Source: an uncultured Clostridia bacterium (lineage in GTDB: Bacteria; Bacillota; Clostridia; Oscillospirales; Ruminococcaceae). From it: a DNA stretch of 62,259 nt. Below are positions 1 through 62,259 of this stretch, in pieces; the stretch's first letter is position 1; every line of letters starts with the position of its first letter. The notes below the pieces were generated by a model. That model worked only from the letters and a program-made list of their open reading frames with translations. It was not told where the DNA came from and searched no databases. The position numbers were made by a program, and so were the translations under genes. The stretch spans positions 1 to 62,259 of the forward strand of contig CANQCK010000009.1 of NCBI GenBank assembly GCA_947589185.1. The letters run 5' to 3'.

Positions 1-2378
1 GTACCATAGGTACTGCCTTTAAGATGTTTCAGGTGAGGAGTTATCTTGCTTGTGCCGTATCCGGTTATAGCAAATGCGTGCTTACGGATTATTTTTGTAT
101 AATCACTAATAGTATAAGTTTCATCCTCTTTTGCAAGCGGGTAGCATACTAAAATATTATTACCTGTACCCGAAATTTGTTCATATAATACTCCATCTTT
201 TGATGTATAAATCTTAGCTCCTGTAGATCCTGTGTTTACAGTATTAATTGCTGTTAATTTTGCACAATTCTCAAATACAGCGTCGCCAAAGCTATCAAGC
301 CTGTAAGGAATTGTTATTGATTCCATTTCAACGCATCCTGAGAAAGCATTACTTCCGATTGAATTAACTGTACCGAATGTAACGTCTTTTAATTTAGAAC
401 ATCCGCTGAATGCACTACTTCCAATAGTACCGCTAGGAATTGTAATAGATTCAAGGCTTGTACAGTTACTAAATGTCGATGAACCGATAGATTCTAAGTC
501 TTTAGGTAATTGAACTAACATAAGACTTGAGCATCCGCTGAATGCACTGCTTTCGATATTCTTAACCTTTGAAGGAATCATTACAGCCTTAAGACCTGTG
601 CTTGCAAATGCACTTGAGTCGATTGTTTCTACAGTATCAGCCCATGTAATGTTGTTAAGTGATGAACATCCGTTAAATGCTGAAGAACCTACTTTTGTTA
701 TTCCGTTTTCAAGTGTCAGGTCAGTAAGTTTTTTACAGCCATAGAATGCACTGCTTGGTACTTCACCAAGGTGACCCGGAACAGTAAGTGATGTAATACC
801 TAAATTTGAAAAAGCATTACTTCCGATAGTTTTTACTGTTTCAGGAATTGTAAGCTCTGTAATACTTGAACAATTATAGAAAGCATTGCTTCCGATAGAC
901 TCAACTGATGCCGGAATTTTCATTGATTTGATTGCAGAACAATTATAGAATGCATAATCCGGAATGCTTGTCAAAGCACTTGAAAGTGTTAGACTAGTAG
1001 CTGCTGAACAGCCATTGAAAGCATTCTTTCCTAATGTTGTTACTGTGTTAGGGATTGTAATGCCTGTCATTTTACAGTTCTGGAATGCGTAATCGCCGAT
1101 TGTTGTCAATTTGCCGTCTGCAAATGAAAGCGATGTAACTCCGCAGTTTGCATAAGCATAATTTCCGATTGATATTACTCCGGCAGGTATCGAAACAGTT
1201 TTAAGTGCCGAGCATTTCTGGAATGCATAAGCACCGATTGATTTAACTGAGCCTGATAATTTAATAGTTGCCAAAGCTGTACAAGAATCAAACGCATAAT
1301 CAGGAATATCTGTCAGCTTGCTTGGTGCTTCAAAAGTAACAGTTGCAAGCTTGCTGCAGCTTTGGAAAGCGTTTAATCCCATTGTTGTTACATTTGCAGG
1401 GATTTCGATAGATTCAAGCTTATTACAGCTCAAGAAAGCCTTTTCGCCGATTTCTGTTAAAGTACTTGGCAAATCAATTGCGGTAAATCCTGCGTTTGTA
1501 CAGTTATAGAATGCCTGACTTCCGATTGATGTCAAAGCAGAACCCTCAGCGAATTCAACGCTTGTAAGACCTGTACAGCCTGAGAATGCCTGAGCACCGA
1601 TAGTCTTAACTGATGCTGGTATGCTGATTGTAGCCAGCTTTGCACATGACATAAATGTCTTATCGCTAATAGATTCAAGCTTGCTTGGAATTGTAAATCC
1701 TGTGAGCTTATTACAGCCTTGGAAAGCTCCTGTTCCGATAGATGTTACAGTATCCGGGATTGCAATTGAAGTAAGGGCAGTGTTATTGTTGTTATAGAAA
1801 CAAGTTTCACCGATACTTGTCAATTGGCTTTCAGGGGCGAATGTAATAGAAGTTGTAGCAGTACCGCCATAGAAAGCGCTGTCTCCGATAGTTTTTACAG
1901 ATGCCGGAATAACAAAAGTTTTTACCCTATTGTTATAGAATACCGAATTACCGATAGTTTCCAGCTTGCTTGGCAAAGTAATTGCAAGCGAAGTGTTGTT
2001 ACATCCGTAAAAAGCACTGTCACCAATAGAAGTAACTGACTCAGGTATAGTTATAGCCTTCATAGCAGTTATGCCATTAAATGCATTAGCACCAATATGA
2101 GTAATACCTTCTTCAATAGTTACCGTATTGATGTTATTCTTCTGGCTGTTCCAAACAGCGTCTGATGCTTTTGCATAGTCGGTCATAATACCTTCGCTGT
2201 CTTCAGAACTCTTATAAATTCTAAGAGTTTTGGCAGTGGTGTCAAGTTCATACCTAACGCCGTTGCCGGCACGTCCGGTTTTAACAGCAGCGGACGCTGT
2301 GATTGTCATTGCGCCGCACAATGCAGAAACAAGCATTGCAGCAGAAGCTAACAACGACAAAATTCTTTTGAATCTCAT
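1..2378 (-). CDS. BspA-like leucine-rich-repeat secreted protein (C-terminus beyond window)
   Basis: The frame is open from an ATG at 2378 to the left edge, about 792 codons without a stop, so the C-terminus is missing. The N-terminus (MRFKRILSLLASAAMLVSAL...) is a classical signal peptide ending near ASA. After about 60 residues the protein is a long run of roughly 23-residue LRR_5 (BspA/TpLRR) repeats of the pattern SIGxxAFxGCxxLxxITIPxSV. Such proteins are exported and usually act in adhesion or carbohydrate and host binding; the ligand cannot be read from sequence. The start is supported by AGAGGAATTGAAA just upstream. It has a consensus promoter and a leader of about 210 nt. A second, shorter BspA-like protein lies at 25.2 kb. 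Surface-protein family is certain; exact role is unknown. Confidence 0.9.
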   Translation of the reverse strand, partial: MRFKRILSLLASAAMLVSALCGAMTITASAAVKTGRAGNGVRYELDTTAKTLRIYKSSEDSEGIMTDYAKASDAVWNSQKNNINTVTIEEGITHIGANAFNGITAMKAITIPESVTSIGDSAFYGCNNTSLAITLPSKLETIGNSVFYNNRVKTFVIPASVKTIGDSAFYGGTATTSITFAPESQLTSIGETCFYNNNNTALTSIAIPDTVTSIGTGAFQGCNKLTGFTIPSKLESISDKTFMSCAKLATISIPASVKTIGAQAFSGCTGLTSVEFAEGSALTSIGSQAFYNCTNAGFTAIDLPSTLTEIGEKAFLSCNKLESIEIPANVTTMGLNAFQSCSKLATVTFEAPSKLTDIPDYAFDSCTALATIKLSGSVKSIGAYAFQKCSALKTVSIPAGVISIGNYAYANCGVTSLSFADGKLTTIGDYAFQNCKMTGITIPNTVTTLGKNAFNGCSAATSLTLSSALTSIPDYAFYNCSAIKSMKIPASVESIGSNAFYNCSSITELTIPETVKTIGSNAFSNLGITSLTVPGHLGEVPSSAFYGCKKLTDLTLENGITKVGSSAFNGCSSLNNITWADTVETIDSSAFASTGLKAVMIPSKVKNIESSAFSGCSSLMLVQLPKDLESIGSSTFSNCTSLESITIPSGTIGSSAFSGCSKLKDVTFGTVNSIGSNAFSGCVEMESITIPYRLDSFGDAVFENCAKLTAINTVNTGSTGAKIYTSKDGVLYEQISGTGNNILVCYPLAKEDETYTISDYTKIIRKHAFAITGYGTSKITPHLKHLKGSTYG

Positions 2379-2596
2379 TTTCAATTCCTCTTTTCTTCAA
2401 AAATATTCCTTAAATATAATTTTTAATAAGCAAATAGCTTATGATGTTTTACCGCTTTATGGGCAGTAAACAGTGACCCTCCTTCTTTGTTCAAATTTGA
2501 AATTCCGCAAATTCACACTTACGGGGATGATGGGATGAAGTGCAACCTTACAGATTTCATGAAACGAAAACACCATACAGTGCTTAAGATACCACA

Positions 2597-2625
2597 ATTA
2601 TATCACCGCAAAATAACTTTGTCAA
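2597..2625 (-). promoter_or_regulatory. Consensus SigA promoter of the BspA-like gene
   Basis: Read on the minus strand this is TTGACA, 17 bases, TATAAT, a perfect vegetative promoter. Transcription would begin near 2590, leaving a leader of about 210 nt before the ATG at 2378. The leader contains an orphan AAGGAGGG (about 2478-2485) with no ATG, GTG or TTG at a suitable distance, and a small ACTGC/GCGGT hairpin just after it. No known riboswitch consensus was recognised. Confidence 0.8.
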
Positions 2626-2947
2626 CACCATAGAATACAATTTTTCCACAAATTTTTTTAAGAAAAAAGCATAAAAACGCCGAAAAAGCTATATTTAGGG
2701 ATAATTTAATACCAAAAAGAGCCTGAAAAACTCCAATTATTATAACAAATTCATTATTTATACATACAATTTGGTCAAATTAGAGTAAATTCAGGAGATA
2801 ATTCTTACTATTTGCACAAAAAAATTATTTTTTAAGATAAAACGGAATCTTAAAAAATAAAAGTTTAGAAATTGTTTACATTCTATACAAATTTGCCCTA
2901 CAAATTTTCACATAAATCCCAACAGACGTAATTATTCAAAAAAAACG
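2626..2947. other. AT-rich intergenic stretch without a gene
   Basis: About 320 bases between the BspA promoter and the galT terminator. The stretch is very AT-rich with many oligo-A and oligo-T runs. I see no ORF with a ribosome binding site, no repeat and no RNA gene. Confidence 0.6.
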
Positions 2948-2982
2948 CAGAAAAGCTGTGCCGCAAAAAATTGAAGCACAGC
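2948..2982 (-). terminator. Rho-independent terminator of galT
   Basis: On the minus strand GGCTGTG and CACAGC pair around an AT-rich loop, followed by CTTTTC and then a further T-rich run. It lies directly after the galT stop codon. Confidence 0.75.
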
Positions 2983-2990
2983 CATAATAA

Positions 2991-3962
2991 CTACTTACTA
3001 TTCTCAACATATTTCTCATACGCCATACGGAGTTCTTTAGAAGTTTCCTCAGGGCAAGTGGGGTTACAATGAGCCCAGACGCCTGTTTCCGAAGAGGCAT
3101 TGAACTTAATTTTATCAGCCGATCTCATTGGCGGAAAGAACTCAATATGGAAGTGAAAATCCTTAGAGAAGTCACCGCTGTTGACGGGAGCGTTATGCAT
3201 ACACATCATATAAGGGAATTTAAAATCAAACAGGCTGTCGAGCATACCGACAGTTTGCTTTATGGTCTGACCGAGCACATACTTTTCTTCCTTATTGAAA
3301 TCGGTAATATACTGTTTATGATCATTTGCGAAGATATATACGCCGTACGGATACTCAGTAAAGAATGGCAGAAACACAGTGAAGTACTTATTCTTAAAAA
3401 TAATTCTTCTGCCGTCTGCAATTTCGTGCTCGAGCATATCGCAGTAAATACATTTACCTTTTTCCGCAATATGTTCTTTAGCAGATTGAATTTCCAGCTG
3501 TATTTTCTTAGGAACGAAGGGGTATCCATACATCTGACCGTGCGGGTGAGGCATAGTAACGCCCACAGCCTCTCCCCTATTTTCGAATATAAACACATAC
3601 TTGATTTTCTCATCACTAGCCATTGCAGAAAATCTTTCGCACCACAGATCGACTAACTTTGCAATATGGTCGTCAGAAAGCTCAGGCAAAGTTGCAGTAT
3701 GGCTTGGCGAATACAGAATGACTTCGCATTTTCCATAATTTTTATCTACCTTAAAAAAGTCATTTGCAACATCATCCGGCTCAGGCGGGTTCTGAGAAAG
3801 TGCAGGAAAATCATTATCATATTTCATCACTTCATAATCGGGAACATTCCCGAACGACGGACAAAACGGACAATAGTCCTTAGGCATTTGCGGTCTTGCC
3901 TGTCTGTTTGAAGCTATCATAACCCAATCCTTAGTTAACGGATGCCATCTAAGCTCTGCCAT
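2991..3962 (-). CDS. galT: Galactose-1-phosphate uridylyltransferase
   Basis: GalT swaps UDP between UDP-glucose and galactose-1-phosphate in the cytoplasmic Leloir pathway. The 323-residue protein has the class I HIT-fold signature HPHGQ at residues 139-143, whose second His carries the uridylyl intermediate. It also has the metal-site CPFC pair (Cys31, Cys34) and the C-terminal FHFHIEFFPP block. Start choice: an upstream in-frame ATG at 3989 exists, but the ATG at 3962 (MAELRWHPLT) fits the family N-terminus and has AAGGTGATT upstream. A perfect GCCTTTG-TGTTT-CAAAGGC hairpin and a second purine-rich AGGAAAGGAA lie just before it. galK and galE are not in the window. The gene follows the P-type ATPase on the same strand with a 177-base gap. 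Confidence 0.92.
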   Translation of the reverse strand: MAELRWHPLTKDWVMIASNRQARPQMPKDYCPFCPSFGNVPDYEVMKYDNDFPALSQNPPEPDDVANDFFKVDKNYGKCEVILYSPSHTATLPELSDDHIAKLVDLWCERFSAMASDEKIKYVFIFENRGEAVGVTMPHPHGQMYGYPFVPKKIQLEIQSAKEHIAEKGKCIYCDMLEHEIADGRRIIFKNKYFTVFLPFFTEYPYGVYIFANDHKQYITDFNKEEKYVLGQTIKQTVGMLDSLFDFKFPYMMCMHNAPVNSGDFSKDFHFHIEFFPPMRSADKIKFNASSETGVWAHCNPTCPEETSKELRMAYEKYVENSK

Positions 3963-3999
3963 ATTAATCACCTTGCCTTTGAAACACAAAGGCTTCCTT

Positions 4000-4020
4000 T
4001 CCTGCGTGATAGATTACGCT
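4000..4020 (-). repeat. GCGTGA...TCACGC palindrome, copy 1
   Basis: In the gene direction this reads AGCGTAATCTATCACGCAGGA, a dyad with one mismatch followed by AGGA, in the galT leader. Near-identical dyads followed by CAGGA occur at 6804-6825 and 44648-44670. Confidence 0.6.
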
Positions 4021-4139
4021 TCACTTATTGCAGCAAATTTCTTATAATTGCCGCAACAGTTAAATAATGAACATAGTATAACATATTTCTAATTAATTTG
4101 CAACCGCCGCAGTTGATTATTAATTTAATTCAATATGTA

Positions 4140-6791
4140 CTAATTACTTATCTTATCAATTACTATAGACAAAAGCGGCACCATCACAGCACAAGCTGTT
4201 GAAACAAACAGCATTTTAAAATCAAGAGGAACAGTAGAAAATATTACAGACATAGCAGGCATATAGATCACGATAATCAATACTATCAATGAAGTAACCA
4301 CAGAAAAAATCAAAAAGAGGTTATTAAGCGGTTTTATTCTCAAAAGACTTTTATCCTTACTTTTACATTCAAAAACGTGTACAAGCTGACTTAATACAAG
4401 TGTAAACAAAGCACAGGTTCTTGCCACAGGCTCTCCCTCTCCGAGGGCAAGTGCCATAACGAAACTCGCCAGAGTGCAAAGACCTATAAATATACCTCTA
4501 AAAATGATTTTTGACAGCAGTCCGCCCGAGAAGAAGTTGTCATCAGGTTTTCTAGGGGGCTTATGCAGAATATCATCGTCAACGGGCTCAAGACCAAGTG
4601 CCACTGCCGGAAGCCCGTCGGTAACGAGATTTACAAGAAGTATTTGTGCCGGCAGAAGCACAATAGGCAATCCCATTAAAATTCCTATAAACATAACGCA
4701 CACTTCGCCTATATTGCACGACAAAAGGTATCTTACAAACTTTCTGATATTCTGAAATATACCCCGTCCGTTTTTTACCGCCATAACGATCGTCTTGAAA
4801 TTATCGTCCAGAAGAGTAATATCGCTTACGCTCTTTGTAACGTCAGTTCCGCTTCCCATTGCTATTCCCACAGAAGCCTCTTTAATTGCCGGAGCGTCGT
4901 TTACTCCATCGCCTGTCATTGCGACAATTTCACCGCTCCCCTTTAATAACCTTACTATTCTCAGCTTGTGTGCGGGGCTTACCCTCGACAGTACCCTTAC
5001 CTTTTTAAGTGCCAAGCTAAGCTCCTGATCGTCCATTTCATCTATTTCACTTCCGTTTAAAGCCTCGTCCTCGCTTTTTATTATTCCAGCCCTCCTTGCA
5101 ATTTCACAGGCAGTCAGCTTATGATCGCCGGTAAGCATAATTACCTTGATTTTTGCCCGCTTGCAAAGTGCGATAGAACGTTTTATTTCAGGTCTCAAAG
5201 GATCAAGCAACCCCATAATGCCGAGAAAAATACGTTTTTCTCCTACAATCTCAGAAAAAGCAATAACTCTCAGTCCCTTTTTTGACATTTCATCTCGCTT
5301 TTGCTCTATTGCCTTGACCTCTGTAATTCCAAGCTGTTTAAGCTCTTTATCCTGGAAATAATACTCGCAGTTATCTATGATAACATCTAAAGCACCTTTG
5401 GTATACTCAATTTCAATACCTGATTTATCCTCTACTCTTACGGTCATTTTGCGTTTTTCGCTTTCAAAGGGATCTTCAAAAAGTCTTACAAAACTCTCGC
5501 CCTCCGAAGTTATATTAGCAGCCATACCTGCTATTTTCATTGCAGCCTCTAACGGGTCTCCTGACGTTTCATATGTTTTTAGAATATTTCTTCGGTTTCT
5601 TGAATTATTACCTATAAGCTGTTCTTTAATTGATACTTTTGAATTATTGCACGCAACTCCGCATCTTAACATTTCATAAAGCGACGGCAAAGCTATAGGT
5701 TCTGCTTTAATATCCTCCCCCTTTAAATAGAATGCTCCGCTGCCGTTTGAATCTCTGAGTTCAAAATCGTTTTCAACAGTAGAAAGCTCTGATACCTTCA
5801 TTTTGTTCTCGGTTAAAGTACCTGTCTTATCTGTGCATATCACCGTTGCCGAGCCTAACGTTTCAACCGAGTGAAGCCTTCTGACCAGTGCATTTTTCTT
5901 TAACATTCTCGAAACAGCCAGTGCAAGTGCAATAGTAACAGCTGCGGGAAGCCCCTCCGGAATTGCCGCAATAGCTATAGTAATTCCGGTCATAAGCATG
6001 GTAAAAACATTCTCACCGCGTATTATTCCGGCAGTTGTAACTATTACGCAAACCGCCATACAAATTACCGCAAGCACTTTTGACAGTGATTTCAGCTTAG
6101 CCTGCAAGGGTGTTTCGCCCGACTCTATTGAATGGAGCATACTCCCGACCTTACCCATCTGGGTATCCTTACCTGTGCTTGTAGCCTCTGCAACAGCATT
6201 GCCTCTGGTAACTACTCCTCCCATATACAGCATATACGGCAAATTCAATTCTGCAAAGAAGTTTTCATTATCCCTTGCTCTTTTTGAAACAGCTTTTGAT
6301 TCGCCTGTTAAAACAGATTCATCACAGCTTAAATAATTCTGCTCTTTTATATATGCGTCACACGGTATTCTGTCGCCTGTTTCTACCTCAAAAACGTCTC
6401 CTATAACTATATCTTCAGATGGTATTTTTATAAGCCTTCCGTCACGGTAAACCTTAGCCGTCGGTGCCGCAAGCTTTTCTAATGACATAAGCGTTCGCTC
6501 TGTTCTGAATTCCTGAATAAATCCGATTATTGAATTAAGTGCAACTATAATTAATATTGTAAATGCGTCATATATCTCTCCTACCAATACAGATACAACT
6601 GTCGCACATAAGAGAATAATCACAAGAATATCCCTGAACTGATTTCCGAATATCTTTAAAACATTCGGCTTTTTTGGTTTCTCAAGCTGATTTTTGCCAT
6701 ATAGCTTTTGTCTTCTTTTAGCTTCGTCGCTGCTCAGCCCTATCATATTTTCCTTTTTTTCGATTTTGTTTTGCTCAAGTATATCAAGCAT
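4140..6791 (-). CDS. P-type cation-transporting ATPase, Ca2+ (SERCA/PMR1) type
   Basis: An 883-residue integral membrane pump that couples ATP hydrolysis to cation export, probably Ca2+. Visible landmarks in order: N-terminal cation-ATPase domain, actuator motif TGES at 162-165, membrane motif PEGLP at 278-282 (typical of P2A Ca2+ pumps), phosphorylation motif DKTGTLT starting at Asp321, TGDGVNDAPAIK hinge motif, and a C-terminal set of membrane helices with NLVTDGLPA. Length is normal for the family. The start at 6791 has GGAGG 7 bases upstream. It is divergent from a plus-strand cluster that holds a Ca2+/Na+-type antiporter and polyphosphate kinase, which fits a role in calcium homeostasis; substrate is inferred from motifs only. 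Confidence 0.92.
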   Translation of the reverse strand: MLDILEQNKIEKKENMIGLSSDEAKRRQKLYGKNQLEKPKKPNVLKIFGNQFRDILVIILLCATVVSVLVGEIYDAFTILIIVALNSIIGFIQEFRTERTLMSLEKLAAPTAKVYRDGRLIKIPSEDIVIGDVFEVETGDRIPCDAYIKEQNYLSCDESVLTGESKAVSKRARDNENFFAELNLPYMLYMGGVVTRGNAVAEATSTGKDTQMGKVGSMLHSIESGETPLQAKLKSLSKVLAVICMAVCVIVTTAGIIRGENVFTMLMTGITIAIAAIPEGLPAAVTIALALAVSRMLKKNALVRRLHSVETLGSATVICTDKTGTLTENKMKVSELSTVENDFELRDSNGSGAFYLKGEDIKAEPIALPSLYEMLRCGVACNNSKVSIKEQLIGNNSRNRRNILKTYETSGDPLEAAMKIAGMAANITSEGESFVRLFEDPFESEKRKMTVRVEDKSGIEIEYTKGALDVIIDNCEYYFQDKELKQLGITEVKAIEQKRDEMSKKGLRVIAFSEIVGEKRIFLGIMGLLDPLRPEIKRSIALCKRAKIKVIMLTGDHKLTACEIARRAGIIKSEDEALNGSEIDEMDDQELSLALKKVRVLSRVSPAHKLRIVRLLKGSGEIVAMTGDGVNDAPAIKEASVGIAMGSGTDVTKSVSDITLLDDNFKTIVMAVKNGRGIFQNIRKFVRYLLSCNIGEVCVMFIGILMGLPIVLLPAQILLVNLVTDGLPAVALGLEPVDDDILHKPPRKPDDNFFSGGLLSKIIFRGIFIGLCTLASFVMALALGEGEPVARTCALFTLVLSQLVHVFECKSKDKSLLRIKPLNNLFLIFSVVTSLIVLIIVIYMPAMSVIFSTVPLDFKMLFVSTACAVMVPLLSIVIDKISN

Positions 6792-6803
6792 TTTAAACCT
6801 CCA

Positions 6804-6825
6804 TCCTGCGTGATAAAATCACGCA
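6804..6825 (-). repeat. GCGTGA...TCACGC palindrome, copy 2
   Basis: A perfect dyad, TGCGTGA-TTTTA-TCACGCA, in the gene direction, followed directly by GGATGGAGG, the ribosome binding region of the P-type ATPase. It could be an operator or an mRNA hairpin that borders the ribosome binding site. Confidence 0.65.
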
Positions 6826-6960
6826 AAGCCGTAAAAGTATATCCTTAAATTGTGTATGTTTTATACTATTCGGCTTGTACTTCAGTTATGCTTGAAATTT
6901 GTTTTTTACTTTACACATTGTCACTTTACTATATAAATAAGCGTCTGTTTATAAAAAATA

Positions 6961-6989
6961 TTGATTTGTATTTTGATTAGTAGTATAAT
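6961..6989 (+). promoter_or_regulatory. Promoter of the PP2C-to-ppk cluster
   Basis: TTGATT, 17 bases, TATAAT on the plus strand. It would give a transcript starting near 6996, about 100 nt before the PP2C start. It is the only strong plus-strand promoter I see before ppk. Confidence 0.75.
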
Positions 6990-7060
6990 ATAATTGTGTA
7001 CTGCAATTAAACGACTGTATTTTTTTATAATACGGTCTTGCTATAAAACAGATTAAATAA

Positions 7061-7098
7061 AAAGGAGAAATGCTCTGAATGAGCATATTAATTTTATG
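7061..7098 (+). promoter_or_regulatory. Ribosome binding site separated from AUG by a hairpin
   Basis: AAAGGAG ends at 7067 and the ATG that fits the PP2C reading frame is at 7096, 28 bases later, too far for normal initiation. The gap holds a perfect hairpin, ATGCTC (7070-7075), TGAAT loop, GAGCAT (7081-7086). Folding it out leaves about 11 bases. Two out-of-frame ATGs (7070, stopping at once; 7079, 13 codons) lie in the same interval, so a leader-peptide reading is also possible. Confidence 0.55.
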
Positions 7099-7851
7099 CG
7101 TTTCAATACTTATGGAATAACCGATACGGGTAAATACAGAAAAAAGAATGAAGACGCTTTAATGGTTGGTGAAAAAATCTGCACAAACGGAGTTTTAGAA
7201 ACCGAGATTGCTCCCCCGTTTTTTGCTGCTGTCTGCGACGGAGTAGGCGGAGAAAAATCAGGAGAGATAGCGGCGTCTCTGACTCTTGAAAAGCTGCTTA
7301 TGACTACATATTCAAAAGTCACCGAGCTTAAAACACGAGTTTTCGGTATACACGACGAGCTTATTGAATACGGCAGAGAACATCCCGAATCATTTAATAT
7401 GCAGACTACCCTCTGCCTTGTTGCTTTCGACGCTGACAATAACATCTCCTGTATAAACGTCGGTGACAGCAGAGCGTACTTATTAAAGTCTGGAAAGCTC
7501 AGACAAATTTCAACCGATCAGTCGCTAAGACAGTTTTTGAATGAGACGGGAAGATCCAAAATATTTGACAAGGAAAAAGATAAAATAAAGCATGTTATCA
7601 TATCATCTTTGGGAAATGCAAGGCAATATCCTATGGTAGACCTTACAAATATTTCAGACAAACTAGAGCGTGGAGATATTTTGATGATTTGCTCAGACGG
7701 TGTTTACGATAAATTATCTGATAAGTATATAAAAGAAGTTCTCAGCTCTTCAAATGCCATAAGAACAAAAGCAGAAAATCTTATTGATAAAGCTATAGAA
7801 AACAAAAGCCGGGATAATCTTTCGGTTATACTTATTGAGGTTAAGGAGTAG
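7096..7851 (+). CDS. PP2C-family serine/threonine protein phosphatase
   Basis: A 251-residue cytosolic metal-dependent phosphatase of the PPM/PP2C family. Metal-binding and catalytic motifs are in place: KNEDA near residue 17-21, CDGVGGEKSGE near 50-60, NVGDSRAY near 125, CSDGVYDKLSD near 200 and SRDNLSVI near the C-terminus. These enzymes reverse Ser/Thr phosphorylation, commonly opposing a Hanks-type kinase; no kinase gene is in this window, unlike the usual prpC-prkC arrangement. It is the first gene of a plus-strand run and its translation signal is unusual, with a hairpin between the Shine-Dalgarno sequence and the ATG. Confidence 0.9.
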   Translation: MRFNTYGITDTGKYRKKNEDALMVGEKICTNGVLETEIAPPFFAAVCDGVGGEKSGEIAASLTLEKLLMTTYSKVTELKTRVFGIHDELIEYGREHPESFNMQTTLCLVAFDADNNISCINVGDSRAYLLKSGKLRQISTDQSLRQFLNETGRSKIFDKEKDKIKHVIISSLGNARQYPMVDLTNISDKLERGDILMICSDGVYDKLSDKYIKEVLSSSNAIRTKAENLIDKAIENKSRDNLSVILIEVKE

Positions 7852-7968
7852 CTTTAAAGCCTTCTTCTGATATTTACAGGTCTTTTTCATAAAAAGACTC
7901 GGTTATTTTCACAAGTAATAAATAATAAATTTTATAATGAATAAAATAAATTTGAATCGGAGATTAAA

Positions 7969-8793
7969 ATGTTTGACAGTAAAGAAATTTCGGAATTTTG
8001 CAATAAATATGAGATATGTGACGCACACGCACATATTTTTCCTGAAAAGATCTCAAAAAAAGCAGTTTCGTCAATAGGAAGCTTTTACAGTATTCCTATG
8101 ACCTGCAAAAACGGCATATCAGACGAGCTTATTGAATACGGAAGCAAAATCGGAGTTACCCACTATCTGGTTTGCTCTACAGCTACGGTTCCGCATCAGG
8201 TAGAAAGCATAAACAGCTTTATAATGAACGAGTGCAAACTTCACCCCGAATTTGTCGGTTTCGGAACTCTTCACCCTGATTATGAAAATATAGATGAAGA
8301 GGTAAATAGAATAATAAGTTCCGGCTTAAGAGGAATAAAGATACACCCTGATTTTCAGGAATTTTATATAGACGATGATAAAGCTGAAAAAATATACAAG
8401 GCAATTGAGGGAAAACTCCCTATTCTGATTCATATGGGAGACCCAAGATATGATTATTCACGCCCGAAAAGACTTGAAAGCGTAATAAAAGCGTTTCCGA
8501 ATCTCGATGTATTTGCCGCTCACTTGGGCGGTTACGAGCGATGGGACGAGGCTGTAACCTGTCTTTTTGGGAAAAATGTACATTTTGATTCAAGCTCCTC
8601 GCTGGAATTTCTGTCAGTTGATTACGCAAGAGATATAATAAGAGGTTTTGGACCTGATAAGATATTTTTCGGAACCGATTTTCCTATGTGGGATCATTAC
8701 AGTGAAATTCAACGGTTTATGAGGCTTAATCTGAGTGATGATGAGAACAAAAAGATTCTAAGCGGTAATTTTAAAAAGTATTTTAAACTATAA
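7969..8793 (+). CDS. Amidohydrolase-family (amidohydro-rel 2) metal-dependent hydrolase
   Basis: A 274-residue TIM-barrel protein of the amidohydrolase 2 (PF04909) type. The metal-ligand pattern is visible: DAHAH near residue 19-23, GIKIHPDF near 125, LPILIHMGDP near 150, FAAHLGGYERWDEA near 182 and FFGTDFPMWDH near 240. The family includes decarboxylases and hydrolases; the substrate cannot be told. It has no recognisable ribosome binding site stronger than CGGAGA about 7 bases upstream. It lies 117 bases after the PP2C gene and 39 bases before the antiporter gene on the same strand. Confidence 0.85.
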   Translation: MFDSKEISEFCNKYEICDAHAHIFPEKISKKAVSSIGSFYSIPMTCKNGISDELIEYGSKIGVTHYLVCSTATVPHQVESINSFIMNECKLHPEFVGFGTLHPDYENIDEEVNRIISSGLRGIKIHPDFQEFYIDDDKAEKIYKAIEGKLPILIHMGDPRYDYSRPKRLESVIKAFPNLDVFAAHLGGYERWDEAVTCLFGKNVHFDSSSSLEFLSVDYARDIIRGFGPDKIFFGTDFPMWDHYSEIQRFMRLNLSDDENKKILSGNFKKYFKL

Positions 8794-8832
8794 TGTTTAA
8801 TAATAAATAACAAAGGAGAAGATTGTTAAAAT

Positions 8833-9810
8833 ATGAATTTAGTACTTTGGAGTTTATGCTATATCGTACTTGCCGTATTGGTAGTGATCCTTTCGGTAAA
8901 GCTAGCCGATTACGTTGATCTGATCGACAAGAAAACAAACATCTCGGGAGCATTCATAGGCGGAGTTGTTCTTGCTGCTGTCACATCTCTTCCCGAACTG
9001 TTCACATCATTTTCGGCGGTTGTAATCGTTAAAAATCCCAGTCTGGTTATAGGAAACATTTTGGGAAGCAACCTTTTTAATATGACCATCTTCGGCATTG
9101 TAATGTTAATCTGGGCTAAAAAGTTCTCTAAAGCAACGGTAGGGAAAAGTCATTTTAAAATAACAATGTTTACTCTTTTTCTGTTTGCTCTTATGTTCTT
9201 AGCGGTTATACTGGGTATTGACTACAGCGTATTCAGCATAAGCATTTATTCTCTGATTATCATTATTACTTATATATTTTCAATCAGATTTATGGCAAAT
9301 GACGAAAGCGATAACGATGAACAAACAAATAATCCTCTTACTATAAAACAAATAGCTGTCAGATTTGTCATACTGGCTGTTGTTCTGGTAAGTGTTTCAA
9401 TTGCTATAACCTATGTTACTGACATTTTAGCAGAAGGATTTAATCTAGGTGCAACAATTGCAGGAGCACTGTTTCTGGGCATTGCAACAAGTCTTCCTGA
9501 GCTTACCTCTACATTTGCACTGGCTAAAAAGTCTAACTTTAACGCAGCAACAGGAAATATTCTCGGCAGCGGAGTGTTCAACTTTGCAATACTTGCAGTA
9601 TCTGATATTCTTTACAGAGGCGGCTCGGTGTTTGATACTAAAGGTTCAGACTCGCTTGTCATATTCGGATTTATTGCAACAATTATTACAGGACTTTGCC
9701 TGTTTCTTAAAAACAAAAAGACAGATAAAAATACAAATTTCAGTTTGTTTTACAGAATTATGGGCATACTGATTGTGATTTGCTATGCTTTGTTTATAGC
9801 ATTATCTTAG
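8833..9810 (+). CDS. Ca2+/Na+ antiporter-like membrane protein (CaCA family, YrbG type)
   Basis: A 325-residue, very hydrophobic protein with about 10 transmembrane segments and two Na_Ca_ex halves. The two inverted alpha-repeats are plain: TSLPELFTS with GNILGSNLFN in the first half, and TSLPELTST with GNILGSGVFN in the second, the ion-binding Glu and Asn being conserved. These proteins exchange cytosolic Ca2+ for Na+ or H+. SD AAAGGAGA is about 13 bases upstream. The gene is 15 bases before ppk and shares its transcription unit, and a Ca2+-type P-ATPase is divergent from the same cluster. Ion specificity is inferred. Confidence 0.9.
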   Translation: MNLVLWSLCYIVLAVLVVILSVKLADYVDLIDKKTNISGAFIGGVVLAAVTSLPELFTSFSAVVIVKNPSLVIGNILGSNLFNMTIFGIVMLIWAKKFSKATVGKSHFKITMFTLFLFALMFLAVILGIDYSVFSISIYSLIIIITYIFSIRFMANDESDNDEQTNNPLTIKQIAVRFVILAVVLVSVSIAITYVTDILAEGFNLGATIAGALFLGIATSLPELTSTFALAKKSNFNAATGNILGSGVFNFAILAVSDILYRGGSVFDTKGSDSLVIFGFIATIITGLCLFLKNKKTDKNTNFSLFYRIMGILIVICYALFIALS

Positions 9811-9825
9811 CGGGAGGAAGTTAAT

Positions 9826-11952
9826 TTGGCTGAAAAAATTTATGACAACCGTGAACTTTCATGGCTAAAATTCAACCAACGGGTTTTAGACGAATCAAAT
9901 GATAATTCGGTACCGCTGTTGGAAAGACTGTTTTTCTCATCAATATATTCGAGCAATCTCGACGAATTTTTTATGGTCAGGGTAGGCTCGCTTCACGACC
10001 AGATGCTTATTGACGACGATGACCTAGACGGAAAAACAAAAATGAAGCCGTCAGAACAACTCAATGCGATTTTCAAAAGAGTAGCTCAGTTAAATGTAAA
10101 GCACGACGAATATTTTGAAAAATTGTCGAACGAGCTTAAAGAAAACGGAATAAAGCATATGAGCGTAAAAGACCTCTCAAAAGAGGATAAAAATTTTGTA
10201 AACAGCTTTTTCAAATACGAGGTAAGCCCGTTTTTGTCTCCTCAGATAGTAAATAAAAGACATCCTTTCCCATTTATGAACGGCAAAGATGTATATGCAG
10301 TTGCACGCCTTTCGTCAAAGTCTAATATTTTGTTGGGAATTGTAAACACTTCCGGAGTGTTTTCAAGAGTTCTGTTTCTGCCGGGTAAAAAGAAAATAAG
10401 ATATGTTTTGGTTGAAGATATAATTCTTCACAATCTGAATAAAATTTTCACCGATTATAAAATAGAGGAAAAAAGTCTTGTTCGTGTTACAAGAAACGCA
10501 GATATAGACGTAAAAGAGGCTCTGTTTGACCAGGAAATGGATTTCAGGGGTGCTATGTCCGAGCTTATAAAAAAAAGAAAAAGACTTTGTGCTGTCAGAA
10601 TACAGCTTTCCAAAGAGCTTTCCGCTTCAACAGTTTCGGAGCTGTCATCCCGTCTTGACATACCAAAAAAGCAGTTTTTTGTGGAAAAAACGCCTCTTGA
10701 TATGTCTTATGTATTCACAGTAAGGAACAAAGCAAAAGACCAGTCAAATTTGTTTTTTAACGAACAAATTCCGCAAAAGTCGCCTATGGTTGACGAGTCA
10801 AGTCCGATGATCGCTCAGATCGACAAAAAGGATATATTTCTGTCTTATCCATACGAAAGTATTAAGCCTTTTATCAGACTTTTACAGGAATCGGCTCACG
10901 ACAAGAATGTTGTATCTATAAAAATCACATTATACCGTGTTGCTAAAGCAAGCAAAATCGTTGAGGCTTTGATAGACGCTGCCGAAAACGGGAAAGACGT
11001 TATGGTTTTAGTCGAACTTCGTGCAAGATTCGATGAAGAAAACAATATAGACTGGTCAAAACGTCTTGAAAAAGCCGGAGTTAAGGTAATATACGGTCCT
11101 GAAGATCTAAAGGTACATTCAAAGCTGCTGCTTATTACAAGAAAATACGGCAACAAGGCAAAATACACCGTTCAGGTGGGAACGGGAAACTACAACGAGA
11201 AAACAGCAGAGCTTTATGCCGACGTTTGTCTTATGACCTCTCATCAGGGAATAGCTGAAGACGCTGTAAATGTTTTCAATGCACTTGCAACAGATAATCT
11301 TGTTGAAACGGCAAATCATCTTCTTGTCGCTCCAAAGACGCTTCGCCCCAAGTTAATTGAAATGATGAACGGGGAAATACAAAAGGTCAAAGACGGTAAG
11401 CAGGCATACATAGGCATAAAGGCAAACTCGCTCACCGACAAAGTTCTTATTAAAAAGCTTATTGAATGTTCAAAAGCCGGAGTTGAAATTGAGCTTGTCA
11501 TCAGGGGTATATGCTGTTTGATTCCGGGAATTGAAGGAGAAACAGAAAATATAAAAGTCGTATCCATAGTTGGCAGATACTTAGAGCACGCAAGATTTTA
11601 TATTTTCGGAAAAAATGATGAACAAAAAATTTATATTTCCTCAGCAGACTTTATGACAAGAAATACAATCAGACGTGTAGAAGTTGCTGTTCCGATATAT
11701 GAAAGCGGAATAAAAGCAAGGGTTTTCAGATATTTTAAAACTCAGGTCAACGACAACGTTAAGGGCAGGATTTTGCAGTCAAACGGTGTTTACAAAAAAC
11801 AAAAACAGGACGACTTTGACACCATTGACGCTCAGCAGATATTCTTTGACGAGGCATATAAAAATGCACCGGCAACAGAGGCTGAACACTCAGATGAAAA
11901 AAATAAATTATCTATATTTAAACGTATCCTGTCGCTCTTTAGAAAGAAATAA
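9826..11952 (+). CDS. ppk1: Polyphosphate kinase 1
   Basis: A 708-residue enzyme that makes inorganic polyphosphate from ATP and can run in reverse. All four PPK1 domains are covered: the N-terminal DNRELSWLKFNQRVL block, the head domain, and two phospholipase-D-like catalytic domains. The catalytic histidine region KVHSKLLLITRK and the following VGTGNYNEKTAELYADVCLMTS block are intact. The start is a TTG at 9826 with GGGAGGAAG 6 bases upstream; no ATG precedes the conserved N-terminus. A terminator follows directly. No exopolyphosphatase gene is present in this window. Confidence 0.95.
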   Translation: MAEKIYDNRELSWLKFNQRVLDESNDNSVPLLERLFFSSIYSSNLDEFFMVRVGSLHDQMLIDDDDLDGKTKMKPSEQLNAIFKRVAQLNVKHDEYFEKLSNELKENGIKHMSVKDLSKEDKNFVNSFFKYEVSPFLSPQIVNKRHPFPFMNGKDVYAVARLSSKSNILLGIVNTSGVFSRVLFLPGKKKIRYVLVEDIILHNLNKIFTDYKIEEKSLVRVTRNADIDVKEALFDQEMDFRGAMSELIKKRKRLCAVRIQLSKELSASTVSELSSRLDIPKKQFFVEKTPLDMSYVFTVRNKAKDQSNLFFNEQIPQKSPMVDESSPMIAQIDKKDIFLSYPYESIKPFIRLLQESAHDKNVVSIKITLYRVAKASKIVEALIDAAENGKDVMVLVELRARFDEENNIDWSKRLEKAGVKVIYGPEDLKVHSKLLLITRKYGNKAKYTVQVGTGNYNEKTAELYADVCLMTSHQGIAEDAVNVFNALATDNLVETANHLLVAPKTLRPKLIEMMNGEIQKVKDGKQAYIGIKANSLTDKVLIKKLIECSKAGVEIELVIRGICCLIPGIEGETENIKVVSIVGRYLEHARFYIFGKNDEQKIYISSADFMTRNTIRRVEVAVPIYESGIKARVFRYFKTQVNDNVKGRILQSNGVYKKQKQDDFDTIDAQQIFFDEAYKNAPATEAEHSDEKNKLSIFKRILSLFRKK

Positions 11953-11956
11953 AAAT

Positions 11957-11992
11957 AACTCCTTTGGATTTTAATATCCAAGGGAGTTTTTT
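11957..11992 (+). terminator. Rho-independent terminator after ppk1
   Basis: AACTCCTTTGGAT and ATCCAAGGGAGTT pair with one T-G wobble around TTTTAA, followed by TTTTAA and more T. It can also serve the minus-strand gene ending at 12004. Confidence 0.85.
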
Positions 11993-12003
11993 AATTTTTC
12001 CGA

Positions 12004-12576
12004 TTATGCTGCTTCAGCTTCTAAAATTCTATTTTCTATATCCTTTCTGAATATCAGCTTAAACAGGATTCTAACAAACGGCTGAATGAAAAATACTTGT
12101 GTAAATAACGCAAACGGGAAATTAAAGCACATTAGTTTCAACCAGTTTGCAAGCAGTGTGAAAATGCTGAAACCGTTATAGTACGGATAATAAAGAAGTG
12201 CAGCAATAAAGCTCATTGAAGGACACATAATAACAACAGTCGCACAGATAACAGCAGTTTCAAAATGCATAGGGTTTGATTTCTGAGAATCTAACACCCT
12301 GCAAGCTAATTTGAACGAACAGGGGCTTCCAATAAATATTTCCAGTGAATAAGCTAAAATAAACTCTGTTATAACCACTGCCCATATAGGAAGATATCTG
12401 CCTAACATATAAACTCCTCCCTGATGATTGATAGCAGAAATAACGCTGCTTGTTCCGTTGACTGTCATAAGAATGTTTCCGTTTACCACATACAGACTGA
12501 AAAATACATAAGCATGAACCGTTATCACAACTGTTATAAAAGCGAAAACCATTCTCTGAAATTGATTTCTTGGCAT
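12004..12576 (-). CDS. DUF2798-type membrane protein
   Basis: A 190-residue protein with about four to five hydrophobic segments. The N-terminus MPRNQFQRMVFAFITV matches the DUF2798 pattern, and the second half looks like a repeat of the same two-helix unit. Function of the family is not known. The start at 12576 is chosen because AAAGGAGATTATTT precedes it; an upstream in-frame ATG at 12639 lacks such a site. It stands alone between ppk1 and the end of the arginine operon. Confidence 0.75.
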   Translation of the reverse strand: MPRNQFQRMVFAFITVVITVHAYVFFSLYVVNGNILMTVNGTSSVISAINHQGGVYMLGRYLPIWAVVITEFILAYSLEIFIGSPCSFKLACRVLDSQKSNPMHFETAVICATVVIMCPSMSFIAALLYYPYYNGFSIFTLLANWLKLMCFNFPFALFTQVFFIQPFVRILFKLIFRKDIENRILEAEAA

Positions 12577-12804
12577 AAATAATCTCCTTTCCTTTTTAGA
12601 ACACAAAAAGACACACGAATACTTAAATATGCAAATCACAGAAGGCCCGTTCCGTAATCAGATTTACATACTATGAAGTATTACATGTGTCGTTGCGAAC
12701 TGTATTTATTTATTGCAGATGTCTTTTGCATCGCTTAAAAATTATATCAAATTTTATGGTATTTGTCAATATCTAAGAAATTAATTTCTTGCTATAATCC
12801 AAAA

Positions 12805-13719
12805 TCATTCTTTATCCTTCATACACAAAACCATAACTGCTTTCTGAGCGTGAAGTCTGTTTTCTGCTTCTTCAAATATCTCATCAGCGTGAGCCTCAAA
12901 TACCTTTTCGGTTATTTCCTCTTCCCTATGTGCAGGCAGACAATGCTGAACCATAGCGTCAGGTTTTGCCTGAGCCATTATCTCGTCATTAATCTGATAA
13001 CCCTTAAACGCAATCTTTCTCTTTTCGGTCTCTGCTTCTTCGCCCATTGATGTCCAGACGTCGGTAAACAAAACATCGCAGTCTTTTGCCGCCTCAATAG
13101 GCTTATCGGTCATAAAGAACTTATCACCATACTCTTTAGCAAATTCCAAAACCTGCTTGTCAGGCTGATAGTCGGCAGGGCAAGCAATAGACACACTCAT
13201 TCCGACCTTTAAACAGCCGACAATAAGTGAGTTAGCCATATTGTTTCCATCGCCGATATAACCCATCTTCAGCCCCTCAAGACGTCCCTTGAACTCTCTG
13301 ATAGTCATAAGGTCTGCAAGAACCTGACATGGGTGGCAGAAATCAGTAAGCCCGTTTATTACAGGAATTGAACCGAACTTAGCCAGATCCTCGACTTCTT
13401 TTTGCTCGAAGGTCCTAATCATAATTCCGTCAATATAGCGTGACAACACCCTTGCCGTATCCTGAACTGGCTCTCCCCTTCCTATCTGCAAATCGTTTGA
13501 CGACAGAAACAGTGGATTTCCGCCGAGCTGATACATTCCCGTTTCAAATGAGACCCGTGTTCTGGTCGAGGCTTTCTGAAAAATCATACCCAGAGTTTTT
13601 CCTTTGAGCAAGTGATGCTCAATACCGTTTTTGTTTTCATACTTTAGCTGGTCAGCAAGATTTAAAATTTCAATAATTTCCTCTTTAGATAAATCAAGCA
13701 TTTTAAGTAAATGTTTCAT
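12805..13719 (-). CDS. argF: Ornithine carbamoyltransferase
   Basis: Transfers a carbamoyl group from carbamoyl phosphate to ornithine, giving citrulline. The 304-residue protein shows the carbamoyl-phosphate motif STRTR at 51-55, HPCQVLADL in the middle, and the ornithine-loop motif HCLPAH near residue 263. It is the last gene of the arginine operon, 16 bases after argD, with AAAGGGGAAA before the ATG. Its place in a biosynthetic operon, with no arcA or arcC nearby, supports the anabolic role. Confidence 0.96.
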   Translation of the reverse strand: MKHLLKMLDLSKEEIIEILNLADQLKYENKNGIEHHLLKGKTLGMIFQKASTRTRVSFETGMYQLGGNPLFLSSNDLQIGRGEPVQDTARVLSRYIDGIMIRTFEQKEVEDLAKFGSIPVINGLTDFCHPCQVLADLMTIREFKGRLEGLKMGYIGDGNNMANSLIVGCLKVGMSVSIACPADYQPDKQVLEFAKEYGDKFFMTDKPIEAAKDCDVLFTDVWTSMGEEAETEKRKIAFKGYQINDEIMAQAKPDAMVQHCLPAHREEEITEKVFEAHADEIFEEAENRLHAQKAVMVLCMKDKE

Positions 13720-13735
13720 ATTTATTTCCCCTTTA

Positions 13736-14911
13736 TTAACTGTCTAAAATATTTTTAAGGATACTCAGACCCTTATTTATCTCATCTTTTGTAATATTAA
13801 GCGGAGGCAAAAGCCGCAGCTTTTCTTTAGCTGTCAAAACAAGCAATCCGTTGTCAAGACATTCCTTGCAGACATCTGCCGCAGTTTTGGTCTTTAGTCT
13901 TATACCAAGCATAAGACCTATGCCGTCTACTCCGTCAACTTCATTTATTTTACAAAGCTCCGTTTTAATGTAATCACCCTTTTGTGCGACTTCATCTAAA
14001 AATCCGTCGGCAAGCACCCTTTTTAATACAATATTGCCTCCTGCACAGCTTATCGGATTTCCTCCGAATGTCGAGCCGTGCATTCCCTTTGAAAGAACAT
14101 CACAGCACTTCTCATTAGCCATACAAACACCTATCGGAACTCCGCCTGCCAACCCTTTGGCAAGAGTTACAATATCAGGCTTTATTCCGTAATGCTGACA
14201 CGCCAAGAACTTTCCGGTTCTTCCCACGCCCGTCTGAACCTCGTCGCATATTGTGAGAATATCTCTCTTTTCACACTCGTCAGCGATTGCCTTTGCAAAA
14301 TCCTTATCAAGCGGAATAACTCCGCCCTCGCCCTGAACGCACTCAAACATAACAGCGCAGACTGTATCCTTATTGTCATCTAATGCTTTTACAAGTGCGT
14401 CAATATCATTTGCAGGAGTGTTTATAAACCCCTCAACAAACGGAAAAAAATAATTGTGAAAGCTGTCCTGACCTGTTGCGGAAAGAGTACAGAGCGTTCT
14501 TCCGTGAAAGCTGTTTAAAAGGGTAATAATATTATGCCTGCCCTTGCCGTATTTATCAAAGCTGTATTTTCTCGCCAGCTTTATTGCACACTCGTTTGCT
14601 TCAGCACCCGAATTGCCGAAAAATATCTTTGAATACCCCGTTGATTCGGTAAGCGTCTGTGCGAAATCTGCCGAGACCTTTGTGTAATAGTAATTCGACG
14701 TATGCTGAATTGAATGTGCCTGCTTTGAAACAGCCTCCGCCCACTCGTTATCGCAAAAACCAAGACTGTTTGTTCCTATTCCCGAGCCGAAATCAATGTA
14801 TTTTTTGCCGTTTTCATCAACGGCTGTACGCTCTTTTCCTCTGTCAAGAACAACATCAAAACGTCCGTATGTAGGCATTATATGCTCGTTGAATTTTTCT
14901 ATAGTTGACAT
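13736..14911 (-). CDS. argD: Acetylornithine aminotransferase
   Basis: A 391-residue class III, PLP-dependent aminotransferase that converts N-acetylglutamate semialdehyde to N-acetylornithine. Visible features are the GSGIGTNSLGF entry, FFGNSGAEANECAIKLAR, CDEVQTGVGRTGKF, and the Schiff-base lysine in TLAKGLAGGVPIG near residue 245. SD GGAG lies 7 bases before the ATG. It follows argB by 30 bases in the operon. Confidence 0.95.
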   Translation of the reverse strand: MSTIEKFNEHIMPTYGRFDVVLDRGKERTAVDENGKKYIDFGSGIGTNSLGFCDNEWAEAVSKQAHSIQHTSNYYYTKVSADFAQTLTESTGYSKIFFGNSGAEANECAIKLARKYSFDKYGKGRHNIITLLNSFHGRTLCTLSATGQDSFHNYFFPFVEGFINTPANDIDALVKALDDNKDTVCAVMFECVQGEGGVIPLDKDFAKAIADECEKRDILTICDEVQTGVGRTGKFLACQHYGIKPDIVTLAKGLAGGVPIGVCMANEKCCDVLSKGMHGSTFGGNPISCAGGNIVLKRVLADGFLDEVAQKGDYIKTELCKINEVDGVDGIGLMLGIRLKTKTAADVCKECLDNGLLVLTAKEKLRLLPPLNITKDEINKGLSILKNILDS

Positions 14912-14941
14912 TTTCTGCTCCTTTATAACCTGATAAACTTA

Positions 14942-15802
14942 TTAAATAAACTGCGTTCCTACGCCCTCACTTGAAAGTAATTCTATCAAAATCGAGTGCG
15001 GAACTCTGCCGTCTATTATGGAAGTCTTTTTAACTCCGCGCCTTACCGCCTCTACACAGCAGTCAATTTTCGGAATCATACCTCCGCTGATTATTCCTTT
15101 TTTCTTTAAGAATGCCACCTCTGAGACATTCACCTGCTTTATTAGAGTACTCTCATCATTCTTGTCCTCCAAAAGACCTGCTATATCCGTCATAAGAATA
15201 AGATTTTCTGCCCTCAGACAGCTTGCAATTCTCGCAGCAGCCGTGTCGGCATTTATGTTATATGCGTCTCCCTGCTCGCTTGTTGCGACAGTAGATATTA
15301 CAGGTACAAAACCGCTGTTTAATGCGTCTATAATAGGACGTGTAGAAACCCTTTTTATCTCACCGACATAGCCTAAATCATTTTCGCTTTCAAGCTTTTC
15401 GGCAACTATCATTTCTCCGTCAATTCCGCAAAGACCAAGTGCCTTTCCGCCGTGCGTCTGAATGTTCTGAACAAGCTGTTTGTTGACCTTTCCTGCCAGA
15501 ACCATCTGAACAACTTCCATTGTATCAGCGTCAGTATAGCGAAGTCCGTTTACAAACTTAGATTCGATCCCCACTCGGTCGAGCATTGTATTTATCTCAG
15601 GTCCTCCGCCGTGAACGAGAACTACCTTTATTCCCACTGCTCCGAGCAGTACAATATCGCTCATTACCGCCTCTTTAAGCGCCTCGTTGGTCATTGCGTT
15701 TCCGCCGTATTTAACAACAACGATTTTGTCATTGTACTTCTGCAAATAAGGGAGCGCATCCATAAGCACCTTTGTGCGGGTGTAATTTGAAATCTGTTCC
15801 AT
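14942..15802 (-). CDS. argB: Acetylglutamate kinase
   Basis: A 286-residue amino-acid kinase that phosphorylates N-acetylglutamate. The ATP-site VVKYGGNAM (about residues 29-37), the VLVHGGGPEI acetylglutamate loop and the C-terminal SGGMIPKIDCC block are intact. Many enzymes of this type are feedback-inhibited by arginine through an N-terminal helix; the N-terminus NYTRTKVLMDALPYLQKY is compatible with that. It sits 24 bases after argJ, with GGAG before the ATG. Confidence 0.96.
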   Translation of the reverse strand: MEQISNYTRTKVLMDALPYLQKYNDKIVVVKYGGNAMTNEALKEAVMSDIVLLGAVGIKVVLVHGGGPEINTMLDRVGIESKFVNGLRYTDADTMEVVQMVLAGKVNKQLVQNIQTHGGKALGLCGIDGEMIVAEKLESENDLGYVGEIKRVSTRPIIDALNSGFVPVISTVATSEQGDAYNINADTAAARIASCLRAENLILMTDIAGLLEDKNDESTLIKQVNVSEVAFLKKKGIISGGMIPKIDCCVEAVRRGVKKTSIIDGRVPHSILIELLSSEGVGTQFI

Positions 15803-15826
15803 ATTAATTTCTCCTATATAATTAAA

Positions 15827-17065
15827 CTAAGACCTGTAATCTCCGTTTATTTTAACATAATCATATGTGAGGTCACAGCCCCATGCGGTGGCTTTGCCCT
15901 CTCCGTTACCGATATTTATATCTATGATTATTTCATCTTCAAGCAGAATTTCCTTTGCCTTTTCTTCCGAAAATGCGATCCCTGCTCCGTTTTCGCAAAC
16001 GTGAATTTTACCCTTTGAGCTTCCAAGCGTTACCGACACGTTATTTATATCAAAATCAGCGTCTGCATAACCTATGGCGCAGAGTATTCTTCCCCAGTTA
16101 GCGTCTGCTCCGAACATAGCGCACTTAAACAGCGGTGAACATATAACGCTTTTTGCAACCGTTCTTGCTGTTTCAATATCTTTAGCTCCGGTTACATTAC
16201 ACTCAAGCAGCTTTGAAGCACCCTCACCGTCTGCGGCTAACATTCTTGTCATATTCATCATTACAGCATACAATGCTTGTTTGAAAGTTTCAAAATCTGC
16301 ATTTTTGCCTGTTATCTTGTCATTTCCCGCAAGACCGTTCGCCATAACTGATACCATATCATTTGTCGAAGTATCACCATCAACAGAAAGGCAGTTGTAA
16401 GTAGTTTCAACGACCTCGCTTAGTGCCTTTTGAAGCATATCAACAGAGATATTAACATCTGTAGTTATAAAATTCAAGGTAGTCGCCATATTCGGGTGGA
16501 TCATTCCGCTGCCCTTTGCCATACCTCCCAGACGGCAGGTCTTTCCGCTTATATCAAACTCGACTGCGACCTGCTTGTCTACTGTATCTGTAGTCATAAT
16601 TGCATTTGCCGCCTTGTCGTTTCCCGTGTACGAAAGTCCATCAACAAGACTTTTCATACCGCTTTCAATCGGCTCTATCGGCAGAACCTGTCCAATAACT
16701 CCTGTTGAGGCAACCATGACCTCGTCGCTCGATATTCCAAGAGCATCGCTTGCAAGAGAACACATTCTCTCTGCCTTTTCCTCTCCGTCAGCGTTGCAGG
16801 TATTTGCGTTCTTTGAGTTTGCTATAACTGCTCTTGACTTTCCTCCTGTTTTTTCAAGATGCGTTTTTGTAACATAAATCGGCGCACCTTTTACCTTGTT
16901 TTGAGTGTAAACGCAGGCGGTATTGCAAAGCGTGTCGGAAACTATAAGTGCTAAGTCGTTTTTATTCTTATCAGAATTAAGTCCGCAATTTACACCGTTT
17001 GCCTTAAATCCCTTTGCGGCGCACACTCCGCCCCCTATAAATTTATCATTACCTTTTAGTATCAT
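15827..17065 (-). CDS. argJ: Bifunctional ornithine acetyltransferase / N-acetylglutamate synthase
   Basis: ArgJ recycles the acetyl group from N-acetylornithine to glutamate and can often also use acetyl-CoA. The 412-residue precursor self-cleaves before a nucleophilic threonine; here the motif HPNMATTL places it at Ala194/Thr195. GMAKGSGMI precedes it and DGDTSTND follows, both typical. No separate argA or argE gene is in the operon, which fits a cyclic acetyl pathway. AAGGAC precedes the ATG. Confidence 0.95.
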   Translation of the reverse strand: MILKGNDKFIGGGVCAAKGFKANGVNCGLNSDKNKNDLALIVSDTLCNTACVYTQNKVKGAPIYVTKTHLEKTGGKSRAVIANSKNANTCNADGEEKAERMCSLASDALGISSDEVMVASTGVIGQVLPIEPIESGMKSLVDGLSYTGNDKAANAIMTTDTVDKQVAVEFDISGKTCRLGGMAKGSGMIHPNMATTLNFITTDVNISVDMLQKALSEVVETTYNCLSVDGDTSTNDMVSVMANGLAGNDKITGKNADFETFKQALYAVMMNMTRMLAADGEGASKLLECNVTGAKDIETARTVAKSVICSPLFKCAMFGADANWGRILCAIGYADADFDINNVSVTLGSSKGKIHVCENGAGIAFSEEKAKEILLEDEIIIDINIGNGEGKATAWGCDLTYDYVKINGDYRS

Positions 17066-17103
17066 AAATATTGTCCTTTTTCTGTAAATCTCTATATCTA
17101 AAG

Positions 17104-17682
17104 TTATCTAAATTCTTTCCTGATAACAAGCTCAACCTGTGAACCTATACATTTATCGCCGTCAAAGTCAAGCCTTATAATAAACGGCATAAAATCCACA
17201 ATTTTCTTAAAGCATTCAAAATCAAACTGCGGATAAAAGTAATTTAATATAGTACTCAACGCCGTTCCGTGAGTTACAATAACTATATTTTCATATCTAT
17301 GTTCCAAAAGAACTTTTTTCAATGCGTTGATATTACGCTTACGAACTTCATTTAAACACTCACCGTCTTTTATATGATAATTAAAATCCGCCCATTGCTT
17401 TTGTATGTAATCAAAGAATCTTTCACCGTGCCAGCCTCCGGCATTTCGCTCTCTAAAATTCTCATCTGTATTAATTCCCATATCAAGCGTTTTTGCAAGG
17501 TCGCTAATAGTATCAATGCTTCTCTTATAAGGGCTTGACGCCATAAAATCAATGCCCTTGTTCTTTAAAACATTCGTAACCTCTAAAGAATCCCGAAGCC
17601 CCTCATCAGTCAGCGGTCTTGTTCTGTCATTATGAATGTTTCTGTCAGGCTCTGCATGGCGTACAAAATAAACTTTTGTCAT
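17104..17682 (-). CDS. Histidine phosphatase (phosphoglycerate-mutase-like) family protein
   Basis: A 192-residue protein of the histidine phosphatase superfamily. The catalytic RHAEPD is at residues 8-13, with ASSPYKRSIDT and the second-half VTHGTALS motif carrying the other catalytic His. The start at 17682 is chosen over an ATG four codons earlier because AGGA lies correctly between them. It is embedded in the arginine operon between argC and argJ with short gaps (24 and 38 bases), an unusual passenger. Its substrate is unknown; nothing in the sequence points to an arginine intermediate. Confidence 0.82.
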   Translation of the reverse strand: MTKVYFVRHAEPDRNIHNDRTRPLTDEGLRDSLEVTNVLKNKGIDFMASSPYKRSIDTISDLAKTLDMGINTDENFRERNAGGWHGERFFDYIQKQWADFNYHIKDGECLNEVRKRNINALKKVLLEHRYENIVIVTHGTALSTILNYFYPQFDFECFKKIVDFMPFIIRLDFDGDKCIGSQVELVIRKEFR

Positions 17683-17718
17683 TTTTGTCCTCATTTCGTT
17701 ATTTATACACTTAAAACT

Positions 17719-18672
17719 CTATTCAAGCCCTGTTTTTTCATCAAGACCCAAAACTATATTCATACACTGTACCGCCGCACCGCTTGCTCCTTTTCCCAGA
17801 TTATCAAGACGTGAGCAGAGCAAAACTCGCTCGTCATTTCCGCAGACAAAAATCTGCATATTGTTTGTTCCCTCAAGGGTATTTGCAGCTAAAAAGCCGT
17901 CAGACAAAGTTTCTGTTCCGCCTAATTCCATAACCCTGACAAAATGCTCGTTTTTGTAATGCTCGCTTAATGCTTTGTGTATGTCAGACGCTGTGTAATT
18001 GCCGTTCAAAAGCCTTGTTATTATCGGAACAGTAACCACCATTCCTGCATAGTAATCGTCAACTATAGGATTGAATACAGGCGGATAGTCAAGGCCACAG
18101 ATTTTCTGCATTTCAGGCAAATGCTTGTGATTTTGCGTAAGAGCATACTGCCTCGGCGAATTGTATTCATAAGGCATTTCATCACCCTCGTAAACAGCTA
18201 TCATTTTCTTGCCTGCACCTGAATATCCCGATACTGCGTGGCTGGTGACAGGATAATCACGCGGCAGAATTCCTGCGGTTATAAGAGGGTAAACCAGACT
18301 TATAAATCCGCTTGCATAACAGCCGGGAACAGCAATTCTGCTTGAGTTTTTTATCTTCTCTCTGTGTTCTAAAGATAACTCGGGAAAACCGTATGCCCAG
18401 TCAGGGTTCGTCCTGTGAGCAGTAGATGCGTCTATTATCTTTGTGTGGTCGTTATTTTTGTCAATCAGCGATACAGACTCTATTGCCGCTTTATCAGGCA
18501 GACACAGAAAAGTAATATCCGACTCATTTATAAATTTAGCACGCTCATTTTTATCCTTGCGTTTATCCTCATCTATGAGCATAATTTCAAGGTCGTTTCT
18601 GTTTTTAAACCTGTCAAAGATTTTAAGACCTGTCGTACCTTCTTTTCCATCAATAAAGATTTTTGTTTTCAT
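17719..18672 (-). CDS. argC: N-acetyl-gamma-glutamyl-phosphate reductase, type 2
   Basis: NADPH-dependent reduction of N-acetylglutamyl phosphate to the semialdehyde. At 317 residues it is shorter than classical ArgC and starts with KIFIDGKEGTTGLKI, the signature of the type 2 family. The catalytic cysteine is Cys118 in AVPGCYASGF. The binding loop SGYSGAGKKM is present. It lies 18 bases after argH with AAAGGC before the ATG. Confidence 0.93.
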   Translation of the reverse strand: MKTKIFIDGKEGTTGLKIFDRFKNRNDLEIMLIDEDKRKDKNERAKFINESDITFLCLPDKAAIESVSLIDKNNDHTKIIDASTAHRTNPDWAYGFPELSLEHREKIKNSSRIAVPGCYASGFISLVYPLITAGILPRDYPVTSHAVSGYSGAGKKMIAVYEGDEMPYEYNSPRQYALTQNHKHLPEMQKICGLDYPPVFNPIVDDYYAGMVVTVPIITRLLNGNYTASDIHKALSEHYKNEHFVRVMELGGTETLSDGFLAANTLEGTNNMQIFVCGNDERVLLCSRLDNLGKGASGAAVQCMNIVLGLDEKTGLE

Positions 18673-18690
18673 ATATATTGCCTTTCGATT

Positions 18691-20064
18691 TTACTTATCA
18701 AGTTCTCTCAAAACATACTCTATCTGAGCTTTTACGCTCTCGGGTGCAGGTCCTCCTGCCGACTTTCTCTGCATCACACAGGTATCCAAAGAAATAGCTT
18801 TATAGACATCTTCATCAAAGCTATCACTCAGCTTTTTATACTCGTTTATCGGCAGTGTTTCTAAAGTAACTCCGAGCTCTATACATCTTGCAACTAAAGT
18901 TCCCGTTATTTTATAAGCGTCTCTGAAAGGCATACCCTTTTTAACAAGATAGTCTGCACAGTCGGTCGCATTTATGAAACCCTTAGCCGCTGCGTTTCTC
19001 ATATTCTCTTTTATAACCGTCATTGTAGACAGCATTGGTATAAATGTGTTTATGCACAGCTTCACCGTATCTACAGCGTCAAATATAGCCTCCTTATCCT
19101 CCTGCATATCCTTGTCATAAGCAAGCGACAGGTTTTTCATCATAGAAAGCAAAGTATTCAAATCACCGTAAACACGGGCGGTTTTGCCCCTGATAAGCTC
19201 AGTAACGTCGGGGTTTTTCTTCTGCGGCATTATTGAAGAGCCTGTTGCGTAAGCATCGTCAAGCTCTACAAATTTAAACTCCCACGAACACCATAAAATA
19301 ATCTCCTCTGAAAAGCGAGACAAATGCATCATAAGTATTGAAATAGCACTCGCAAGCTCAATGCAGAAATCCCTGTCAGAAACTCCGTCAAGCGAGTTTT
19401 GAGTAATCCCGTCAAAGCCTAAAAGCTCACAAACTCTCTGCCTGTCTATCTTGTAGGTAGTACCTGCTAAAGCACCGCTTCCTAAAGGCATTTGGTTCAT
19501 TCTCTTATAGGTATCGTCAAGCCTGCCTATATCACGCAGGAGCATATTTGCATATGCCATAAGATGATGAGCAAAGGTTATCGGCTGTGCTCTCTGAAGA
19601 TGAGTATACCCCGGCATAACAGTTTCAAGATGCTCTTTTGCCATATCGGTTATGGCTCTTATCAGCCCGACAGTTATCTCTCTTATCTCTTTTATCTCAT
19701 CTAAAAGATACATCCTTATATCAAGTGCAACCTGATCGTTTCTTGAACGTGCAGTGTGAAGCCTTTTCCCTGCGTCGCCGACACGCTTAGTCAGTTCCGC
19801 CTCAATAAACATATGAATATCCTCAGCGTTCGGGTCAAACTCCAAAACTCCGTTATCAATATCGGCTAAAATGCCTTTCAGCCCGTCTATAATGACCTCG
19901 CTCTCGCTTTTGTCGATTATTCCGCACTCGCCTAGCATTGTTGCGTGGGCAATAGAACCCTTTATATCGTGACGGTACATTCTGGCGTCAAATTTTATAG
20001 ACGAATTGAAATCATTTACACGCTCGTCAATATCTTTTGAAAAACGTCCTGCCCACATAGGCAT
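18691..20064 (-). CDS. argH: Argininosuccinate lyase
   Basis: Splits argininosuccinate into arginine and fumarate, the last pathway step. The 457-residue protein opens with MWAGRFSKD and carries the superfamily signature GSSIMPQKKNPD and the catalytic region TGYTHLQ-like PGYTHLQRAQP. AAGGAGA precedes the ATG. A 113-base gap separates it from the upstream four-helix-bundle gene; the gap holds an 8-bp wobble-containing stem (GGGTGGCA/TGCTGCCC) that might attenuate transcription. Confidence 0.96.
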   Translation of the reverse strand: MPMWAGRFSKDIDERVNDFNSSIKFDARMYRHDIKGSIAHATMLGECGIIDKSESEVIIDGLKGILADIDNGVLEFDPNAEDIHMFIEAELTKRVGDAGKRLHTARSRNDQVALDIRMYLLDEIKEIREITVGLIRAITDMAKEHLETVMPGYTHLQRAQPITFAHHLMAYANMLLRDIGRLDDTYKRMNQMPLGSGALAGTTYKIDRQRVCELLGFDGITQNSLDGVSDRDFCIELASAISILMMHLSRFSEEIILWCSWEFKFVELDDAYATGSSIMPQKKNPDVTELIRGKTARVYGDLNTLLSMMKNLSLAYDKDMQEDKEAIFDAVDTVKLCINTFIPMLSTMTVIKENMRNAAAKGFINATDCADYLVKKGMPFRDAYKITGTLVARCIELGVTLETLPINEYKKLSDSFDEDVYKAISLDTCVMQRKSAGGPAPESVKAQIEYVLRELDK

Positions 20065-20152
20065 AGTAAATCTCTCCTTTAGAAAATTGCTTAAATTTAA
20101 ACTCCCTATAAAAACCTATAAGGGCAGCAAAAATGCCACCCCTTTTAATTAT

Positions 20153-20553
20153 ATAATTGATAGTTGACAATGGACAATTATTTCAAATTTAACTTTGTAG
20201 TCTTAACAATAGAAATCAGAATTTTAATAATTTCTATGCAATCCTTGTATATATTTTCAAATTGAGAAAATGTAATATATTTAGTTTCTTTTAGCAACCT
20301 TAACCAATAATCAGTTTCATATGCTTCTTTGAGAGCAATGTTTACCTTTGACAAAAAGTCTTTTTTACTTTGTGCCTGCTGAGCCTCAACAACATTAGCA
20401 CCTATACTAGTTCCACTTTTAAGAATTTGATTAGAAAGAACATATTCCTTCTTTTCGTTATGCAAATAGTTACATAGTTTAACTATTCTAACCGCAAAAT
20501 AGAAACTCTTATTTTCAATTAAATTATCCATTGTCCATTTCTCATTGTCCATT
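20153..20553. mobile_element. Probable inserted cassette with imperfect inverted ends between argG and argH
   Basis: The four-helix-bundle gene is bordered on the argH side by TTGACAATGGACAATTAT (20164-20181) and on the argG side by sequence that reads ATGGACAATGGATAAT in the opposite orientation, with a second ATGGACAATG right at the gene start. The shared TGGACAATKGAYAAT core forms imperfect inverted ends. This looks like a non-autonomous insert in an otherwise continuous argGH pair; no target-site duplication could be shown. Confidence 0.5.
20178..20552 (-). CDS. Four-helix bundle protein (23S rRNA intervening-sequence protein family)
   Basis: A 124-residue, all-helical protein of the S23/IVP family; the block LSNQILKSGTSIGANVVEAQ is typical of it. 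Members were first seen inside intervening sequences of 23S rRNA genes and are also found free in genomes; their biochemical function is not established, though related proteins (Avd) bind nucleic acids or reverse transcriptase. The ATG overlaps the argG stop codon in TAATG, so it is translationally coupled to argG. Having it inside an arginine operon is odd and suggests insertion. Confidence 0.85.
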   Translation of the reverse strand: MDNEKWTMDNLIENKSFYFAVRIVKLCNYLHNEKKEYVLSNQILKSGTSIGANVVEAQQAQSKKDFLSKVNIALKEAYETDYWLRLLKETKYITFSQFENIYKDCIEIIKILISIVKTTKLNLK

Positions 20554-21775
20554 ACTTTCTTTTTTGGTCCAACTTAGCCTTAACCTTAATAGGAAGTCCG
20601 AACAGATTGATAAAGCCTGCACTGTCAGCCTGATTGTAAACATTATCCTCGTCGAAGGTTGCGACCTCTTCGTCATACAATGTGTACGGTGACGTAACGC
20701 CTGCATTGATAATATTTCCCTTATATAGTTTTAACTTAACATCGCCTGTTACGGTTTTCTGCGTCTCGGTAACAAATGCAGAAAGTGCCTCTCTAAGAGG
20801 TGTGTACCACTGGCCGTTATAAACAATGTCAGCGAATTTTATACCGATATACTGCTTCATTCTTGCAGTTTCTTTGTCTATAGTGATAGTCTCCAAAACA
20901 TCGTGAGCATGATAAAGAATCGTTCCGCCCGGAGTTTCATATACACCTCTTGACTTCATTCCGACCAAACGGTTTTCAACTAAATCAGCAAGACCGATAC
21001 CGTTTTCTCCGCCCAGCTTGTTTAGCGTTTTGACAATGTCAACACCCTTCATTTCTTTTCCGTCAATAGCAGTAGGAATACCCTTCTCAAAGTGAATCGT
21101 CACATAAGTAGGCTTATCAGGTGCCTGAAGCGGGGAAACTCCCATCTCTAAGAAGCCTTCCTTTTCATACTGTGGCTCGTTTGCAGGGTCCTCTAGGTCA
21201 AGACCTTCGTGTGAAAGATGCCATAGGTTCTTATCCTTTGAATAGTTTGTCTCTCTGTTTATTTTAAGAGGTATATTATGTGCCTCTGCATATTCTATCT
21301 CCTGCTCACGGGACTTCAGATCCCAAATTCTCCAAGGTGCGATAATCTCCATATCAGGAGCAAAAGCTTTTATAGCAAGCTCAAATCTGACCTGGTCATT
21401 GCCCTTTCCTGTACAGCCGTGACAAATAGCGTCAGCACCCTCTTTTATTGCAATTTCTGCAATTCTCTTTGCAATGATAGGTCTTGCAAATGAAGTTCCG
21501 AGCAAGTATCTGTTTTCATAAACAGCTCCTGCCTGAACAGTCGGGAATACATAATCCTCTACAAATTCATCGTTCAGATCCTCAATATAAAGCTTAGACG
21601 CACCCGTCTTTATAGCTTTTTCCTCAAGACCGTCTAACTCTGTTCCCTGTCCGACGTCGCCGGATACTGCAATAACCTCGCAGTTGTTGTAATTTTCCTT
21701 TAACCACGCAATAATTATAGATGTGTCAAGTCCGCCCGAATAAGCTAAAACTACCTTTTTAATTTCTTTTGCCAT
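20552..21775 (-). CDS. argG: Argininosuccinate synthase
   Basis: Joins citrulline and aspartate with ATP use. The 407-residue enzyme has the ATP pyrophosphatase loop AYSGGLDTS near residue 10-18, [13 protein letters not shown] and the NREINYSK-like [13 protein letters not shown] segment. The ATG at 21775 is chosen because GGAGG is 8 bases upstream; an in-frame ATG five codons earlier is not needed. It is the first gene of the arginine operon and directly follows the promoter at 21812-21839. Confidence 0.96.
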
Positions 21776-21811
21776 AATATTATCCTCCAATAAATTTTTA
21801 TGCTTGTGTTA

Positions 21812-21839
21812 ATTATACACAAAAGTTTGGTAATGTCAA
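21812..21839 (-). promoter_or_regulatory. Promoter of the arginine operon
   Basis: TTGACA, 16 bases, TATAAT on the minus strand, both hexamers perfect. The transcript would begin near 21805, about 30 bases before the argG ATG. Confidence 0.85.
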
Positions 21840-21842
21840 GTG

Positions 21843-21946
21843 TTTTATGCAAATTTTTTATGATTTTTTGCATATTTATCAGTTATATGCATAAATTTTG
21901 CATATATACACGAATATTATGTATATTTATTCATTATGCTTTTGAA
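21843..21946 (-). promoter_or_regulatory. TGCATA-rich candidate ARG-box region
   Basis: Upstream of the argG promoter, TGCATA/TATGCA-type half sites recur at least five times in about 100 bases. The clearest is the inverted repeat ATATGCA-TAAATTT-TGCATAT at 21885-21905, and another TATGCA lies next to the -35. This resembles ArgR/AhrC operators (TGNAT-N-ATNCA), but the spacing is not exact, so the assignment is tentative. No argR gene is in the window. Confidence 0.5.
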
Positions 21947-22118
21947 ATTTTTCCTTTTGCTTTCTTTTTGCTTTTATATTCAATACTACTGCAATAACTC
22001 CCAGAACAATAGCTGCCCATGTAAATAAATCATATTTGAATGAAACTATGATAGCAATAATAGTGAGAACATCAAATGAAATCGCTGTGACTGCCAGCTT
22101 GTTCTGAACTTTCTTCAT
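21927..22118 (-). CDS. Small two-helix membrane protein
   Basis: A 63-residue protein with two hydrophobic segments (about residues 8-27 and 33-49) and a strongly basic tail (KAKRKQKEKFQKHNE). The start at 22118 has CGGAG 8 bases upstream. I do not recognise a family. It is monocistronic and ends inside the region rich in TGCATA half sites upstream of argG. Confidence 0.6.
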   Translation of the reverse strand: MKKVQNKLAVTAISFDVLTIIAIIVSFKYDLFTWAAIVLGVIAVVLNIKAKRKQKEKFQKHNE

Positions 22119-22269
22119 AATAAATCTCCGTTCTGAATATTTTCTATATATAAACATCTATACAATGAAACTGAAGTTTTTTCAATTAATGGCTATTTTA
22201 TCATATTTTCATCACTTTGTCTATATATAAATAGCTTTATAATATAATAATCAAGGTGATATTTATACC

Positions 22270-22298
22270 TTGAAAATCATATCTTAATGATATATAAT
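22270..22298 (+). promoter_or_regulatory. Promoter of the flavin reductase gene
   Basis: TTGAAA, 17 bases, TATAAT; the transcript would start about 55 bases before the ATG at 22357. Confidence 0.75.
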
Positions 22299-22356
22299 AT
22301 TAGAGGTTAGATAAAGAAAAAGTCTCGAATCTTAATATCTGGTAGGGGGAAATATT

Positions 22357-22866
22357 ATGGCACTTAAAGAAATTGACATCAAATCATTGGAGAATCTCAA
22401 TCCTTTTGCAAAGATTGCAGACGACTGGTTCTTGGTTACCGCTGGAGATGAGAGCGGATACAATATGATGACCGCTTCATGGGGAAGTATCGGAACAATG
22501 TGGGGAAAAAGCGTTGCTGTTACAGTTATACGGCCGCAGAGGTATACTAAAGAATTTGTTGATAAAAACGACTATTTTTCTATATCATTTTTAAAAGACG
22601 GCAATAAAGACAAGCTAAACTTTTGCGGTACAAAAAGCGGAAGAGATTTCGATAAAGCAAAAGAAACAGGACTCACTCCGATATTTATAGACAACACTGC
22701 TTCTTTTGAGCAGGCAGAGCTGATTCTTATATGCAGAAAAGTATTTGCACAGGATATTGACCCTGAGTGTTTTCTTGATAAAACGCTTATTAACAGATGG
22801 TATCCTGAAAAAGACTTTCACACAGCTTATGTGGGAGAAGTGGTTAAAGCTTATCTTAATGTTTGA
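22357..22866 (+). CDS. Flavin reductase-like (FMN-binding split barrel) protein
   Basis: A 169-residue protein of the flavin reductase/flavoredoxin-like family. The N-terminal half has the FMN-binding pattern NMMTASWGSIGTMWGKSVAVTVIRP. Such proteins bind FMN and pass electrons in anaerobes, often with unknown partners. It is preceded by a good promoter and GTAGGGGGAAATATT before the ATG. It stands alone, so there is no context for the redox partner. Confidence 0.85.
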   Translation: MALKEIDIKSLENLNPFAKIADDWFLVTAGDESGYNMMTASWGSIGTMWGKSVAVTVIRPQRYTKEFVDKNDYFSISFLKDGNKDKLNFCGTKSGRDFDKAKETGLTPIFIDNTASFEQAELILICRKVFAQDIDPECFLDKTLINRWYPEKDFHTAYVGEVVKAYLNV

Positions 22867-22973
22867 TATGATTTGACAGAAATAAATAGAAATTATTTAA
22901 TAAAAGGTTTGTATTTTTCAAATTTCAGTTGTATAGAAAATCAAAAAACAGAATTAAATTTGCTTTTTTAGTA

Positions 22974-23002
22974 TTGTAATTAATGTAATATTGATGTATA
23001 AT
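22974..23002 (+). promoter_or_regulatory. Promoter of the L,D-transpeptidase gene
   Basis: TTGTAA, 17 bases, TATAAT, about 65 bases upstream of the ATG at 23071. Confidence 0.7.
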
Positions 23003-23070
23003 ATATTTAAACTATACGTGTAGAATTACAGATAAAAAGCAGATATAAATTTTAAGAAAGGAAAATACAG

Positions 23071-24888
23071 ATGAGCAAAGATTTTGATAGAGATGATAAC
23101 AGCAAAATATCCTCAGATTATGATGTTGAAAAAATAATTGCCGAAGTAAACAAAACGACAAAGCAAAATAAAGACGCTTATTCAACGGCTTTAAAAACGG
23201 CTAACGCTTCGCAAAACGAATCTCCATATAGTTCTGACCGCAAATCAAAGACTGATATTATAAACCAGATCAATAAAAGTCTTGAAAACAGCGAAGCTGA
23301 TTTCGATAAAACTAATCAAAGAAAAAATAATTCAAGTCAAAACAACAATTTTTCCGGTAATGCTACTGCCGGTTTGCAAAGAGAAATCGAACGGGATACA
23401 AGATATAACGAGCTTAGAAATATAAAAGTTAACAGCCATAAAGGCAGAAATGCCGTTTTGTTTGTGTTCGGGCTTGTGATAATTCTTTTGATCGGAGCAT
23501 ACATCGTCGGATATATGATGACAAAGGACAGCTTTCTTCCTAACACATTTGTAAACGGAACTTCGATCGGAGGAATGAACGTAAGCGAAGCTACAGAGTC
23601 TGTTCATAACAATAAAGCCGTTGACAAACTTGTTTTAGAAAAGCTGAATGGTGAAACTATTACCATTGATTATTCTAAAATTGATTATACATACTCTACT
23701 GCTGATGAACTTGATAATATAATGAATCAGGAAAACAAGACGTTATGGTTTGTAAATCTATTAAAAAAGTCTGATTTTACAATTTCAATGAAAGGCTCAT
23801 ATTCAGAGGATAAGCTCAAAGACGTTATAGAAAATGCGAGCTTTGGCGTCACTCCGTCAAAAAACGCTAAAATTGTAATGAAAGATGACGGTTTTGTTAT
23901 AGAACCTGAGGTTCAGGGAGATATAGTTGACACTGAAAAAGTCTTTGCAGCTGCAAAAGAGGCTGTAAACAACGGAACTGAAAAAATCAATCTGCTTGAT
24001 GCAGACTGTTATAAAAAACCGACCGTAGTTTCAAGCGATCTTCAGGAAAGGCTGGAGGATCTTAACAAGGTTTTTAATTTAGAGGTCAAATTGGATTTTG
24101 ATTACACAACTGAAAATTTGACCTATGATGTATTCAAAAATTGGGTTACGATCAAAAAAGACGGAAGCTATACGATAGATCAGGAGTCCGTCTGGGAATG
24201 GGTAAATTCGATAAGAAGTAAATATGACACACTTAACAAAACAAGAAAATTCAAGTCAACTCTTCAGGGCACTGTAAAAATCAAAGCCCAAAGAGGTGCC
24301 GACGGAAGGTTTGACGGTATTTTCGGGTATTTTCTTGACGCAGATAAAACTGCCGAAGCAATATGCAAGGCTCTTAAAAAGGGTGAAAATACAACTATTG
24401 ACCCAATTTACTGGACGAACGGCGGATATACATATGATACACAAGGAAAAGTTAAGCGTTCTGCAAATGACGAAAAAAAGGTTATAAACGACATTTCACA
24501 GCTTAATACATATATAGAAGTCGACCTTACAAATCAAACGCTCTGGTATTATAAAAACGGCAAGGTAAAACATAAATGCGGAGTCGTTTCGGGAAAGCCC
24601 ACCAAAGAGAGAATGACCTACCCTGGAATTTATCAGCTTTGGATGAAGGAAAGAAACAAAACTATGAAGGGCAGAACCTCAGAGGGTTCGTATGAATCTA
24701 ACTGCTCTTACTGGAACTATATAAGTCAAAACAGCATAGGTATTCACGACGCTACATGGCAGTCTTCCTTTGGAGGAGACAGATATAAATACTACGGTTC
24801 TCACGGCTGTGTAGGTATTTCACTAAGCGACGCTCAGTATATTTATGAAAATGTACCCTTAGGTACTGTTGTTATAATGTTCTATTAA
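23071..24888 (+). CDS. Membrane-anchored L,D-transpeptidase with peptidoglycan-binding region
   Basis: A 605-residue cell-wall enzyme. Residues 1-125 are polar, Asn/Lys-rich and cytosolic; residues 128-150 form one transmembrane helix; then come two PG_binding_4-like regions (PF12229 type), and a C-terminal YkuD domain. The catalytic pattern is intact: His559 in GIHDATW and SHGCVGIS with Cys580. The enzyme makes 3-3 peptidoglycan cross-links or attaches groups to the wall on the outer face. AAGGAAA precedes the ATG. It is monocistronic. A long, low-complexity cytosolic tail of this size is common in clostridial members. Confidence 0.92.
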   Translation: MSKDFDRDDNSKISSDYDVEKIIAEVNKTTKQNKDAYSTALKTANASQNESPYSSDRKSKTDIINQINKSLENSEADFDKTNQRKNNSSQNNNFSGNATAGLQREIERDTRYNELRNIKVNSHKGRNAVLFVFGLVIILLIGAYIVGYMMTKDSFLPNTFVNGTSIGGMNVSEATESVHNNKAVDKLVLEKLNGETITIDYSKIDYTYSTADELDNIMNQENKTLWFVNLLKKSDFTISMKGSYSEDKLKDVIENASFGVTPSKNAKIVMKDDGFVIEPEVQGDIVDTEKVFAAAKEAVNNGTEKINLLDADCYKKPTVVSSDLQERLEDLNKVFNLEVKLDFDYTTENLTYDVFKNWVTIKKDGSYTIDQESVWEWVNSIRSKYDTLNKTRKFKSTLQGTVKIKAQRGADGRFDGIFGYFLDADKTAEAICKALKKGENTTIDPIYWTNGGYTYDTQGKVKRSANDEKKVINDISQLNTYIEVDLTNQTLWYYKNGKVKHKCGVVSGKPTKERMTYPGIYQLWMKERNKTMKGRTSEGSYESNCSYWNYISQNSIGIHDATWQSSFGGDRYKYYGSHGCVGISLSDAQYIYENVPLGTVVIMFY

Positions 24889-24912
24889 TAGAATAAGGCT
24901 TCTGCATTATGT

Positions 24913-25080
24913 TATGCACCCCAAAAGTTAGACACTTATTGAGGTGCATAATTTTTATGGGTAAAACAGTATGAAATAACAAAGTATATAGTGCAGAATT
25001 TAAAATAAGTGTTATGATTGATATGTGGGAACGCAAATTCTTGGAAGAAGGAGCCTAAGGTCTAATGAAAAAAGACAATA
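24913..25080 (+). mobile_element. Remnant of an IS3-family (IS150-group) element
   Basis: The left end TGCACCCCAAAAGTTAGACA resembles the terminal repeat of IS150-like elements; here it also folds as TATGCACC/GGTGCATA. Downstream, one frame reads NKVYSAEFKISVMIDM and runs without frameshift into WERKFLEEGA, stop, GLM. These are two fragments of an OrfA transposase joined by an internal deletion, with one stop codon. No other part of the transposase and no right end were found. Confidence 0.7.
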
Positions 25081-25090
25081 AAGCTAAAAG

Positions 25091-25121
25091 GAAAGAGTTC
25101 AGTACAATACCGAACTCTTTC
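25091..25121 (+). terminator. Hairpin between IS remnant and BspA-like gene
   Basis: GAAAGAGTTC and GAACTCTTTC pair perfectly around AGTACAATACC. The T-run is short on both strands, so it may act in either direction or be part of the IS remnant. Confidence 0.5.
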
Positions 25122-25201
25122 TCAAACAATTAATATTATTTTTGTCTAAACCTTGAGATTCACATGCCAACCGTTCTTATATTTTATCCTAATTTATTTT
25201 C

Positions 25202-27229
25202 TCACTTAGTCTTTTTCTTAACAACCTTGCTCCACTTACCGTAACTTGTATTGCCTTTTACAGTCTTATAGGCTCTGACTTTTACATAGTACTTTTTCTT
25301 TGATTTCAACCTCTTTAATGTTACCTTGTTTTTCTTTACCTTAACCGTTTTCTTGCCTTTTGTGAATTTATTATTTTTAGCATACATTACTTCATAACCT
25401 GTTGCTCCGCTGACCTTTTTCCACTTTACATTCAGTTTCTTTTTCTTAGCGGTCAGCTTAACTGCTTTTACTTTGGCGGGTTTTGGGGCGGTTACTTTGG
25501 TTGTGCTTGGGGTTGTCTTTGCCTTGTTTACCGGGTTGACGGTTTGATTTGGTTTGGTTGAGTTGTTATTTGGTTTATTGCTTTGATTATTGTTTGGGTT
25601 TTGAGTTGGAGGTTGCTTAGGAGGCTTTACATCTGAACCTGATAATAGCTCATATTCAAAATCGTTCTCTATTGCATATTGTTCACCTGCTGTGCCTGCA
25701 TAACAATATATTTTAAAATTACTTAACTTGTAAAATCCAGCAAAATCAAAAACATATCCAAACGCACGTTCACCTATAAGTATTACTCTTTCTGGTATAG
25801 TTACGCTTATTAAAGAACCACAACAAAATGCATTATAACCAATACTTGTTACACTGTTAGGTATTGTTATATTTGTTATACTATCACAATACATAAATGC
25901 ACAATTTCCAATATCTCTTACATTATTTCCTATTGTTACATTTGATAAATTAGTACAAGATTCAAACGCATATTCTCCAATACTTGTTACACTGTTAGGT
26001 ATTGTTACACTTGATAAACTCGTACATTCATTAAATGCATACTCTCCAATATATATTACATTATTTCCTATTGTTACATTTGTTAAATTATTGCAAGAAA
26101 GAAATGCATCGTTTCCAATACTTATCACGCTATTTGGTATTGTATATATTGTTTGTATTTTACCTCTTGGATATTGTATCAGTTCTGTTTGTTCATAATT
26201 AAACAAAACACCGTCTTGAGATGAATAATACTCATTACTTGGATCAACATTTATTTCTAATAAACTATCACATCGAATAAACGCATAAACTCCAATACTT
26301 GTAACGCTATTTCCTATTTTAACACTTATTAAACTTTTACAATCACTAAACGCACCATCTCCAACACTTGTTACGCTGTCTGGAATCATTATGCTTGTTA
26401 AATTATGGCAATACTGAAATGCATTAACTCCAATATTCGCTACACTATTTCCTATAGTTACACTAATTAAATTCCCACAATTCCAAAATGCACTGTCCTC
26501 AATCTTTATTACGCTATTTGGTATTATATAATCTGTTTGTGTTTTACCTGATAGATATTTAATAAGCTCTGTTTTATCAATATTAAATAAAACTCCATCT
26601 TCAGATGAATAGTAATTATTATTAGCATCAACATTTATTTCTGTTAAACTTTCACAACCACCAAACGCATTATATCCAATACTTGTTACACTGTCTGGTA
26701 TTATTACGCTTGTTAAACTGTCACAACCATAAAACGCCCAATCACCAATGCTTGTTACGCTGTTTGATATTGTTACACTTGTTAAACCGCCACAATTAGT
26801 AAACGCATTATCCCCAATGCTTTTTACACTATTTGGTATTGTTACGCTTGTTAAGCTATTACAATAATCAAATGCATTATTTCCGATGTTTATTATACTA
26901 TCGGGTATTGTTACGCTCATTAAATAGTTACAATCATCAAAAGCATAAGCTCCAATGCTTGTTACTCCACTTTGAATTTCAACTTTTGTAATATATTCAT
27001 GATAATTATACCAATAGGAATAAACATAATCATCAAAGTTATCCATATCACCTGTTCCCGAAATCGTGAGTATACCTGTGTTTGTATCAAGCGACCATGT
27101 AACATTATCAACATTATCACCACACGAACCACTGTATGTCTCCGCTGAAGCCGTCACCGCCGGCAAAACCCCTGCCAAACTAACTGCCATTACCAATACT
27201 GTCAATAAATTTAGTAATCTTTTTGTCAT
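25202..27229 (-). CDS. BspA-like leucine-rich-repeat secreted protein with lysine-rich Fn3-like tail
   Basis: A 675-residue exported protein. Residues 1-30 are a signal peptide ending in ASAETYSG. About residues 60-520 are BspA-type LRR_5 repeats (NSVTSIGxxAFxxCxxLTSVTIPNSV). Then comes a proline/asparagine linker (about 535-590) and a very basic C-terminal domain of about 85 residues with the fibronectin-III-like pattern VKWKKVSGATGYEVMY...KKYYVKVRAY. The YD-repeat protein at 49.8-51.0 kb ends in a domain of the same kind. Likely surface adhesion or substrate binding. GGGAGG precedes the ATG. Base use is AT-richer than the neighbouring housekeeping genes. Divergent from an XRE regulator. Confidence 0.9.
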   Translation of the reverse strand: MTKRLLNLLTVLVMAVSLAGVLPAVTASAETYSGSCGDNVDNVTWSLDTNTGILTISGTGDMDNFDDYVYSYWYNYHEYITKVEIQSGVTSIGAYAFDDCNYLMSVTIPDSIINIGNNAFDYCNSLTSVTIPNSVKSIGDNAFTNCGGLTSVTISNSVTSIGDWAFYGCDSLTSVIIPDSVTSIGYNAFGGCESLTEINVDANNNYYSSEDGVLFNIDKTELIKYLSGKTQTDYIIPNSVIKIEDSAFWNCGNLISVTIGNSVANIGVNAFQYCHNLTSIMIPDSVTSVGDGAFSDCKSLISVKIGNSVTSIGVYAFIRCDSLLEINVDPSNEYYSSQDGVLFNYEQTELIQYPRGKIQTIYTIPNSVISIGNDAFLSCNNLTNVTIGNNVIYIGEYAFNECTSLSSVTIPNSVTSIGEYAFESCTNLSNVTIGNNVRDIGNCAFMYCDSITNITIPNSVTSIGYNAFCCGSLISVTIPERVILIGERAFGYVFDFAGFYKLSNFKIYCYAGTAGEQYAIENDFEYELLSGSDVKPPKQPPTQNPNNNQSNKPNNNSTKPNQTVNPVNKAKTTPSTTKVTAPKPAKVKAVKLTAKKKKLNVKWKKVSGATGYEVMYAKNNKFTKGKKTVKVKKNKVTLKRLKSKKKYYVKVRAYKTVKGNTSYGKWSKVVKKKTK

Positions 27230-27255
27230 AATAGACCTCCCTAAAAATATTTATT

Positions 27256-27285
27256 TTTTACTATTCATATTCATAAATAGTAAAA
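27256..27285. repeat. Inverted repeat in the BspA leader/promoter region
   Basis: TTTTACTATT, a 10-base spacer CATATTCATA, and AATAGTAAAA form perfect 10-bp arms. It lies between the BspA-like start and the XRE operators and could be an operator or an mRNA hairpin. Confidence 0.55.
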
Positions 27286-27300
27286 CAATAATAGTATTGT

Positions 27301-27345
27301 AACCTGTTTCAGGTTAAATGTCAATACCCTGTTTCAGGTTATAAT
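27301..27345 (+). promoter_or_regulatory. Two XRE-type operators over the regulator's promoter
   Basis: AACCTGTTTCAGGTT (27301-27315) is a perfect dyad and ACCCTGTTTCAGGTT (27326-27340) a near copy, 25 bases apart. The second abuts a TATAAT at 27340-27345, so a bound repressor would cover the promoter of the XRE gene and sit close to the divergent BspA promoter region. Confidence 0.75.
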
Positions 27346-27368
27346 ATAATTATTCCGAGGTGAGGAAT

Positions 27369-27617
27369 ATGTATAAAAGAATACGTGATTTACGTGAGGA
27401 TCACGACCTCACACAGAAGCAAATTGCGGAAATTCTCAATATGTCACAGACGGGATATTCCAAGTATGAAACAGGCGAAAATGATTTGCCGACAGTAGTT
27501 TTGATAAAGCTCGCAGAATATTACAATACAAGTATTGATTATCTTTTAAACAGAACCAATGTTTTAAAGCCTTATCCAAAAATAAAAGCAGAAAACAAAA
27601 CGGCTGACACAGAATAA
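27369..27617 (+). CDS. XRE-family helix-turn-helix regulator
   Basis: An 82-residue DNA-binding protein. Residues 3-60 are a Cro/C1-type HTH (LREDHDLTQKQIAEILNMSQTGYSKYETGENDLP), followed by a short polar tail. The ATG at 27369 is preferred over a GTG three codons earlier because GAGGTGAGG lies at the right distance. Two dyads of the type CCTGTTTCAGG lie over its own promoter, so autoregulation is likely. It is divergent from the BspA-like gene, which may be a second target. Confidence 0.88.
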   Translation: MYKRIRDLREDHDLTQKQIAEILNMSQTGYSKYETGENDLPTVVLIKLAEYYNTSIDYLLNRTNVLKPYPKIKAENKTADTE

Positions 27618-27635
27618 TGTGCCAGCCATTTTATT
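27602..27635. terminator. Bidirectional terminator between XRE gene and purA
   Basis: GGCTGACAC and GTGCCAGCC pair (one mismatch) and are followed by ATTTTATTAT on the plus strand; on the minus strand the stem is followed by GTTTTG. It overlaps the end of the XRE gene. Confidence 0.75.
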
Positions 27636-27639
27636 ATAC

Positions 27640-28914
27640 TTATCTTATAATAATATCGTCTCTCTTAGGTCCGTTTGAAATCATCTTTATCGGATAACCT
27701 ATATGCTCCTCGCAGAACTCTATATACTTCCTGCAATTTTCAGGCAAATCTGAGTAATTCTTAATGCCTCTTATGTCACATTTCCAGCCGTCGAGAACCT
27801 CATAAACGGGCTTAGCCTTTTCAAGCTTAGTTGTCACAGGGAAGTCGGTCGTAACCTCGCCGTCTATCTCATATCCAACGCAGACAGGGATTTTATCAAG
27901 ATACCCCAAAACGTCAAGAACAGTGAACGCTACCTCAGTTGTTCCCTGAAGCCGACAGCCGTACTTTGATGCTACACAGTCAAACCAGCCCATACGTCTC
28001 GGACGCCCTGTTGTTGCTCCGTACTCTCCGCCGTCGCCGCCTCTGCGTCTTAACTCGTCAGCCTCCTCGCCGAAAATCTCAGAAACAAACGCTCCTGCTC
28101 CGACTGCCGAAGAATACGCCTTGCAAACGGTTACGATTCCCTTGATCTCATAAGGAGGTATCCCTGCCCCGATAGCTCCGTAAGCCGCTAACGTCGAGCT
28201 CGAAGTAACCATAGGATAAATGCCGTGATCTGGGTCTTTCAGTGTTCCGAGCTGACCCTCAAGCAGAATATCTTTACCCTCTTTAATAGCGTTTGCAAGA
28301 TAAAGCGAAACGTCACAGACATAAGGCTCAACCATTTTTTTGTATTCCATTAAAGTGTTGAAAAGTTCATCTATATCAAGCGAAGGCTTGTGGTATAGGT
28401 GTTCAAGAATAACATTCTTCTGCGGAGCGATTCTCTCTAAATGAGCCCTTAATGCTTTCTCGTCAAAAAGCTCCTGAACCTGAAAGCCCAGCTTTGCGTA
28501 TTTATCTGAATAGAAAGGTGCAATTCCCGATTTTGTAGACCCGAAACTTGACTTGCCCAGCCTTTCCTCCTCGTATTCGTCGAATAAAATATGGTACGGC
28601 ATAACCATCTGCGCTCTGTCAGACACAAGAATTTTAGGTCTGGGAACGCCCTGACTTACTATCTGCTCTATCTCATTGAAAAGTACCGGTATATTAAGTG
28701 CAACTCCATTGCCGATAATGTTTGTGGTATGGTCATAAAAAACGCCCGACGGCAGCGTATGTAATGCAAACTTTCCGTAATCATTTACAATAGTATGTCC
28801 TGCATTTGCACCGCCCTGAAACCTGATTACAATATCAGATTCTCTTGCCAACATATCGGTAATCTTTCCCTTACCTTCGTCTCCCCAGTTAGCACCAACG
28901 ATTGCATTTACCAT
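27640..28914 (-). CDS. purA: Adenylosuccinate synthetase
   Basis: First committed step from IMP to AMP: GTP-dependent joining of IMP and aspartate. The 424-residue protein has the P-loop-like GANWGDEGKGK at residues 6-16, the FQGGANAGHT block, and GTTxGRPRRMGWFD near the middle. The ATG at 28914 is chosen by family alignment and by GGAGGAAATATTT upstream, rather than an ATG 19 codons earlier. It is monocistronic. Confidence 0.95.
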   Translation of the reverse strand: MVNAIVGANWGDEGKGKITDMLARESDIVIRFQGGANAGHTIVNDYGKFALHTLPSGVFYDHTTNIIGNGVALNIPVLFNEIEQIVSQGVPRPKILVSDRAQMVMPYHILFDEYEEERLGKSSFGSTKSGIAPFYSDKYAKLGFQVQELFDEKALRAHLERIAPQKNVILEHLYHKPSLDIDELFNTLMEYKKMVEPYVCDVSLYLANAIKEGKDILLEGQLGTLKDPDHGIYPMVTSSSTLAAYGAIGAGIPPYEIKGIVTVCKAYSSAVGAGAFVSEIFGEEADELRRRGGDGGEYGATTGRPRRMGWFDCVASKYGCRLQGTTEVAFTVLDVLGYLDKIPVCVGYEIDGEVTTDFPVTTKLEKAKPVYEVLDGWKCDIRGIKNYSDLPENCRKYIEFCEEHIGYPIKMISNGPKRDDIIIR

Positions 28915-29064
28915 AAATATTTCCTCCAGAATGTAAACATTGAATTTGTATATTCCGTTTTTAGAAAACACACTGTATAGTATATCACAAATACAGGTTT
29001 TTGAAAAGGGTAAATATACAAGTTCATAATATTTTAATAATAAACACCAATTCTTTTACTTATA

Positions 29065-29095
29065 CGCAAAAAGCAGACGCTTTTACACATCTGCT
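29065..29095 (-). terminator. Terminator of the FtsX-like permease pair
   Basis: On the minus strand AGCAGATG and CGTCTGCT pair (one G-T wobble) and are followed by TTTTTG, 12 bases after the stop codon at 29108. Confidence 0.8.
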
Positions 29096-29107
29096 CTTTA
29101 AACTATA

Positions 29108-30373
29108 TTATTCATTGTTTTTTACGATTTCTCTCGGGCTCGTTCTGCCGATAATGGTAAACGGCATTATCAGCGATATTATGAAATTAAACAAAAGTAC
29201 CGCACAGCAGGAAAGTATCTGCCATTTTCCAATGGTTATTACCGTTCCTCTCAAAAGCTCAAAATGAATCGCTGTGAAAATCAACGCCCCTGTAAGTATA
29301 ACTGCAATCAATGTGGTCAGCAAGGTCGTGCATACGCTTATTAATGCACATTGCTTCCAGCGTGAACCGCATATGTAGAGTATTCCATAGCTTCTGAGCT
29401 GCTTTTTCGTGTTTATCGCAGTTAGGCAGATCGATGAAATCGCAAGAAAAATCAGAATCGAAATAATCATTGGAACAATAGTGAATGCCTGATCCTTTGC
29501 TTCCCGAAGACTCTTTCTGTTTACAGTTTCAAGGCTGTATACCTGACCGTATTCTGCTATCTTTTCCTTAGCTTCTGATAACTCTTCCTTTGTCGTGTCG
29601 TTGTCAAAGGTTATAAATGATGTTCCTGAAGTCCAGGTTTGATAATTCTTATCATCAAGCTCATTTTTAATAATGATTAGAAACGGTTCATCTTCATCAG
29701 CTGAATTGTATGGATAGAATTGTGCAGAAATCGTTTCAAAGTCTGTTGTTAGCTTTTCTTCTCCTGCAACCGCTGTGTTAGATTGGTAAAATAAATTTTC
29801 TCCGTCTTCAATTTCACCAACTATTTTTATGGTTATTGGATTTTCAGTCTTATCAGTAAAAGTTACATTATTCTTATCAGGATAAGTCGTGTTAATAACG
29901 CTTCCTGTCGTATAACCTAATTTGTTCTTTGTGATGACTGCATAAATCTCGTTTTTGTTATCGCTTAATGTTATATCGCTTAACCATTGTCCGCTCTTCA
30001 TTAACGGCTTGTGAGCATTAATTATTGCCTTGTCAATCGTTATGGCGTTTAAAAATTCGCTGTCTTCTGATTTGCCGGTTGAATTTTTTATCTCAAAAAA
30101 TTCCCGACCGTTTGAGTATACTTTATCAATCTTATCTGAAAAAGAGTATAGTTGGTCGTTTAAGATAACTTCCCCTTCATCGTTAAATAATAAATTTGCC
30201 ATAAAACCTTTTGATGTAAGTATATTCCTCATAGGCATATAGTATTTCAGCGTCGACTGCAAAGACGAAACTAACAATATAATCAAAAACAGAACCAGTA
30301 TCAGTTGTATTAAGTTAAAAAAAGTATAGGCTTTATTTTTTCTTATCTCTTTAAAGCTTAATTTGAAAATCAT
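29108..30373 (-). CDS. FtsX-like ABC transporter permease
   Basis: A 421-residue membrane protein with the MacB/FtsX layout: one N-terminal helix (about 15-40), a large extracytoplasmic domain of about 230 residues, and three C-terminal helices (about 285-410). The last cytosolic segment (IIGRTSPREIVKNNE) is typical. Such permeases work with an ATPase in lipoprotein release, peptide export or signalling. The ATG overlaps the stop of the next permease gene in ATGA, so the two are co-translated and probably form a heterodimer. No ATPase gene lies beside them. Confidence 0.82.
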   Translation of the reverse strand: MIFKLSFKEIRKNKAYTFFNLIQLILVLFLIILLVSSLQSTLKYYMPMRNILTSKGFMANLLFNDEGEVILNDQLYSFSDKIDKVYSNGREFFEIKNSTGKSEDSEFLNAITIDKAIINAHKPLMKSGQWLSDITLSDNKNEIYAVITKNKLGYTTGSVINTTYPDKNNVTFTDKTENPITIKIVGEIEDGENLFYQSNTAVAGEEKLTTDFETISAQFYPYNSADEDEPFLIIIKNELDDKNYQTWTSGTSFITFDNDTTKEELSEAKEKIAEYGQVYSLETVNRKSLREAKDQAFTIVPMIISILIFLAISSICLTAINTKKQLRSYGILYICGSRWKQCALISVCTTLLTTLIAVILTGALIFTAIHFELLRGTVITIGKWQILSCCAVLLFNFIISLIMPFTIIGRTSPREIVKNNE

Positions 30374-31641
30374 ATTGTTTCACCGCCCTTTAATAGCGAA
30401 ATAGGGGTCTTTTTAATATGTCTGTAAATCAGGATATTAAGTATTATGTATATTACTAAAATATACAGCAAAAATGTTATACAATAATTTTTAAGGCTGT
30501 ATACAACATACGCATATTCATAGTGGGATAAAACAATATCTTTAATAAATATATCAAAAACACAAGTACTGAATATGAATAAAATAATTGATATTATCAT
30601 TGTTTCAAGAACATACAGTCTTCTGACTTTATTAATAGTTGCTCCTGTTATTCTTAAAATAGCAAGCTCTTTCCGTCTTGTCATTAAAACATATTTGAAT
30701 AAAAGTATCAGGTTTATTGATACCAATATAGCTACCACTATTGCAATAATCAGGTTTGTGTTATAAAATCTTTCCTGCTCTGCGTCTGAAACAGCAATAT
30801 TAGGCAGTTCAACCTGCCTGTCTGAAAAATATTTTAAATATAACTGCTTGATTTGTGCAAATTCATTTTTTGTCAATGGTGTATTAAGCTTAAAGGTCAA
30901 TGAATCAATAATAAATAAATTATCATCAATAGCTTCAAATGGAACATCAATACAACCAAGATTTTGAAATTCTCCGATAACCTCATATTTTGTATTATTT
31001 ATTGTTAAATAATATTTCTTATTCTTTTTATTATATTTTAATTTTCCGTCAAACAATGGATTTTGTTTAATTGAATCTATATCAGCTACGCAAACTTTTT
31101 TATCACTAATATATTCTTCTTCTGTAAACCATCTGCCGCTTTTCCACCAGCCGTCCGATTTAAGTTCTTCATATTCACTAGAGGCTGTTGGTATACCGTT
31201 TTTTAAATTATATCCAAAATTTATGTATGTTTGATGTGCTTCAACTTTATTTTCGTCAAACTCTTCGTCCGGAAATACAATAGAATCTAAATCAAATGTA
31301 CAATCTGTGCCAAAGCCGTCTAATTTATCAGGTAAGCAATTTAATAAATCACGATAAAATGCTTTAACTGTTCCTGCCCTTAATGGGTTATCCTCTGAAT
31401 TTTTATAAGATAGTTGATATAATAAATAGCTTGGATCATCTTTGTCGTATTCCTCGCCTGTTCTTTCATCAAATAAACCTTCGGGCTTCTTTTGATTCTG
31501 TATTTTGCTTTCACTGTAGTTTTGATAAACCCCCATTGAGAAAAACAGAATCAATACTGCTGAAATCTGGCACAACAAAAACAGACTGAAAATCAGTCTG
31601 TTTTTTGTTGAAAATTGTTTTAAATTGCCCAGTAGAATCAT
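30370..31641 (-). CDS. FtsX-like ABC transporter permease
   Basis: A 423-residue permease of the same layout as its downstream partner: N-terminal helix near residues 15-40, a long polar ectodomain, then three C-terminal helices, with LAILRITGATINKVRRLYVLE as the typical cytosolic coupling segment. It is the first gene of a two-gene unit. The sequence upstream (31642-31858) holds no ATP-binding gene, so the ATPase must be encoded elsewhere or have been lost. Lower similarity between the ectodomains suggests distinct roles in the complex. Confidence 0.82.
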   Translation of the reverse strand: MILLGNLKQFSTKNRLIFSLFLLCQISAVLILFFSMGVYQNYSESKIQNQKKPEGLFDERTGEEYDKDDPSYLLYQLSYKNSEDNPLRAGTVKAFYRDLLNCLPDKLDGFGTDCTFDLDSIVFPDEEFDENKVEAHQTYINFGYNLKNGIPTASSEYEELKSDGWWKSGRWFTEEEYISDKKVCVADIDSIKQNPLFDGKLKYNKKNKKYYLTINNTKYEVIGEFQNLGCIDVPFEAIDDNLFIIDSLTFKLNTPLTKNEFAQIKQLYLKYFSDRQVELPNIAVSDAEQERFYNTNLIIAIVVAILVSINLILLFKYVLMTRRKELAILRITGATINKVRRLYVLETMIISIILFIFSTCVFDIFIKDIVLSHYEYAYVVYSLKNYCITFLLYILVIYIILNILIYRHIKKTPISLLKGGETI

Positions 31642-31805
31642 TTATATCCCTGCTTTAAAATGTTATATATATAAAATATAACACGAATAAAAATGCAAGT
31701 AAAGTTAAATATATGCAAAAGCGATAATTTTGTATAATTATACAAAAGTGCAAGACTTTATTTGTTTACTATAACAGATAAAAATTATATTTAAAAAGTA
31801 TCCAT

Positions 31806-31834
31806 TTGACATTACACATTAAAAAATATAAAAT
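31806..31834 (+). promoter_or_regulatory. Promoter of the asparaginase gene
   Basis: TTGACA, 17 bases, TAAAAT; only about 18 bases separate the likely start of transcription from the ATG at 31859. Confidence 0.75.
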
Positions 31835-31858
31835 AAAGCTAGATAAAGGAGTAAAAAA

Positions 31859-32740
31859 ATGACCAACATAAAACTTATATTCACAGGCGGAACAATAGCC
31901 TCAGTTGCGACGAAAAACGGTATTCTCCCCAGCCTTTCGGAGGAAAAGCCTATGCTTTTAGGCAGATTTGAACGTGATTACAGCGATTTAAAAAAGGAAG
32001 TTCAATTTGAATGTACTTTTTTGATGAACAAGCTGTCTGAAAATATGGAGCTTTCAGACTGGGAACAAATTTTGCAATATCTCAAGTCAAACAGCTTTGA
32101 TAAATTCGATGGTATCATAATAGCTTACGGAACAGATACTCTCGGATTTTTTGCAAATATGCTTTCAGTTTTTGAGAATGACTTGCCACCTGTTTATATA
32201 GTATCAAGCGACAAGGTATTAAGCGATAATTCGGCAAACGGAGCAGAAAACTTCGCCTGTGCCGTTAATGAAATCATGAACGGAAAAACCGAACACGGGG
32301 TGTTTGTTCCCTACCGAAACGGCGACGGCAAAATGACTGTTCATAATGGTTATCAAATTACCCAGTCGGGCATTTTATCAAATGATTTTTATTCTTTAGA
32401 TTCAAACCCTCCTGAGCATAAAAGCCTTAAAAAATTCAGCGGATTTAAAAAAGGCGTTATGCTTTTAAACAGCTATGTGGGAATGGACTTATCTGTTATT
32501 GATTTTTCAAATATAAGCACAGTAATAGTCACCGCATATCACGGCGGAACAACAAATGAAAAAGAGCTTATTGATTTGGTTGAACGCAGTTCAATAAAAG
32601 TATTGCTTGCATCGGTAAACTATAATGAAAATGAAAACAAATACGCGTCTACTGTGAGATTACAGAATCACGGAGTTAAAATAATTTACAAAAAGACCGT
32701 TGAAACCGCCTATGCTGAAGAACTTTGCAGTCTAATATAA
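31859..32740 (+). CDS. L-asparaginase
   Basis: A 293-residue enzyme of the bacterial asparaginase I/II family, which hydrolyses asparagine to aspartate and ammonia. The N-terminal catalytic threonine is in FTGGTIAS (Thr at about residue 11) and the second catalytic block is AYGTDTLGF. No signal peptide is seen, so it is probably cytosolic (type I). It is slightly shorter than the usual 320-340 residues. AAAGGAG precedes the ATG. Monocistronic; no transporter beside it. Confidence 0.88.
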   Translation: MTNIKLIFTGGTIASVATKNGILPSLSEEKPMLLGRFERDYSDLKKEVQFECTFLMNKLSENMELSDWEQILQYLKSNSFDKFDGIIIAYGTDTLGFFANMLSVFENDLPPVYIVSSDKVLSDNSANGAENFACAVNEIMNGKTEHGVFVPYRNGDGKMTVHNGYQITQSGILSNDFYSLDSNPPEHKSLKKFSGFKKGVMLLNSYVGMDLSVIDFSNISTVIVTAYHGGTTNEKELIDLVERSSIKVLLASVNYNENENKYASTVRLQNHGVKIIYKKTVETAYAEELCSLI

Positions 32741-32747
32741 TGTTAAA

Positions 32748-33044
32748 AAAAGAGCAATTCTCTTAAACAGAGAACTGCTCTCAGACTGTTGAAAAAGGTT
32801 CTGCATAATCGAATAAAAGTTTTCGGTCAAGCCTTTTTCAAAAGGCTTGCGGGTCAAGGGCAGAGCCCTGTCGCTGACGAGCCGTCAGCGAAATGCTTTA
32901 CGGAGTACGCTCCGCATAGGGTGAATTTAAAAATAGTCCAGTGGACTATTTTTAAAGAGGGGCATGCCCTGCAAGAGAGGGCTGCCCCTAAAACAGATAT
33001 TTTCTATACCAAAAGAGCAATTCTCTTAAACAGAGAACTGCTCT
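32748..33044. repeat. Hairpin-chain element flanked by 34-bp direct repeats
   Basis: Two identical 34-bp copies of a terminator hairpin (32748-32781 and 33011-33044) enclose 229 bases packed with further dyads. In order these are AAGCCTTTTTCAAAAGGCTT, GGGCAGAGCCC, GCTGAC/GTCAGC, CGGAGTACGCTCCG, AAAAATAGTCC/GGACTATTTTT and a GGGGCATGCCCT/AGGGCTGCCCC stem. Almost every base is in a stem. The GC content is well above its surroundings. No ORF with a ribosome binding site fits inside. It is best read as an inserted repetitive element or a structured RNA inside a duplicated terminator. Confidence 0.65.
33011..33044 (-). terminator. Terminator of the solute-binding protein gene (second copy)
   Basis: On the minus strand AGAGCAGTTCTCT and AGAGAATTGCTCT pair fully (one G-U wobble) and are followed by TTTT. 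The copy at 32748-32781 is the same hairpin followed by seven T on the minus strand. Both read better as minus-strand than plus-strand terminators. Confidence 0.75.
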
Positions 33045-33065
33045 TAAATTATTTAAGATAAAATA

Positions 33066-34475
33066 TTATTTGAATTCTTTAATTTTCTTATTCATTTCTT
33101 TAAGCTCAGAATCTATAGTACCTGTATATGAATTTTTCAAAGCCGTCCATGTTTTCTGAGCTCCGCTGTCATCTGGCTTATAAATATCCTCATACAACGC
33201 TCCAATCGGTGCACGTTTTCCATTTGCCGAATCATCTTCTGCAAGAGTAGACGAAATTCCGTAACCGAAATCGAAAATCTGCTTATACTCGCTTGAGCTT
33301 GCGTCCTGAAGCACCTGATACATTTCTTCGTCCCAACCCGGATTTGCAACAAAGAATTTCTCTTTACCTGTTTCTTTATATGTTTCGTCCAGTGTAGCAA
33401 CTCTTGCACACTCATACCAGCACTTAACTGCTTCCTTAGCGGTTGAGCCCTTTACCCACATATATGCAAGCATATCAGAACTCATATACTTTCCGTCGCT
33501 TTGAGGATCAGGCGGAATCGGAACGACCTTCCAGTTATCCTCTGCTGTAGGTCCGTTAGTTCCAGTCATTGCCCAAGGTCCCATATTGTAGAATAATGTA
33601 TTTCCTGATTCAAAGCAGCTCTTTGCCGATCCGTACCAGTTAAGATCAACCAGTCCCTCTTTACCGATTGTGTAAAGAAGTTCTTCTGCTCTTTCGATTG
33701 CGGGGCTGTTTACATTATTCTTAAACTCGCCGTCTTCATAAGTAACCATAGTCTGACCTGTTTGCTGAACAAGCTGAGGTGCAAACCAACCGGCAATACC
33801 GTATCTTTCCTCTTGACCTTTATTATTCTGCTTGAAATTAGACATTATTTCATACCATGTATCATAGTTCCACTCGCCCTTGGTATAAAGCTCATAAGGA
33901 TCGTCTAAACCTTCGTTATCAATAATATCCTTATCATACATCATAAGAGTTCCTACGCTGAAGCTTATAGGAGCAACATAATGCTTGCCCTTCAGTGAGA
34001 ACTGATCTGCCGTAAGCTTAACATCTTTCCACAAATCAGAGTTAAAATCTACAATATCATCAACCGGCTGATACATTCCTGTAACTACATGAGACGGAAA
34101 TGCGATCCACTCATATTTGAATATGTCAGGAACATCTTTTCCCGATGTAATAGCTGTAGCCAGCTTATCATATTTCTCTGCGTCATTGACCATTGTCCAT
34201 TTCACCGAGCCGCCCTTCTTATTGAACAATGTCATTTCAACAGTTTTTTCATCTTCCTTCCTCTGCGGATTAAGATTATAAGTTCCCATCCAGATAATCT
34301 CTTTCTGAGCACCGTCAGGTATAGCTTCAATTGCATCAGCAGACGCTGTAGATGCTACCTTTACCTTATCAACGTGCGAGCTGTCTTTATCGCCGCCGTT
34401 AGTGCAGCCGGTTACAGCAAGACACATTAATAAAGCCAGAACTGCAGAACCGATTCTTTTTGCGTTTTTCAACAT
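33066..34475 (-). CDS. Extracellular solute-binding lipoprotein (ABC importer, sugar type)
   Basis: A 469-residue lipoprotein with signal peptide and lipobox LAVTGC (Cys at about residue 24), then a linker and a family 1 extracellular solute-binding fold. Segments such as AEDNWKVVPIPP and SAKSCFESGNTLFYNMGPWAM are typical of carbohydrate-binding proteins. It would be anchored outside the membrane and deliver a sugar or oligosaccharide to a permease. AAGGAGGAATT precedes the ATG. No permease or ATPase genes follow; it is a lone gene with its own promoter and terminator, so the ligand and partner are unknown. Confidence 0.88.
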   Translation of the reverse strand: MLKNAKRIGSAVLALLMCLAVTGCTNGGDKDSSHVDKVKVASTASADAIEAIPDGAQKEIIWMGTYNLNPQRKEDEKTVEMTLFNKKGGSVKWTMVNDAEKYDKLATAITSGKDVPDIFKYEWIAFPSHVVTGMYQPVDDIVDFNSDLWKDVKLTADQFSLKGKHYVAPISFSVGTLMMYDKDIIDNEGLDDPYELYTKGEWNYDTWYEIMSNFKQNNKGQEERYGIAGWFAPQLVQQTGQTMVTYEDGEFKNNVNSPAIERAEELLYTIGKEGLVDLNWYGSAKSCFESGNTLFYNMGPWAMTGTNGPTAEDNWKVVPIPPDPQSDGKYMSSDMLAYMWVKGSTAKEAVKCWYECARVATLDETYKETGKEKFFVANPGWDEEMYQVLQDASSSEYKQIFDFGYGISSTLAEDDSANGKRAPIGALYEDIYKPDDSGAQKTWTALKNSYTGTIDSELKEMNKKIKEFK

Positions 34476-34536
34476 AATTCCTCCTTATTTATAATTGGTT
34501 TTAAGCCATACAAAACTTAACCTAATACCTAGTAAT

Positions 34537-34565
34537 ATTATAAACCAGTTGTATGTTTAAATCAA
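34537..34565 (-). promoter_or_regulatory. Promoter of the solute-binding protein gene
   Basis: TTGATT, 17 bases, TATAAT on the minus strand, about 60 bases before the ATG. Confidence 0.75.
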
Positions 34566-34686
34566 CAGTTTAAATTCTCTAATTTCCCAAATACTTTTTG
34601 TGCAATTTGCCAAAAAATCTGAATTTAAAAAAGCGTCAATAATCATAAACATCAACATTTTAAACTGAATTCAGGTCAAATTACAC

Positions 34687-34715
34687 TTGAACATTTTATA
34701 AATCTGTAGTATAAT
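34687..34715 (+). promoter_or_regulatory. Promoter of rnhA
   Basis: TTGAAC, 17 bases, TATAAT, with the ATG at 34761 about 40 bases after the expected start site. Confidence 0.75.
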
Positions 34716-34760
34716 ACCATTACATTTGCCGATTTGATTTTTATTAAGAACGGAGAATAT

Positions 34761-35195
34761 ATGAAAAAGGTTGAAATGTTCACAGACGGAGCCTGCTCAG
34801 GCAATCCCGGTCCGGGAGGATACGGAGTAATTCTGCGTTGTAAGGGAATAGAAAAAGAACTTTCAGGCGGACACCCTAATACAACTAACAACAGAATGGA
34901 ACTTTCCGCAGTAATTGCAGGACTTTCTGCATTAAAAGAGCCGTGCGAGGTAACAATAACCAGCGACAGCAAGTATATTACAGACGCTGTAGAAAAAGGC
35001 TGGGCAAAAAAGTGGAAAGCTAACAACTGGATCAAGTCAGACAAGAAAAAGGCTTTAAACCCCGACTTGTGGGAAACTCTTTTATCACTCTTAGATAAGC
35101 ACAAGGTTAAGTTTATTTGGGTAAAGGGTCACGCAGGACATACTGAAAACGAACGCTGTGACGAACTGGCTGTTATGGAATCAAAAAAATTCTGA
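34761..35195 (+). CDS. rnhA: Ribonuclease HI
   Basis: A 144-residue nuclease that cuts the RNA strand of RNA-DNA hybrids. The DEDD catalytic set is complete: Asp9 ([11 protein letters not shown]), Glu47 (NNRMEL), Asp69 (TSDSKY) and Asp134 (NERCDELA), with His124 in the flexible loop. The length matches the E. coli type and the basic handle region ([12 protein letters not shown]) is present. The ATG at 34761 is chosen because CGGAGAATAT precedes it. Monocistronic. Confidence 0.95.
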
Positions 35196-35260
35196 TATGA
35201 TTTTATTAATATTTTTAGTTACTCTGTGCTAACTTTAAAAGTTTGTTAATACATCAACCC

Positions 35261-35289
35261 TTGTAAGTTCATTAATAGTGTTATATAAT
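35261..35289 (+). promoter_or_regulatory. Promoter of the cysteine desulfurase / scaffold pair
   Basis: TTGTAA, 17 bases, TATAAT, about 70 bases upstream of the TTG start at 35364. Confidence 0.7.
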
Positions 35290-35363
35290 ATAGATAAAAT
35301 ATAGTATTTCTATATGAATTATTTATCATAGATTATTAAAAAACCGAAAGGACATGATATAAA

Positions 35364-36563
35364 TTGGGTGAAAAATTTATTTACTGCGACAACGCCGCAA
35401 CTACAAAGGTTTCAAAGAGCGTTTTAGACGCAATGCTCCCCTACTTCACTGAAGAATACGGAAATGCGTCGAGCATTTATATGCTGGGGCAGAGTGCTGC
35501 AAAAGCTCTTTTAAAAGCCAGAGAAACCGTAGCTTGTGCGATCGGTGCAAAACCGCATGAAATATTCTTTACATCGGGTGGCTCTGAAGCCGACAACTGG
35601 GCAATAAAAGGCATGGCTTTAAACGGTGCAAAATCCGGAAAAAAGCATATAATAACATCGGTATTTGAACATCACGCTGTACTTCACACCTGCGAGTTTT
35701 TGGAAAAGCAGGGATATGAAGTAACATACATTCCTGTAGACGGGAATGGTCTTATAAATCCTGACGACGTAAAAAATGCAATTCGTGAGGATACCTGCTT
35801 AGTAACCATAATGTTCGCAAATAACGAGATAGGAACCATTCAGCCTATAAAAGAAATCGGAGAGATCTGCAAAGAAAAGAAAGTACCCTTCCATACAGAC
35901 GCCGTTCAGGCTGTGGGAAATGTTGAGATAGACGTAAAGGCTATGGACATTGATATGCTTTCTTTATCGGGACATAAAATTCACGCTCCTAAAGGAGTCG
36001 GAGCTTTATATATAAGAGGAGGAATATCGCTTCCCAATCTTATTCACGGCGGAGCTCAGGAGAAAAGCAAAAGAGCAGGAACTGAAAACATACCGTCGAT
36101 TGTAGGGCTTGCTCAGGCTATGCGTGATGCTGCTGAGAATATAAAGGAAAAGCAGAAGAAAGTCTCAAAGCTGCGTGACAGACTTATCGACGGAATTCTA
36201 AAGATTCAGGAAACAAGGCTTAACGGCGACAGGGAAAAACGTCTTTGCGGAAATGTAAACATTTCAATAAGGGGAGTTGAGGGCGAAAGCCTGCTTCTGA
36301 TGCTTGATATGTACGGCATTTTAGCTTCAAGCGGTTCTGCCTGTACGTCAGGAAGTCTTGACCCGTCACACGTTTTGCTGTCTATTGGGCTTCCACACGA
36401 AACAGCTCACGGTTCGCTTCGGCTTTCAATTTCAGAAGAAACTACTGACGAGGACGTAGACTATATTTTAGATACGATTCCAAAGGTGGTTGACAGGCTG
36501 CGTTCAATGTCTCCTTTATGGGAGCGTATATGTAAAAATGAAGGAATAACAGGCACTATTTAG
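35364..36563 (+). CDS. nifS: Cysteine desulfurase (NifS/IscS class)
   Basis: PLP enzyme that takes sulfur from cysteine for Fe-S cluster assembly. The 399-residue protein shows DNAATTKVS at the N-terminus, [12 protein letters not shown], the PLP lysine in [12 protein letters not shown] (about residue 203) and the catalytic cysteine in SSGSACTSG (about residue 323), the long-loop class I/II pattern of NifS. The start is TTG at 35364 with GAAAGGAC about 11 bases upstream; the ATG at 35354 is out of frame with an immediate stop. It is 19 bases before the scaffold gene. Confidence 0.94.
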
Positions 36564-36582
36564 CGAAAGGAGAAGGTATTAA

Positions 36583-37014
36583 ATGATATATTCAGAAAAG
36601 GTTATGGATCACTTCACCAATCCGAGAAATGTAGGTGAGATCGCCGACGCAGACGGTGTCGGAGAGGTCGGCAACGCCAAGTGCGGAGATATAATGAAAA
36701 TGTACATCAAGGTTGACGGCGGCGTTATCAGCGACGTTAAATTCAAAACATTCGGCTGCGGAGCAGCGATTGCCACATCATCAATGGCTACCGAGCTCAT
36801 AAAGGGCAAAACTATTGACGAGGCTTTAAAGCTGACAAACAGAGCTGTTGTCGAGGCACTGGAGGGACTTCCTCCTGCAAAACTGCACTGCTCGGTTTTG
36901 GCAGAACAGGCTATGAAGTCTGCAATTGCCGACTATTATAAAAAGCAGGGTATCGACCCTACTCCTATTATTGGCGATTTAGGCGAATGTGAAGACTGTC
37001 AGGGCTGTCACTGA
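36583..37014 (+). CDS. Fe-S cluster scaffold protein (NifU N-terminal/IscU type)
   Basis: A 143-residue scaffold on which Fe-S clusters are built. The three ligand cysteines are present, Cys34 (NAKCGD, with Asp36), Cys59 (TFGCGAA) and Cys103 (LHCSVLA). After the conserved core there is an extra C-terminal GECEDCQGCH tail with three more cysteines (136, 139, 142), seen in some clostridial members. It is co-transcribed with the desulfurase and has AAAGGAGAAGG before the ATG. No regulator of the IscR type is beside it. Confidence 0.93.
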   Translation: MIYSEKVMDHFTNPRNVGEIADADGVGEVGNAKCGDIMKMYIKVDGGVISDVKFKTFGCGAAIATSSMATELIKGKTIDEALKLTNRAVVEALEGLPPAKLHCSVLAEQAMKSAIADYYKKQGIDPTPIIGDLGECEDCQGCH

Positions 37015-37136
37015 TTTTTAACTGCACAATGCAGCGGAGCTTCTTGAATACTGTTACAGAGTTTGGTGCTCGGCAAAGAAAAATTTTAAACTATTGTGCA
37101 AATTGACAAAACATATTTTATAATACGATTTTTTGG

Positions 37137-37171
37137 GGACGGAAAAACATTTTACCGTCCTCTTTATTTTT
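37137..37171 (+). terminator. Terminator downstream of the nifS-scaffold pair
   Basis: GGACGG and CCGTCC pair around AAAAACATTTTA and are followed by TCTTTATTTTT. It lies about 120 bases after the stop codon; the sequence between holds nothing recognisable. Confidence 0.75.
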
Positions 37172-37186
37172 ACAGTATTTTTAAAA

Positions 37187-37202
37187 ACACAATATATTGT
37201 GT
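37187..37202. repeat. Perfect 16-bp palindrome
   Basis: ACACAATATATTGTGT is self-complementary. It lies between a terminator and the rsmD promoter and could be a repressor site; no evidence beyond symmetry. Confidence 0.4.
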
Positions 37203-37284
37203 CCTACTTAAATAAAGAACATATTTATTCATTATGTTTTATATATTAATAACAAATCATTAACAAATTTGGGCATTATTCATA

Positions 37285-37313
37285 TAGACAAAACAAAATA
37301 TATATATTATAAT
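37285..37313 (+). promoter_or_regulatory. Promoter of the rsmD-coaD unit
   Basis: TAGACA, 17 bases, TATAAT, about 70 bases before the rsmD start. Confidence 0.6.
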
Positions 37314-37390
37314 AAAAATATTCAAAAGCTGACAAAATATCGGGTTGATCCCATATTAATCTGCTTATGAAGGAAACAAGAGGTCTAATG

Positions 37391-37939
37391 ATGAGAGTTA
37401 TTACAGGCATTGCAAGAGGAAAAAAGCTGATCACTCTTGAAGGTCTTGACGTAAGACCAACCACTGAGATGGTGAAAGAAGCCATATTTTCAAGCATACA
37501 TTTTGATTTACCGGGAGCGAATGTACTTGATCTATTTGCAGGTTCAGGACAGCTTGGTATAGAAGCTGTAAGCAGAGGTGCAAAGCATTGTGTTTTTGTT
37601 GACAAAAGCAAAAGCTCGGTTGATATAGTAAAAAAGAATATCGAAGCCTGCGGATTCAATTCGCAGACGAGAGTTTTAAATATGGACAGCATAGAGTATT
37701 TATCGGTTGCAAAAACGGGTATAGACATAGCTTTGCTGGATCCTCCCTACAGACAGGGCTTGATTGAGAAAGCACTTCCTCTTTTGGACAGGATTTTGTC
37801 AGATAATTCTATAGTTATCTGCGAACACGAAAACGAGCTTGTTCTTGAGAACAGTTATGGCAGGCTAAAAAAAGCTAAAACTAAGAAATACGGTAAAATT
37901 TCTCTTACCTACTATTCTATATCCTCTGATTTAGACTAA
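37391..37939 (+). CDS. rsmD: 16S rRNA (guanine966-N2)-methyltransferase
   Basis: A 182-residue SAM-dependent enzyme that methylates G966 of 16S rRNA. Motifs: RVITGIARGKKL at the N-terminus, RPTTEMVKEAIFS, SAM-binding VLDLFAGSGQLGIEA and catalytic LDPPY. Two adjacent ATGs exist; the second (37391) is preferred because AGAGG is 7 bases upstream and the family starts MRVI. The neighbour coaD, 43 bases downstream, is the classic partner in Firmicutes. Confidence 0.93.
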   Translation: MRVITGIARGKKLITLEGLDVRPTTEMVKEAIFSSIHFDLPGANVLDLFAGSGQLGIEAVSRGAKHCVFVDKSKSSVDIVKKNIEACGFNSQTRVLNMDSIEYLSVAKTGIDIALLDPPYRQGLIEKALPLLDRILSDNSIVICEHENELVLENSYGRLKKAKTKKYGKISLTYYSISSDLD

Positions 37940-37982
37940 GCATAATATATTTTATATCATCAATTCAGGGATGGGACTTGAA

Positions 37983-38468
37983 ATGAATAAAAAAATAGCG
38001 GTGTGTCCGGGCAGCTTTGACCCTGTGACCCTAGGGCATTTGGATATTATTGAACGAGCATCTGACTTGTTCGACGAAGTTATAGTTGCTGTTTCGATAA
38101 ACTCACAAAAGGTAAGCAGTTTTACAGCTGAGGAACGCATTGATATGATCAAAGCGGTTTCCAAGCATTTACCGAATGTTAAGGTTGACAAATGCGAAGG
38201 ACTTTTAGCTGATTACTGCAAGCAAAAGGGTGCAATAGCAATTGTAAAGGGACTTCGTGCTGTCACAGACTTTGAATATGAATTTCAGCAGGCACTGGCA
38301 AATAAAAAGCTCTATGAAAAAGCGGATACAATATTTCTTACTACAAGAGCAGAAAATATGTATCTCAGTTCAAGCGTAGTAAAGGAAATTGCAAGCTACG
38401 GCGGAGACATAAGTGAATTTGTACCGTCTGCTGTTCTTGACATAATTAAAAGCAGAATAGCAAGATAA
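37983..38468 (+). CDS. coaD: Phosphopantetheine adenylyltransferase
   Basis: Penultimate step of coenzyme A synthesis. The 161-residue nucleotidyltransferase shows GSFDPVTLGHLDII with the (H/T)xGH motif, KGLRAVTDFEYEFQ, and SSSVVKEIASYGGD. An in-frame ATG four codons upstream (37971) is also possible; 37983 matches the usual N-terminus KKIAVCPGSF. It is translated after rsmD from the same transcript. Confidence 0.94.
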   Translation: MNKKIAVCPGSFDPVTLGHLDIIERASDLFDEVIVAVSINSQKVSSFTAEERIDMIKAVSKHLPNVKVDKCEGLLADYCKQKGAIAIVKGLRAVTDFEYEFQQALANKKLYEKADTIFLTTRAENMYLSSSVVKEIASYGGDISEFVPSAVLDIIKSRIAR

Positions 38469-38582
38469 AAGTATATGAAGTATTTTACTTAATAATTTGT
38501 GTGTTATGTGTTATGTAAAATGCTTATTATAAAGAAAACTAAAATTAAAGGGCGAGAGCCTGAAAAGTAAGGAGAAAGAAAA

Positions 38583-39053
38583 ATGAAGATTGACGAGATT
38601 CTGGATTTAATGGATGAATTACTGGACAAAGCGGTTACAGTACCTTTCACAAACAAGAAAACGCTTGTAGACACTGAAAAGCTGAGAGAATATATCGACA
38701 GCATAAGGTATAATCTTCCCGCTGATATTAAAAATGCAAAAGAGCTTATGAATGATAAAGCTATTATCATTACTGAAGCAAATAAAAAAGCAGAAGTTAT
38801 CATCAAAAAGGCTGAAGACAGAGCTAAGGTACTGGTTTCAAATGACGAGATTATGAAACAGGCAAAGGAACAGGCCGCTGAAATAACAACTCAGGCTTAC
38901 GCTATGGACAGAGATATTAGAAATGCAATGTCAGAAAAGATCGACAATGTTTTGGCATCAACAGAAGAATCTCTGACATCTGCATTAAATAGCATCAAGA
39001 CCACAAGGGACGCAGTAAAGGCTGTAAACACACCGAAAAGCACCGCTAAATAA
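38583..39053 (+). CDS. Coiled-coil protein, V-ATPase subunit H/DivIVA-like
   Basis: A 156-residue soluble protein rich in Lys, Glu, Asp and Ala, with a long helical middle (about residues 55-120) of heptad character (AKELMNDKAIIITEANKKAEVIIKK in part). It resembles the unnamed coiled-coil protein that often follows coaD in Clostridia and is loosely annotated as ATPase-like; no catalytic motif is present. AAGGAGAAAGAAA precedes the ATG. It lies 114 bases after coaD and is followed by a terminator. Confidence 0.7.
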   Translation: MKIDEILDLMDELLDKAVTVPFTNKKTLVDTEKLREYIDSIRYNLPADIKNAKELMNDKAIIITEANKKAEVIIKKAEDRAKVLVSNDEIMKQAKEQAAEITTQAYAMDRDIRNAMSEKIDNVLASTEESLTSALNSIKTTRDAVKAVNTPKSTAK

Positions 39054-39073
39054 ATAATATGGTAATAAAAAAT

Positions 39074-39114
39074 AAGGAACAGACTTCCGAAATGGAAAAT
39101 CTGTTCCTTTTTTA
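39074..39114 (+). terminator. Terminator of the coaD unit
   Basis: AAGGAACAGA and TCTGTTCCTT pair perfectly and are followed by TTTTT. It marks the left border of the phage-like block. Confidence 0.85.
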
Positions 39115-39148
39115 ATATTTATAAAACTGCTTACCTATTTATCAAAAA

Positions 39149-40063
39149 TTAATATGCATCTGTGTATTCGAACATTGTAGTGTAAATATTATTATTTCTT
39201 CCGGTTATATTGAGTTTATGAATAGTACCGGTTTTACTTACATTGTTAAAATCAGTATATGTAAACTTATCAAACAGCTCTTCTCCTGAATATTCTAAGG
39301 ACTTAATACCTTTGTATTTAGTACCTCTCTTTGCAAAATCAATTCTGCTTTGCAAAGCCATATCAGTATCGGCAAGCCATTGCATATCAAGCGGAATTTG
39401 CTTATGTCTTATAATATCTCTTGATGTTGCGTAACTGTCAGTAAGATTGTACGTTTCATAATTATCCTCAGTATCCTTCATATGAATATGTGAAATAAGA
39501 TTAGATAATGTAGAACCGCTATATATTTCAACAACATCAACTTTTCTGTAATTTCTGGTTCTTACGCTTGAAGGAGCATTTATTCTTATTTCATTTGTTT
39601 TATAAATATAAGGATACTTGCCATAAGCCTTTAACGAATAAGCAACAACTGCGTCCCAAAGAGTAGAGTTTTCTAAAACATATATGTAATTAATACTTTT
39701 TGTTCCTGTTTCGTATGTAACATTCTTCAGCGAAACATTTCTTGATAACAAATTGCTCAGCGTAACAGAGGAATTAATCTGCGGTATCGGCTGATTAAGC
39801 CCCAATGCAAGGGTATATGAACGTGAAGCTATATCAAGTCTGTAATTCCCGGCATAATAAGTCATTCTTGCCATATCTATAGAACCGTAATGAACAGCAG
39901 TACCGTTTATTAAAAAATTGATTGAGATTACTTCCTCGTAATTATTTTTTACAATAAAAGACCCTTTAAAAGTTGTATAAGGCGTATATCTTTCTTTATC
40001 AATAGTAAAATAAATACAATTATTCAAGTTATATGTTGAGATTGCACCGCTTGAATTCATCAC
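39149..40063 (-). CDS. Phage tail hub/baseplate-like protein
   Basis: Last gene of the phage block, about 304 residues. The C-terminal part (PLDMQWLADTDMALQ, then RIDFAKRGTKYKGIKSLEY) resembles the hub proteins of Siphoviridae/PBSX-like tails (XkdQ/gpD-like), but the match is by general pattern. The annotated GTG/ATG start (40063/40060) has a poor ribosome binding site. The frame stays open upstream to 40096 and reads INSVSAQIRV before the ATG, so the real start may be an ATT at 40090 that sits 5 bases after GGTGAT. About 65-95 bases separate it from the preceding gene. Confidence 0.55.
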   Translation of the reverse strand: MMNSSGAISTYNLNNCIYFTIDKERYTPYTTFKGSFIVKNNYEEVISINFLINGTAVHYGSIDMARMTYYAGNYRLDIASRSYTLALGLNQPIPQINSSVTLSNLLSRNVSLKNVTYETGTKSINYIYVLENSTLWDAVVAYSLKAYGKYPYIYKTNEIRINAPSSVRTRNYRKVDVVEIYSGSTLSNLISHIHMKDTEDNYETYNLTDSYATSRDIIRHKQIPLDMQWLADTDMALQSRIDFAKRGTKYKGIKSLEYSGEELFDKFTYTDFNNVSKTGTIHKLNITGRNNNIYTTMFEYTDAY

Positions 40064-40129
40064 TCTTATCTGTGCACTTACTGAATTAATTTTATATCAC
40101 CATCATTTCTAAATATTTTAAATGAACTA

Positions 40130-40486
40130 TTAACTTTTGCAAAATGTCAATAAAACATCATATACATAATCATCCTGAGATATGCAAATCTCGTAATCGG
40201 TTAGCATAAAATATCCATAGCTTACGTCATCAATAACGACTTCTTTTGTATTTGGACCGATAAAATTATTTAACTCAGCCAAAAGACTGGTTACTCTGCT
40301 TTTATCAATCATAGCTGTTGCTTTAATTCGCTCATGTTCCAGTCCCTGAAAGCAGTATTGTTTTTCATCAGTAAACGCCGGTATTTCAGTAACCTTTGCC
40401 GACCTTAAAAGTTTAAAATCCTTGATATAGAATTTATGATAATCGTAATACATAAAAATTGTATGTTTAGAATTATTCTCCGTCAT
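40130..40486 (-). CDS. Phage tail-associated protein, unassigned
   Basis: A 118-residue soluble protein with mixed strands, no membrane helix. The pattern FMYYDYHKFYIKDFKLLRSAK with a closing YDVLLTFCKS suggests a small tail component of the kind found before the hub protein; I do not recognise a named family. ORF position and strand match the rest of the block. The 138-base gap upstream is the largest in the module and contains a perfect 10-bp inverted repeat. Confidence 0.5.
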   Translation of the reverse strand: MTENNSKHTIFMYYDYHKFYIKDFKLLRSAKVTEIPAFTDEKQYCFQGLEHERIKATAMIDKSRVTSLLAELNNFIGPNTKEVVIDDVSYGYFMLTDYEICISQDDYVYDVLLTFCKS

Positions 40487-40569
40487 ACTTATAGTTATGC
40501 CCTTAAAAAGAGCAAGCCTCCTTCCCGAAATTTTGAATATGAAAATAAAACTTATAAACTTTATAAATT

Positions 40570-40609
40570 GCTTGAAAAGAGAAAGCTCTCAAGTTATTAC
40601 TTTTCAAGC
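40570..40609 (-). repeat. Inverted repeat in the tail-gene gap
   Basis: GCTTGAAAAG and CTTTTCAAGC form perfect 10-bp arms with a 20-base loop, between two tail genes. On the minus strand the right arm is followed by AATTTATAAAG, so it is a weak terminator candidate at best. Confidence 0.5.
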
Positions 40610-40624
40610 CTTCTCTTTAACAAA

Positions 40625-41044
40625 TCAATTTTGCTTCACCATTTCATACAGATAATATTTGAATTTTAAAATGATATTCGATTCAAACCGTGAATAAATA
40701 TTATTGATTTTCAAATTATCAATACTCAAAGAAACAGGCTTAACGTCTTCGCTTAACATAAAGTTAGCATACACATTATTCATAGTTTGGGAAAATGAAT
40801 TTGACGTCATACCCTTTTTAGCTATAACCTTACATTCAAAGGTAACAAAAACCTCAGATGCTATTTCATCACGTTCATTTTTAAAATCCTGATAATCATT
40901 GATCTTTTCAATTTTCTTAACGCTCAAAAAACCGATGCTTTTATTATAATTTTTAATCAGATCTATGTCATAATACTCATCATACACCGAAATCCCGTTA
41001 TCGGATAAAACAGATTTAATGCTGGTTTTTAAATTTTCAAACAT
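40625..41044 (-). CDS. Phage head-tail joining/minor tail-like protein
   Basis: A 139-residue protein beginning MFENLKTSIKSVLSDNGISVYD. It is in the slot where a head completion, neck or tail terminator protein is usually encoded (after the connector). AAGGGGAT precedes the ATG and it is 2 bases after the previous gene stop, so the two are coupled. No diagnostic motif; assignment is by position and size. Confidence 0.5.
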   Translation of the reverse strand: MFENLKTSIKSVLSDNGISVYDEYYDIDLIKNYNKSIGFLSVKKIEKINDYQDFKNERDEIASEVFVTFECKVIAKKGMTSNSFSQTMNNVYANFMLSEDVKPVSLSIDNLKINNIYSRFESNIILKFKYYLYEMVKQN

Positions 41045-41046
41045 AT

Positions 41047-41415
41047 TTATCCCCTTACAGAGGCGAAGATAAAGTCCATATCCTGCGTCAAATCAGAAAT
41101 ACGTTCCAACGCATTATTTCTGAGCTCTCTTGCCCCTTCAAGCCTTTCATTATGATTAAAGGTTTCGGTAGCAGAGCCTGTTAATGTTATACCTCTTTTT
41201 TCTTTCATCAGAGAAAGAATCGTATAATCATAATAAGCCACACAAGCCGCTGCATATTCACACCTTTTTATATCTTCAGGTGATTTAGGAATAGAGATGA
41301 GTTTTTTTTCTATAAAATTCTTTGCGTCGTCTATAGTATCGCTGTAGTTTTGTACATCGCTGTCTGAAAGTTCAGAAATAGACTGAAATACATCAGTAAT
41401 AGAAACGAGGTCCAT
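41047..41415 (-). CDS. Phage head-tail connector-like protein
   Basis: A 122-residue, mostly helical protein (acidic N-terminus, CEYAAACVAYYDYTILSLMKEK in the middle) of the size and place of gp6/YqbG-type connectors directly after the major capsid gene. CAGGAG precedes the ATG. Assignment rests on position, size and helical content. Confidence 0.55.
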   Translation of the reverse strand: MDLVSITDVFQSISELSDSDVQNYSDTIDDAKNFIEKKLISIPKSPEDIKRCEYAAACVAYYDYTILSLMKEKRGITLTGSATETFNHNERLEGARELRNNALERISDLTQDMDFIFASVRG

Positions 41416-41458
41416 TTAAAACACTCCTGTTATAAAATTTTAACCGTAAAGTTAATTA

Positions 41459-42427
41459 CTAAACAGTTTGCAAGGTCTTAACTGCATCGTCGGCAATCAT
41501 AGAAAAACCAACTGTAATCGAGCAGGCAATTTCATCGCACTGAGTTGATATGAGCTTATCGAAATCTACGATAATATCTGTTCCGTAAATCATCTCAAGA
41601 GCACAGTTCTTGTCAACTCCGATAGCAACACCGTCAAGGTCGCTGCATTTTACAATTGTTACACCGTATGGAGTTTTAACCATACCGCTTGTCATATAAT
41701 CAGATACGCAGTACTTCATTTCCTCGAACGCAAGTATCTTAGCCATATCAGCAGGTGAACAGATCATTGTAGTCATATCATACGAATCCATTGAAGCCCA
41801 GAAATCCGCCAAATCAGAATATGCAAGAGCCTCTCCGCTTATTGACATTGATGAAGCACTTGATTGAAGAACGTCAGTTGCCTTAACATTTACAGCCCTT
41901 GAAATCTGAGCACCGAGATCCTTTAGAATTACTGCAAAGGTTTCGATTCTGTGTTTTCTTATTGATTCATAAGAGCAGGACAGCTTTCTTGCAAACTTAG
42001 ACAGATTTGTTGCAGATGACGAAAGTCTAACGTTTGTATTTGGCAGCGTACCGCCTTCTGAAACTGCAGTATCGGATCCTGACTTTGTAACAGTCAGTCC
42101 GCGGTATGTGATCTCGTCTGTCAAAGTAGTTGCGGCAACAACTTCAGATAAAATTGACGCCTTGTCCATACCCTCTTTGATACATCTTCTTACAAACTCA
42201 GGGAATAAAACTGCCGATTCGGTTGACAAAAAGAATTTCTCAACACGGTCACAGTTTTCGCCGTGAACCTTAATGTCAAATCTTTTAAGCTGACGCTCAT
42301 ATGCGTCAAGACCGGCTAAATCTGTATCCTTGTAATTTTCATCTGGGTCTAATTCGGTCAAAGCCTGTGTAAAGCTCTTTCCTGTAATGTTGTAAAGTCC
42401 TTTTTCCAGTTTAATATCTTTATACAT
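41459..42427 (-). CDS. Major capsid protein (HK97-fold type)
   Basis: A 322-residue protein directly after the prohead protease gene. Its pattern, an N-terminal acidic/helical region, the T-rich loop (TKSGSDTAVSEGGTLP), then a domain with DLADFWASMD and C-terminal NCALEMIYGTDIIVDFDKL, fits HK97-type capsid subunits in which the first part may be a scaffold or be removed on maturation. AAAGGAGAAAATT precedes the ATG. Confident that it is the capsid gene from position; the fold is inferred. Confidence 0.72.
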   Translation of the reverse strand: MYKDIKLEKGLYNITGKSFTQALTELDPDENYKDTDLAGLDAYERQLKRFDIKVHGENCDRVEKFFLSTESAVLFPEFVRRCIKEGMDKASILSEVVAATTLTDEITYRGLTVTKSGSDTAVSEGGTLPNTNVRLSSSATNLSKFARKLSCSYESIRKHRIETFAVILKDLGAQISRAVNVKATDVLQSSASSMSISGEALAYSDLADFWASMDSYDMTTMICSPADMAKILAFEEMKYCVSDYMTSGMVKTPYGVTIVKCSDLDGVAIGVDKNCALEMIYGTDIIVDFDKLISTQCDEIACSITVGFSMIADDAVKTLQTV

Positions 42428-42447
42428 AATTTTCTCCTTTTTAAAAG

Positions 42448-43413
42448 CTATTCAGCTATTTTATATTGATTGTTTTCCAAATTTTTTTGTATGCTTTGTG
42501 AATATTTACCGTCTTTTTTCGTCCAAAGCTGAGGCGTAAAAAGACTTCTTTTCTGAGCTCTTTCAAATAGCGTTTTCTTTAACTCAAGCAGCTTTTCGCA
42601 GTCGAGCTCAGATATAGTTTTTTCAAAATCTTCTCTTGAAGTTAAAGGGTCGCATAAATACTTCATAGATATAACGTCACGCCTTATTTCGTCATAAAGC
42701 AGTGAAATCATATTATCCTTTTGTTCAAGCTCTTTTATAAGAGTCTTATTTGACTTGCAGATTTTTTTACTTGTTAAGTTTAGACTTTCAGTGCTTGAGA
42801 AATCTAAAAAACTCTTTGAAACGCCGGCATTAGGCTGTGCAGGAATAGCGACAAATGACCATTCATAAGCGTCAGACGGATGCTCAAGAATCATATGACA
42901 AACTTTCTTGCCGTAGGCTCTTCCTTTTATATGTGCACACGGTCTCACACGCTTATCCGCTCCGCAAACAGAACATATTTCGCTGTCGATTTTACAGCTT
43001 ATCGAAACCTCTTTTTTTATTCCGGCTTCGATCTCAGATATTAAGTCCTGAGTTTTCTGATTTTTCAGCATATAAGCTCTTGCAAGCAGATAAGTGTAAT
43101 TCTCACCGTTTACGGTTTTTTTGCTTTTATCTGTTTTAACCTCGGTGTCAAAGATTCTTGCCGTCTGATTTTCACCTTTTGGATTATGGTCAAAGATACC
43201 TGTTTTACCGACAAACATTTCTGCAAGCGTCTCTAAAGACTTCACAGAAAAACGTTCATAGTCTCTGTCAACGTCATTATCGCAGAGAATAACGGGAAAA
43301 GCATAAACTTCCTCTGGGGTAAGTTCTTTTCTTGCGTAGGTATTGATTTTTTCCATAACCTCATCGTCTATTTCAAAATTATCTGAATTACTCAGCTTCG
43401 CTGACTTCGCCAT
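42448..43413 (-). CDS. Prohead maturation protease with Cys-rich insert
   Basis: A 321-residue protein of the capsid-maturation (assemblin-like) protease type. The start of the fold is seen in EEVYAFPVILCDNDVDRDYERF, a His in GIFDHNPKGENQTARIF, the likely nucleophile serine in KKEVSISCKI, and YEWSFVAIPAQPNAGVSKSF. Between them is a zinc-ribbon-like set, CSVCG, CAH and a later Cys-His pair, reported in other phage prohead proteases. The C-terminal third is charged and helical and may act as scaffold. The ATG overlaps the portal gene by 26 bases with AAAGGAG inside the portal coding sequence. Confidence 0.72.
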   Translation of the reverse strand: MAKSAKLSNSDNFEIDDEVMEKINTYARKELTPEEVYAFPVILCDNDVDRDYERFSVKSLETLAEMFVGKTGIFDHNPKGENQTARIFDTEVKTDKSKKTVNGENYTYLLARAYMLKNQKTQDLISEIEAGIKKEVSISCKIDSEICSVCGADKRVRPCAHIKGRAYGKKVCHMILEHPSDAYEWSFVAIPAQPNAGVSKSFLDFSSTESLNLTSKKICKSNKTLIKELEQKDNMISLLYDEIRRDVISMKYLCDPLTSREDFEKTISELDCEKLLELKKTLFERAQKRSLFTPQLWTKKDGKYSQSIQKNLENNQYKIAE

Positions 43414-44572
43414 TTGTCTTTCTCCTTTCGTTCTCTATTTCCAGTGCTTCTGCCTGAGCGTTATAAAGTCTTGCCCTTGCGAGCTCAGATTCATCCTGAA
43501 GATTGATATTATCCCACTCGACAAATACTCTGCTGTCCGCACCTAAAAGATGAAGATATGTTTCGCATATTCTGCGTATAACAGGTGTTAAAAGTCTGCG
43601 GTAATACTCAAGCTCGCTTGTTAATATATCGCACTGCTGCTGGCTCATTCTCTCGGTCGTAGACCAGTTAAGCCCCAGTAAAAACGGCGGAATTGCAAGC
43701 TTTGAAATCATCTGCTCTAAAAGCTGTCTAACCGGGATCTCAGTATCAATAATTTGATTATCAGCACCGATAACCTTGATCTCAACATCTCCCACCGCAA
43801 CAAAATCCTTAACGATCCCGTTACGTGAAGCGTTCATTCCGTCCGACCATTCCTGTGCGATCTGCATTGCACGTTCTTTTGCAAATGCCTTATCGTTTTC
43901 ATTCGACGGCTTATAAGTTACTGCATATCTTATATTGCCTATTCTGTCGAAGTTCTGACCAATGCAGTCGTAAACCTTCATAAGTATACCTGCAAGACTG
44001 GGAAGCCCTCTGAATATAGAAACGCCGTTTGAATTTTTAGGGTTAGGGTTGAGTGCTGTATAGACAATTCTCTCAGGATATTCTATCAGCCTGTCATTTG
44101 CTCCGCTTATCGCATAAATACGTCTATCACAAGGGGTTTCGCCCTCCTTGACCTCAAAATGAGTAGGGTCTGCATTGTAAATTCCGCACACCTGCTTGGT
44201 CTTAGGGTCAATCAGAATCTCGCCTATTGCCTTTCCGTATGTTAACAGCTGATCAAGATGAATATCCATAAAAGTACTTAGTGAGGAGCCCGAAATCCCT
44301 ACAGGGATCGTTTCCATAAACTCTTCAAGCTCGGTTTGGTATCTCTCGTCCTCACAAACCAGCTTAAAACCCCCTACCAGTCTGACAATTTTTCCTACAC
44401 AAGCGTCAATTATCGGAACCTGACTTCTCAGCGTTTCATAAAAATCCTGTTCAAAAGTATAAGCTGTAGGTGCAAGCCGAAATACCTCTTTACCGTTTAC
44501 CCTTTCAGCTGAAGACGCAACAGGCTCAAACTTTACTGCCTTCGGTTCTTTTTCTTTAAATTTAAGTTTCAT
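43388..44572 (-). CDS. Phage portal protein
   Basis: A 394-residue portal, the dodecameric channel at the capsid vertex. The segment VPIIDACVGKIVRLVGGF, a long middle, PPFLLGLNWSTTERMSQQQ and the ending helix LARARLYNAQAEALEIE are typical of portals next to PBSX-type terminases. The ATG has no convincing Shine-Dalgarno sequence; a 125-base gap to terL holds the third copy of the GCGTGA palindrome. Order terS-terL-portal-protease-capsid is canonical. Confidence 0.85.
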   Translation of the reverse strand: MKLKFKEKEPKAVKFEPVASSAERVNGKEVFRLAPTAYTFEQDFYETLRSQVPIIDACVGKIVRLVGGFKLVCEDERYQTELEEFMETIPVGISGSSLSTFMDIHLDQLLTYGKAIGEILIDPKTKQVCGIYNADPTHFEVKEGETPCDRRIYAISGANDRLIEYPERIVYTALNPNPKNSNGVSIFRGLPSLAGILMKVYDCIGQNFDRIGNIRYAVTYKPSNENDKAFAKERAMQIAQEWSDGMNASRNGIVKDFVAVGDVEIKVIGADNQIIDTEIPVRQLLEQMISKLAIPPFLLGLNWSTTERMSQQQCDILTSELEYYRRLLTPVIRRICETYLHLLGADSRVFVEWDNINLQDESELARARLYNAQAEALEIENERRKTNGEVSEAE

Positions 44573-44647
44573 TTAACTATCGTTTTTTAGGCTTATGCCT
44601 TTAAATGCTTAAACATTTTTGCCGAATATTATAACTTAAAGACACAA

Positions 44648-44670
44648 TCCTGCGTGAAAATATTCACGCT
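44648..44670 (-). repeat. GCGTGA...TCACGC palindrome, copy 3
   Basis: In the gene direction AGCGTGAATATTTTCACGC followed by AGGATT, between the large terminase and portal genes. It matches the elements in the leaders of galT and the Ca2+-type ATPase. Confidence 0.6.
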
Positions 44671-44697
44671 GTGATCCTTTCTTAGAATATAGGCTCA

Positions 44698-45966
44698 TTA
44701 CTTTCTGTCAAGTGACATTACAAAGAAATCATCACCTGACGTATATACAAAAGCAGAAACAAAGTATCTTATATCGTCCATAGCGTGGTCGTTCTCCTTA
44801 ACAGGACAATCCGATCCGCTTTTTTCATCCCAACGGTAAAGAGTAAACTCTCTTAACGTATCAGTACAGGATCTTGATATTTTAATTTTCCCGTCTGAAA
44901 TAGCGTCGCTGACCTTGCGAATACCGCTCATAACATCATTCTTAGCAGGAACTGCATTGAAAACTCCGTGCCGTCTTATACATTCAATAAACGACGCAGC
45001 CGACGGATCGCACACAACTGCCTCCGGTTTGATTTTACATTCCGAGCAAAGCTCAGCCAAGCCCCTGTAATGTTCCTCGTCAGTTCGCTGAACGCCTTCA
45101 GTTCGGGAGTTATAATAGTATTCCTTCAAACGGTACCAAACACCGTCTGAAAGTCCCCAAAGCCCGAATGATGAAGGATTTACCGTTCCGTAATCGCACG
45201 ACACAGCATATTTTTCAATGTTTGCAGGCGGCTGAGTAAAGGTATGAATTTCAGGATCGAACATAGGATAAACGCAGCCGTAAACGCTTGACCAGTTACC
45301 GAGCACGAAACGCTCATAAAACGCTCCGGAATAAAGGCTGTGATAACGCTTTATTACCTGCTTACTCAAAGACGGATTATCATTTAAAGTGAACTTTAAA
45401 TACAGACCGTTTTTCTCCTCGATTTTATCTATCCACTCTTTTTTAAACCAGTGATAGGGATTATCGGGATTGCAGTTAAACCACAGCTTTGAGCCTGTTA
45501 CCGAACATCTTGCTATTGCCTGTTCAACAAACGATCTCGGCATAAGGGCAACCTCGTCAAGCAAAACTCCTGCAAGCGTTATTCCCTGAATAAGAGCCGC
45601 CGAACTTTCGTCCTTTCCTCCGAAATAATAAAACCTGTTTCTATACCTTCCGTTTGAAACTTCAAGAAAGTTTTTAGTTGAATTTTCATTTAGCTTAAGA
45701 CCCGTCTGCCTGAGCATTTCCTTTAGAGGCTCTGCCAGATTACGCTTGAGGGAGGTGATTGTTTTTCCGCATAATCCGAATGTCCGTCCGGAAAACTCAG
45801 TCATTGCCCACATAACAAATGAAAATGCCATACAGGTAGTCTTTCCGCTTCTTACAGCGCCGTCGCAGATTATTACATCCTTGTTCTTAAAGCGGTCGTC
45901 CGCCCACCAGGTCATAACCTGCATCTGCTTTTTAGAATACTTTCTGTAAGCTGTGTTTTTAATCAA
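44698..45966 (-). CDS. Phage terminase large subunit (PBSX type)
   Basis: A 422-residue DNA-packaging motor. Walker A is GAVRSGKT at residues 36-43, the Walker B/catalytic carboxylate is LLDEVALMP, and the coupling motif WFNCNPDNPYHWF follows. The nuclease half has SCDYGTVNPSSFGLW with the first metal Asp and VCDPSAASFIE and HAMDDIRYFV with others, so both domains look intact. The start is a TTG at 45966 overlapping the small-subunit stop (TTGA) with GAGGTG 9 bases upstream. Confidence 0.92.
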   Translation of the reverse strand: MIKNTAYRKYSKKQMQVMTWWADDRFKNKDVIICDGAVRSGKTTCMAFSFVMWAMTEFSGRTFGLCGKTITSLKRNLAEPLKEMLRQTGLKLNENSTKNFLEVSNGRYRNRFYYFGGKDESSAALIQGITLAGVLLDEVALMPRSFVEQAIARCSVTGSKLWFNCNPDNPYHWFKKEWIDKIEEKNGLYLKFTLNDNPSLSKQVIKRYHSLYSGAFYERFVLGNWSSVYGCVYPMFDPEIHTFTQPPANIEKYAVSCDYGTVNPSSFGLWGLSDGVWYRLKEYYYNSRTEGVQRTDEEHYRGLAELCSECKIKPEAVVCDPSAASFIECIRRHGVFNAVPAKNDVMSGIRKVSDAISDGKIKISRSCTDTLREFTLYRWDEKSGSDCPVKENDHAMDDIRYFVSAFVYTSGDDFFVMSLDRK

Positions 45967-46370
45967 ACTTCACACACCTCATCAGAATAGGAAACATCAC
46001 TTTGTTCTGCGTTTTCATTTGCAGTCTCTTGTGATAAGCTAAGCTGTCTTGCTGATTTCAAAAAACCTTCGAGAAAATTTGCTCCTGTCTCCTCATTGCC
46101 GTTTTCCTCCTTGCCTATTTCAAACATAAGTTCAGCAGCCTTGATCATATCAAACAGCTTTAAATCAACACCGCCGTCCTTGTTCCTCTTAATGTCAGAA
46201 ACCGCAAGCAGACCGTCGCTGTTTAATGACTTCATACTCAAATCGCTGCTGTCGCTCAAAGAAAGTCTTATTGCATCACTTTTATCAGAAAAAAGCATTC
46301 TGCCCAAAGCCAGCTTTGCAAGCTCAACCGCTGATGTTGATCGAATCTTTCTGTCCGAAAATCTTTTCAC
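45963..46370 (-). CDS. Putative phage terminase small subunit
   Basis: A 135-residue, mostly helical protein directly before and overlapping terL, the place of the small terminase. The start is taken as a GTG at 46370 (VKRFSDRKIRSTSAVELAKL) because AAAGGAG lies 8 bases upstream; an in-frame ATG 23 codons earlier would add residues across the leader. The first 60 residues could form the DNA-binding helices. The assignment rests on position, overlap and size, not a motif. Confidence 0.6.
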   Translation of the reverse strand: MKRFSDRKIRSTSAVELAKLALGRMLFSDKSDAIRLSLSDSSDLSMKSLNSDGLLAVSDIKRNKDGGVDLKLFDMIKAAELMFEIGKEENGNEETGANFLEGFLKSARQLSLSQETANENAEQSDVSYSDEVCEV

Positions 46371-46410
46371 ATCCGTTCTCCTTTCGTATATGATTTTCTC
46401 CTGACCTGAG

Positions 46411-46487
46411 AAGTGAAAGAACTTTATTTGTCCTTTCACTTATCCCCGAAAAAGAAAAAAAGTTGCACGTTTAAATGCAACTTTTTT
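46411..46487. terminator. Two hairpins at the upstream border of the phage block
   Basis: AAGTGAAAG/CTTTCACTT (46411-46441) is a perfect 9-bp stem in the leader of the small terminase. AAAGTTGCA/TGCAACTTT (46459-46484) with flanking A and T runs is a bidirectional terminator. It separates the phage transcripts from glgP. Confidence 0.7.
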
Positions 46488-46617
46488 AAAAAATAAATTT
46501 TTAATTTTACTCAAAACAATTTTTATTATACTAAAAACAATAAAACAGTTAATAATATATATATCTTTATTATACGCAAAAAATCATATTTTTTGGCATA
46601 TTGTATAAAAAATTGCC

Positions 46618-46646
46618 TTGACAATTAGTAATTATTACTGTATAAT
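46618..46646 (+). promoter_or_regulatory. Promoter of glgP
   Basis: TTGACA, 17 bases, TATAAT, both hexamers perfect, about 105 bases before the ATG at 46757. The remaining leader holds no recognised riboswitch. Confidence 0.85.
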
Positions 46647-46756
46647 CAAGACTATGTATTTATAAATTTATAAGTAGAATATCAGTTTGTAACAAATAAA
46701 ATACGCAAAATATTAAAGCCTGATAATTATTTTCTATTGAAAGGATTGATCACAGT

Positions 46757-49255
46757 ATGGCATCAGCTAAAAATGCTGAAAAGAATACAGCTTCGTCAAA
46801 TACTAAAGCGTCTGCTGCAAAGCAGACAAGGTCAGGAGCAGTTTCTAAAAAGACGAGCAAGAATCAGATTATTACAAAGAGTGAATTAAAAGAGAAAATC
46901 TTAAATATTATCGACAAAGAGTTTGACACCTCTCCTGATGAAGTGTCTGACAAGGTTTTCTATGAAACGCTCTCAAGAATTGTTGTAGAGCTAATGCAGG
47001 AAAAACACAAAAAGTTTATGAACAATGTCAACTCCGAAGGCAAAAAGCAGGTTTATTATTTGTCTATGGAGTTTTTAATGGGAAGATCTTTAAAGACTTC
47101 TCTTTACAACCTTGATATTATCAATGAGGCAACCGAAGTAATGAAGGACTTCGGAGTCAATATAAACAATCTGTTTGAATGTGAACCTGACGCAGGTCTT
47201 GGAAACGGCGGTCTAGGACGTCTTGCGGCTTGTTATCTTGATGGTCTTGCAACACAGGGCTACGCTGCAACAGGATATTCTATTTGCTATGAATACGGTA
47301 TTTTCAAACAGAAGCTGGAGGACGGTTGGCAGACAGAGCTTCCTGACAACTGGCTTCCGGGAGGAAACTGCTGGCTTGTAAGAAGAAACAACAGACAGGT
47401 TGAAATTCATTTTGACGGTGATTTAAAGGAATACTGGGATAATCAGTATCACTGTGTAACACACGAAAACTATACGACTGTTATAGCTGTTCCCTATGAC
47501 TTATACGTTTCAGGATATGACAGCGATGCAGTATCACGATTAAGATTATGGCGTGCAGAGAGTCCGTCGTTTGATATGGGAATGTTCAACAGCGGAGAAT
47601 ACGGAAAGGCTCTCGGACAAAACGCAATGGCACAGGCTATATCAAAAGTACTCTATCCTAATGACAATCACGCAGAGGGCAAATCGCTAAGGCTGAGGCA
47701 GCAGTATTTTATGTGTGCGGCTTCAATTGCAGATATAGTTGACAGACATATGCGAACCTACGGCACCCTTGATAATCTTCACGAAAAGGTTGCAATTCAT
47801 ATAAACGATACCCACCCGACGCTTGCGATTCCCGAACTTATGAGAATTATGCTTGACGACTGCGGATTTTCGTGGAACAAGGCTTGGCACATCGTAACCA
47901 ACACATTCGCATATACGAATCATACCGTAATGGCAGAAGCACTGGAAAAATGGGACTGCAATCTTCTAAAACAGGTTACGCCTCGTATTTTCTCTATTAT
48001 TGTGGAGATAAACGAAAGATATTGCAGAGACCTTATGGAAAGATACGATAACGAATCGCTTGTTACCCGTATGTCGATCATAAATAACAATCTTGTAAAG
48101 ATGGCAAATCTCTGCGTTCACGCTTGCCACAGCGTAAACGGAGTTTCAAAAATCCATTCAGAGATTGTTAAGAACACCGTTTTCCACGATGAATATGTAG
48201 ATTGCCCTAACAAATTCAAAAACGTCACTAACGGTATTGCATACAGAAGATGGCTTTATCAGTCAAATCCCGGTCTTACAAATTTGCTTCGTGAAAAAAT
48301 CGGCAGCGATTTTCTTAAAAACGGGGCAATGCTGAAAAAGCTTGAGGTGTTCAAAGACGACAAAGCTGTTTTAGACAGTCTTGCAAAGATCAAAAAGCAA
48401 AATAAAAACAACTTTGCAAAATACGTCAAAAGTAAATACGGCATAACCTTAAATACCGATTCGATTTTCGACGTTCAGGTAAAGCGTCTGCACGAATACA
48501 AAAGACAGCACTTGAACGCTTTGAATATAATCGCCCAGTACAACTATCTCCTTGAAAATCCAAATGCTGATTTTGTACCTAAAACATATATCTTTGCTGC
48601 AAAGGCAGCACCGGGATATTATCTGGCTAAACAAATAATCAAGCTGATATGGTCTATCGGAGAGGAACTTAAGAAAAATCCGCAGATTAATGAAAAGCTG
48701 TCTGTAATTTTTCTTGAGGACTATTGCGTTACACTTTCAGAGATGCTTATGCCTGCCGCTGAGATTTCAGAACAGATCTCGCTTGCCGGAACAGAGGCTT
48801 CGGGAACAGGTAATATGAAGCTGATGCTGAACGGTGCTGTTACTTTGGGCACTATGGACGGTGCTAATGTAGAAATTTGCGAACAGGTCGGAAAGGAAAA
48901 CATCATAACCTTCGGTATGAGTTCAGACGAAGTCACCGCTAGAAAATCTTCATACCACCCCGAAAAGTACTATAACGAGAACGGCATTATCCGAGCTTCA
49001 ATCGACAAGCTGTACGGCGGAGTGAACGGAAATACATTTGAAGAGGTTGCAAATTCTCTGAAAAACAGCGATCCATATATGGTTCTTGCCGACTTTGAGG
49101 ATTATCAAAGAGCTCAGGCTTATGCTTCGGAATGTTACAAGGATCAAACCAAATGGCAGAAGATGTCGTTAGAAAACATTGCCTGTGCAGGTGTGTTCTC
49201 TGCTGACAGAGCAGTTGAAGATTACGCAAGGGATATTTGGGGACTTATAAAATAA
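46757..49255 (+). CDS. glgP: Glycogen/starch phosphorylase
   Basis: An 832-residue PLP enzyme that releases glucose-1-phosphate from alpha-1,4-glucans. The GT35 pattern is intact, LAACYLDGLATQGY, HEKVAIHINDTHPTLAIPELMR, VKRLHEYKRQ and the PLP-lysine block GTGNMKLMLNGAVTLGTMDGANVE. The first about 45 residues form an extra, Ala/Ser/Lys-rich tail (MASAKNAEKNTASSNTKASA and on) not found in the usual bacterial enzyme, presumably disordered and strongly basic. AAAGGATTGATC precedes the ATG. Monocistronic with its own promoter and terminator; no other glg genes nearby. Confidence 0.95.
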   Translation: MASAKNAEKNTASSNTKASAAKQTRSGAVSKKTSKNQIITKSELKEKILNIIDKEFDTSPDEVSDKVFYETLSRIVVELMQEKHKKFMNNVNSEGKKQVYYLSMEFLMGRSLKTSLYNLDIINEATEVMKDFGVNINNLFECEPDAGLGNGGLGRLAACYLDGLATQGYAATGYSICYEYGIFKQKLEDGWQTELPDNWLPGGNCWLVRRNNRQVEIHFDGDLKEYWDNQYHCVTHENYTTVIAVPYDLYVSGYDSDAVSRLRLWRAESPSFDMGMFNSGEYGKALGQNAMAQAISKVLYPNDNHAEGKSLRLRQQYFMCAASIADIVDRHMRTYGTLDNLHEKVAIHINDTHPTLAIPELMRIMLDDCGFSWNKAWHIVTNTFAYTNHTVMAEALEKWDCNLLKQVTPRIFSIIVEINERYCRDLMERYDNESLVTRMSIINNNLVKMANLCVHACHSVNGVSKIHSEIVKNTVFHDEYVDCPNKFKNVTNGIAYRRWLYQSNPGLTNLLREKIGSDFLKNGAMLKKLEVFKDDKAVLDSLAKIKKQNKNNFAKYVKSKYGITLNTDSIFDVQVKRLHEYKRQHLNALNIIAQYNYLLENPNADFVPKTYIFAAKAAPGYYLAKQIIKLIWSIGEELKKNPQINEKLSVIFLEDYCVTLSEMLMPAAEISEQISLAGTEASGTGNMKLMLNGAVTLGTMDGANVEICEQVGKENIITFGMSSDEVTARKSSYHPEKYYNENGIIRASIDKLYGGVNGNTFEEVANSLKNSDPYMVLADFEDYQRAQAYASECYKDQTKWQKMSLENIACAGVFSADRAVEDYARDIWGLIK

Positions 49256-49264
49256 CATCAATAG

Positions 49265-49300
49265 AAAACTCTGGATTTATTACAGATTCCGGAGTTTTTT
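49265..49300 (+). terminator. Terminator of glgP
   Basis: AAAACTCTGGA and TTCCGGAGTTTT pair (with a wobble) 10 bases after the stop, followed by TTTT. Confidence 0.8.
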
Positions 49301-49303
49301 GCA

Positions 49304-49336
49304 AAATAAAAGGGACAGTAAAATAACTTACCGTCC
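49304..49336 (-). terminator. Terminator of spoVS
   Basis: On the minus strand GGACGGTAA and TTACTGTCC pair (one G-U wobble), followed by CTTTTATTTTG. Confidence 0.7.
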
Positions 49337-49371
49337 TTTTTATTTACAATCATCCCTCTAAAAAAATTTAC

Positions 49372-49632
49372 TTATCTGGCTTCACAAACGAGCTTAATAG
49401 CTGTTCTTTTTTCGCCGTCAATATCAACATTTGCAAATGCAGGCATACATACAAGTTCAATGCCAATAGGTGATAAAAATCCTCTTGAAATTGCAATTGC
49501 CTTAATAGCTTGGTTCGTAGCTCCGGCTCCGACTGCTTGTACTTCTACAGAACCTTTATCACGAATTACACCGGCAATAGCTCCTGCAACTGCATTTGGT
49601 ATAGATTGTGAAGATACTTTTAAGATTTCCAT
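49372..49632 (-). CDS. spoVS: Stage V sporulation protein S
   Basis: An 86-residue protein of the SpoVS/Alba-like family, needed for dehydration and assembly of spore layers in Bacillus. The whole protein matches the family: MEILKVSSQSIPNAVAGAIA and GSVEVQAVGAGATNQAIKAIAI. The ATG at 49632 is chosen because ACGGAGGTTAGTT precedes it; an upstream ATG 13 codons earlier has none. It supports a spore-forming host. Confidence 0.95.
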   Translation of the reverse strand: MEILKVSSQSIPNAVAGAIAGVIRDKGSVEVQAVGAGATNQAIKAIAISRGFLSPIGIELVCMPAFANVDIDGEKRTAIKLVCEAR

Positions 49633-49787
49633 AACTAACCTCCGTGTTGTATTTATATTATTATTATACATATTTTATAGAAAAAATCAAGCATTTCTGC
49701 AATGTTGTGAATAAATCAATAAAAAAATATGTATTAACTGATAATTTTTTCCAAATTATATTCTTCTACTTTAACCTTTTGATACAA

Positions 49788-49823
49788 AGAAACCGCTCAA
49801 GTTCAAAGTGCCTGAGCGGTTTT
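49788..49823 (-). terminator. Terminator of the YD-repeat gene
   Basis: AACCGCTCA and TGAGCGGTT pair perfectly; both strands have a T-rich tail (GGTTTCTTTG on the minus strand, GGTTTTATT on the plus strand). Confidence 0.8.
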
Positions 49824-49837
49824 ATTACATCAACTTT

Positions 49838-51004
49838 CTACTTAGTCTTAACTTTTAATTTCTTTTTAGTCCAACTGCTGTATGCCCTTCTGGTAACGCC
49901 TTTTGCATCTTTATATGTTGTGTAAGCCCTTACCCGTACATAATAGGTCTTTTTGCTTTTTATCTTATTACCCTTGATAGTTGCCTTCTTACCCTTAACA
50001 TTCTTTGTAAGTACTATATTGTTTTTCTTAAACTTCTTGTTTTTTGATACCTGAACCTGATAGCCTTTTACATTCTTAACTTTCTTCCAATTTACAACTA
50101 TCTTTTTCTTACCCTTTGCTTTTGCAGTAAGATTATTAATTTTCACCTTATCCATTAACTTCTGAGCATTCAACTTGTCCTTTTCTGCTTGAGCTGCTTT
50201 GTCATCTTTTTTCACTGCAGTTGCAGACTTCTTCGGTGCAGTTTGATTAGATGAAGAACCTGTAGGTTTATTATTAGACTTTTCCGAATCTTTTTTATAT
50301 TTTTCATATTTTAATTCAACCCAATAGCCGGTATTATCCTCGCAGCGTATAATATTGCCGTTACTGTCGTATTGATACATTATAACGCTCTCAGAGCTGT
50401 CTTCTGTCCGAATAAGCCTGTTGTTTTCATCATAGATGTAATTTGCCCAATTACCATCGTTGTCAGTTGCTTTTGTCATATTTCCATTGCCGTCATATGT
50501 ATAAGAATATGTAACAGTGCCTATTTCTGGGCCATAATCCAATACCGACGTTTGCATTAATCCCTTTTCATCATATGTATATTTAATGCTTATCGACATA
50601 TACTCATTTTTAATAAGTGTTTCATTGCCTCTTTCATCATATTCGTAATTTGTCCAGTGCCCAACACTATCTTCCGTGCGGATCAAGTTTCCTCTTTCAT
50701 CATAAGTATAATTAACACGATAACCGTCGCTGTCCTCATATAATATATTATTGCCTTTTTCATCATAAGTATATTTTTCAGTGTATCCGTCTTTGTCTTC
50801 ACTGAAAGTTATATTGCCATTCTCATCATGAGTAAAATTCGCCCAATAACCGTCACTGTCCGCAAAATGTGTACAAACATATCCGTCTGCGGCCTCTGAT
50901 AAATTTCCCAGCAATGATACATTAACAGCCTCTGCTGTTGTTCCTAGTGCAAAACTAATTGTCAGAATAGTCACCGTAAGAACCGATAAAATTCTTTTTC
51001 GCAT
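49838..51004 (-). CDS. Secreted YD-repeat protein with lysine-rich Fn3-like tail
   Basis: A 388-residue exported protein. Residues 1-27 are a signal peptide (ending TTAEA). About residues 45-235 consist of about nine 21-residue YD/RHS-type repeats, with patterns such as YTYDEKGN and YEYDERGN and a linking EDSDGYxxN element. Then a polar, KK/DK-rich region and a C-terminal domain (about 300-388) with VVNWKKVKNVKGYQVQV...KTYYVRVRAYT that is related to the tail of the BspA-like protein at 25.2 kb. It lacks the RHS core-associated domain and any toxin-like end, so it is a surface-type and not an RHS toxin protein. Start at 51004 has AGAGGG upstream. Confidence 0.85.
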   Translation of the reverse strand: MRKRILSVLTVTILTISFALGTTAEAVNVSLLGNLSEAADGYVCTHFADSDGYWANFTHDENGNITFSEDKDGYTEKYTYDEKGNNILYEDSDGYRVNYTYDERGNLIRTEDSVGHWTNYEYDERGNETLIKNEYMSISIKYTYDEKGLMQTSVLDYGPEIGTVTYSYTYDGNGNMTKATDNDGNWANYIYDENNRLIRTEDSSESVIMYQYDSNGNIIRCEDNTGYWVELKYEKYKKDSEKSNNKPTGSSSNQTAPKKSATAVKKDDKAAQAEKDKLNAQKLMDKVKINNLTAKAKGKKKIVVNWKKVKNVKGYQVQVSKNKKFKKNNIVLTKNVKGKKATIKGNKIKSKKTYYVRVRAYTTYKDAKGVTRRAYSSWTKKKLKVKTK

Positions 51005-51108
51005 AATTACCCTCTTTTCTTTGAATACATATTTAATAAGTAAAACATACATCATTATTTCTCTATTGTCAACCTGTTTATAAAAAGTTAAAATTATTAC
51101 AAGAACTT

Positions 51109-51540
51109 TCCAAAGGCAACACCGCCTGCCGCCGGCGTGACGCCAGATGCTCTGCTGCCTTTTAAAAGTTTAATTTAATGTTTTACGTTTCAAAACGGCA
51201 GACTTATACTTTGTGCGAAAGTTTAGTTCTTGCCTCTTGCCTCTAAATATCTTGCTTCTGGTATCTGGTTTCTTGTATCTAGGTACTAGCCTGCCGCCGG
51301 CGTAACGCCGGATGCTCTGTTGTCTATTAAAAGTTTAATTTAATGTTTTACGTTTCAAAACGGCAGACTTATACTTTGTTAAATAGATAGAATCTTGTTT
51401 CTTGCCTCTAAATTTCTAGCATCTAAAAGCTGAGTCAAGAAGCTAAAACTTACCTTTTTCACTTTGTATTAGCCTGCCGTTGTACATAATAATCACATTT
51501 TACAAAGTTTCCAAAGGCAGCATTGCCTGCGGCGGCTCGC
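51109..51540. repeat. Cluster of GC-rich palindromic direct repeats
   Basis: Two near-identical 91-bp units (51124-51214 and 51289-51379) begin with GCCTGCCGCCGGCGT and end ACGGCAGACTTATACTTTGT. A third, shorter related piece (51509-51540) starts TTTCCAAAGGCAGCATTGCC. Between them lie short TCTTGCNTCT-type minisatellite runs. The GC-rich ends form hairpins such as CCGGCGTAACGCCGG. No gene. The 488-base interval separates the YD-repeat gene from the GNAT gene. Confidence 0.75.
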
Positions 51541-51543
51541 CGC

Positions 51544-52038
51544 CTAAACATCGTAGACGAATACAAAATCGTCCATAACAAAATCTTCACCGATGTCGGC
51601 TATCTGGGTACGCTCTATGTACATTCCGAACTTTTTATAAATTTCTATTGAGTGCTTGTTTCCCCTGTTTACGGTAAGCCAGATTTTTGAAAGACCTCGA
51701 CTTTTTGCCTCTTTCTTCAGAAATTCAAAAGCCTGTCTTGAAAATCCTTTTCCACGTTCTGATTTGAGCAGATAAATCTTAGATAAGAACATTACGCCGT
51801 CCTCCTGCTCAACGAAACTAAAATATCCTACGCTTTTTCCGTTTTCAACAAAATTATAATACTCATAATTCTGCTCTTTGATCTGCTCGGCGATAACCTC
51901 AGCAGACTGGAATTTCTGCACCATATAATCAATCTGCTCCTGTGAAATAATGCTGATGTAATGTTCATTCCAGATTTCATTGGCAAGCCTTGCCGTTTCT
52001 TCAATTTGTTCTAATGTTTCAACTTTTCTAAGCTCCAT
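51544..52038 (-). CDS. GNAT-family N-acetyltransferase
   Basis: A 164-residue acetyltransferase of the GNAT fold. The acetyl-CoA loop is KSERGKGFSRQAFEFL (about residues 91-106), followed by IWLTVNRGNKHSIEIYKKFG. The substrate is unknown. Its ATG overlaps the stop codon of the DUF815 gene in TAATG, so the two are translated together. The palindromic repeat cluster begins 4 bases after its stop. Confidence 0.88.
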   Translation of the reverse strand: MELRKVETLEQIEETARLANEIWNEHYISIISQEQIDYMVQKFQSAEVIAEQIKEQNYEYYNFVENGKSVGYFSFVEQEDGVMFLSKIYLLKSERGKGFSRQAFEFLKKEAKSRGLSKIWLTVNRGNKHSIEIYKKFGMYIERTQIADIGEDFVMDDFVFVYDV

Positions 52039-53234
52039 TACTTTTCAGTTCCTTTCAACAATTCAATAAACTGCTTTGCTACCCTAGGAGACCTTCCTCC
52101 GCGTTCAAGAGCAAAAACCTCAGCCCTTTTCTTTATCTCATCAACTGACATATCAAGTCTATATTGCTTTGCCAGATCCTCAACAACACTAAGATACAGC
52201 TTTTTATCCGGTCTTTCAAATACAACTCTTATTCCAAACCTGTCCGATAATGACAAAAGCTCCTGCATTGTATCGTTAAAATGAATGTCGTCACCCTCTC
52301 TGGTTGAGAAAGATTCCTTTATCAAATGCCGGCGGTTTGAGGTAGCGTAGATCACAAGGTTGTCAGCAGCAGACGACACACTTCCCTCCAGAATTGCTTT
52401 AAGTGCCGCAAAATCATCATCGTTCTCGGTAAATGATAAGTCATCAATAAACAGAATGAATTTCAAAGGATTTCTGCTTACTGTTTCAACAATCAGAGGT
52501 ATCTCGTGGAGCTGTTTTTTCTTTAGCTCAATAAGCCTTAAACCTCTGTTTTTGTATTCGTTGGCGATAGCTTTGACAGTCGACGATTTTCCCGTTCCGC
52601 AGTCTCCGTAAAGAAGCACATTATTCGCAGGTTTGCCGTTAAGCAAAGCAATCGTGTTATCAATAACCGTCTGTCTTTGAGCCTCATAGCCCGATAGCTG
52701 TGAGAGTCTCGTATTATCGGGAAAGCTGACAGGTTTTATTTTTCCGTTCTTGATAACAAAAATATGATTCTTTGCATAAATTCCGTATCCGAACTTGTTT
52801 ATCTCGCTTACTCTTTCTGCATAAATTTTTGAAAAATCAATATCCTCTGTTTTCCATTTAGGAAGACCGCTGTAGCCTATAGCACTTGTCACATCAACGC
52901 AGTTTGTTTTTGCAAGATTTTCAATAATAATAAGTTCGCTTGCCAAACGCTCCTCTAAAAGAGAACTGATCTCTTCACCTGCACCTTTTTTTATCATATA
53001 GACGTTTTCATCTTCCAGAACTATCTTTAGAAAATAATTTGTAAGGTTATCGCTGTGCCGATAAAGCTCACTTACAAATTCCGAATATTCAAATATCAAA
53101 TCTTTTTGATTAATTGTCTTATCACTAAGATTGCTAAGAAGTTTTAAAAGCTTTTCAACTGTTTTGTTCTTTAAAACGCTTCTGAACACTGCAAGTGACG
53201 AAACACTTTTTACTGTTTCAATGAAATCTGTCAT
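52038..53234 (-). CDS. DUF815 AAA+ ATPase
   Basis: A 398-residue ATPase. The AAA+ module is in the second half: Walker A YGDCGTGKSS, Walker B FILFIDDLSF, sensor-like YATSNRR and a closing helical lid (RGGRSPRVAKQFIEL). The family DUF815 is widely conserved in Firmicutes and its role is unknown. The ATG at 53234 has CGGAG 7 bases upstream. It forms a two-gene unit with the GNAT gene. Confidence 0.88.
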   Translation of the reverse strand: MTDFIETVKSVSSLAVFRSVLKNKTVEKLLKLLSNLSDKTINQKDLIFEYSEFVSELYRHSDNLTNYFLKIVLEDENVYMIKKGAGEEISSLLEERLASELIIIENLAKTNCVDVTSAIGYSGLPKWKTEDIDFSKIYAERVSEINKFGYGIYAKNHIFVIKNGKIKPVSFPDNTRLSQLSGYEAQRQTVIDNTIALLNGKPANNVLLYGDCGTGKSSTVKAIANEYKNRGLRLIELKKKQLHEIPLIVETVSRNPLKFILFIDDLSFTENDDDFAALKAILEGSVSSAADNLVIYATSNRRHLIKESFSTREGDDIHFNDTMQELLSLSDRFGIRVVFERPDKKLYLSVVEDLAKQYRLDMSVDEIKKRAEVFALERGGRSPRVAKQFIELLKGTEK

Positions 53235-53343
53235 TTTAATCTCCGTTCTGTATCCATAAAATCTTCCGCCGATCACAATAATCTTAAAACAAAATTTTCA
53301 ACTCTTTTTATTAAGTATATTATAACACCTTTGTCAAGCAGAG

Positions 53344-53379
53344 AAAACAAAAGCTGCCTTGCCAATACAAGCAAGACAG
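53344..53379 (-). terminator. Terminator of the aspartate kinase gene
   Basis: On the minus strand CTGTCTTGC and GCAAGGCAG pair (one G-U wobble), followed by CTTTTGTTTT. Confidence 0.8.
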
Positions 53380-53387
53380 TCTTTAAA

Positions 53388-54707
53388 TTACAGCTTCTGC
53401 AAAACAAAAATATCGTAAATCGCCTTAATAGCCGTTTTAAAATCTGCTTCTTCAACCCCAACGATTATATTAAGCTCGCTGGAACCCTGATCTATCATCT
53501 TTACATTAACATGGCTGTGAGCCAGTGACGAAAATATTCTTCCTGCGGTTCCTCTGTTAGATTTCATTCCCCGTCCGACAACCGCAACAAGTGCTAAATC
53601 GGTTTCAATTTCTATAGAGTCAGGCTGAACATTTCTGTGAAGTCCCGCAAGTATCTCCTGCTCCTTCTCGGCAAATTCATCAAGGTGAATTATAACGCTC
53701 ATAGTATCTATGCCCGACGGCATATGCTCAAAGGAAACACCGTTCTTTTCAAAAACCTCTAAAACACGTCTGCCGAATCCAAGCTCGGAATTCATCATAT
53801 CCTTCTCGATATTTACAACCGCAAAACCTTTTTTCCCCGCAATACCTGTAATTGTGTATTCCGGCTTCTGTGAGGTTGATTCTACAATCATTGTTCCTGT
53901 GTCGTCAGGCTTATTAGTGTTCTTGATGTTTATAGGAATTCCCGCCTTTCTGACAGGAAAAATAGCTTCATCGTGCAAAACAGTAGCACCCATATAAGAA
54001 AGCTCACGAAGCTCCTTGTATGTAATTGAAGTAATCGGAAGCGGATCGTCGATAATTCTAGGATCAGCAATCAAAAATCCCGAAACGTCGGTCCAGTTTT
54101 CATAAATATCAGCGGTCACAACCGAAGCAACGATTGAACCTGTTATATCAGAACCGCCTCGCGAAAATGTCTTTATCGTATCGTTGGGCATAGAGCCGTA
54201 GAATCCCGGAATAACTGCATATTCCACTCCCTCAAGACGTTCGCCCATAACAAAGGCTGTTTTATTGCTGTCATAAGCTCCCTTGTCGTCAAAGAAGACA
54301 ACATCGGCAGCGTCGATAAATTCAAAACCCAAGTATTTTGCAAGCAATTTTCCGTTTAAATATTCGCCCCTTGACGCAGCATAATCTCTGCCCGCTTTTT
54401 GAGTGAAGCAGGCTTTTATGGTATTGAACTCATCTTCTAAAGAAATATCAAGCGAAAGCTCGTTTATTATTCCGTTATATCTCGACTTTATTTCTTCAAA
54501 CTCCTTTTCAAAGTCCTGACCCCTTGCAGCCTTTGAATAACACGAATACAGCATATCGGTTATTTTGGTATCATCGTCGAATCTCTTTCCCGGAGCTGAC
54601 GGAATAACAAATCTCCTTGAACTGTCGCTTTTAATAATATCGGCGACTTTCTTAAACTGTTTGGCGTCTGCAAGAGAGCTTCCGCCGAACTTTACTACCT
54701 TAACCAT
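53388..54707 (-). CDS. lysC: Aspartate kinase
   Basis: First enzyme of the lysine/threonine/methionine branch. The 439-residue protein has the N-terminal nucleotide motif KFGGSSLADAKQF, FSRGGSDITGSIVA in the middle and two C-terminal ACT-type domains (from about residue 300) for feedback control. GGGGAGGA is 24 bases before the ATG, and a GCTC/GAGC hairpin lies between them. Monocistronic. Confidence 0.93.
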   Translation of the reverse strand: MVKVVKFGGSSLADAKQFKKVADIIKSDSSRRFVIPSAPGKRFDDDTKITDMLYSCYSKAARGQDFEKEFEEIKSRYNGIINELSLDISLEDEFNTIKACFTQKAGRDYAASRGEYLNGKLLAKYLGFEFIDAADVVFFDDKGAYDSNKTAFVMGERLEGVEYAVIPGFYGSMPNDTIKTFSRGGSDITGSIVASVVTADIYENWTDVSGFLIADPRIIDDPLPITSITYKELRELSYMGATVLHDEAIFPVRKAGIPINIKNTNKPDDTGTMIVESTSQKPEYTITGIAGKKGFAVVNIEKDMMNSELGFGRRVLEVFEKNGVSFEHMPSGIDTMSVIIHLDEFAEKEQEILAGLHRNVQPDSIEIETDLALVAVVGRGMKSNRGTAGRIFSSLAHSHVNVKMIDQGSSELNIIVGVEEADFKTAIKAIYDIFVLQKL

Positions 54708-54739
54708 TATTATATCACGCTCTTTATGAGCTCCTCCCC
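54705..54739 (-). promoter_or_regulatory. Ribosome binding site separated from AUG by a hairpin (lysC)
   Basis: On the minus strand GGGGAGGA is followed by GCTC-ATAAA-GAGC and then 11 bases before ATG. Without the fold the gap is 24 bases. The arrangement mirrors the PP2C gene, with the same core stem GCTC-N5-GAGC and the same folded spacing. Confidence 0.5.
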
Positions 54740-54865
54740 TTAAATATTGACAACTATTATTATATTAGTATTCAAAAACCGAGTCAATTGACAATTAATA
54801 CAAATAACTTATAACATTTCTTAGTTTTTTGTTGAAATACAACTGTATTTATATCACATACATAT

Positions 54866-56074
54866 TTACCTTTTCAAAAACATACTCAAAATATTATGAC
54901 CGTCTTCAATATAAACGCCTGTATCTTTGCAGGTCTGCTCAGTAAACTCATCTTTACCCTCGATCTCGCCCTTTTTATGGTACATCAGGAAAGGAATGGG
55001 GTCATTCGTGTGGGTTCTGAGTTCAAGAGGAGTTGCATGGTCGGGCATAATCAAAACCTTGTAGTCGTCATATTGCTCCAGAGCATTCAAAACAGGGCCT
55101 AAAATCTTTTCATCGATCAATTCAAGCGACCTTTTCTTATTTTCTATCTCGTGTCTGTGACCGCACTCGTCAGGTGCCTCAACGTGAATGTAAACAAAAT
55201 CCTGACCGTTTTTGAATTCATTAATTGCGGCATTGGCTTTACCCTCAAAATTGGTGTCAATATATCCCGTTGCACCCTCAACATCAACAACATTCATACC
55301 GCTGAATTTACCTATCCCCTTTAAAAGGTCAACAGCAGAAATTATCGAACCTTTTAATCCGTATTTCTCTTCAAAGGGCATAAGAGCCTTTCTTGTTCCC
55401 TCGCCCCAGAACCACATCGAGTTTGCCGGTCGAAGACCTTTGGCTTCTCTTGCTTTATTAACAGGGTGATCTTTCAAAACATCATAGCTTTCTACCATCA
55501 TATCATACAGCTTTTTAGCATTGGGATGCGACGGTATGTAATCCTTTATCGGCTTTCCTGTTATATCATGTGGCGGAGTAAGTGTTCCAACGTCAGTCGT
55601 ACCGTTGTTCCAGATAAGGCAGTGACGGTAGGAAACTCCCGAATAAAGCTGAAATTCATCATTGTTGAAATGTTCAGCCAGAGTTTTTACTATTTCTCTT
55701 GCCTCAGCCGTTGAAATATCATCAGCACAGTAATCAAGAATAGTTTTGTCTGCATAATCTTTCTCATCTGAAAGAGTTACCAGATTACATCTGAAAGAAA
55801 CGTCCGTAGGCTTCATATCTATGCCTATAGAGCCTGCCTCCAGCGGAGAACGTCCTGAATAGTAGATCTGCGGGTCATATCCCAAAACAGCGAGATTTGC
55901 TACGTCACTTCCCGGTTTCATATTATCGGCAACAGTTTTGACAAGTCCCATATAACTTTTCTTAGCCAGTTTATTCATATTTGGCGTAACTGACGCTCCC
56001 ATTGGGGTTTTACCGCCTAACTCCTTAACAGGATAGTCTGCCATTCCGTCGCATAAAAGTACAAGTGTTTTCAT
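54866..56074 (-). CDS. apgM: 2,3-bisphosphoglycerate-independent phosphoglycerate mutase, archaeal type
   Basis: A 402-residue enzyme of the alkaline phosphatase superfamily that interconverts 3- and 2-phosphoglycerate. The family pattern is intact: LLCDGMADYPVKELGGKTPM, PGSDVANLAVLGYDP (nucleophile serine), and the metal site VHVEAPDECGHRHEIE and MPDHATPLELRTHTNDPIPF. The ATG at 56074 follows a TTG; either may serve. It is distinct from GpmI/GpmA. Monocistronic; no other glycolytic gene nearby. Confidence 0.92.
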   Translation of the reverse strand: MKTLVLLCDGMADYPVKELGGKTPMGASVTPNMNKLAKKSYMGLVKTVADNMKPGSDVANLAVLGYDPQIYYSGRSPLEAGSIGIDMKPTDVSFRCNLVTLSDEKDYADKTILDYCADDISTAEAREIVKTLAEHFNNDEFQLYSGVSYRHCLIWNNGTTDVGTLTPPHDITGKPIKDYIPSHPNAKKLYDMMVESYDVLKDHPVNKAREAKGLRPANSMWFWGEGTRKALMPFEEKYGLKGSIISAVDLLKGIGKFSGMNVVDVEGATGYIDTNFEGKANAAINEFKNGQDFVYIHVEAPDECGHRHEIENKKRSLELIDEKILGPVLNALEQYDDYKVLIMPDHATPLELRTHTNDPIPFLMYHKKGEIEGKDEFTEQTCKDTGVYIEDGHNILSMFLKR

Positions 56075-56175
56075 CAATATACATTCCCTTCACAAAATAG
56101 TTCACATATTATTTTAAAAATCCTCACAGAATCATATAACTTCATCAACATTATATGAAAATAAAATTTATAAGG

Positions 56176-57345
56176 TTAAGCCTTTTCAATTACCCAAAGC
56201 TGACCCTCATCAAGCGGATTGAAATCCTTTTGAAATAATCTGTATTTTATAAGTCTTTTTGAATTTGTAAGCAGCTTTGAAAAACGTGAATACTCAGTTG
56301 AGATTTTATAAAAGCCGTTTGTTTCAGTAAATCTGAAACCGTTATTTTTTATCGCCTTGCCGCACTTAAACCCAAACATACCGTCACAAAGAAGATTCCC
56401 CTCTTTATTCACTATCCTGACGCTACCGTCAAGATTAAGTCTTATATTAAATGTCTGGTTTAATTTGTCGTTCAGTTTTGAAAGACCTGCTCTGCAATTA
56501 TCATAAATAGTAAGATAAGAACCGTCGCAAGCAGATTTTATTCTAATATTCTTTTTAACCTTCAGAGCCTTATCAACATTTTCAGAAAGCCTTTCATAAT
56601 ATGAATTCATAAAAGCTACAACGTGCTGTTCGGTTAATGGCAGCATATTACCGAGTGCATTTTCAAAAGTTGTATCTTCAACAGCCTTTACATCGGCATA
56701 ATATTTTGCAGACTCCCGAGACAATATATTTAGCATTTCTCCTACGCTTTTATTCATATAGGCATTATAAAGACTTTCATCTCCGCTGTCGGTATGAAAT
56801 CTATCCATATTTGTCAAGGCATATTTTTCATAGCAGTGGTGTGAATTGTTTTTAAACGGTAAAGATATAAGATTAGTCGTATGAACCGTACAGCCTATAT
56901 CAGAAATAAAATGAATACATCTTCCCAAAGAATCCAGAGCCATATCGGTCATATCATTTGCATACTGAATAAAGCTCATTGTGTAATTTTCCTCCAGCAT
57001 TGTTCTTGCCGAAGGAGCATACTTGCCTAATCTGTTCGCAAGATAGCCTGTATATGAGGGCTGAAGTGCATTTCCGTTTTTATCACACGATGAATAATAG
57101 TGCATTCCGCTTCCCTTATTTCTGTCACCCTTGAAATCGGGAACTATAACCCCATATGATATACGGTCTTTGTGCTCGTCAAAAAACTTATAAGCGTCAT
57201 TTTTACTATCGTTTTTCAAAATCTCCAGAGCAGATTCAAATATAGCCGAGTGAGTATCTGAAAACCAAGCGTTTGCTTTCTTTTTGCCCATCAACACTGC
57301 CCCTGCTGCACATAAACCCAAAGAAGCAAGCAATTTCTTATACAT
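56176..57345 (-). CDS. Secreted zinc-dependent phospholipase C-like protein with lectin-like tail
   Basis: A 389-residue exported protein. After a signal peptide ending ANA, the mature chain starts with a conserved tryptophan (W27), as in Clostridium alpha-toxin and Bacillus PLC, whose N-terminal Trp is a zinc ligand. The zinc-ligand series is present: His32, Asp70, His82, His145, Asp149, His155, His169 and Glu173; the spacing of the last five (4, 10, 24, 28) matches that of Bacillus cereus phospholipase C. After about residue 260 a second domain of about 120 residues (SYLTIYDNCRAGLSKLNDK and a repeating NxF/W pattern) resembles a ricin-type beta-trefoil instead of the PLAT domain of alpha-toxin. 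Substrate specificity is not known. Confidence 0.78.
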   Translation of the reverse strand: MYKKLLASLGLCAAGAVLMGKKKANAWFSDTHSAIFESALEILKNDSKNDAYKFFDEHKDRISYGVIVPDFKGDRNKGSGMHYYSSCDKNGNALQPSYTGYLANRLGKYAPSARTMLEENYTMSFIQYANDMTDMALDSLGRCIHFISDIGCTVHTTNLISLPFKNNSHHCYEKYALTNMDRFHTDSGDESLYNAYMNKSVGEMLNILSRESAKYYADVKAVEDTTFENALGNMLPLTEQHVVAFMNSYYERLSENVDKALKVKKNIRIKSACDGSYLTIYDNCRAGLSKLNDKLNQTFNIRLNLDGSVRIVNKEGNLLCDGMFGFKCGKAIKNNGFRFTETNGFYKISTEYSRFSKLLTNSKRLIKYRLFQKDFNPLDEGQLWVIEKA

Positions 57346-57375
57346 CGAACTTCAAACCTTTCAATAAACTGTAAA

Positions 57376-57747
57376 TCACTTTTGTGAAGTCATTTCGTCC
57401 AAATCAGAATAAGTTATAGTACATTTGCCTGTACCCTTAGAATGTCCGTTTTTATCATATTCAATATCTATAACCTTTTCGCCGACAGATTTGTTATACA
57501 TCTCAGCGGCTTGTTCAAAACTAATGCCGTCGTCTTTATTCTTAACGGCATTTTTAGCTCCCAGTATTGAAGAAAGACCTACCGCAGATGAAACTCCGGT
57601 AAAATTTCTAACGAACCTAATAAATATATTCCTGTGCTTACCATTCTTTTTTCTGCCCTTAAAAATCAAACTTATAATAAAAGCGACAACTGCAATCCCG
57701 CCTGCTTTTTCGGTATTATAATTACTGAACATACTAAATTTTTTCAT
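57376..57747 (-). CDS. Small membrane-anchored protein of unknown function
   Basis: A 123-residue protein with one or two hydrophobic segments (about 17-33 and 50-65), a basic loop between, and a polar C-terminal half (DDGISFEQAAEMYNKSVGEK...). I do not recognise a family. The ATG at 57747 has AAAGGAAA upstream. It lies 30 bases before the phospholipase-like gene on the same strand and may be co-transcribed with it, so a role with that secreted protein is possible. Confidence 0.55.
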   Translation of the reverse strand: MKKFSMFSNYNTEKAGGIAVVAFIISLIFKGRKKNGKHRNIFIRFVRNFTGVSSAVGLSSILGAKNAVKNKDDGISFEQAAEMYNKSVGEKVIDIEYDKNGHSKGTGKCTITYSDLDEMTSQK

Positions 57748-57836
57748 AGTAGATTTCCTTTTTATCATTCAACATTATTCTGATAAACATACGTTAATTA
57801 TATACTAATATGTGATATATTTCAAGTAAATATTTA

Positions 57837-57866
57837 GCCGCAGAAAAAATTACGTCTGCGGCTTTT
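57837..57866 (+). terminator. Bidirectional hairpin before the cotJ operon
   Basis: GCCGCAG and CTGCGGC pair perfectly around AAAAAATTACGT, with TTTT on the plus strand. It lies upstream of both divergent units. Confidence 0.7.
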
Positions 57867-57899
57867 ACATTTTATTAAATTACAAATTCCCCCATAATA

Positions 57900-57926
57900 A
57901 CAAAATAATCGAACCGGCATATAATA
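57900..57926 (+). promoter_or_regulatory. Candidate SigE/SigK-type promoter of cotJ
   Basis: AC, 16 bases, CATATAATA fits the SigK consensus (AC-16/17-CATANNNTA) and the similar SigE -10. It lies about 100 bases before cotJA. A stem TGCCCG/CGGGCA follows in the leader (57966-57992). Sporulation control would be expected for these genes. Confidence 0.5.
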
Positions 57927-58026
57927 AAGTGTGATGTAACAGCTCAAAAGAGTTATTACATAGCTTATGCCCGGCAATACAGCACTGCGGGCATATAATC
58001 ACAAATAACAATAAGGAGAATTTCAC

Positions 58027-58266
58027 ATGGAGATTTATACAACTAAATCGTCTGACATATGTGCAAAAGGCTTTTGCGAGGGCTGTCCGCAGCCTGAAGG
58101 AAAGTTTCCTGAAAAAACGCCGATAGCAATGGCATATGTTCCGTTTCAGGAATGGGAAAAAACATATGATGCTCACATTGCACTATGCAGAGGTACAATA
58201 TTCCCGTCACTTGACAAACCATTCATAGGAGAGGAGGCTGTTTCAAATGGATGCAGAAAAAAGTAA
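58027..58266 (+). CDS. cotJA: Spore coat protein CotJA
   Basis: A 79-residue protein whose C-terminal half (MAYVPFQEWEKTYDAHIALC, then RGTIFPSLDKPF) matches the CotJA family. CotJA is part of the inner spore coat with CotJB and the manganese-catalase-like CotJC. The N-terminal part adds a Cys-rich stretch. AAGGAGAATTTCAC precedes the ATG. The gene overlaps cotJB by 20 bases. Confidence 0.92.
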   Translation: MEIYTTKSSDICAKGFCEGCPQPEGKFPEKTPIAMAYVPFQEWEKTYDAHIALCRGTIFPSLDKPFIGEEAVSNGCRKK

Positions 58267-58504
58267 GCTGTTAAAGTTAGTAAGAATGCACGGTTTCGCA
58301 GTAATTGAGGCACAGCTATTTCTTGACAGCCACCCGACCTGCAAAGAAGCTCTGGAATACTTTAGAAAGCATCAAAAAGAATATGAAGAAGCAGTTGCCG
58401 AATATGAAAGCAAATATGCACCGATAACGGTAAGCGGAGTAAACAGCGATGATGAATGGACATGGGCGACAAAACCATGGCCCTGGGAAAGGAGTGAGAA
58501 TTAA
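58247..58504 (+). CDS. cotJB: Spore coat protein CotJB
   Basis: An 85-residue protein of the CotJB family. HGFAVIEAQLFLDSHPTCKE (residues 15-34), the EALEYFRKHQ block that overlaps its end, and the C-terminal WTWATKPWPWE are characteristic. GGAGGAGGCTG-type sequence is in the end of cotJA. Its stop overlaps the next ATG in TAATG, the usual coupling to cotJC. Confidence 0.93.
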   Translation: MDAEKSKLLKLVRMHGFAVIEAQLFLDSHPTCKEALEYFRKHQKEYEEAVAEYESKYAPITVSGVNSDDEWTWATKPWPWERSEN

Positions 58505-58605
58505 TGTGGCAATACAAGAAAAAGTTAGAATATCCGGTAAACATAAAGAATCCTAATCCTGCTCTGGCAAAGGTTATCATCACGCAGTTTGGCGGTCGTG
58601 ATTGA
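58504..58605 (+). pseudogene. cotJC: Truncated cotJC (first 33 codons)
   Basis: The ATG overlaps the cotJB stop and the first residues (MWQYKKKLEYPVNIKNPN...) are those of CotJC, a manganese-catalase-like coat protein of about 190 residues. The frame stops at TGA (58603-58605) directly after the conserved GGRD, where CotJC normally continues with GELAASLRYLSQRY. The catalase domain is absent downstream; a relE fragment begins 17 bases later. The remnant is therefore the scar of an insertion or deletion. Confidence 0.88.
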
Positions 58606-58609
58606 ATTT

Positions 58610-58740
58610 GTAATTGTAATTATGATATATAATTTGAAGTTTACTGCTCACGCTTATAGAGATATACATATATCAAAAAAACTCTATGCTATTTATTTAA
58701 AAGCAGTAATGGGCAAGGAATGGATATTCCTTGCCTCTTA
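58610..58740 (+). pseudogene. Remnant of a YefM/RelE-type toxin locus
   Basis: From 58622 a 47-base stretch matches the start of the intact toxin gene (61509-61555) with a single mismatch. It is preceded by the antitoxin's last codons (NYDI, stop). Then come a 15-base gap, a short matched TATATCAAAAAA-CTCTATGCT part and a jump to the toxin-downstream terminator (GGCAAGGAA/TTCCTTGCC at 58712-58735; copy at 61902-61927). It is a copy of the same locus with large internal deletions and cannot code for a toxin. Confidence 0.85.
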
Positions 58741-58883
58741 TTATTGTTAAAAAGCTCCCACTATGAAACGTTCAAAGAGAATTCTTAGCGTTGCTATGTT
58801 GCATTAGAGCATCAGTTTAATGTGTGATATTCCATAATGCTAATTCAATTTGCGTGACATAAGCAATATGTTACTTTAAATTC
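58741..58883. other. Short intergenic stretch without recognised content
   Basis: Between the relE remnant and the end of the MerR gene. AT-rich, no ORF with a ribosome binding site, no repeat recognised. Confidence 0.5.
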
Positions 58884-59972
58884 TCACTTTCTCACCATAA
58901 CATAATAACCGCTTTCCCTGCCGCCGAAACGATAATCACCGCTTTTCCATTCAATGATGAGGTATTCCTTACCGCTAAACTTCTTTATTTCATATGCACA
59001 GGCATTGCTGTTCCACTTACGCAGCCAGTAGCCTTTTGTCCATGTGTGCTTGTCATCGCCGCTTATTACCTCATCACCATAGATTGCAGTAACATGACCT
59101 CCTTCCATGAATTCAATCTCTTTGAAATATAGGTCAGCGGTGTAATTCCAAGCTCCCTTCGGCGGATTTTTATATGGCACAAAGTCTTTCTTTTTTAGTT
59201 CAATAGGATCAAAGGTGCAAAACGCCTTCCATCTGCCAAGAACCTTGTCATCAGGTATAAAAGGCTTGTTTATGTCGTCCTTTTTGGAAATTTGATCTTT
59301 TGTGTAGCGAACGCTGTCAAGTTTACGCAGGGCTACTGCCGTAATCTCGCCAGATTCTGAGTAGTCCTGTGATTTGAAATCGACTATCATATACAGATCG
59401 TCGCCTCGCTGTTCAAGACGGTAGTCGTTCGCAAAACGACTCTCACCGTTATTAAAAAACAGCTTGCCCTTAGTCCAGCCAAAGCACCAGTAATACTCGC
59501 CGTTCGGTAGAAAATACAGATGCCTGTTACCGTCACCCAGAAGCAGAGTCGGGTAATTATCACTGTCACCACATTCGCCTAACACCAGCCATTTGCCGAT
59601 GACCTGCTCATCGTTTTCAAACGGCATATCCACATCTTCTATAAGGGGCTTAAATTTCTGTTCCATAATAATACCTCCATTTTGTATCAAATTTTCGAGA
59701 TCACGGAGCTGCCGTTCAAGCGCTGCCTTGCGTGCGAAAAATATGTCCTCAGTATGTTCATTTGAGTATAGCATAGTGCGTATTTCCGCCAAAGTAAATC
59801 CGACTGCTTTAAGCTCAGCAATTCGTTCAAACACGGCTATCTGCGACTTGTCATAATAGCGGTATTCGGTAAAGCGGTCAATGTACAGCGGCTTGAGAAG
59901 CCCGATTTTGTCGTAATGCCGTAAAACAGAAATATTCGTTTTACAGGCTTTGGCAAAGTCTCCTATTTTCAT
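58884..59972 (-). CDS. MerR-family regulator with duplicated C-terminal beta-rich sensor domain
   Basis: A 362-residue regulator. Residues 1-70 are a MerR winged HTH (MKIGDFAKACKTNISVLRHY, ITERR-like FTEYRYYDKSQ), then a dimer helix to about 115. The rest is a tandem of two similar beta-rich units of about 110 residues (from WLVLGECGDSDN and from WKAFCTFDPIEL), each resembling lipocalin-like ligand-binding folds. So a small-molecule-sensing activator is likely; the ligand is unknown. The start at 59972 is set by GGGAG upstream and family alignment, discarding a 60-codon upstream extension that reads through the promoter. Confidence 0.85.
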   Translation of the reverse strand: MKIGDFAKACKTNISVLRHYDKIGLLKPLYIDRFTEYRYYDKSQIAVFERIAELKAVGFTLAEIRTMLYSNEHTEDIFFARKAALERQLRDLENLIQNGGIIMEQKFKPLIEDVDMPFENDEQVIGKWLVLGECGDSDNYPTLLLGDGNRHLYFLPNGEYYWCFGWTKGKLFFNNGESRFANDYRLEQRGDDLYMIVDFKSQDYSESGEITAVALRKLDSVRYTKDQISKKDDINKPFIPDDKVLGRWKAFCTFDPIELKKKDFVPYKNPPKGAWNYTADLYFKEIEFMEGGHVTAIYGDEVISGDDKHTWTKGYWLRKWNSNACAYEIKKFSGKEYLIIEWKSGDYRFGGRESGYYVMVRK

Positions 59973-59995
59973 GATCTCAACTCCCATAATATATG

Positions 59996-60007
59996 TAAGG
60001 TACCTTA
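59996..60007. repeat. Perfect 12-bp palindrome in the MerR leader
   Basis: TAAGGTACCTTA lies 24 bases upstream of the ATG, between the promoter and the start. Confidence 0.5.
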
Positions 60008-60012
60008 TGTGT

Positions 60013-60043
60013 ATATTAAACCTGATGTTAGGTTTAGAGTCAA
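60013..60043 (-). promoter_or_regulatory. MerR-type promoter with 19-base spacer and central dyad
   Basis: On the minus strand TTGACT, 19 bases, TATAAT-like TAATAT. The spacer carries AAACCT-AACATC-AGGTTT (60018-60035), a perfect 6-bp dyad. A 19-base spacer with an operator inside is the hallmark of promoters remodelled by MerR proteins, so autoregulation by the gene it drives is very likely. Confidence 0.85.
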
Positions 60044-60259
60044 TAGATTTATAAGAATTTTGCAAAATTTTTTCTATTTTATTATAGTGCATATCGAAAA
60101 AAGTTAACCCCCTTGTAAAAAGACAAATACTCCAAAAACTATTGCCTTGCATTCCGGTCTTAAAAATTTTGTGTATAATAAAAGCACATTGACATAATCC
60201 AATGTGCTAAAACTCATGTTATATCATTCAAGTTTATTAAAACCGCCCCCAATAAGTAA

Positions 60260-60604
60260 TTAAAAATCATTTTCAAATTCCGGATCGATTTGACCAATAT
60301 ATTCATTACGTTTTTCTTTGTACATCTCAACATCGTCCCCTGTTGACAGCATTACTCCCACGCATTTATGAGTATCTTTATCATAACTGCATAGAAAACC
60401 ATCTTTATTTCGAGCTGTGTAAATTTTAGTTTTATTTTCTTTTGGTTCGTAACCTATCCCGTTATTGCAATGTTTCATCTGCTTAACCTTTCCAAAAGCA
60501 AAATTCGTAGGTGCACCATAAGGAAATGCATCACAAACAAACCGCCATCCATCTTTTAAGGGACGCTCATGCTTGCAAGTAGAACAATCATCAATACAAA
60601 TCAT
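60260..60604 (-). CDS. Hypothetical Cys-rich protein
   Basis: A 114-residue soluble protein with an N-terminal cluster CIDDCSTCKHER and a Cys pair further in. No family recognised. Its start overlaps the stop of the upstream pseudogene in TAATG, so they were an operon. Part of the accessory end region, which has several small Cys-rich proteins. Confidence 0.55.
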   Translation of the reverse strand: MICIDDCSTCKHERPLKDGWRFVCDAFPYGAPTNFAFGKVKQMKHCNNGIGYEPKENKTKIYTARNKDGFLCSYDKDTHKCVGVMLSTGDDVEMYKEKRNEYIGQIDPEFENDF

Positions 60605-60800
60605 TATCTTTTCCTCCTCATAAATTTTTCATAGAATCTTATAGCTTTCAGTGGAACTGTATCATGTCTTGAAATCATAAACTCTATTTCTGCAAGTGTC
60701 TCTGCACCATCTCTATAATCAATTTCACTTATTCAATCTATATTCACGTCTAATATTTCATCATACAAAGTTCTTATTTCAGATGCAGAGGTATCTCTAT
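60604..60800 (-). pseudogene. Small gene broken by an internal stop
   Basis: One minus-strand frame reads ...SEIRTLYDEILDVNID, TGA (60733-60735), ISEIDYRDGAETLAEIEFMI and on to a TAA that overlaps the ATG of the next gene. Both halves look coding but the TGA interrupts them, so it is a recent nonsense mutation, or the gene starts within the second half at an ATG about 60677. The family is unknown. Confidence 0.45.
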
Positions 60801-60994
60801 TCAATATCAACTGGAAAATTTACATGAACATAATTATCACAATTATCGCAGTGAAAACTGTTGTTTTTGCTTATATTGTTACCACTGACATCATAGTGAC
60901 CTATACCACACTTTTCGCACCTTATAGTTTCTCCATTTCTAAGTCGTTCAAGTAAAAATTCAGCGTCACTTCTTTTATACTTTTCGTCCACCAA
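60797..60994 (-). CDS. Small zinc-ribbon-like protein
   Basis: A 65-residue protein with two CxxC pairs (CEKC and CDNC) and His residues between, the outline of a zinc ribbon. No family recognised. It is the first of three small genes on this strand. Confidence 0.5.
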   Translation of the reverse strand: MVDEKYKRSDAEFLLERLRNGETIRCEKCGIGHYDVSGNNISKNNSFHCDNCDNYVHVNFPVDIE

Positions 60995-61192
60995 TATGCT
61001 CCTTTCGCCAATTAAACTCAGAATACGTTTCTTTTATTTCACTAAGTATATCACCCTCACTCGTAGATGTCAACGATTTCATCTATATTCCGGCATTAGT
61101 TTTACCCTTTGGGATTTATCTCTTGTTTATAAATAAATCCTATTACGTCGCCTTATGTCGCCAAGATGGCAAAAATAAACAGATTATATCTA

Positions 61193-61221
61193 TTGCATTG
61201 TGTGATATATTATGGTATAAT
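61193..61221 (+). promoter_or_regulatory. Promoter of the toxin-antitoxin operon
   Basis: TTGCAT, 17 bases, TATAAT, about 30 bases before the antitoxin ATG at 61253. The antitoxin would be expected to bind here; no clear dyad was seen. Confidence 0.7.
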
Positions 61222-61252
61222 TATGGTGCAATATATTTATGGAGATGATTTT

Positions 61253-61519
61253 ATGCCAAGAATTATTCCGATAAAGGATTTAAAAAACACTGGTACTATT
61301 TCAGAGATGTGCCATAGTATTAACGAGCCTATATTTATTACTAAGAACGGCTACAATGATATGGTTGTAATGTCTAATCAGGCTTATGACGAGCTTATGG
61401 AAAAAATCAAATTATATCAGCTTTTAGCAGAAAGTGAAAAGGATTATGAGGACGGAAATCTTGTCGACGGCGATACAGTCTTTGCTAAATTAAAGGAAAA
61501 ATACAATTATGATATATAA
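61253..61519 (+). CDS. Antitoxin of the Phd/YefM family
   Basis: An 88-residue protein beginning MPRIIPIKDLKNTGTISEMC, with FITKNGYNDMVVMSNQAYDE, the standard DNA-binding N-terminus of Phd/YefM antitoxins. The C-terminus (EDGNLVDGDTVFAKLKEKYN) binds the toxin. The start at 61253 has GGAG upstream; a longer frame from 61166 lies over the promoter. It overlaps the toxin gene by 11 bases. Confidence 0.9.
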   Translation: MPRIIPIKDLKNTGTISEMCHSINEPIFITKNGYNDMVVMSNQAYDELMEKIKLYQLLAESEKDYEDGNLVDGDTVFAKLKEKYNYDI

Positions 61520-61826
61520 TTTGAAGTTTACTGCTCACGCTTATAGGGATATACAGAGCATTTATGAATATATATCAAAAAACCTCTATGCTCCGATGTC
61601 TGCAAATCGTATTATGAAGATGATACAAGACTCTATTGAAAACCTTAAATCTTTTCCGTATTCTGCTCCGGCTGTTAAAGATGACTTTTTATCAAGAAAA
61701 GGATTTAGAAAACTTATTACAGAAGATTATATCGTGCTTTATAAAGTTGATGAAAATAACAAATCTGTTATTATCCACCGAATTGTAAACGGAAAAACCG
61801 ATTATAAAAATCTATTTCATAATTAG
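61509..61826 (+). CDS. RelE/ParE-family toxin
   Basis: A 105-residue protein of the RelE/ParE superfamily. The N-terminal strand-helix LKFTAHAYRDIQSIYEYISKNL and the C-terminal FRKLITEDYIVLYKVDENNK are characteristic; RelE members cut ribosome-bound mRNA, ParE members act on gyrase, and the type cannot be told from sequence. The gene overlaps the antitoxin, is followed by a perfect terminator and is the intact relative of the remnant at 58.6 kb. Confidence 0.9.
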   Translation: MIYNLKFTAHAYRDIQSIYEYISKNLYAPMSANRIMKMIQDSIENLKSFPYSAPAVKDDFLSRKGFRKLITEDYIVLYKVDENNKSVIIHRIVNGKTDYKNLFHN

Positions 61827-61901
61827 TTATAAAAATTCCATTTATAATACTCTACACACTTTTCCGAATTTCTAGTTTACATATTTATATAAAAACAGTA
61901 A

Positions 61902-61935
61902 GGGCAAGGAATGTATATTCCTTGCCCCTTATTTA
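61902..61935 (+). terminator. Terminator of the toxin-antitoxin operon
   Basis: GGGCAAGGAA and TTCCTTGCCC pair perfectly around TGTATA, followed by CTTATTT. A degenerate copy lies after the relE remnant at 58712-58735. Confidence 0.85.
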
Positions 61936-61938
61936 GCT

Positions 61939-61972
61939 AAAACTCCTATTGCACTTGACTGTACAATAGGAG
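61939..61972 (-). terminator. Terminator of the partial right-edge gene
   Basis: On the minus strand CTCCTATTG and CAATAGGAG pair perfectly and are followed by TTTTAG. Confidence 0.8.
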
Positions 61973-61979
61973 CAGTTTA

Positions 61980-62259
61980 TTATTGAACCGTACTTAATAT
62001 GTTATCATCAAACATTTCTTCTAGAATCTCTTTCAAGCTATCATTGAATTGTTGCTCCGTAGGTATATGAATTTTTTGTCTTTTTAACACCTCATTTTCT
62101 ATTAACGGAATCAACATATCTTTTGCGAATTTTATTCTATCAGTACTAGAGTACATATCTTTCAATATCTTCCCATCTAGCATATCTTTTAAATTATCAA
62201 TTATTTTTTCAGCCTCTTTTTGAGTCAATAGATAATTTATTGCCAGTTCACTAAACTGT
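61980..62259 (-). CDS. Hypothetical protein, N-terminus beyond window
   Basis: A helical, charged protein; the frame is open from the right edge (reading QFSELAINYLLTQKEAEKII) to the stop at 61980, so at least 92 residues, with the start outside the window. A TTG at 62228 is not needed as a start. No family recognised. It has its own terminator. Confidence 0.55.
   Translation of the reverse strand, partial: QFSELAINYLLTQKEAEKIIDNLKDMLDGKILKDMYSSTDRIKFAKDMLIPLIENEVLKRQKIHIPTEQQFNDSLKEILEEMFDDNILSTVQ

What the first reader, a model, noticed from the sequence alone, without database searches (positions are those of the whole stretch)
58504..58740. cotJC truncated at codon 33 and fused to the scar of a toxin-antitoxin locus
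cotJA and cotJB are intact and overlapping, and cotJC begins normally (TAATG overlap, correct first 33 residues) but stops after GGRD. Within 17 bases a relE fragment begins that matches the intact toxin at 61.5 kb in 46 of 47 bases and ends in a copy of the same terminator. A TA-bearing segment therefore probably entered cotJC, then decayed or was duplicated. It removes the catalase-like coat protein and makes this end of the window an active site of gain and loss.
Basis: partly seen in the sequence, partly recalled or inferred. Interest (0 to 1): 0.7.

Follow-up and report, generated by a model that had tools for sequence, protein, structure and literature searches.

The report
Spore-coat gene split by phage elements
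A spore-coat catalase gene that looks cut short in this gut bacterium is really stored in three separate pieces, with phage-type recombinase genes at the breaks, and the pieces still fit back together exactly, which suggests the bacterium re-assembles the gene when it makes spores.

Summary
cotJC does stop after GGRD at 58605, but the rest of the gene is not lost. It lies on two other contigs of the same genome, C15 (residues 31-62) and C23 (residues 62-198). Joined at a shared GG dinucleotide, the three pieces give a 198-aa CotJC matching the less-split gene of a sister species in 175 of 176 residues. A 475-aa large serine recombinase ends at the first break, and part of a second recombinase lies at the second. 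The relE scar is decay just inside the element, not the cause.

Across the family, cotJC is broken at the same few places in at least 75 of 297 genomes. The four sites lie beside the presumed metal-ligand motifs. Recombinases at sites 1, 2 and 4 fall into separate clades; site 3's was not identified. Pieces cut off from promoter and start codon are under strong purifying selection (dN/dS 0.00-0.03), whereas a redundant orphan copy decays. Isolates show the same.

Best reading: skin-type gene-intervening elements, several per gene, excised in the sporulating mother cell. Excision is inferred, not observed. Ten paper searches showed no report of cotJC split this way.

The parts
58027..58266 (+). 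cotJA, spore coat associated protein JA, intact (79 aa)
   Evidence: Pfam CotJA 4e-20; 100% identical protein in G012, L071
58247..58504 (+). cotJB, intact (85 aa)
   Evidence: Pfam CotJB 9.5e-29; 88-99% identical in the nine closest genomes of the genus
58504..58605 (+). cotJC first piece: residues 1-31 of CotJC plus two element-encoded residues (R32, D33) and a TGA from the element
   Evidence: PF05067 positions 1-33; comparison with G012 and other relatives
58584..58597 (+). left attachment-site core GCAGTTTGGCGGTC, identical to the core at the other half on C15; inferred crossover dinucleotide GG at 58594-58595
   Evidence: 14-base in-register core; palindrome of the reconstructed attP is best at this GG, 13 of 20 positions against 11 at the next best centre
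58598..58619 (+). right arm of the element's attP (...AATTTGTAATT...), imperfect mirror image of the left arm (...TATAACAAATG...) on C15
58618..58740 (+). decayed partial copy of the relE/parE toxin gene and its terminator, inside the element's left arm
   Evidence: 46 of 47 identical bases near the start and a matching hairpin (GGCAAGGAAT...ATTCCTTGCC, about 58712-58735) at the end, with deletions of 15 and 290 bases between; only copy besides the intact locus
58884..60152 (-). MerR-family regulator ORF in the element's left arm (MerR domain at residues 61-129 of the 422-aa ORF, so the true start is probably internal)
   Evidence: Pfam MerR_1 6.2e-15; position between the cotJC break and the contig end. 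Whether it is element cargo or a displaced chromosomal gene is not settled
61253..61519 (+). Phd/YefM-type antitoxin
   Evidence: Pfam PhdYeFM_antitox 2.3e-8
61509..61826 (+). RelE/ParE-family toxin, intact counterpart of the scar
   Evidence: Pfam ParE_toxin 4.7e-13, TIGR02385 RelE_StbE 9e-11, phrog_2455 3.5e-23
58596..62259 (.). left arm of the site-1 element as far as the contig goes (window = whole contig C9). Right arm with recombinase: G000:C15 from 368 upward (L043). cotJC piece 2: G000:C15 about 355-240, minus strand. cotJC piece 3: G000:C23 1-414, plus strand

Best explanation
cotJC in this genome is a split gene of three pieces, interrupted by two elements that integrate with large serine recombinases: site 1 in the GG codons before ligand residue E35, and site 2 at GG/TEE before ligand residues E65/H68. 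Each element works as a skin-type gene-intervening element, with a recombinase gene at one end, against an attachment site. Vegetative cells carry the gene in pieces. In the sporulating mother cell, where the cotJ operon is expressed, the recombinase and a directionality factor recombine attL with attR at the GG dinucleotide and restore an intact cotJC for the coat, while the forespore keeps the element for the next generation. Shown: the split, the shared core, the exact in-frame rejoining in silico, the recombinase at the junction, recurrence in isolates, purifying selection on the orphan pieces. Inferred: that excision happens, its mother-cell timing, the directionality factor (candidate: an 81-aa ORF beside the recombinase).
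For: Split, not lost: pieces 1-33 (C9), 22-65 (C15), 63-196 (C23); joined at GG they give 198 aa, 175 of 176 identical to G012. Junctions: 14-base core at site 1; in 11 of 12 attP sites (9 reconstructed, 3 picked by eye from viral contigs) the palindrome scores best when centred on GG, in one (G006) it ties. Recombinase at the break: 475 aa, Resolvase+Recombinase+Zn ribbon, phrog_95 integrase 1.8e-111. A tree of 39 recombinases from broken loci gives one clade for site 1 (17 rows, 100/100), one for site 4 (3 rows, 100/100), two for site 2 (7 and 12 rows). Recurrence: 10 of 15 genomes of the genus; 68 of 69 re-searched family genomes have pieces, with 73 of 77 internal starts and 72 of 77 internal ends at sites 1, 2 or 4. 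Direct order and strand in 26 of 29 same-contig pairs. Isolates: R. flavefaciens SAb67 three pieces in order, 33 and 35 kb apart, YL228 intact; Sinanaerobacter 3.6 kb; Agathobaculum DSM 100391 29.5 kb. Selection: dN/dS 0.000-0.028 over all 28 pairs of 8 genomes, 7 of them with the tested 3' region cut off; redundant orphan copy in G001 0.55 with a frameshift. CATA-type -10 before 6 of 7 genus site-1 recombinases.
Against: No read, PCR or expression evidence of excision or of its timing. The site-1 recombinases differ more between close relatives than their hosts do (G000-G006 recombinase dS 1.37, cotJB dS 0.31), so the elements are exchanged and some insertions may be young; purifying selection on the pieces could then partly date from before insertion. 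The flank beyond the recombinase on C15 carries ordinary chromosomal genes from about 4.6 kb on (for example thiI, 5.1e-68), and I saw no phage structural genes there (by eye), so either the element is eroded or the chromosome has been rearranged. The rest of the second recombinase (before about residue 467 of its G003 relative) and the other parts of element 2 were not found in the assembly. The directionality-factor candidate matches no Pfam or PHROG family and was found in 5 of the 7 genus genomes whose site-1 recombinase was fetched. 2 of 29 same-contig pairs are in swapped order and 1 is inverted, not what simple excision gives. In C. difficile, loss of two CotJC-type proteins lowered catalase activity without a marked coat defect (stated in PMC11222575, passage), so selection for re-assembly need not be strong.
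Confidence: 0.74

Rival explanations
1. Plain lysogeny: cotJC is only a favoured attB of temperate phages and other elements; insertion inactivates it and the pieces are remnants that would decay.
For: Site-1 elements in G006 and G014 carry phage tail genes next to the break; 10 of 80 viral contigs with related integrases hold cotJC fragments; recombinases turn over faster than the host genes.
Against: Orphan pieces show dN/dS of 0.000-0.028 (G000-G006: 28 synonymous, 0 nonsynonymous changes; G011-G009: 26 and 0), while a truly redundant orphan copy shows 0.55 with a frameshift. All ten genomes that group with G000 by CotJB (itself included) are split, so every lineage would have to have been hit very recently.
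Confidence: 0.13
2. The elements excise, but not on a sporulation signal: stochastic excision or prophage induction leaves a fraction of cells with an intact gene (active lysogeny or phase variation).
For: Contig C23 starts exactly at the GG crossover of element 2, as would be expected if intact and split forms coexisted in the sample; the yin element in yabG shows both forms in one culture (PMC10747680, passages read).
Against: cotJC is a sporulation gene and is not expected to be needed in vegetative cells (general knowledge); CATA-type -10 motifs precede 6 of 7 site-1 recombinases, though the wider enrichment (10 of 40 against 22 of 326, p 0.0009) rests partly on these homologous promoters.
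Confidence: 0.1
3. One reading: a toxin-antitoxin segment entered cotJC and decayed there, destroying the gene.
For: A relE scar with the same terminator does start about 12 bases after the stop codon.
Against: The break point is shared by six genomes whose held left arms carry neither scar nor toxin; a serine recombinase gene and mirrored att arms mark the break; the remaining codons exist and are conserved.
Confidence: 0.02
4. Assembly or binning artefact: the pieces are chimeric contig ends.
For: The window genome has 39 contigs and two of the three pieces lie within 370 bases of a contig end; many relatives are metagenome assemblies.
Against: The same breaks occur inside long contigs of isolates (G335, G337, G338) and in single-contig genomes (G289, G141), with a serine recombinase beside a break in each of these five.
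Confidence: 0.01

Closest known systems
skin element of sigK (Bacillus subtilis, Clostridioides difficile)
   Same: Element inside a mother-cell sporulation gene; large serine recombinase; rejoining of the gene. In B. subtilis a 64-aa directionality factor, Skr (PMC6957869, passages read).
   Different: Target is a coat catalase gene, not a sigma factor. Up to two or three different elements at different sites of one 600-base gene. Excision not demonstrated here.
SPbeta prophage in spsM (B. subtilis)
   Same: An active prophage serves as the intervening element and is removed during sporulation (PMC4191935, passages read); here G006 and G014 site-1 elements carry tail genes.
   Different: Different gene and hosts; several independent elements.
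gin element in gerE (B. cereus ATCC 10987) and yin element in yabG (C. botulinum)
   Same: gin is described as not prophage-like (title, start of abstract and one passage of PMC5595907), and some small cotJC elements also show little beyond a recombinase (by eye); yin is a prophage-like element in a mother-cell gene (PMC10747680, passages read).
   Different: Each is one element in one gene; yin was described as unique to one strain.
Prophage phi027 beside a CotJC-type gene in Clostridioides difficile R20291
   Same: A prophage whose attR lies directly upstream of a gene for a CotJC-like manganese catalase (CDR20291_1465, cotG), with spontaneous excision; curing altered sporulation (PMC11222575 and PMC12122855, passages read).
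   Different: The gene (678 bp) is described as lying downstream of attR, not as split; no re-assembly role was reported in the passages. I did not examine that sequence.
vfbin in spoVFB and vrin in spoVR
   Same: Gene-intervening elements in sporulation genes (named in PMC4191935 passages).
   Different: Other genes, Bacilli hosts; the primary paper was not read.

Membership tests
Skin-type gene-intervening element | Lies inside a sporulation gene of a spore former | tested here: met
   Break inside cotJC, directly after intact cotJA-cotJB; sigma-K-family matches at 7.3e-83 and 1.5e-75 in the genome, though both below the curated sigma-K cut-off
Skin-type gene-intervening element | The two sides of the gene can be rejoined precisely and in frame | tested here: met
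   G000: 198 aa, 175 of 176 identical to G012. 15 genomes tried: an open CotJC across the joins in 12 (G335 and G222 end at or near site 3; G289 has a long C-terminal extension); in G337 and G215 the automatic core choice was wrong and replaced part of the protein, and in G148 the join gave only 66 aa
Skin-type gene-intervening element | Encodes its own large serine recombinase beside an attachment site | tested here: met
   475 aa, PF00239, PF07508 and PF13408, ending at piece 2 on C15. For element 2 only the C-terminal part is in the assembly
Skin-type gene-intervening element | Recombination directionality factor | tested here: inconclusive
   81-aa ORF beside the recombinase, relatives in G002, G003, G008, G009; no Pfam or PHROG match
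Skin-type gene-intervening element | Excision during sporulation, in the mother cell only | not testable with these tools
   Indirect only: selection on orphan pieces, CATA-type -10 motifs
Skin-type gene-intervening element | Usually prophage-like gene content | tested here: inconclusive
   Not seen in the window's left arm or on C15 apart from a phage-type regulator; tail genes in G006 and G014 (PhageMin_Tail 4.6e-17)
CotJC (manganese catalase family) | Match to PF05067 and the dimanganese ligand motifs | tested here: met
   PF05067 pieces. Intact G013 CotJC aligns to manganese catalase 1jku at 2e-16 with GE35, GTEE-AH and the H of the last motif aligned. That these residues are the metal ligands is recalled
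Type II toxin-antitoxin, RelE/ParE with Phd/YefM | Toxin and antitoxin families in one operon | tested here: met
   61253-61519 and 61509-61826, overlapping

The most novel reading that the evidence does not exclude
cotJC is a gene that is routinely assembled from pieces during development in a whole family of gut bacteria. Four docking sites at the metal-ligand motifs are filled in varying combinations by different recombinase clades, and because the mother cell is a dead end the pieces may lie far apart, in swapped order or inverted, so that re-assembly then proceeds by inversion or by splitting the mother-cell chromosome into two circles (G141: 675 kb apart, the recombinase against piece 2 and a TetR-type chromosomal gene about 160 bases beyond it; G152 swapped, 11.4 kb; G116 and G019 opposite strands). 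That would be a bacterial parallel to scrambled genes.
Probability: 0.28. Interest if true: 0.92.

Novelty: new variant of a known kind. Interest (0 to 1): 0.78.

Why it matters
If true, DNA rearrangement during sporulation is not a handful of single cases but affects at least a quarter of the sampled genomes of one bacterial family, all in one gene. It would offer a family-wide natural experiment on why developmental genes host phages: one target, four sites, several recombinase clades, intact and split strains of the same named species. It warns annotators that 'truncated' coat genes in gut bacteria may be functional split genes. It also supplies several recombinase clades with defined, palindromic attachment sites, useful as genetic tools.

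Tried and rejected

The pattern search for the attP in viral contigs gave one hit, L292, which I read (bases 1-2400) and judged unrelated.

The idea that the full-length Mn catalase on C1 replaces cotJC was rejected: 67 of 186 identical residues, and its relatives coexist with intact cotJC in G010 and G013.

The use of dN/dS as a dating argument was weakened by the recombinase comparison, and I say so. The sigma-E/K promoter reading is only suggestive: the consensus is recalled, the -35 is not convincing, the paper searched for it gave no letters for sigma E or K in the passages shown, and the enrichment includes homologous promoters. K-type CATANNNTA alone was not enriched (4 of 40 against 15 of 326, p 0.14).

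A GGGCATA/TATGCCC stem upstream of cotJA first looked like the promoter; by eye it is an inverted repeat with compensatory changes.

In one search the automatic choice of join went wrong for G337 and G215 and failed for G148. For G000 site 2 it chose a core that puts R in place of T at residue 63; the GG join does not.

The 69 family genomes were picked by eye as those without a strong full-length match. G033 and G003 also qualify and were left out by oversight; both are split. Split genomes that also carry a full-length paralogue (G000, G004, G014, G019, G027) could not appear among the 69. One of the 69 (G093) showed only one weak hit (8.5e-4) and no clear cotJC break; I dropped it and ten further rows (weak hits of the 12-85 type in longer frames, and the like) before the counts. 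The site windows were set after seeing the list. One search listed its matches only down to about 2e-49.

Of 135 viral relatives of the site-1 recombinase, the best 80 were fetched; att regions were printed for 27 of them, chosen by me, and three were put into the palindrome test.

Papers: listings for (all 10 searches). Passages from PMC4191935, PMC5595907, PMC10747680, PMC7438776, PMC3738446, PMC10083194, PMC6957869, PMC11222575, PMC12122855. Of the 13 papers that hold both cotJC and prophage, I opened two (PMC11222575, PMC12122855). No paper was read whole.

Corrected: deletion size (290, not about 320), scar start, position of the recombinases, number of searches. 

Full report
Observation. 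The window is the whole of contig C9 of a 1.9-Mb, 39-contig genome. cotJA and cotJB are intact and cotJC runs for 33 codons before a TGA at 58603-58605. The relE scar and its terminator copy are real: 46 of 47 bases near the start, then deletions of 15 and 290 bases, then the hairpin. Beyond chance-level matches the scar occurs only here and at the intact toxin locus.

The rest of the gene exists. A search with the Mn_catalase family PF05067 found cotJC in this genome as three pieces: profile 1-33 on C9, 22-65 on C15, 63-196 on C23, plus one full-length match on C1. The C1 protein is a paralogue (67 of 186 identical residues). On C15, piece 2 lies directly after the 3' end of a 475-aa recombinase gene (L043:357-1784, minus strand). 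On its other side lies the C-terminal part of a second recombinase, cut by the contig end. C23 begins exactly at the GG where piece 3 starts. Joining the three pieces at GG gives 198 aa, 175 of 176 residues identical to the gene of the sister species G012, which is unbroken at these two sites.

Junctions. At site 1 the two half-genes share 14 bases, GCAGTTTGGCGGTC. The element arms on either side are imperfect mirror images. For seven site-1 elements of the genus, two site-2 elements and three attachment sites picked from viral contigs, the palindrome scores 11-19 of 20 positions when centred on GG. This is higher than at every other centre within 9 bases for 11 of the 12 and tied in one, G006. 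This is the layout of serine-integrase attP sites (general knowledge). R32 and D33 of the 'truncated' protein are element DNA.

Not a single case. In the genus, 15 genomes were searched: four have cotJC in one piece, one has it in one piece plus a decayed extra 3' copy, and ten are split. The split ones combine sites: 1+2 (G000), 1+2+3 (G011), 1+3 (G009, G006, G002), 2 alone (G004), 3 alone (G012). G014 has breaks at sites 1, 2 and 3, though its short second piece was not found. G003 and G008 show pieces 1 and 2, with piece 2 ending at site 2. The short C-terminal piece beyond site 3 was found in 5 of the 6 genomes that need it (G002, G011, G012, G014, G006; not G009), and in G014 it lies 26.6 kb downstream on the same contig and strand. 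In the family, 220 of 297 genomes have a PF05067 match. Of 69 without a strong full-length match that I re-searched, 68 carry pieces broken at site 1, 2 or 4, 17 of them at two sites; 73 of 77 internal starts and 72 of 77 internal ends fall at these sites. Adding G000, G003, G004, G014, G019, G027 and G033, seen, at least 75 of 297 are split. That Ruminococcus albus KH2T6 and Anaerotruncus colihominis JM4-15 belong to this family follows from identical match coordinates (G163 with G340, G213 with G333), so the family is probably the one GTDB calls Ruminococcaceae (name recalled).

Order and strand. Of 29 neighbouring piece pairs on one contig, 26 are in direct order on one strand, 2 swapped, 1 inverted. 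From the coordinates I add 10 direct (G004, G049, G059 twice, G335 twice, G337, G338, G014, G027; some from outside the family) and one inverted (G019): 36 of 40 direct.

Isolates. A genome-contig scan with CotJB gave 80 loci, the best of 526. In at least 20 of 80, cotJC is cut at site 1 (12), 2 (6) or 4 (2); 5 of 80 gave no cotJC hit. Four of the 20 (L072-L075) are the genus genomes G003, G011, G009 and G004 again, as contig lengths show. Named isolates: R. flavefaciens SAb67 (three pieces in order on one contig, 33 and 35 kb apart, the third ending at site 3) while YL228 is intact; A. colihominis JM4-15 split while DSM 17241 is intact; Agathobaculum butyriciproducens DSM 100391 (29.5 kb at site 4); Sinanaerobacter chloroacetimidivorans BAD-6 (3.6 kb at site 1).

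Sites and ligands. Sites 1, 2, 4 and 3 fall at or beside GGPDGE (30-35), GTEELAH (62-68), AAEQKAR (134-140) and VHFQRFGE (168-175) of CotJC. These align with the corresponding motifs of the solved manganese catalase 1jku; that these hold the metal ligands is recalled. My reading is that recombinases chose the most constrained DNA of the gene.

Recombinases. 40 serine-recombinase ORFs were found in the fetched loci. I assigned 39 of them to the broken site of their locus and left out one that lies beyond a break. In a tree of the 39, site-1 recombinases form one clade (17 rows, support 100/100), site 4 one (3 rows, 100/100) and site 2 two separate ones (7 rows 100/100; 12 rows 98/98). I did not identify the site-3 recombinase. 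Related integrases occur in IMG/VR contigs: 10 of the best 80 carry cotJC fragments, and some of the others show an intact palindromic attP with a GGCGGTC-like core. In G006 and G014 phage tail genes follow the site-1 break.

Selection. In the 110-codon 3' region, the 28 pairs among eight genomes (G000, G002, G004, G006, G009, G011, G012, G014) have dN/dS 0.000-0.028. Seven of these genomes (all but G012) have the region cut off from promoter and start codon. G000 against G006 shows 28 synonymous and 0 nonsynonymous changes; G011 against G009 shows 26 and 0. The control is the redundant 3' copy in G001, which against its own intact gene has 0.55 and a frameshift. The pieces are therefore still needed as protein. 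Caution: the site-1 recombinases are more diverged than the hosts in close pairs, so elements are swapped and individual insertions may be recent. But all ten genomes that group together by CotJB (88-99% identity to G000, against 53-56% for the rest of the genus) are split, which plain inactivation hardly explains.

Mechanism. The simplest account is re-assembly of the DNA in the mother cell by the element's recombinase and a directionality factor, as for skin and SPbeta. The candidate factor is an 81-aa ORF divergent from the recombinase, with relatives in G002, G003, G008 and G009; it matches no Pfam or PHROG family. CATA-type -10 boxes lie 34-38 bases before 6 of 7 genus site-1 recombinases; over 40 recombinases the enrichment is 10 of 40 against 22 of 326 (p 0.0009, not independent). 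Excision has not been observed here.

Unsettled. On C15 ordinary chromosomal genes follow from about 4.6 kb beyond the break, among them thiI; near the recombinase lie rpoB in G008 and prmA in G009. In G141, a single contig, the halves are 675 kb apart in swapped order, with the recombinase at piece 2. Either large chromosome segments now lie between the halves or rearrangements separated them. In a dead-end mother cell both could be tolerated.

Prior work. Known targets named in the passages I read are sigK, spsM, spoVFB, spoVR, gerE and yabG. The nearest precedent is prophage phi027 of C. difficile, whose attR lies upstream of a CotJC-type catalase gene that is described as downstream of the prophage, not split (passages of PMC11222575 and PMC12122855). 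Ten searches of an open-access library showed, in the listings, no paper on cotJC as a split gene. Listed papers were mostly not opened, and subscription papers are mostly not held.

Noticed in passing
L045:6864-7649 (minus), inside the 3.2-kb site-1 element of G059: The element carries an iron/manganese superoxide dismutase gene (Sod_Fe_C 8.9e-42) inside the split catalase gene.
   Followed up: partly
L175:4279-5558, inside the 3.3-kb site-2 element of G295: The element carries an AhpC/TSA-family peroxiredoxin (7e-44) and a YaaA peroxide-stress protein (2.2e-75): a second case of antioxidant cargo in a catalase-splitting element.
   Followed up: partly
L049:4977-7181 (minus), G049: A 734-aa serine recombinase fused to a DNA alkylation repair domain (PF08713 2.6e-14).
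   Followed up: no
G141 C1 (L198, L199): cotJC halves 675 kb apart in swapped order on a single 2.69-Mb contig; the recombinase abuts the second half.
   Followed up: partly
G116 C83 (L177) and G019 C23: cotJC pieces on opposite strands of one contig, which inversion rather than excision would rejoin.
   Followed up: partly
L176:2748-3756, G152: The first cotJC piece is directly followed by a sigma-70-family gene (regions 2 and 4) that reads by eye as sigK.
   Followed up: partly
G001 C5 (L051), about 1834-2183: Intact cotJC plus a second, frameshifted 3' copy about 2.4 kb downstream, starting at a site-2 junction; used as a decay control.
   Followed up: partly
window 57930-58010 and relatives: Upstream of cotJA an inverted repeat (TTATGCCC...GGGCATAA) varies with what look like compensatory changes across the clade.
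   Followed up: no
G000 C29 (L211:3240-4862) and C17 (L210:4944-6530): Two further serine recombinases in the window's genome; the one on C29 is followed by an M23-peptidase gene (2e-22) that reads by eye as SpoIIQ-like, possibly another sporulation locus with an element.
   Followed up: partly
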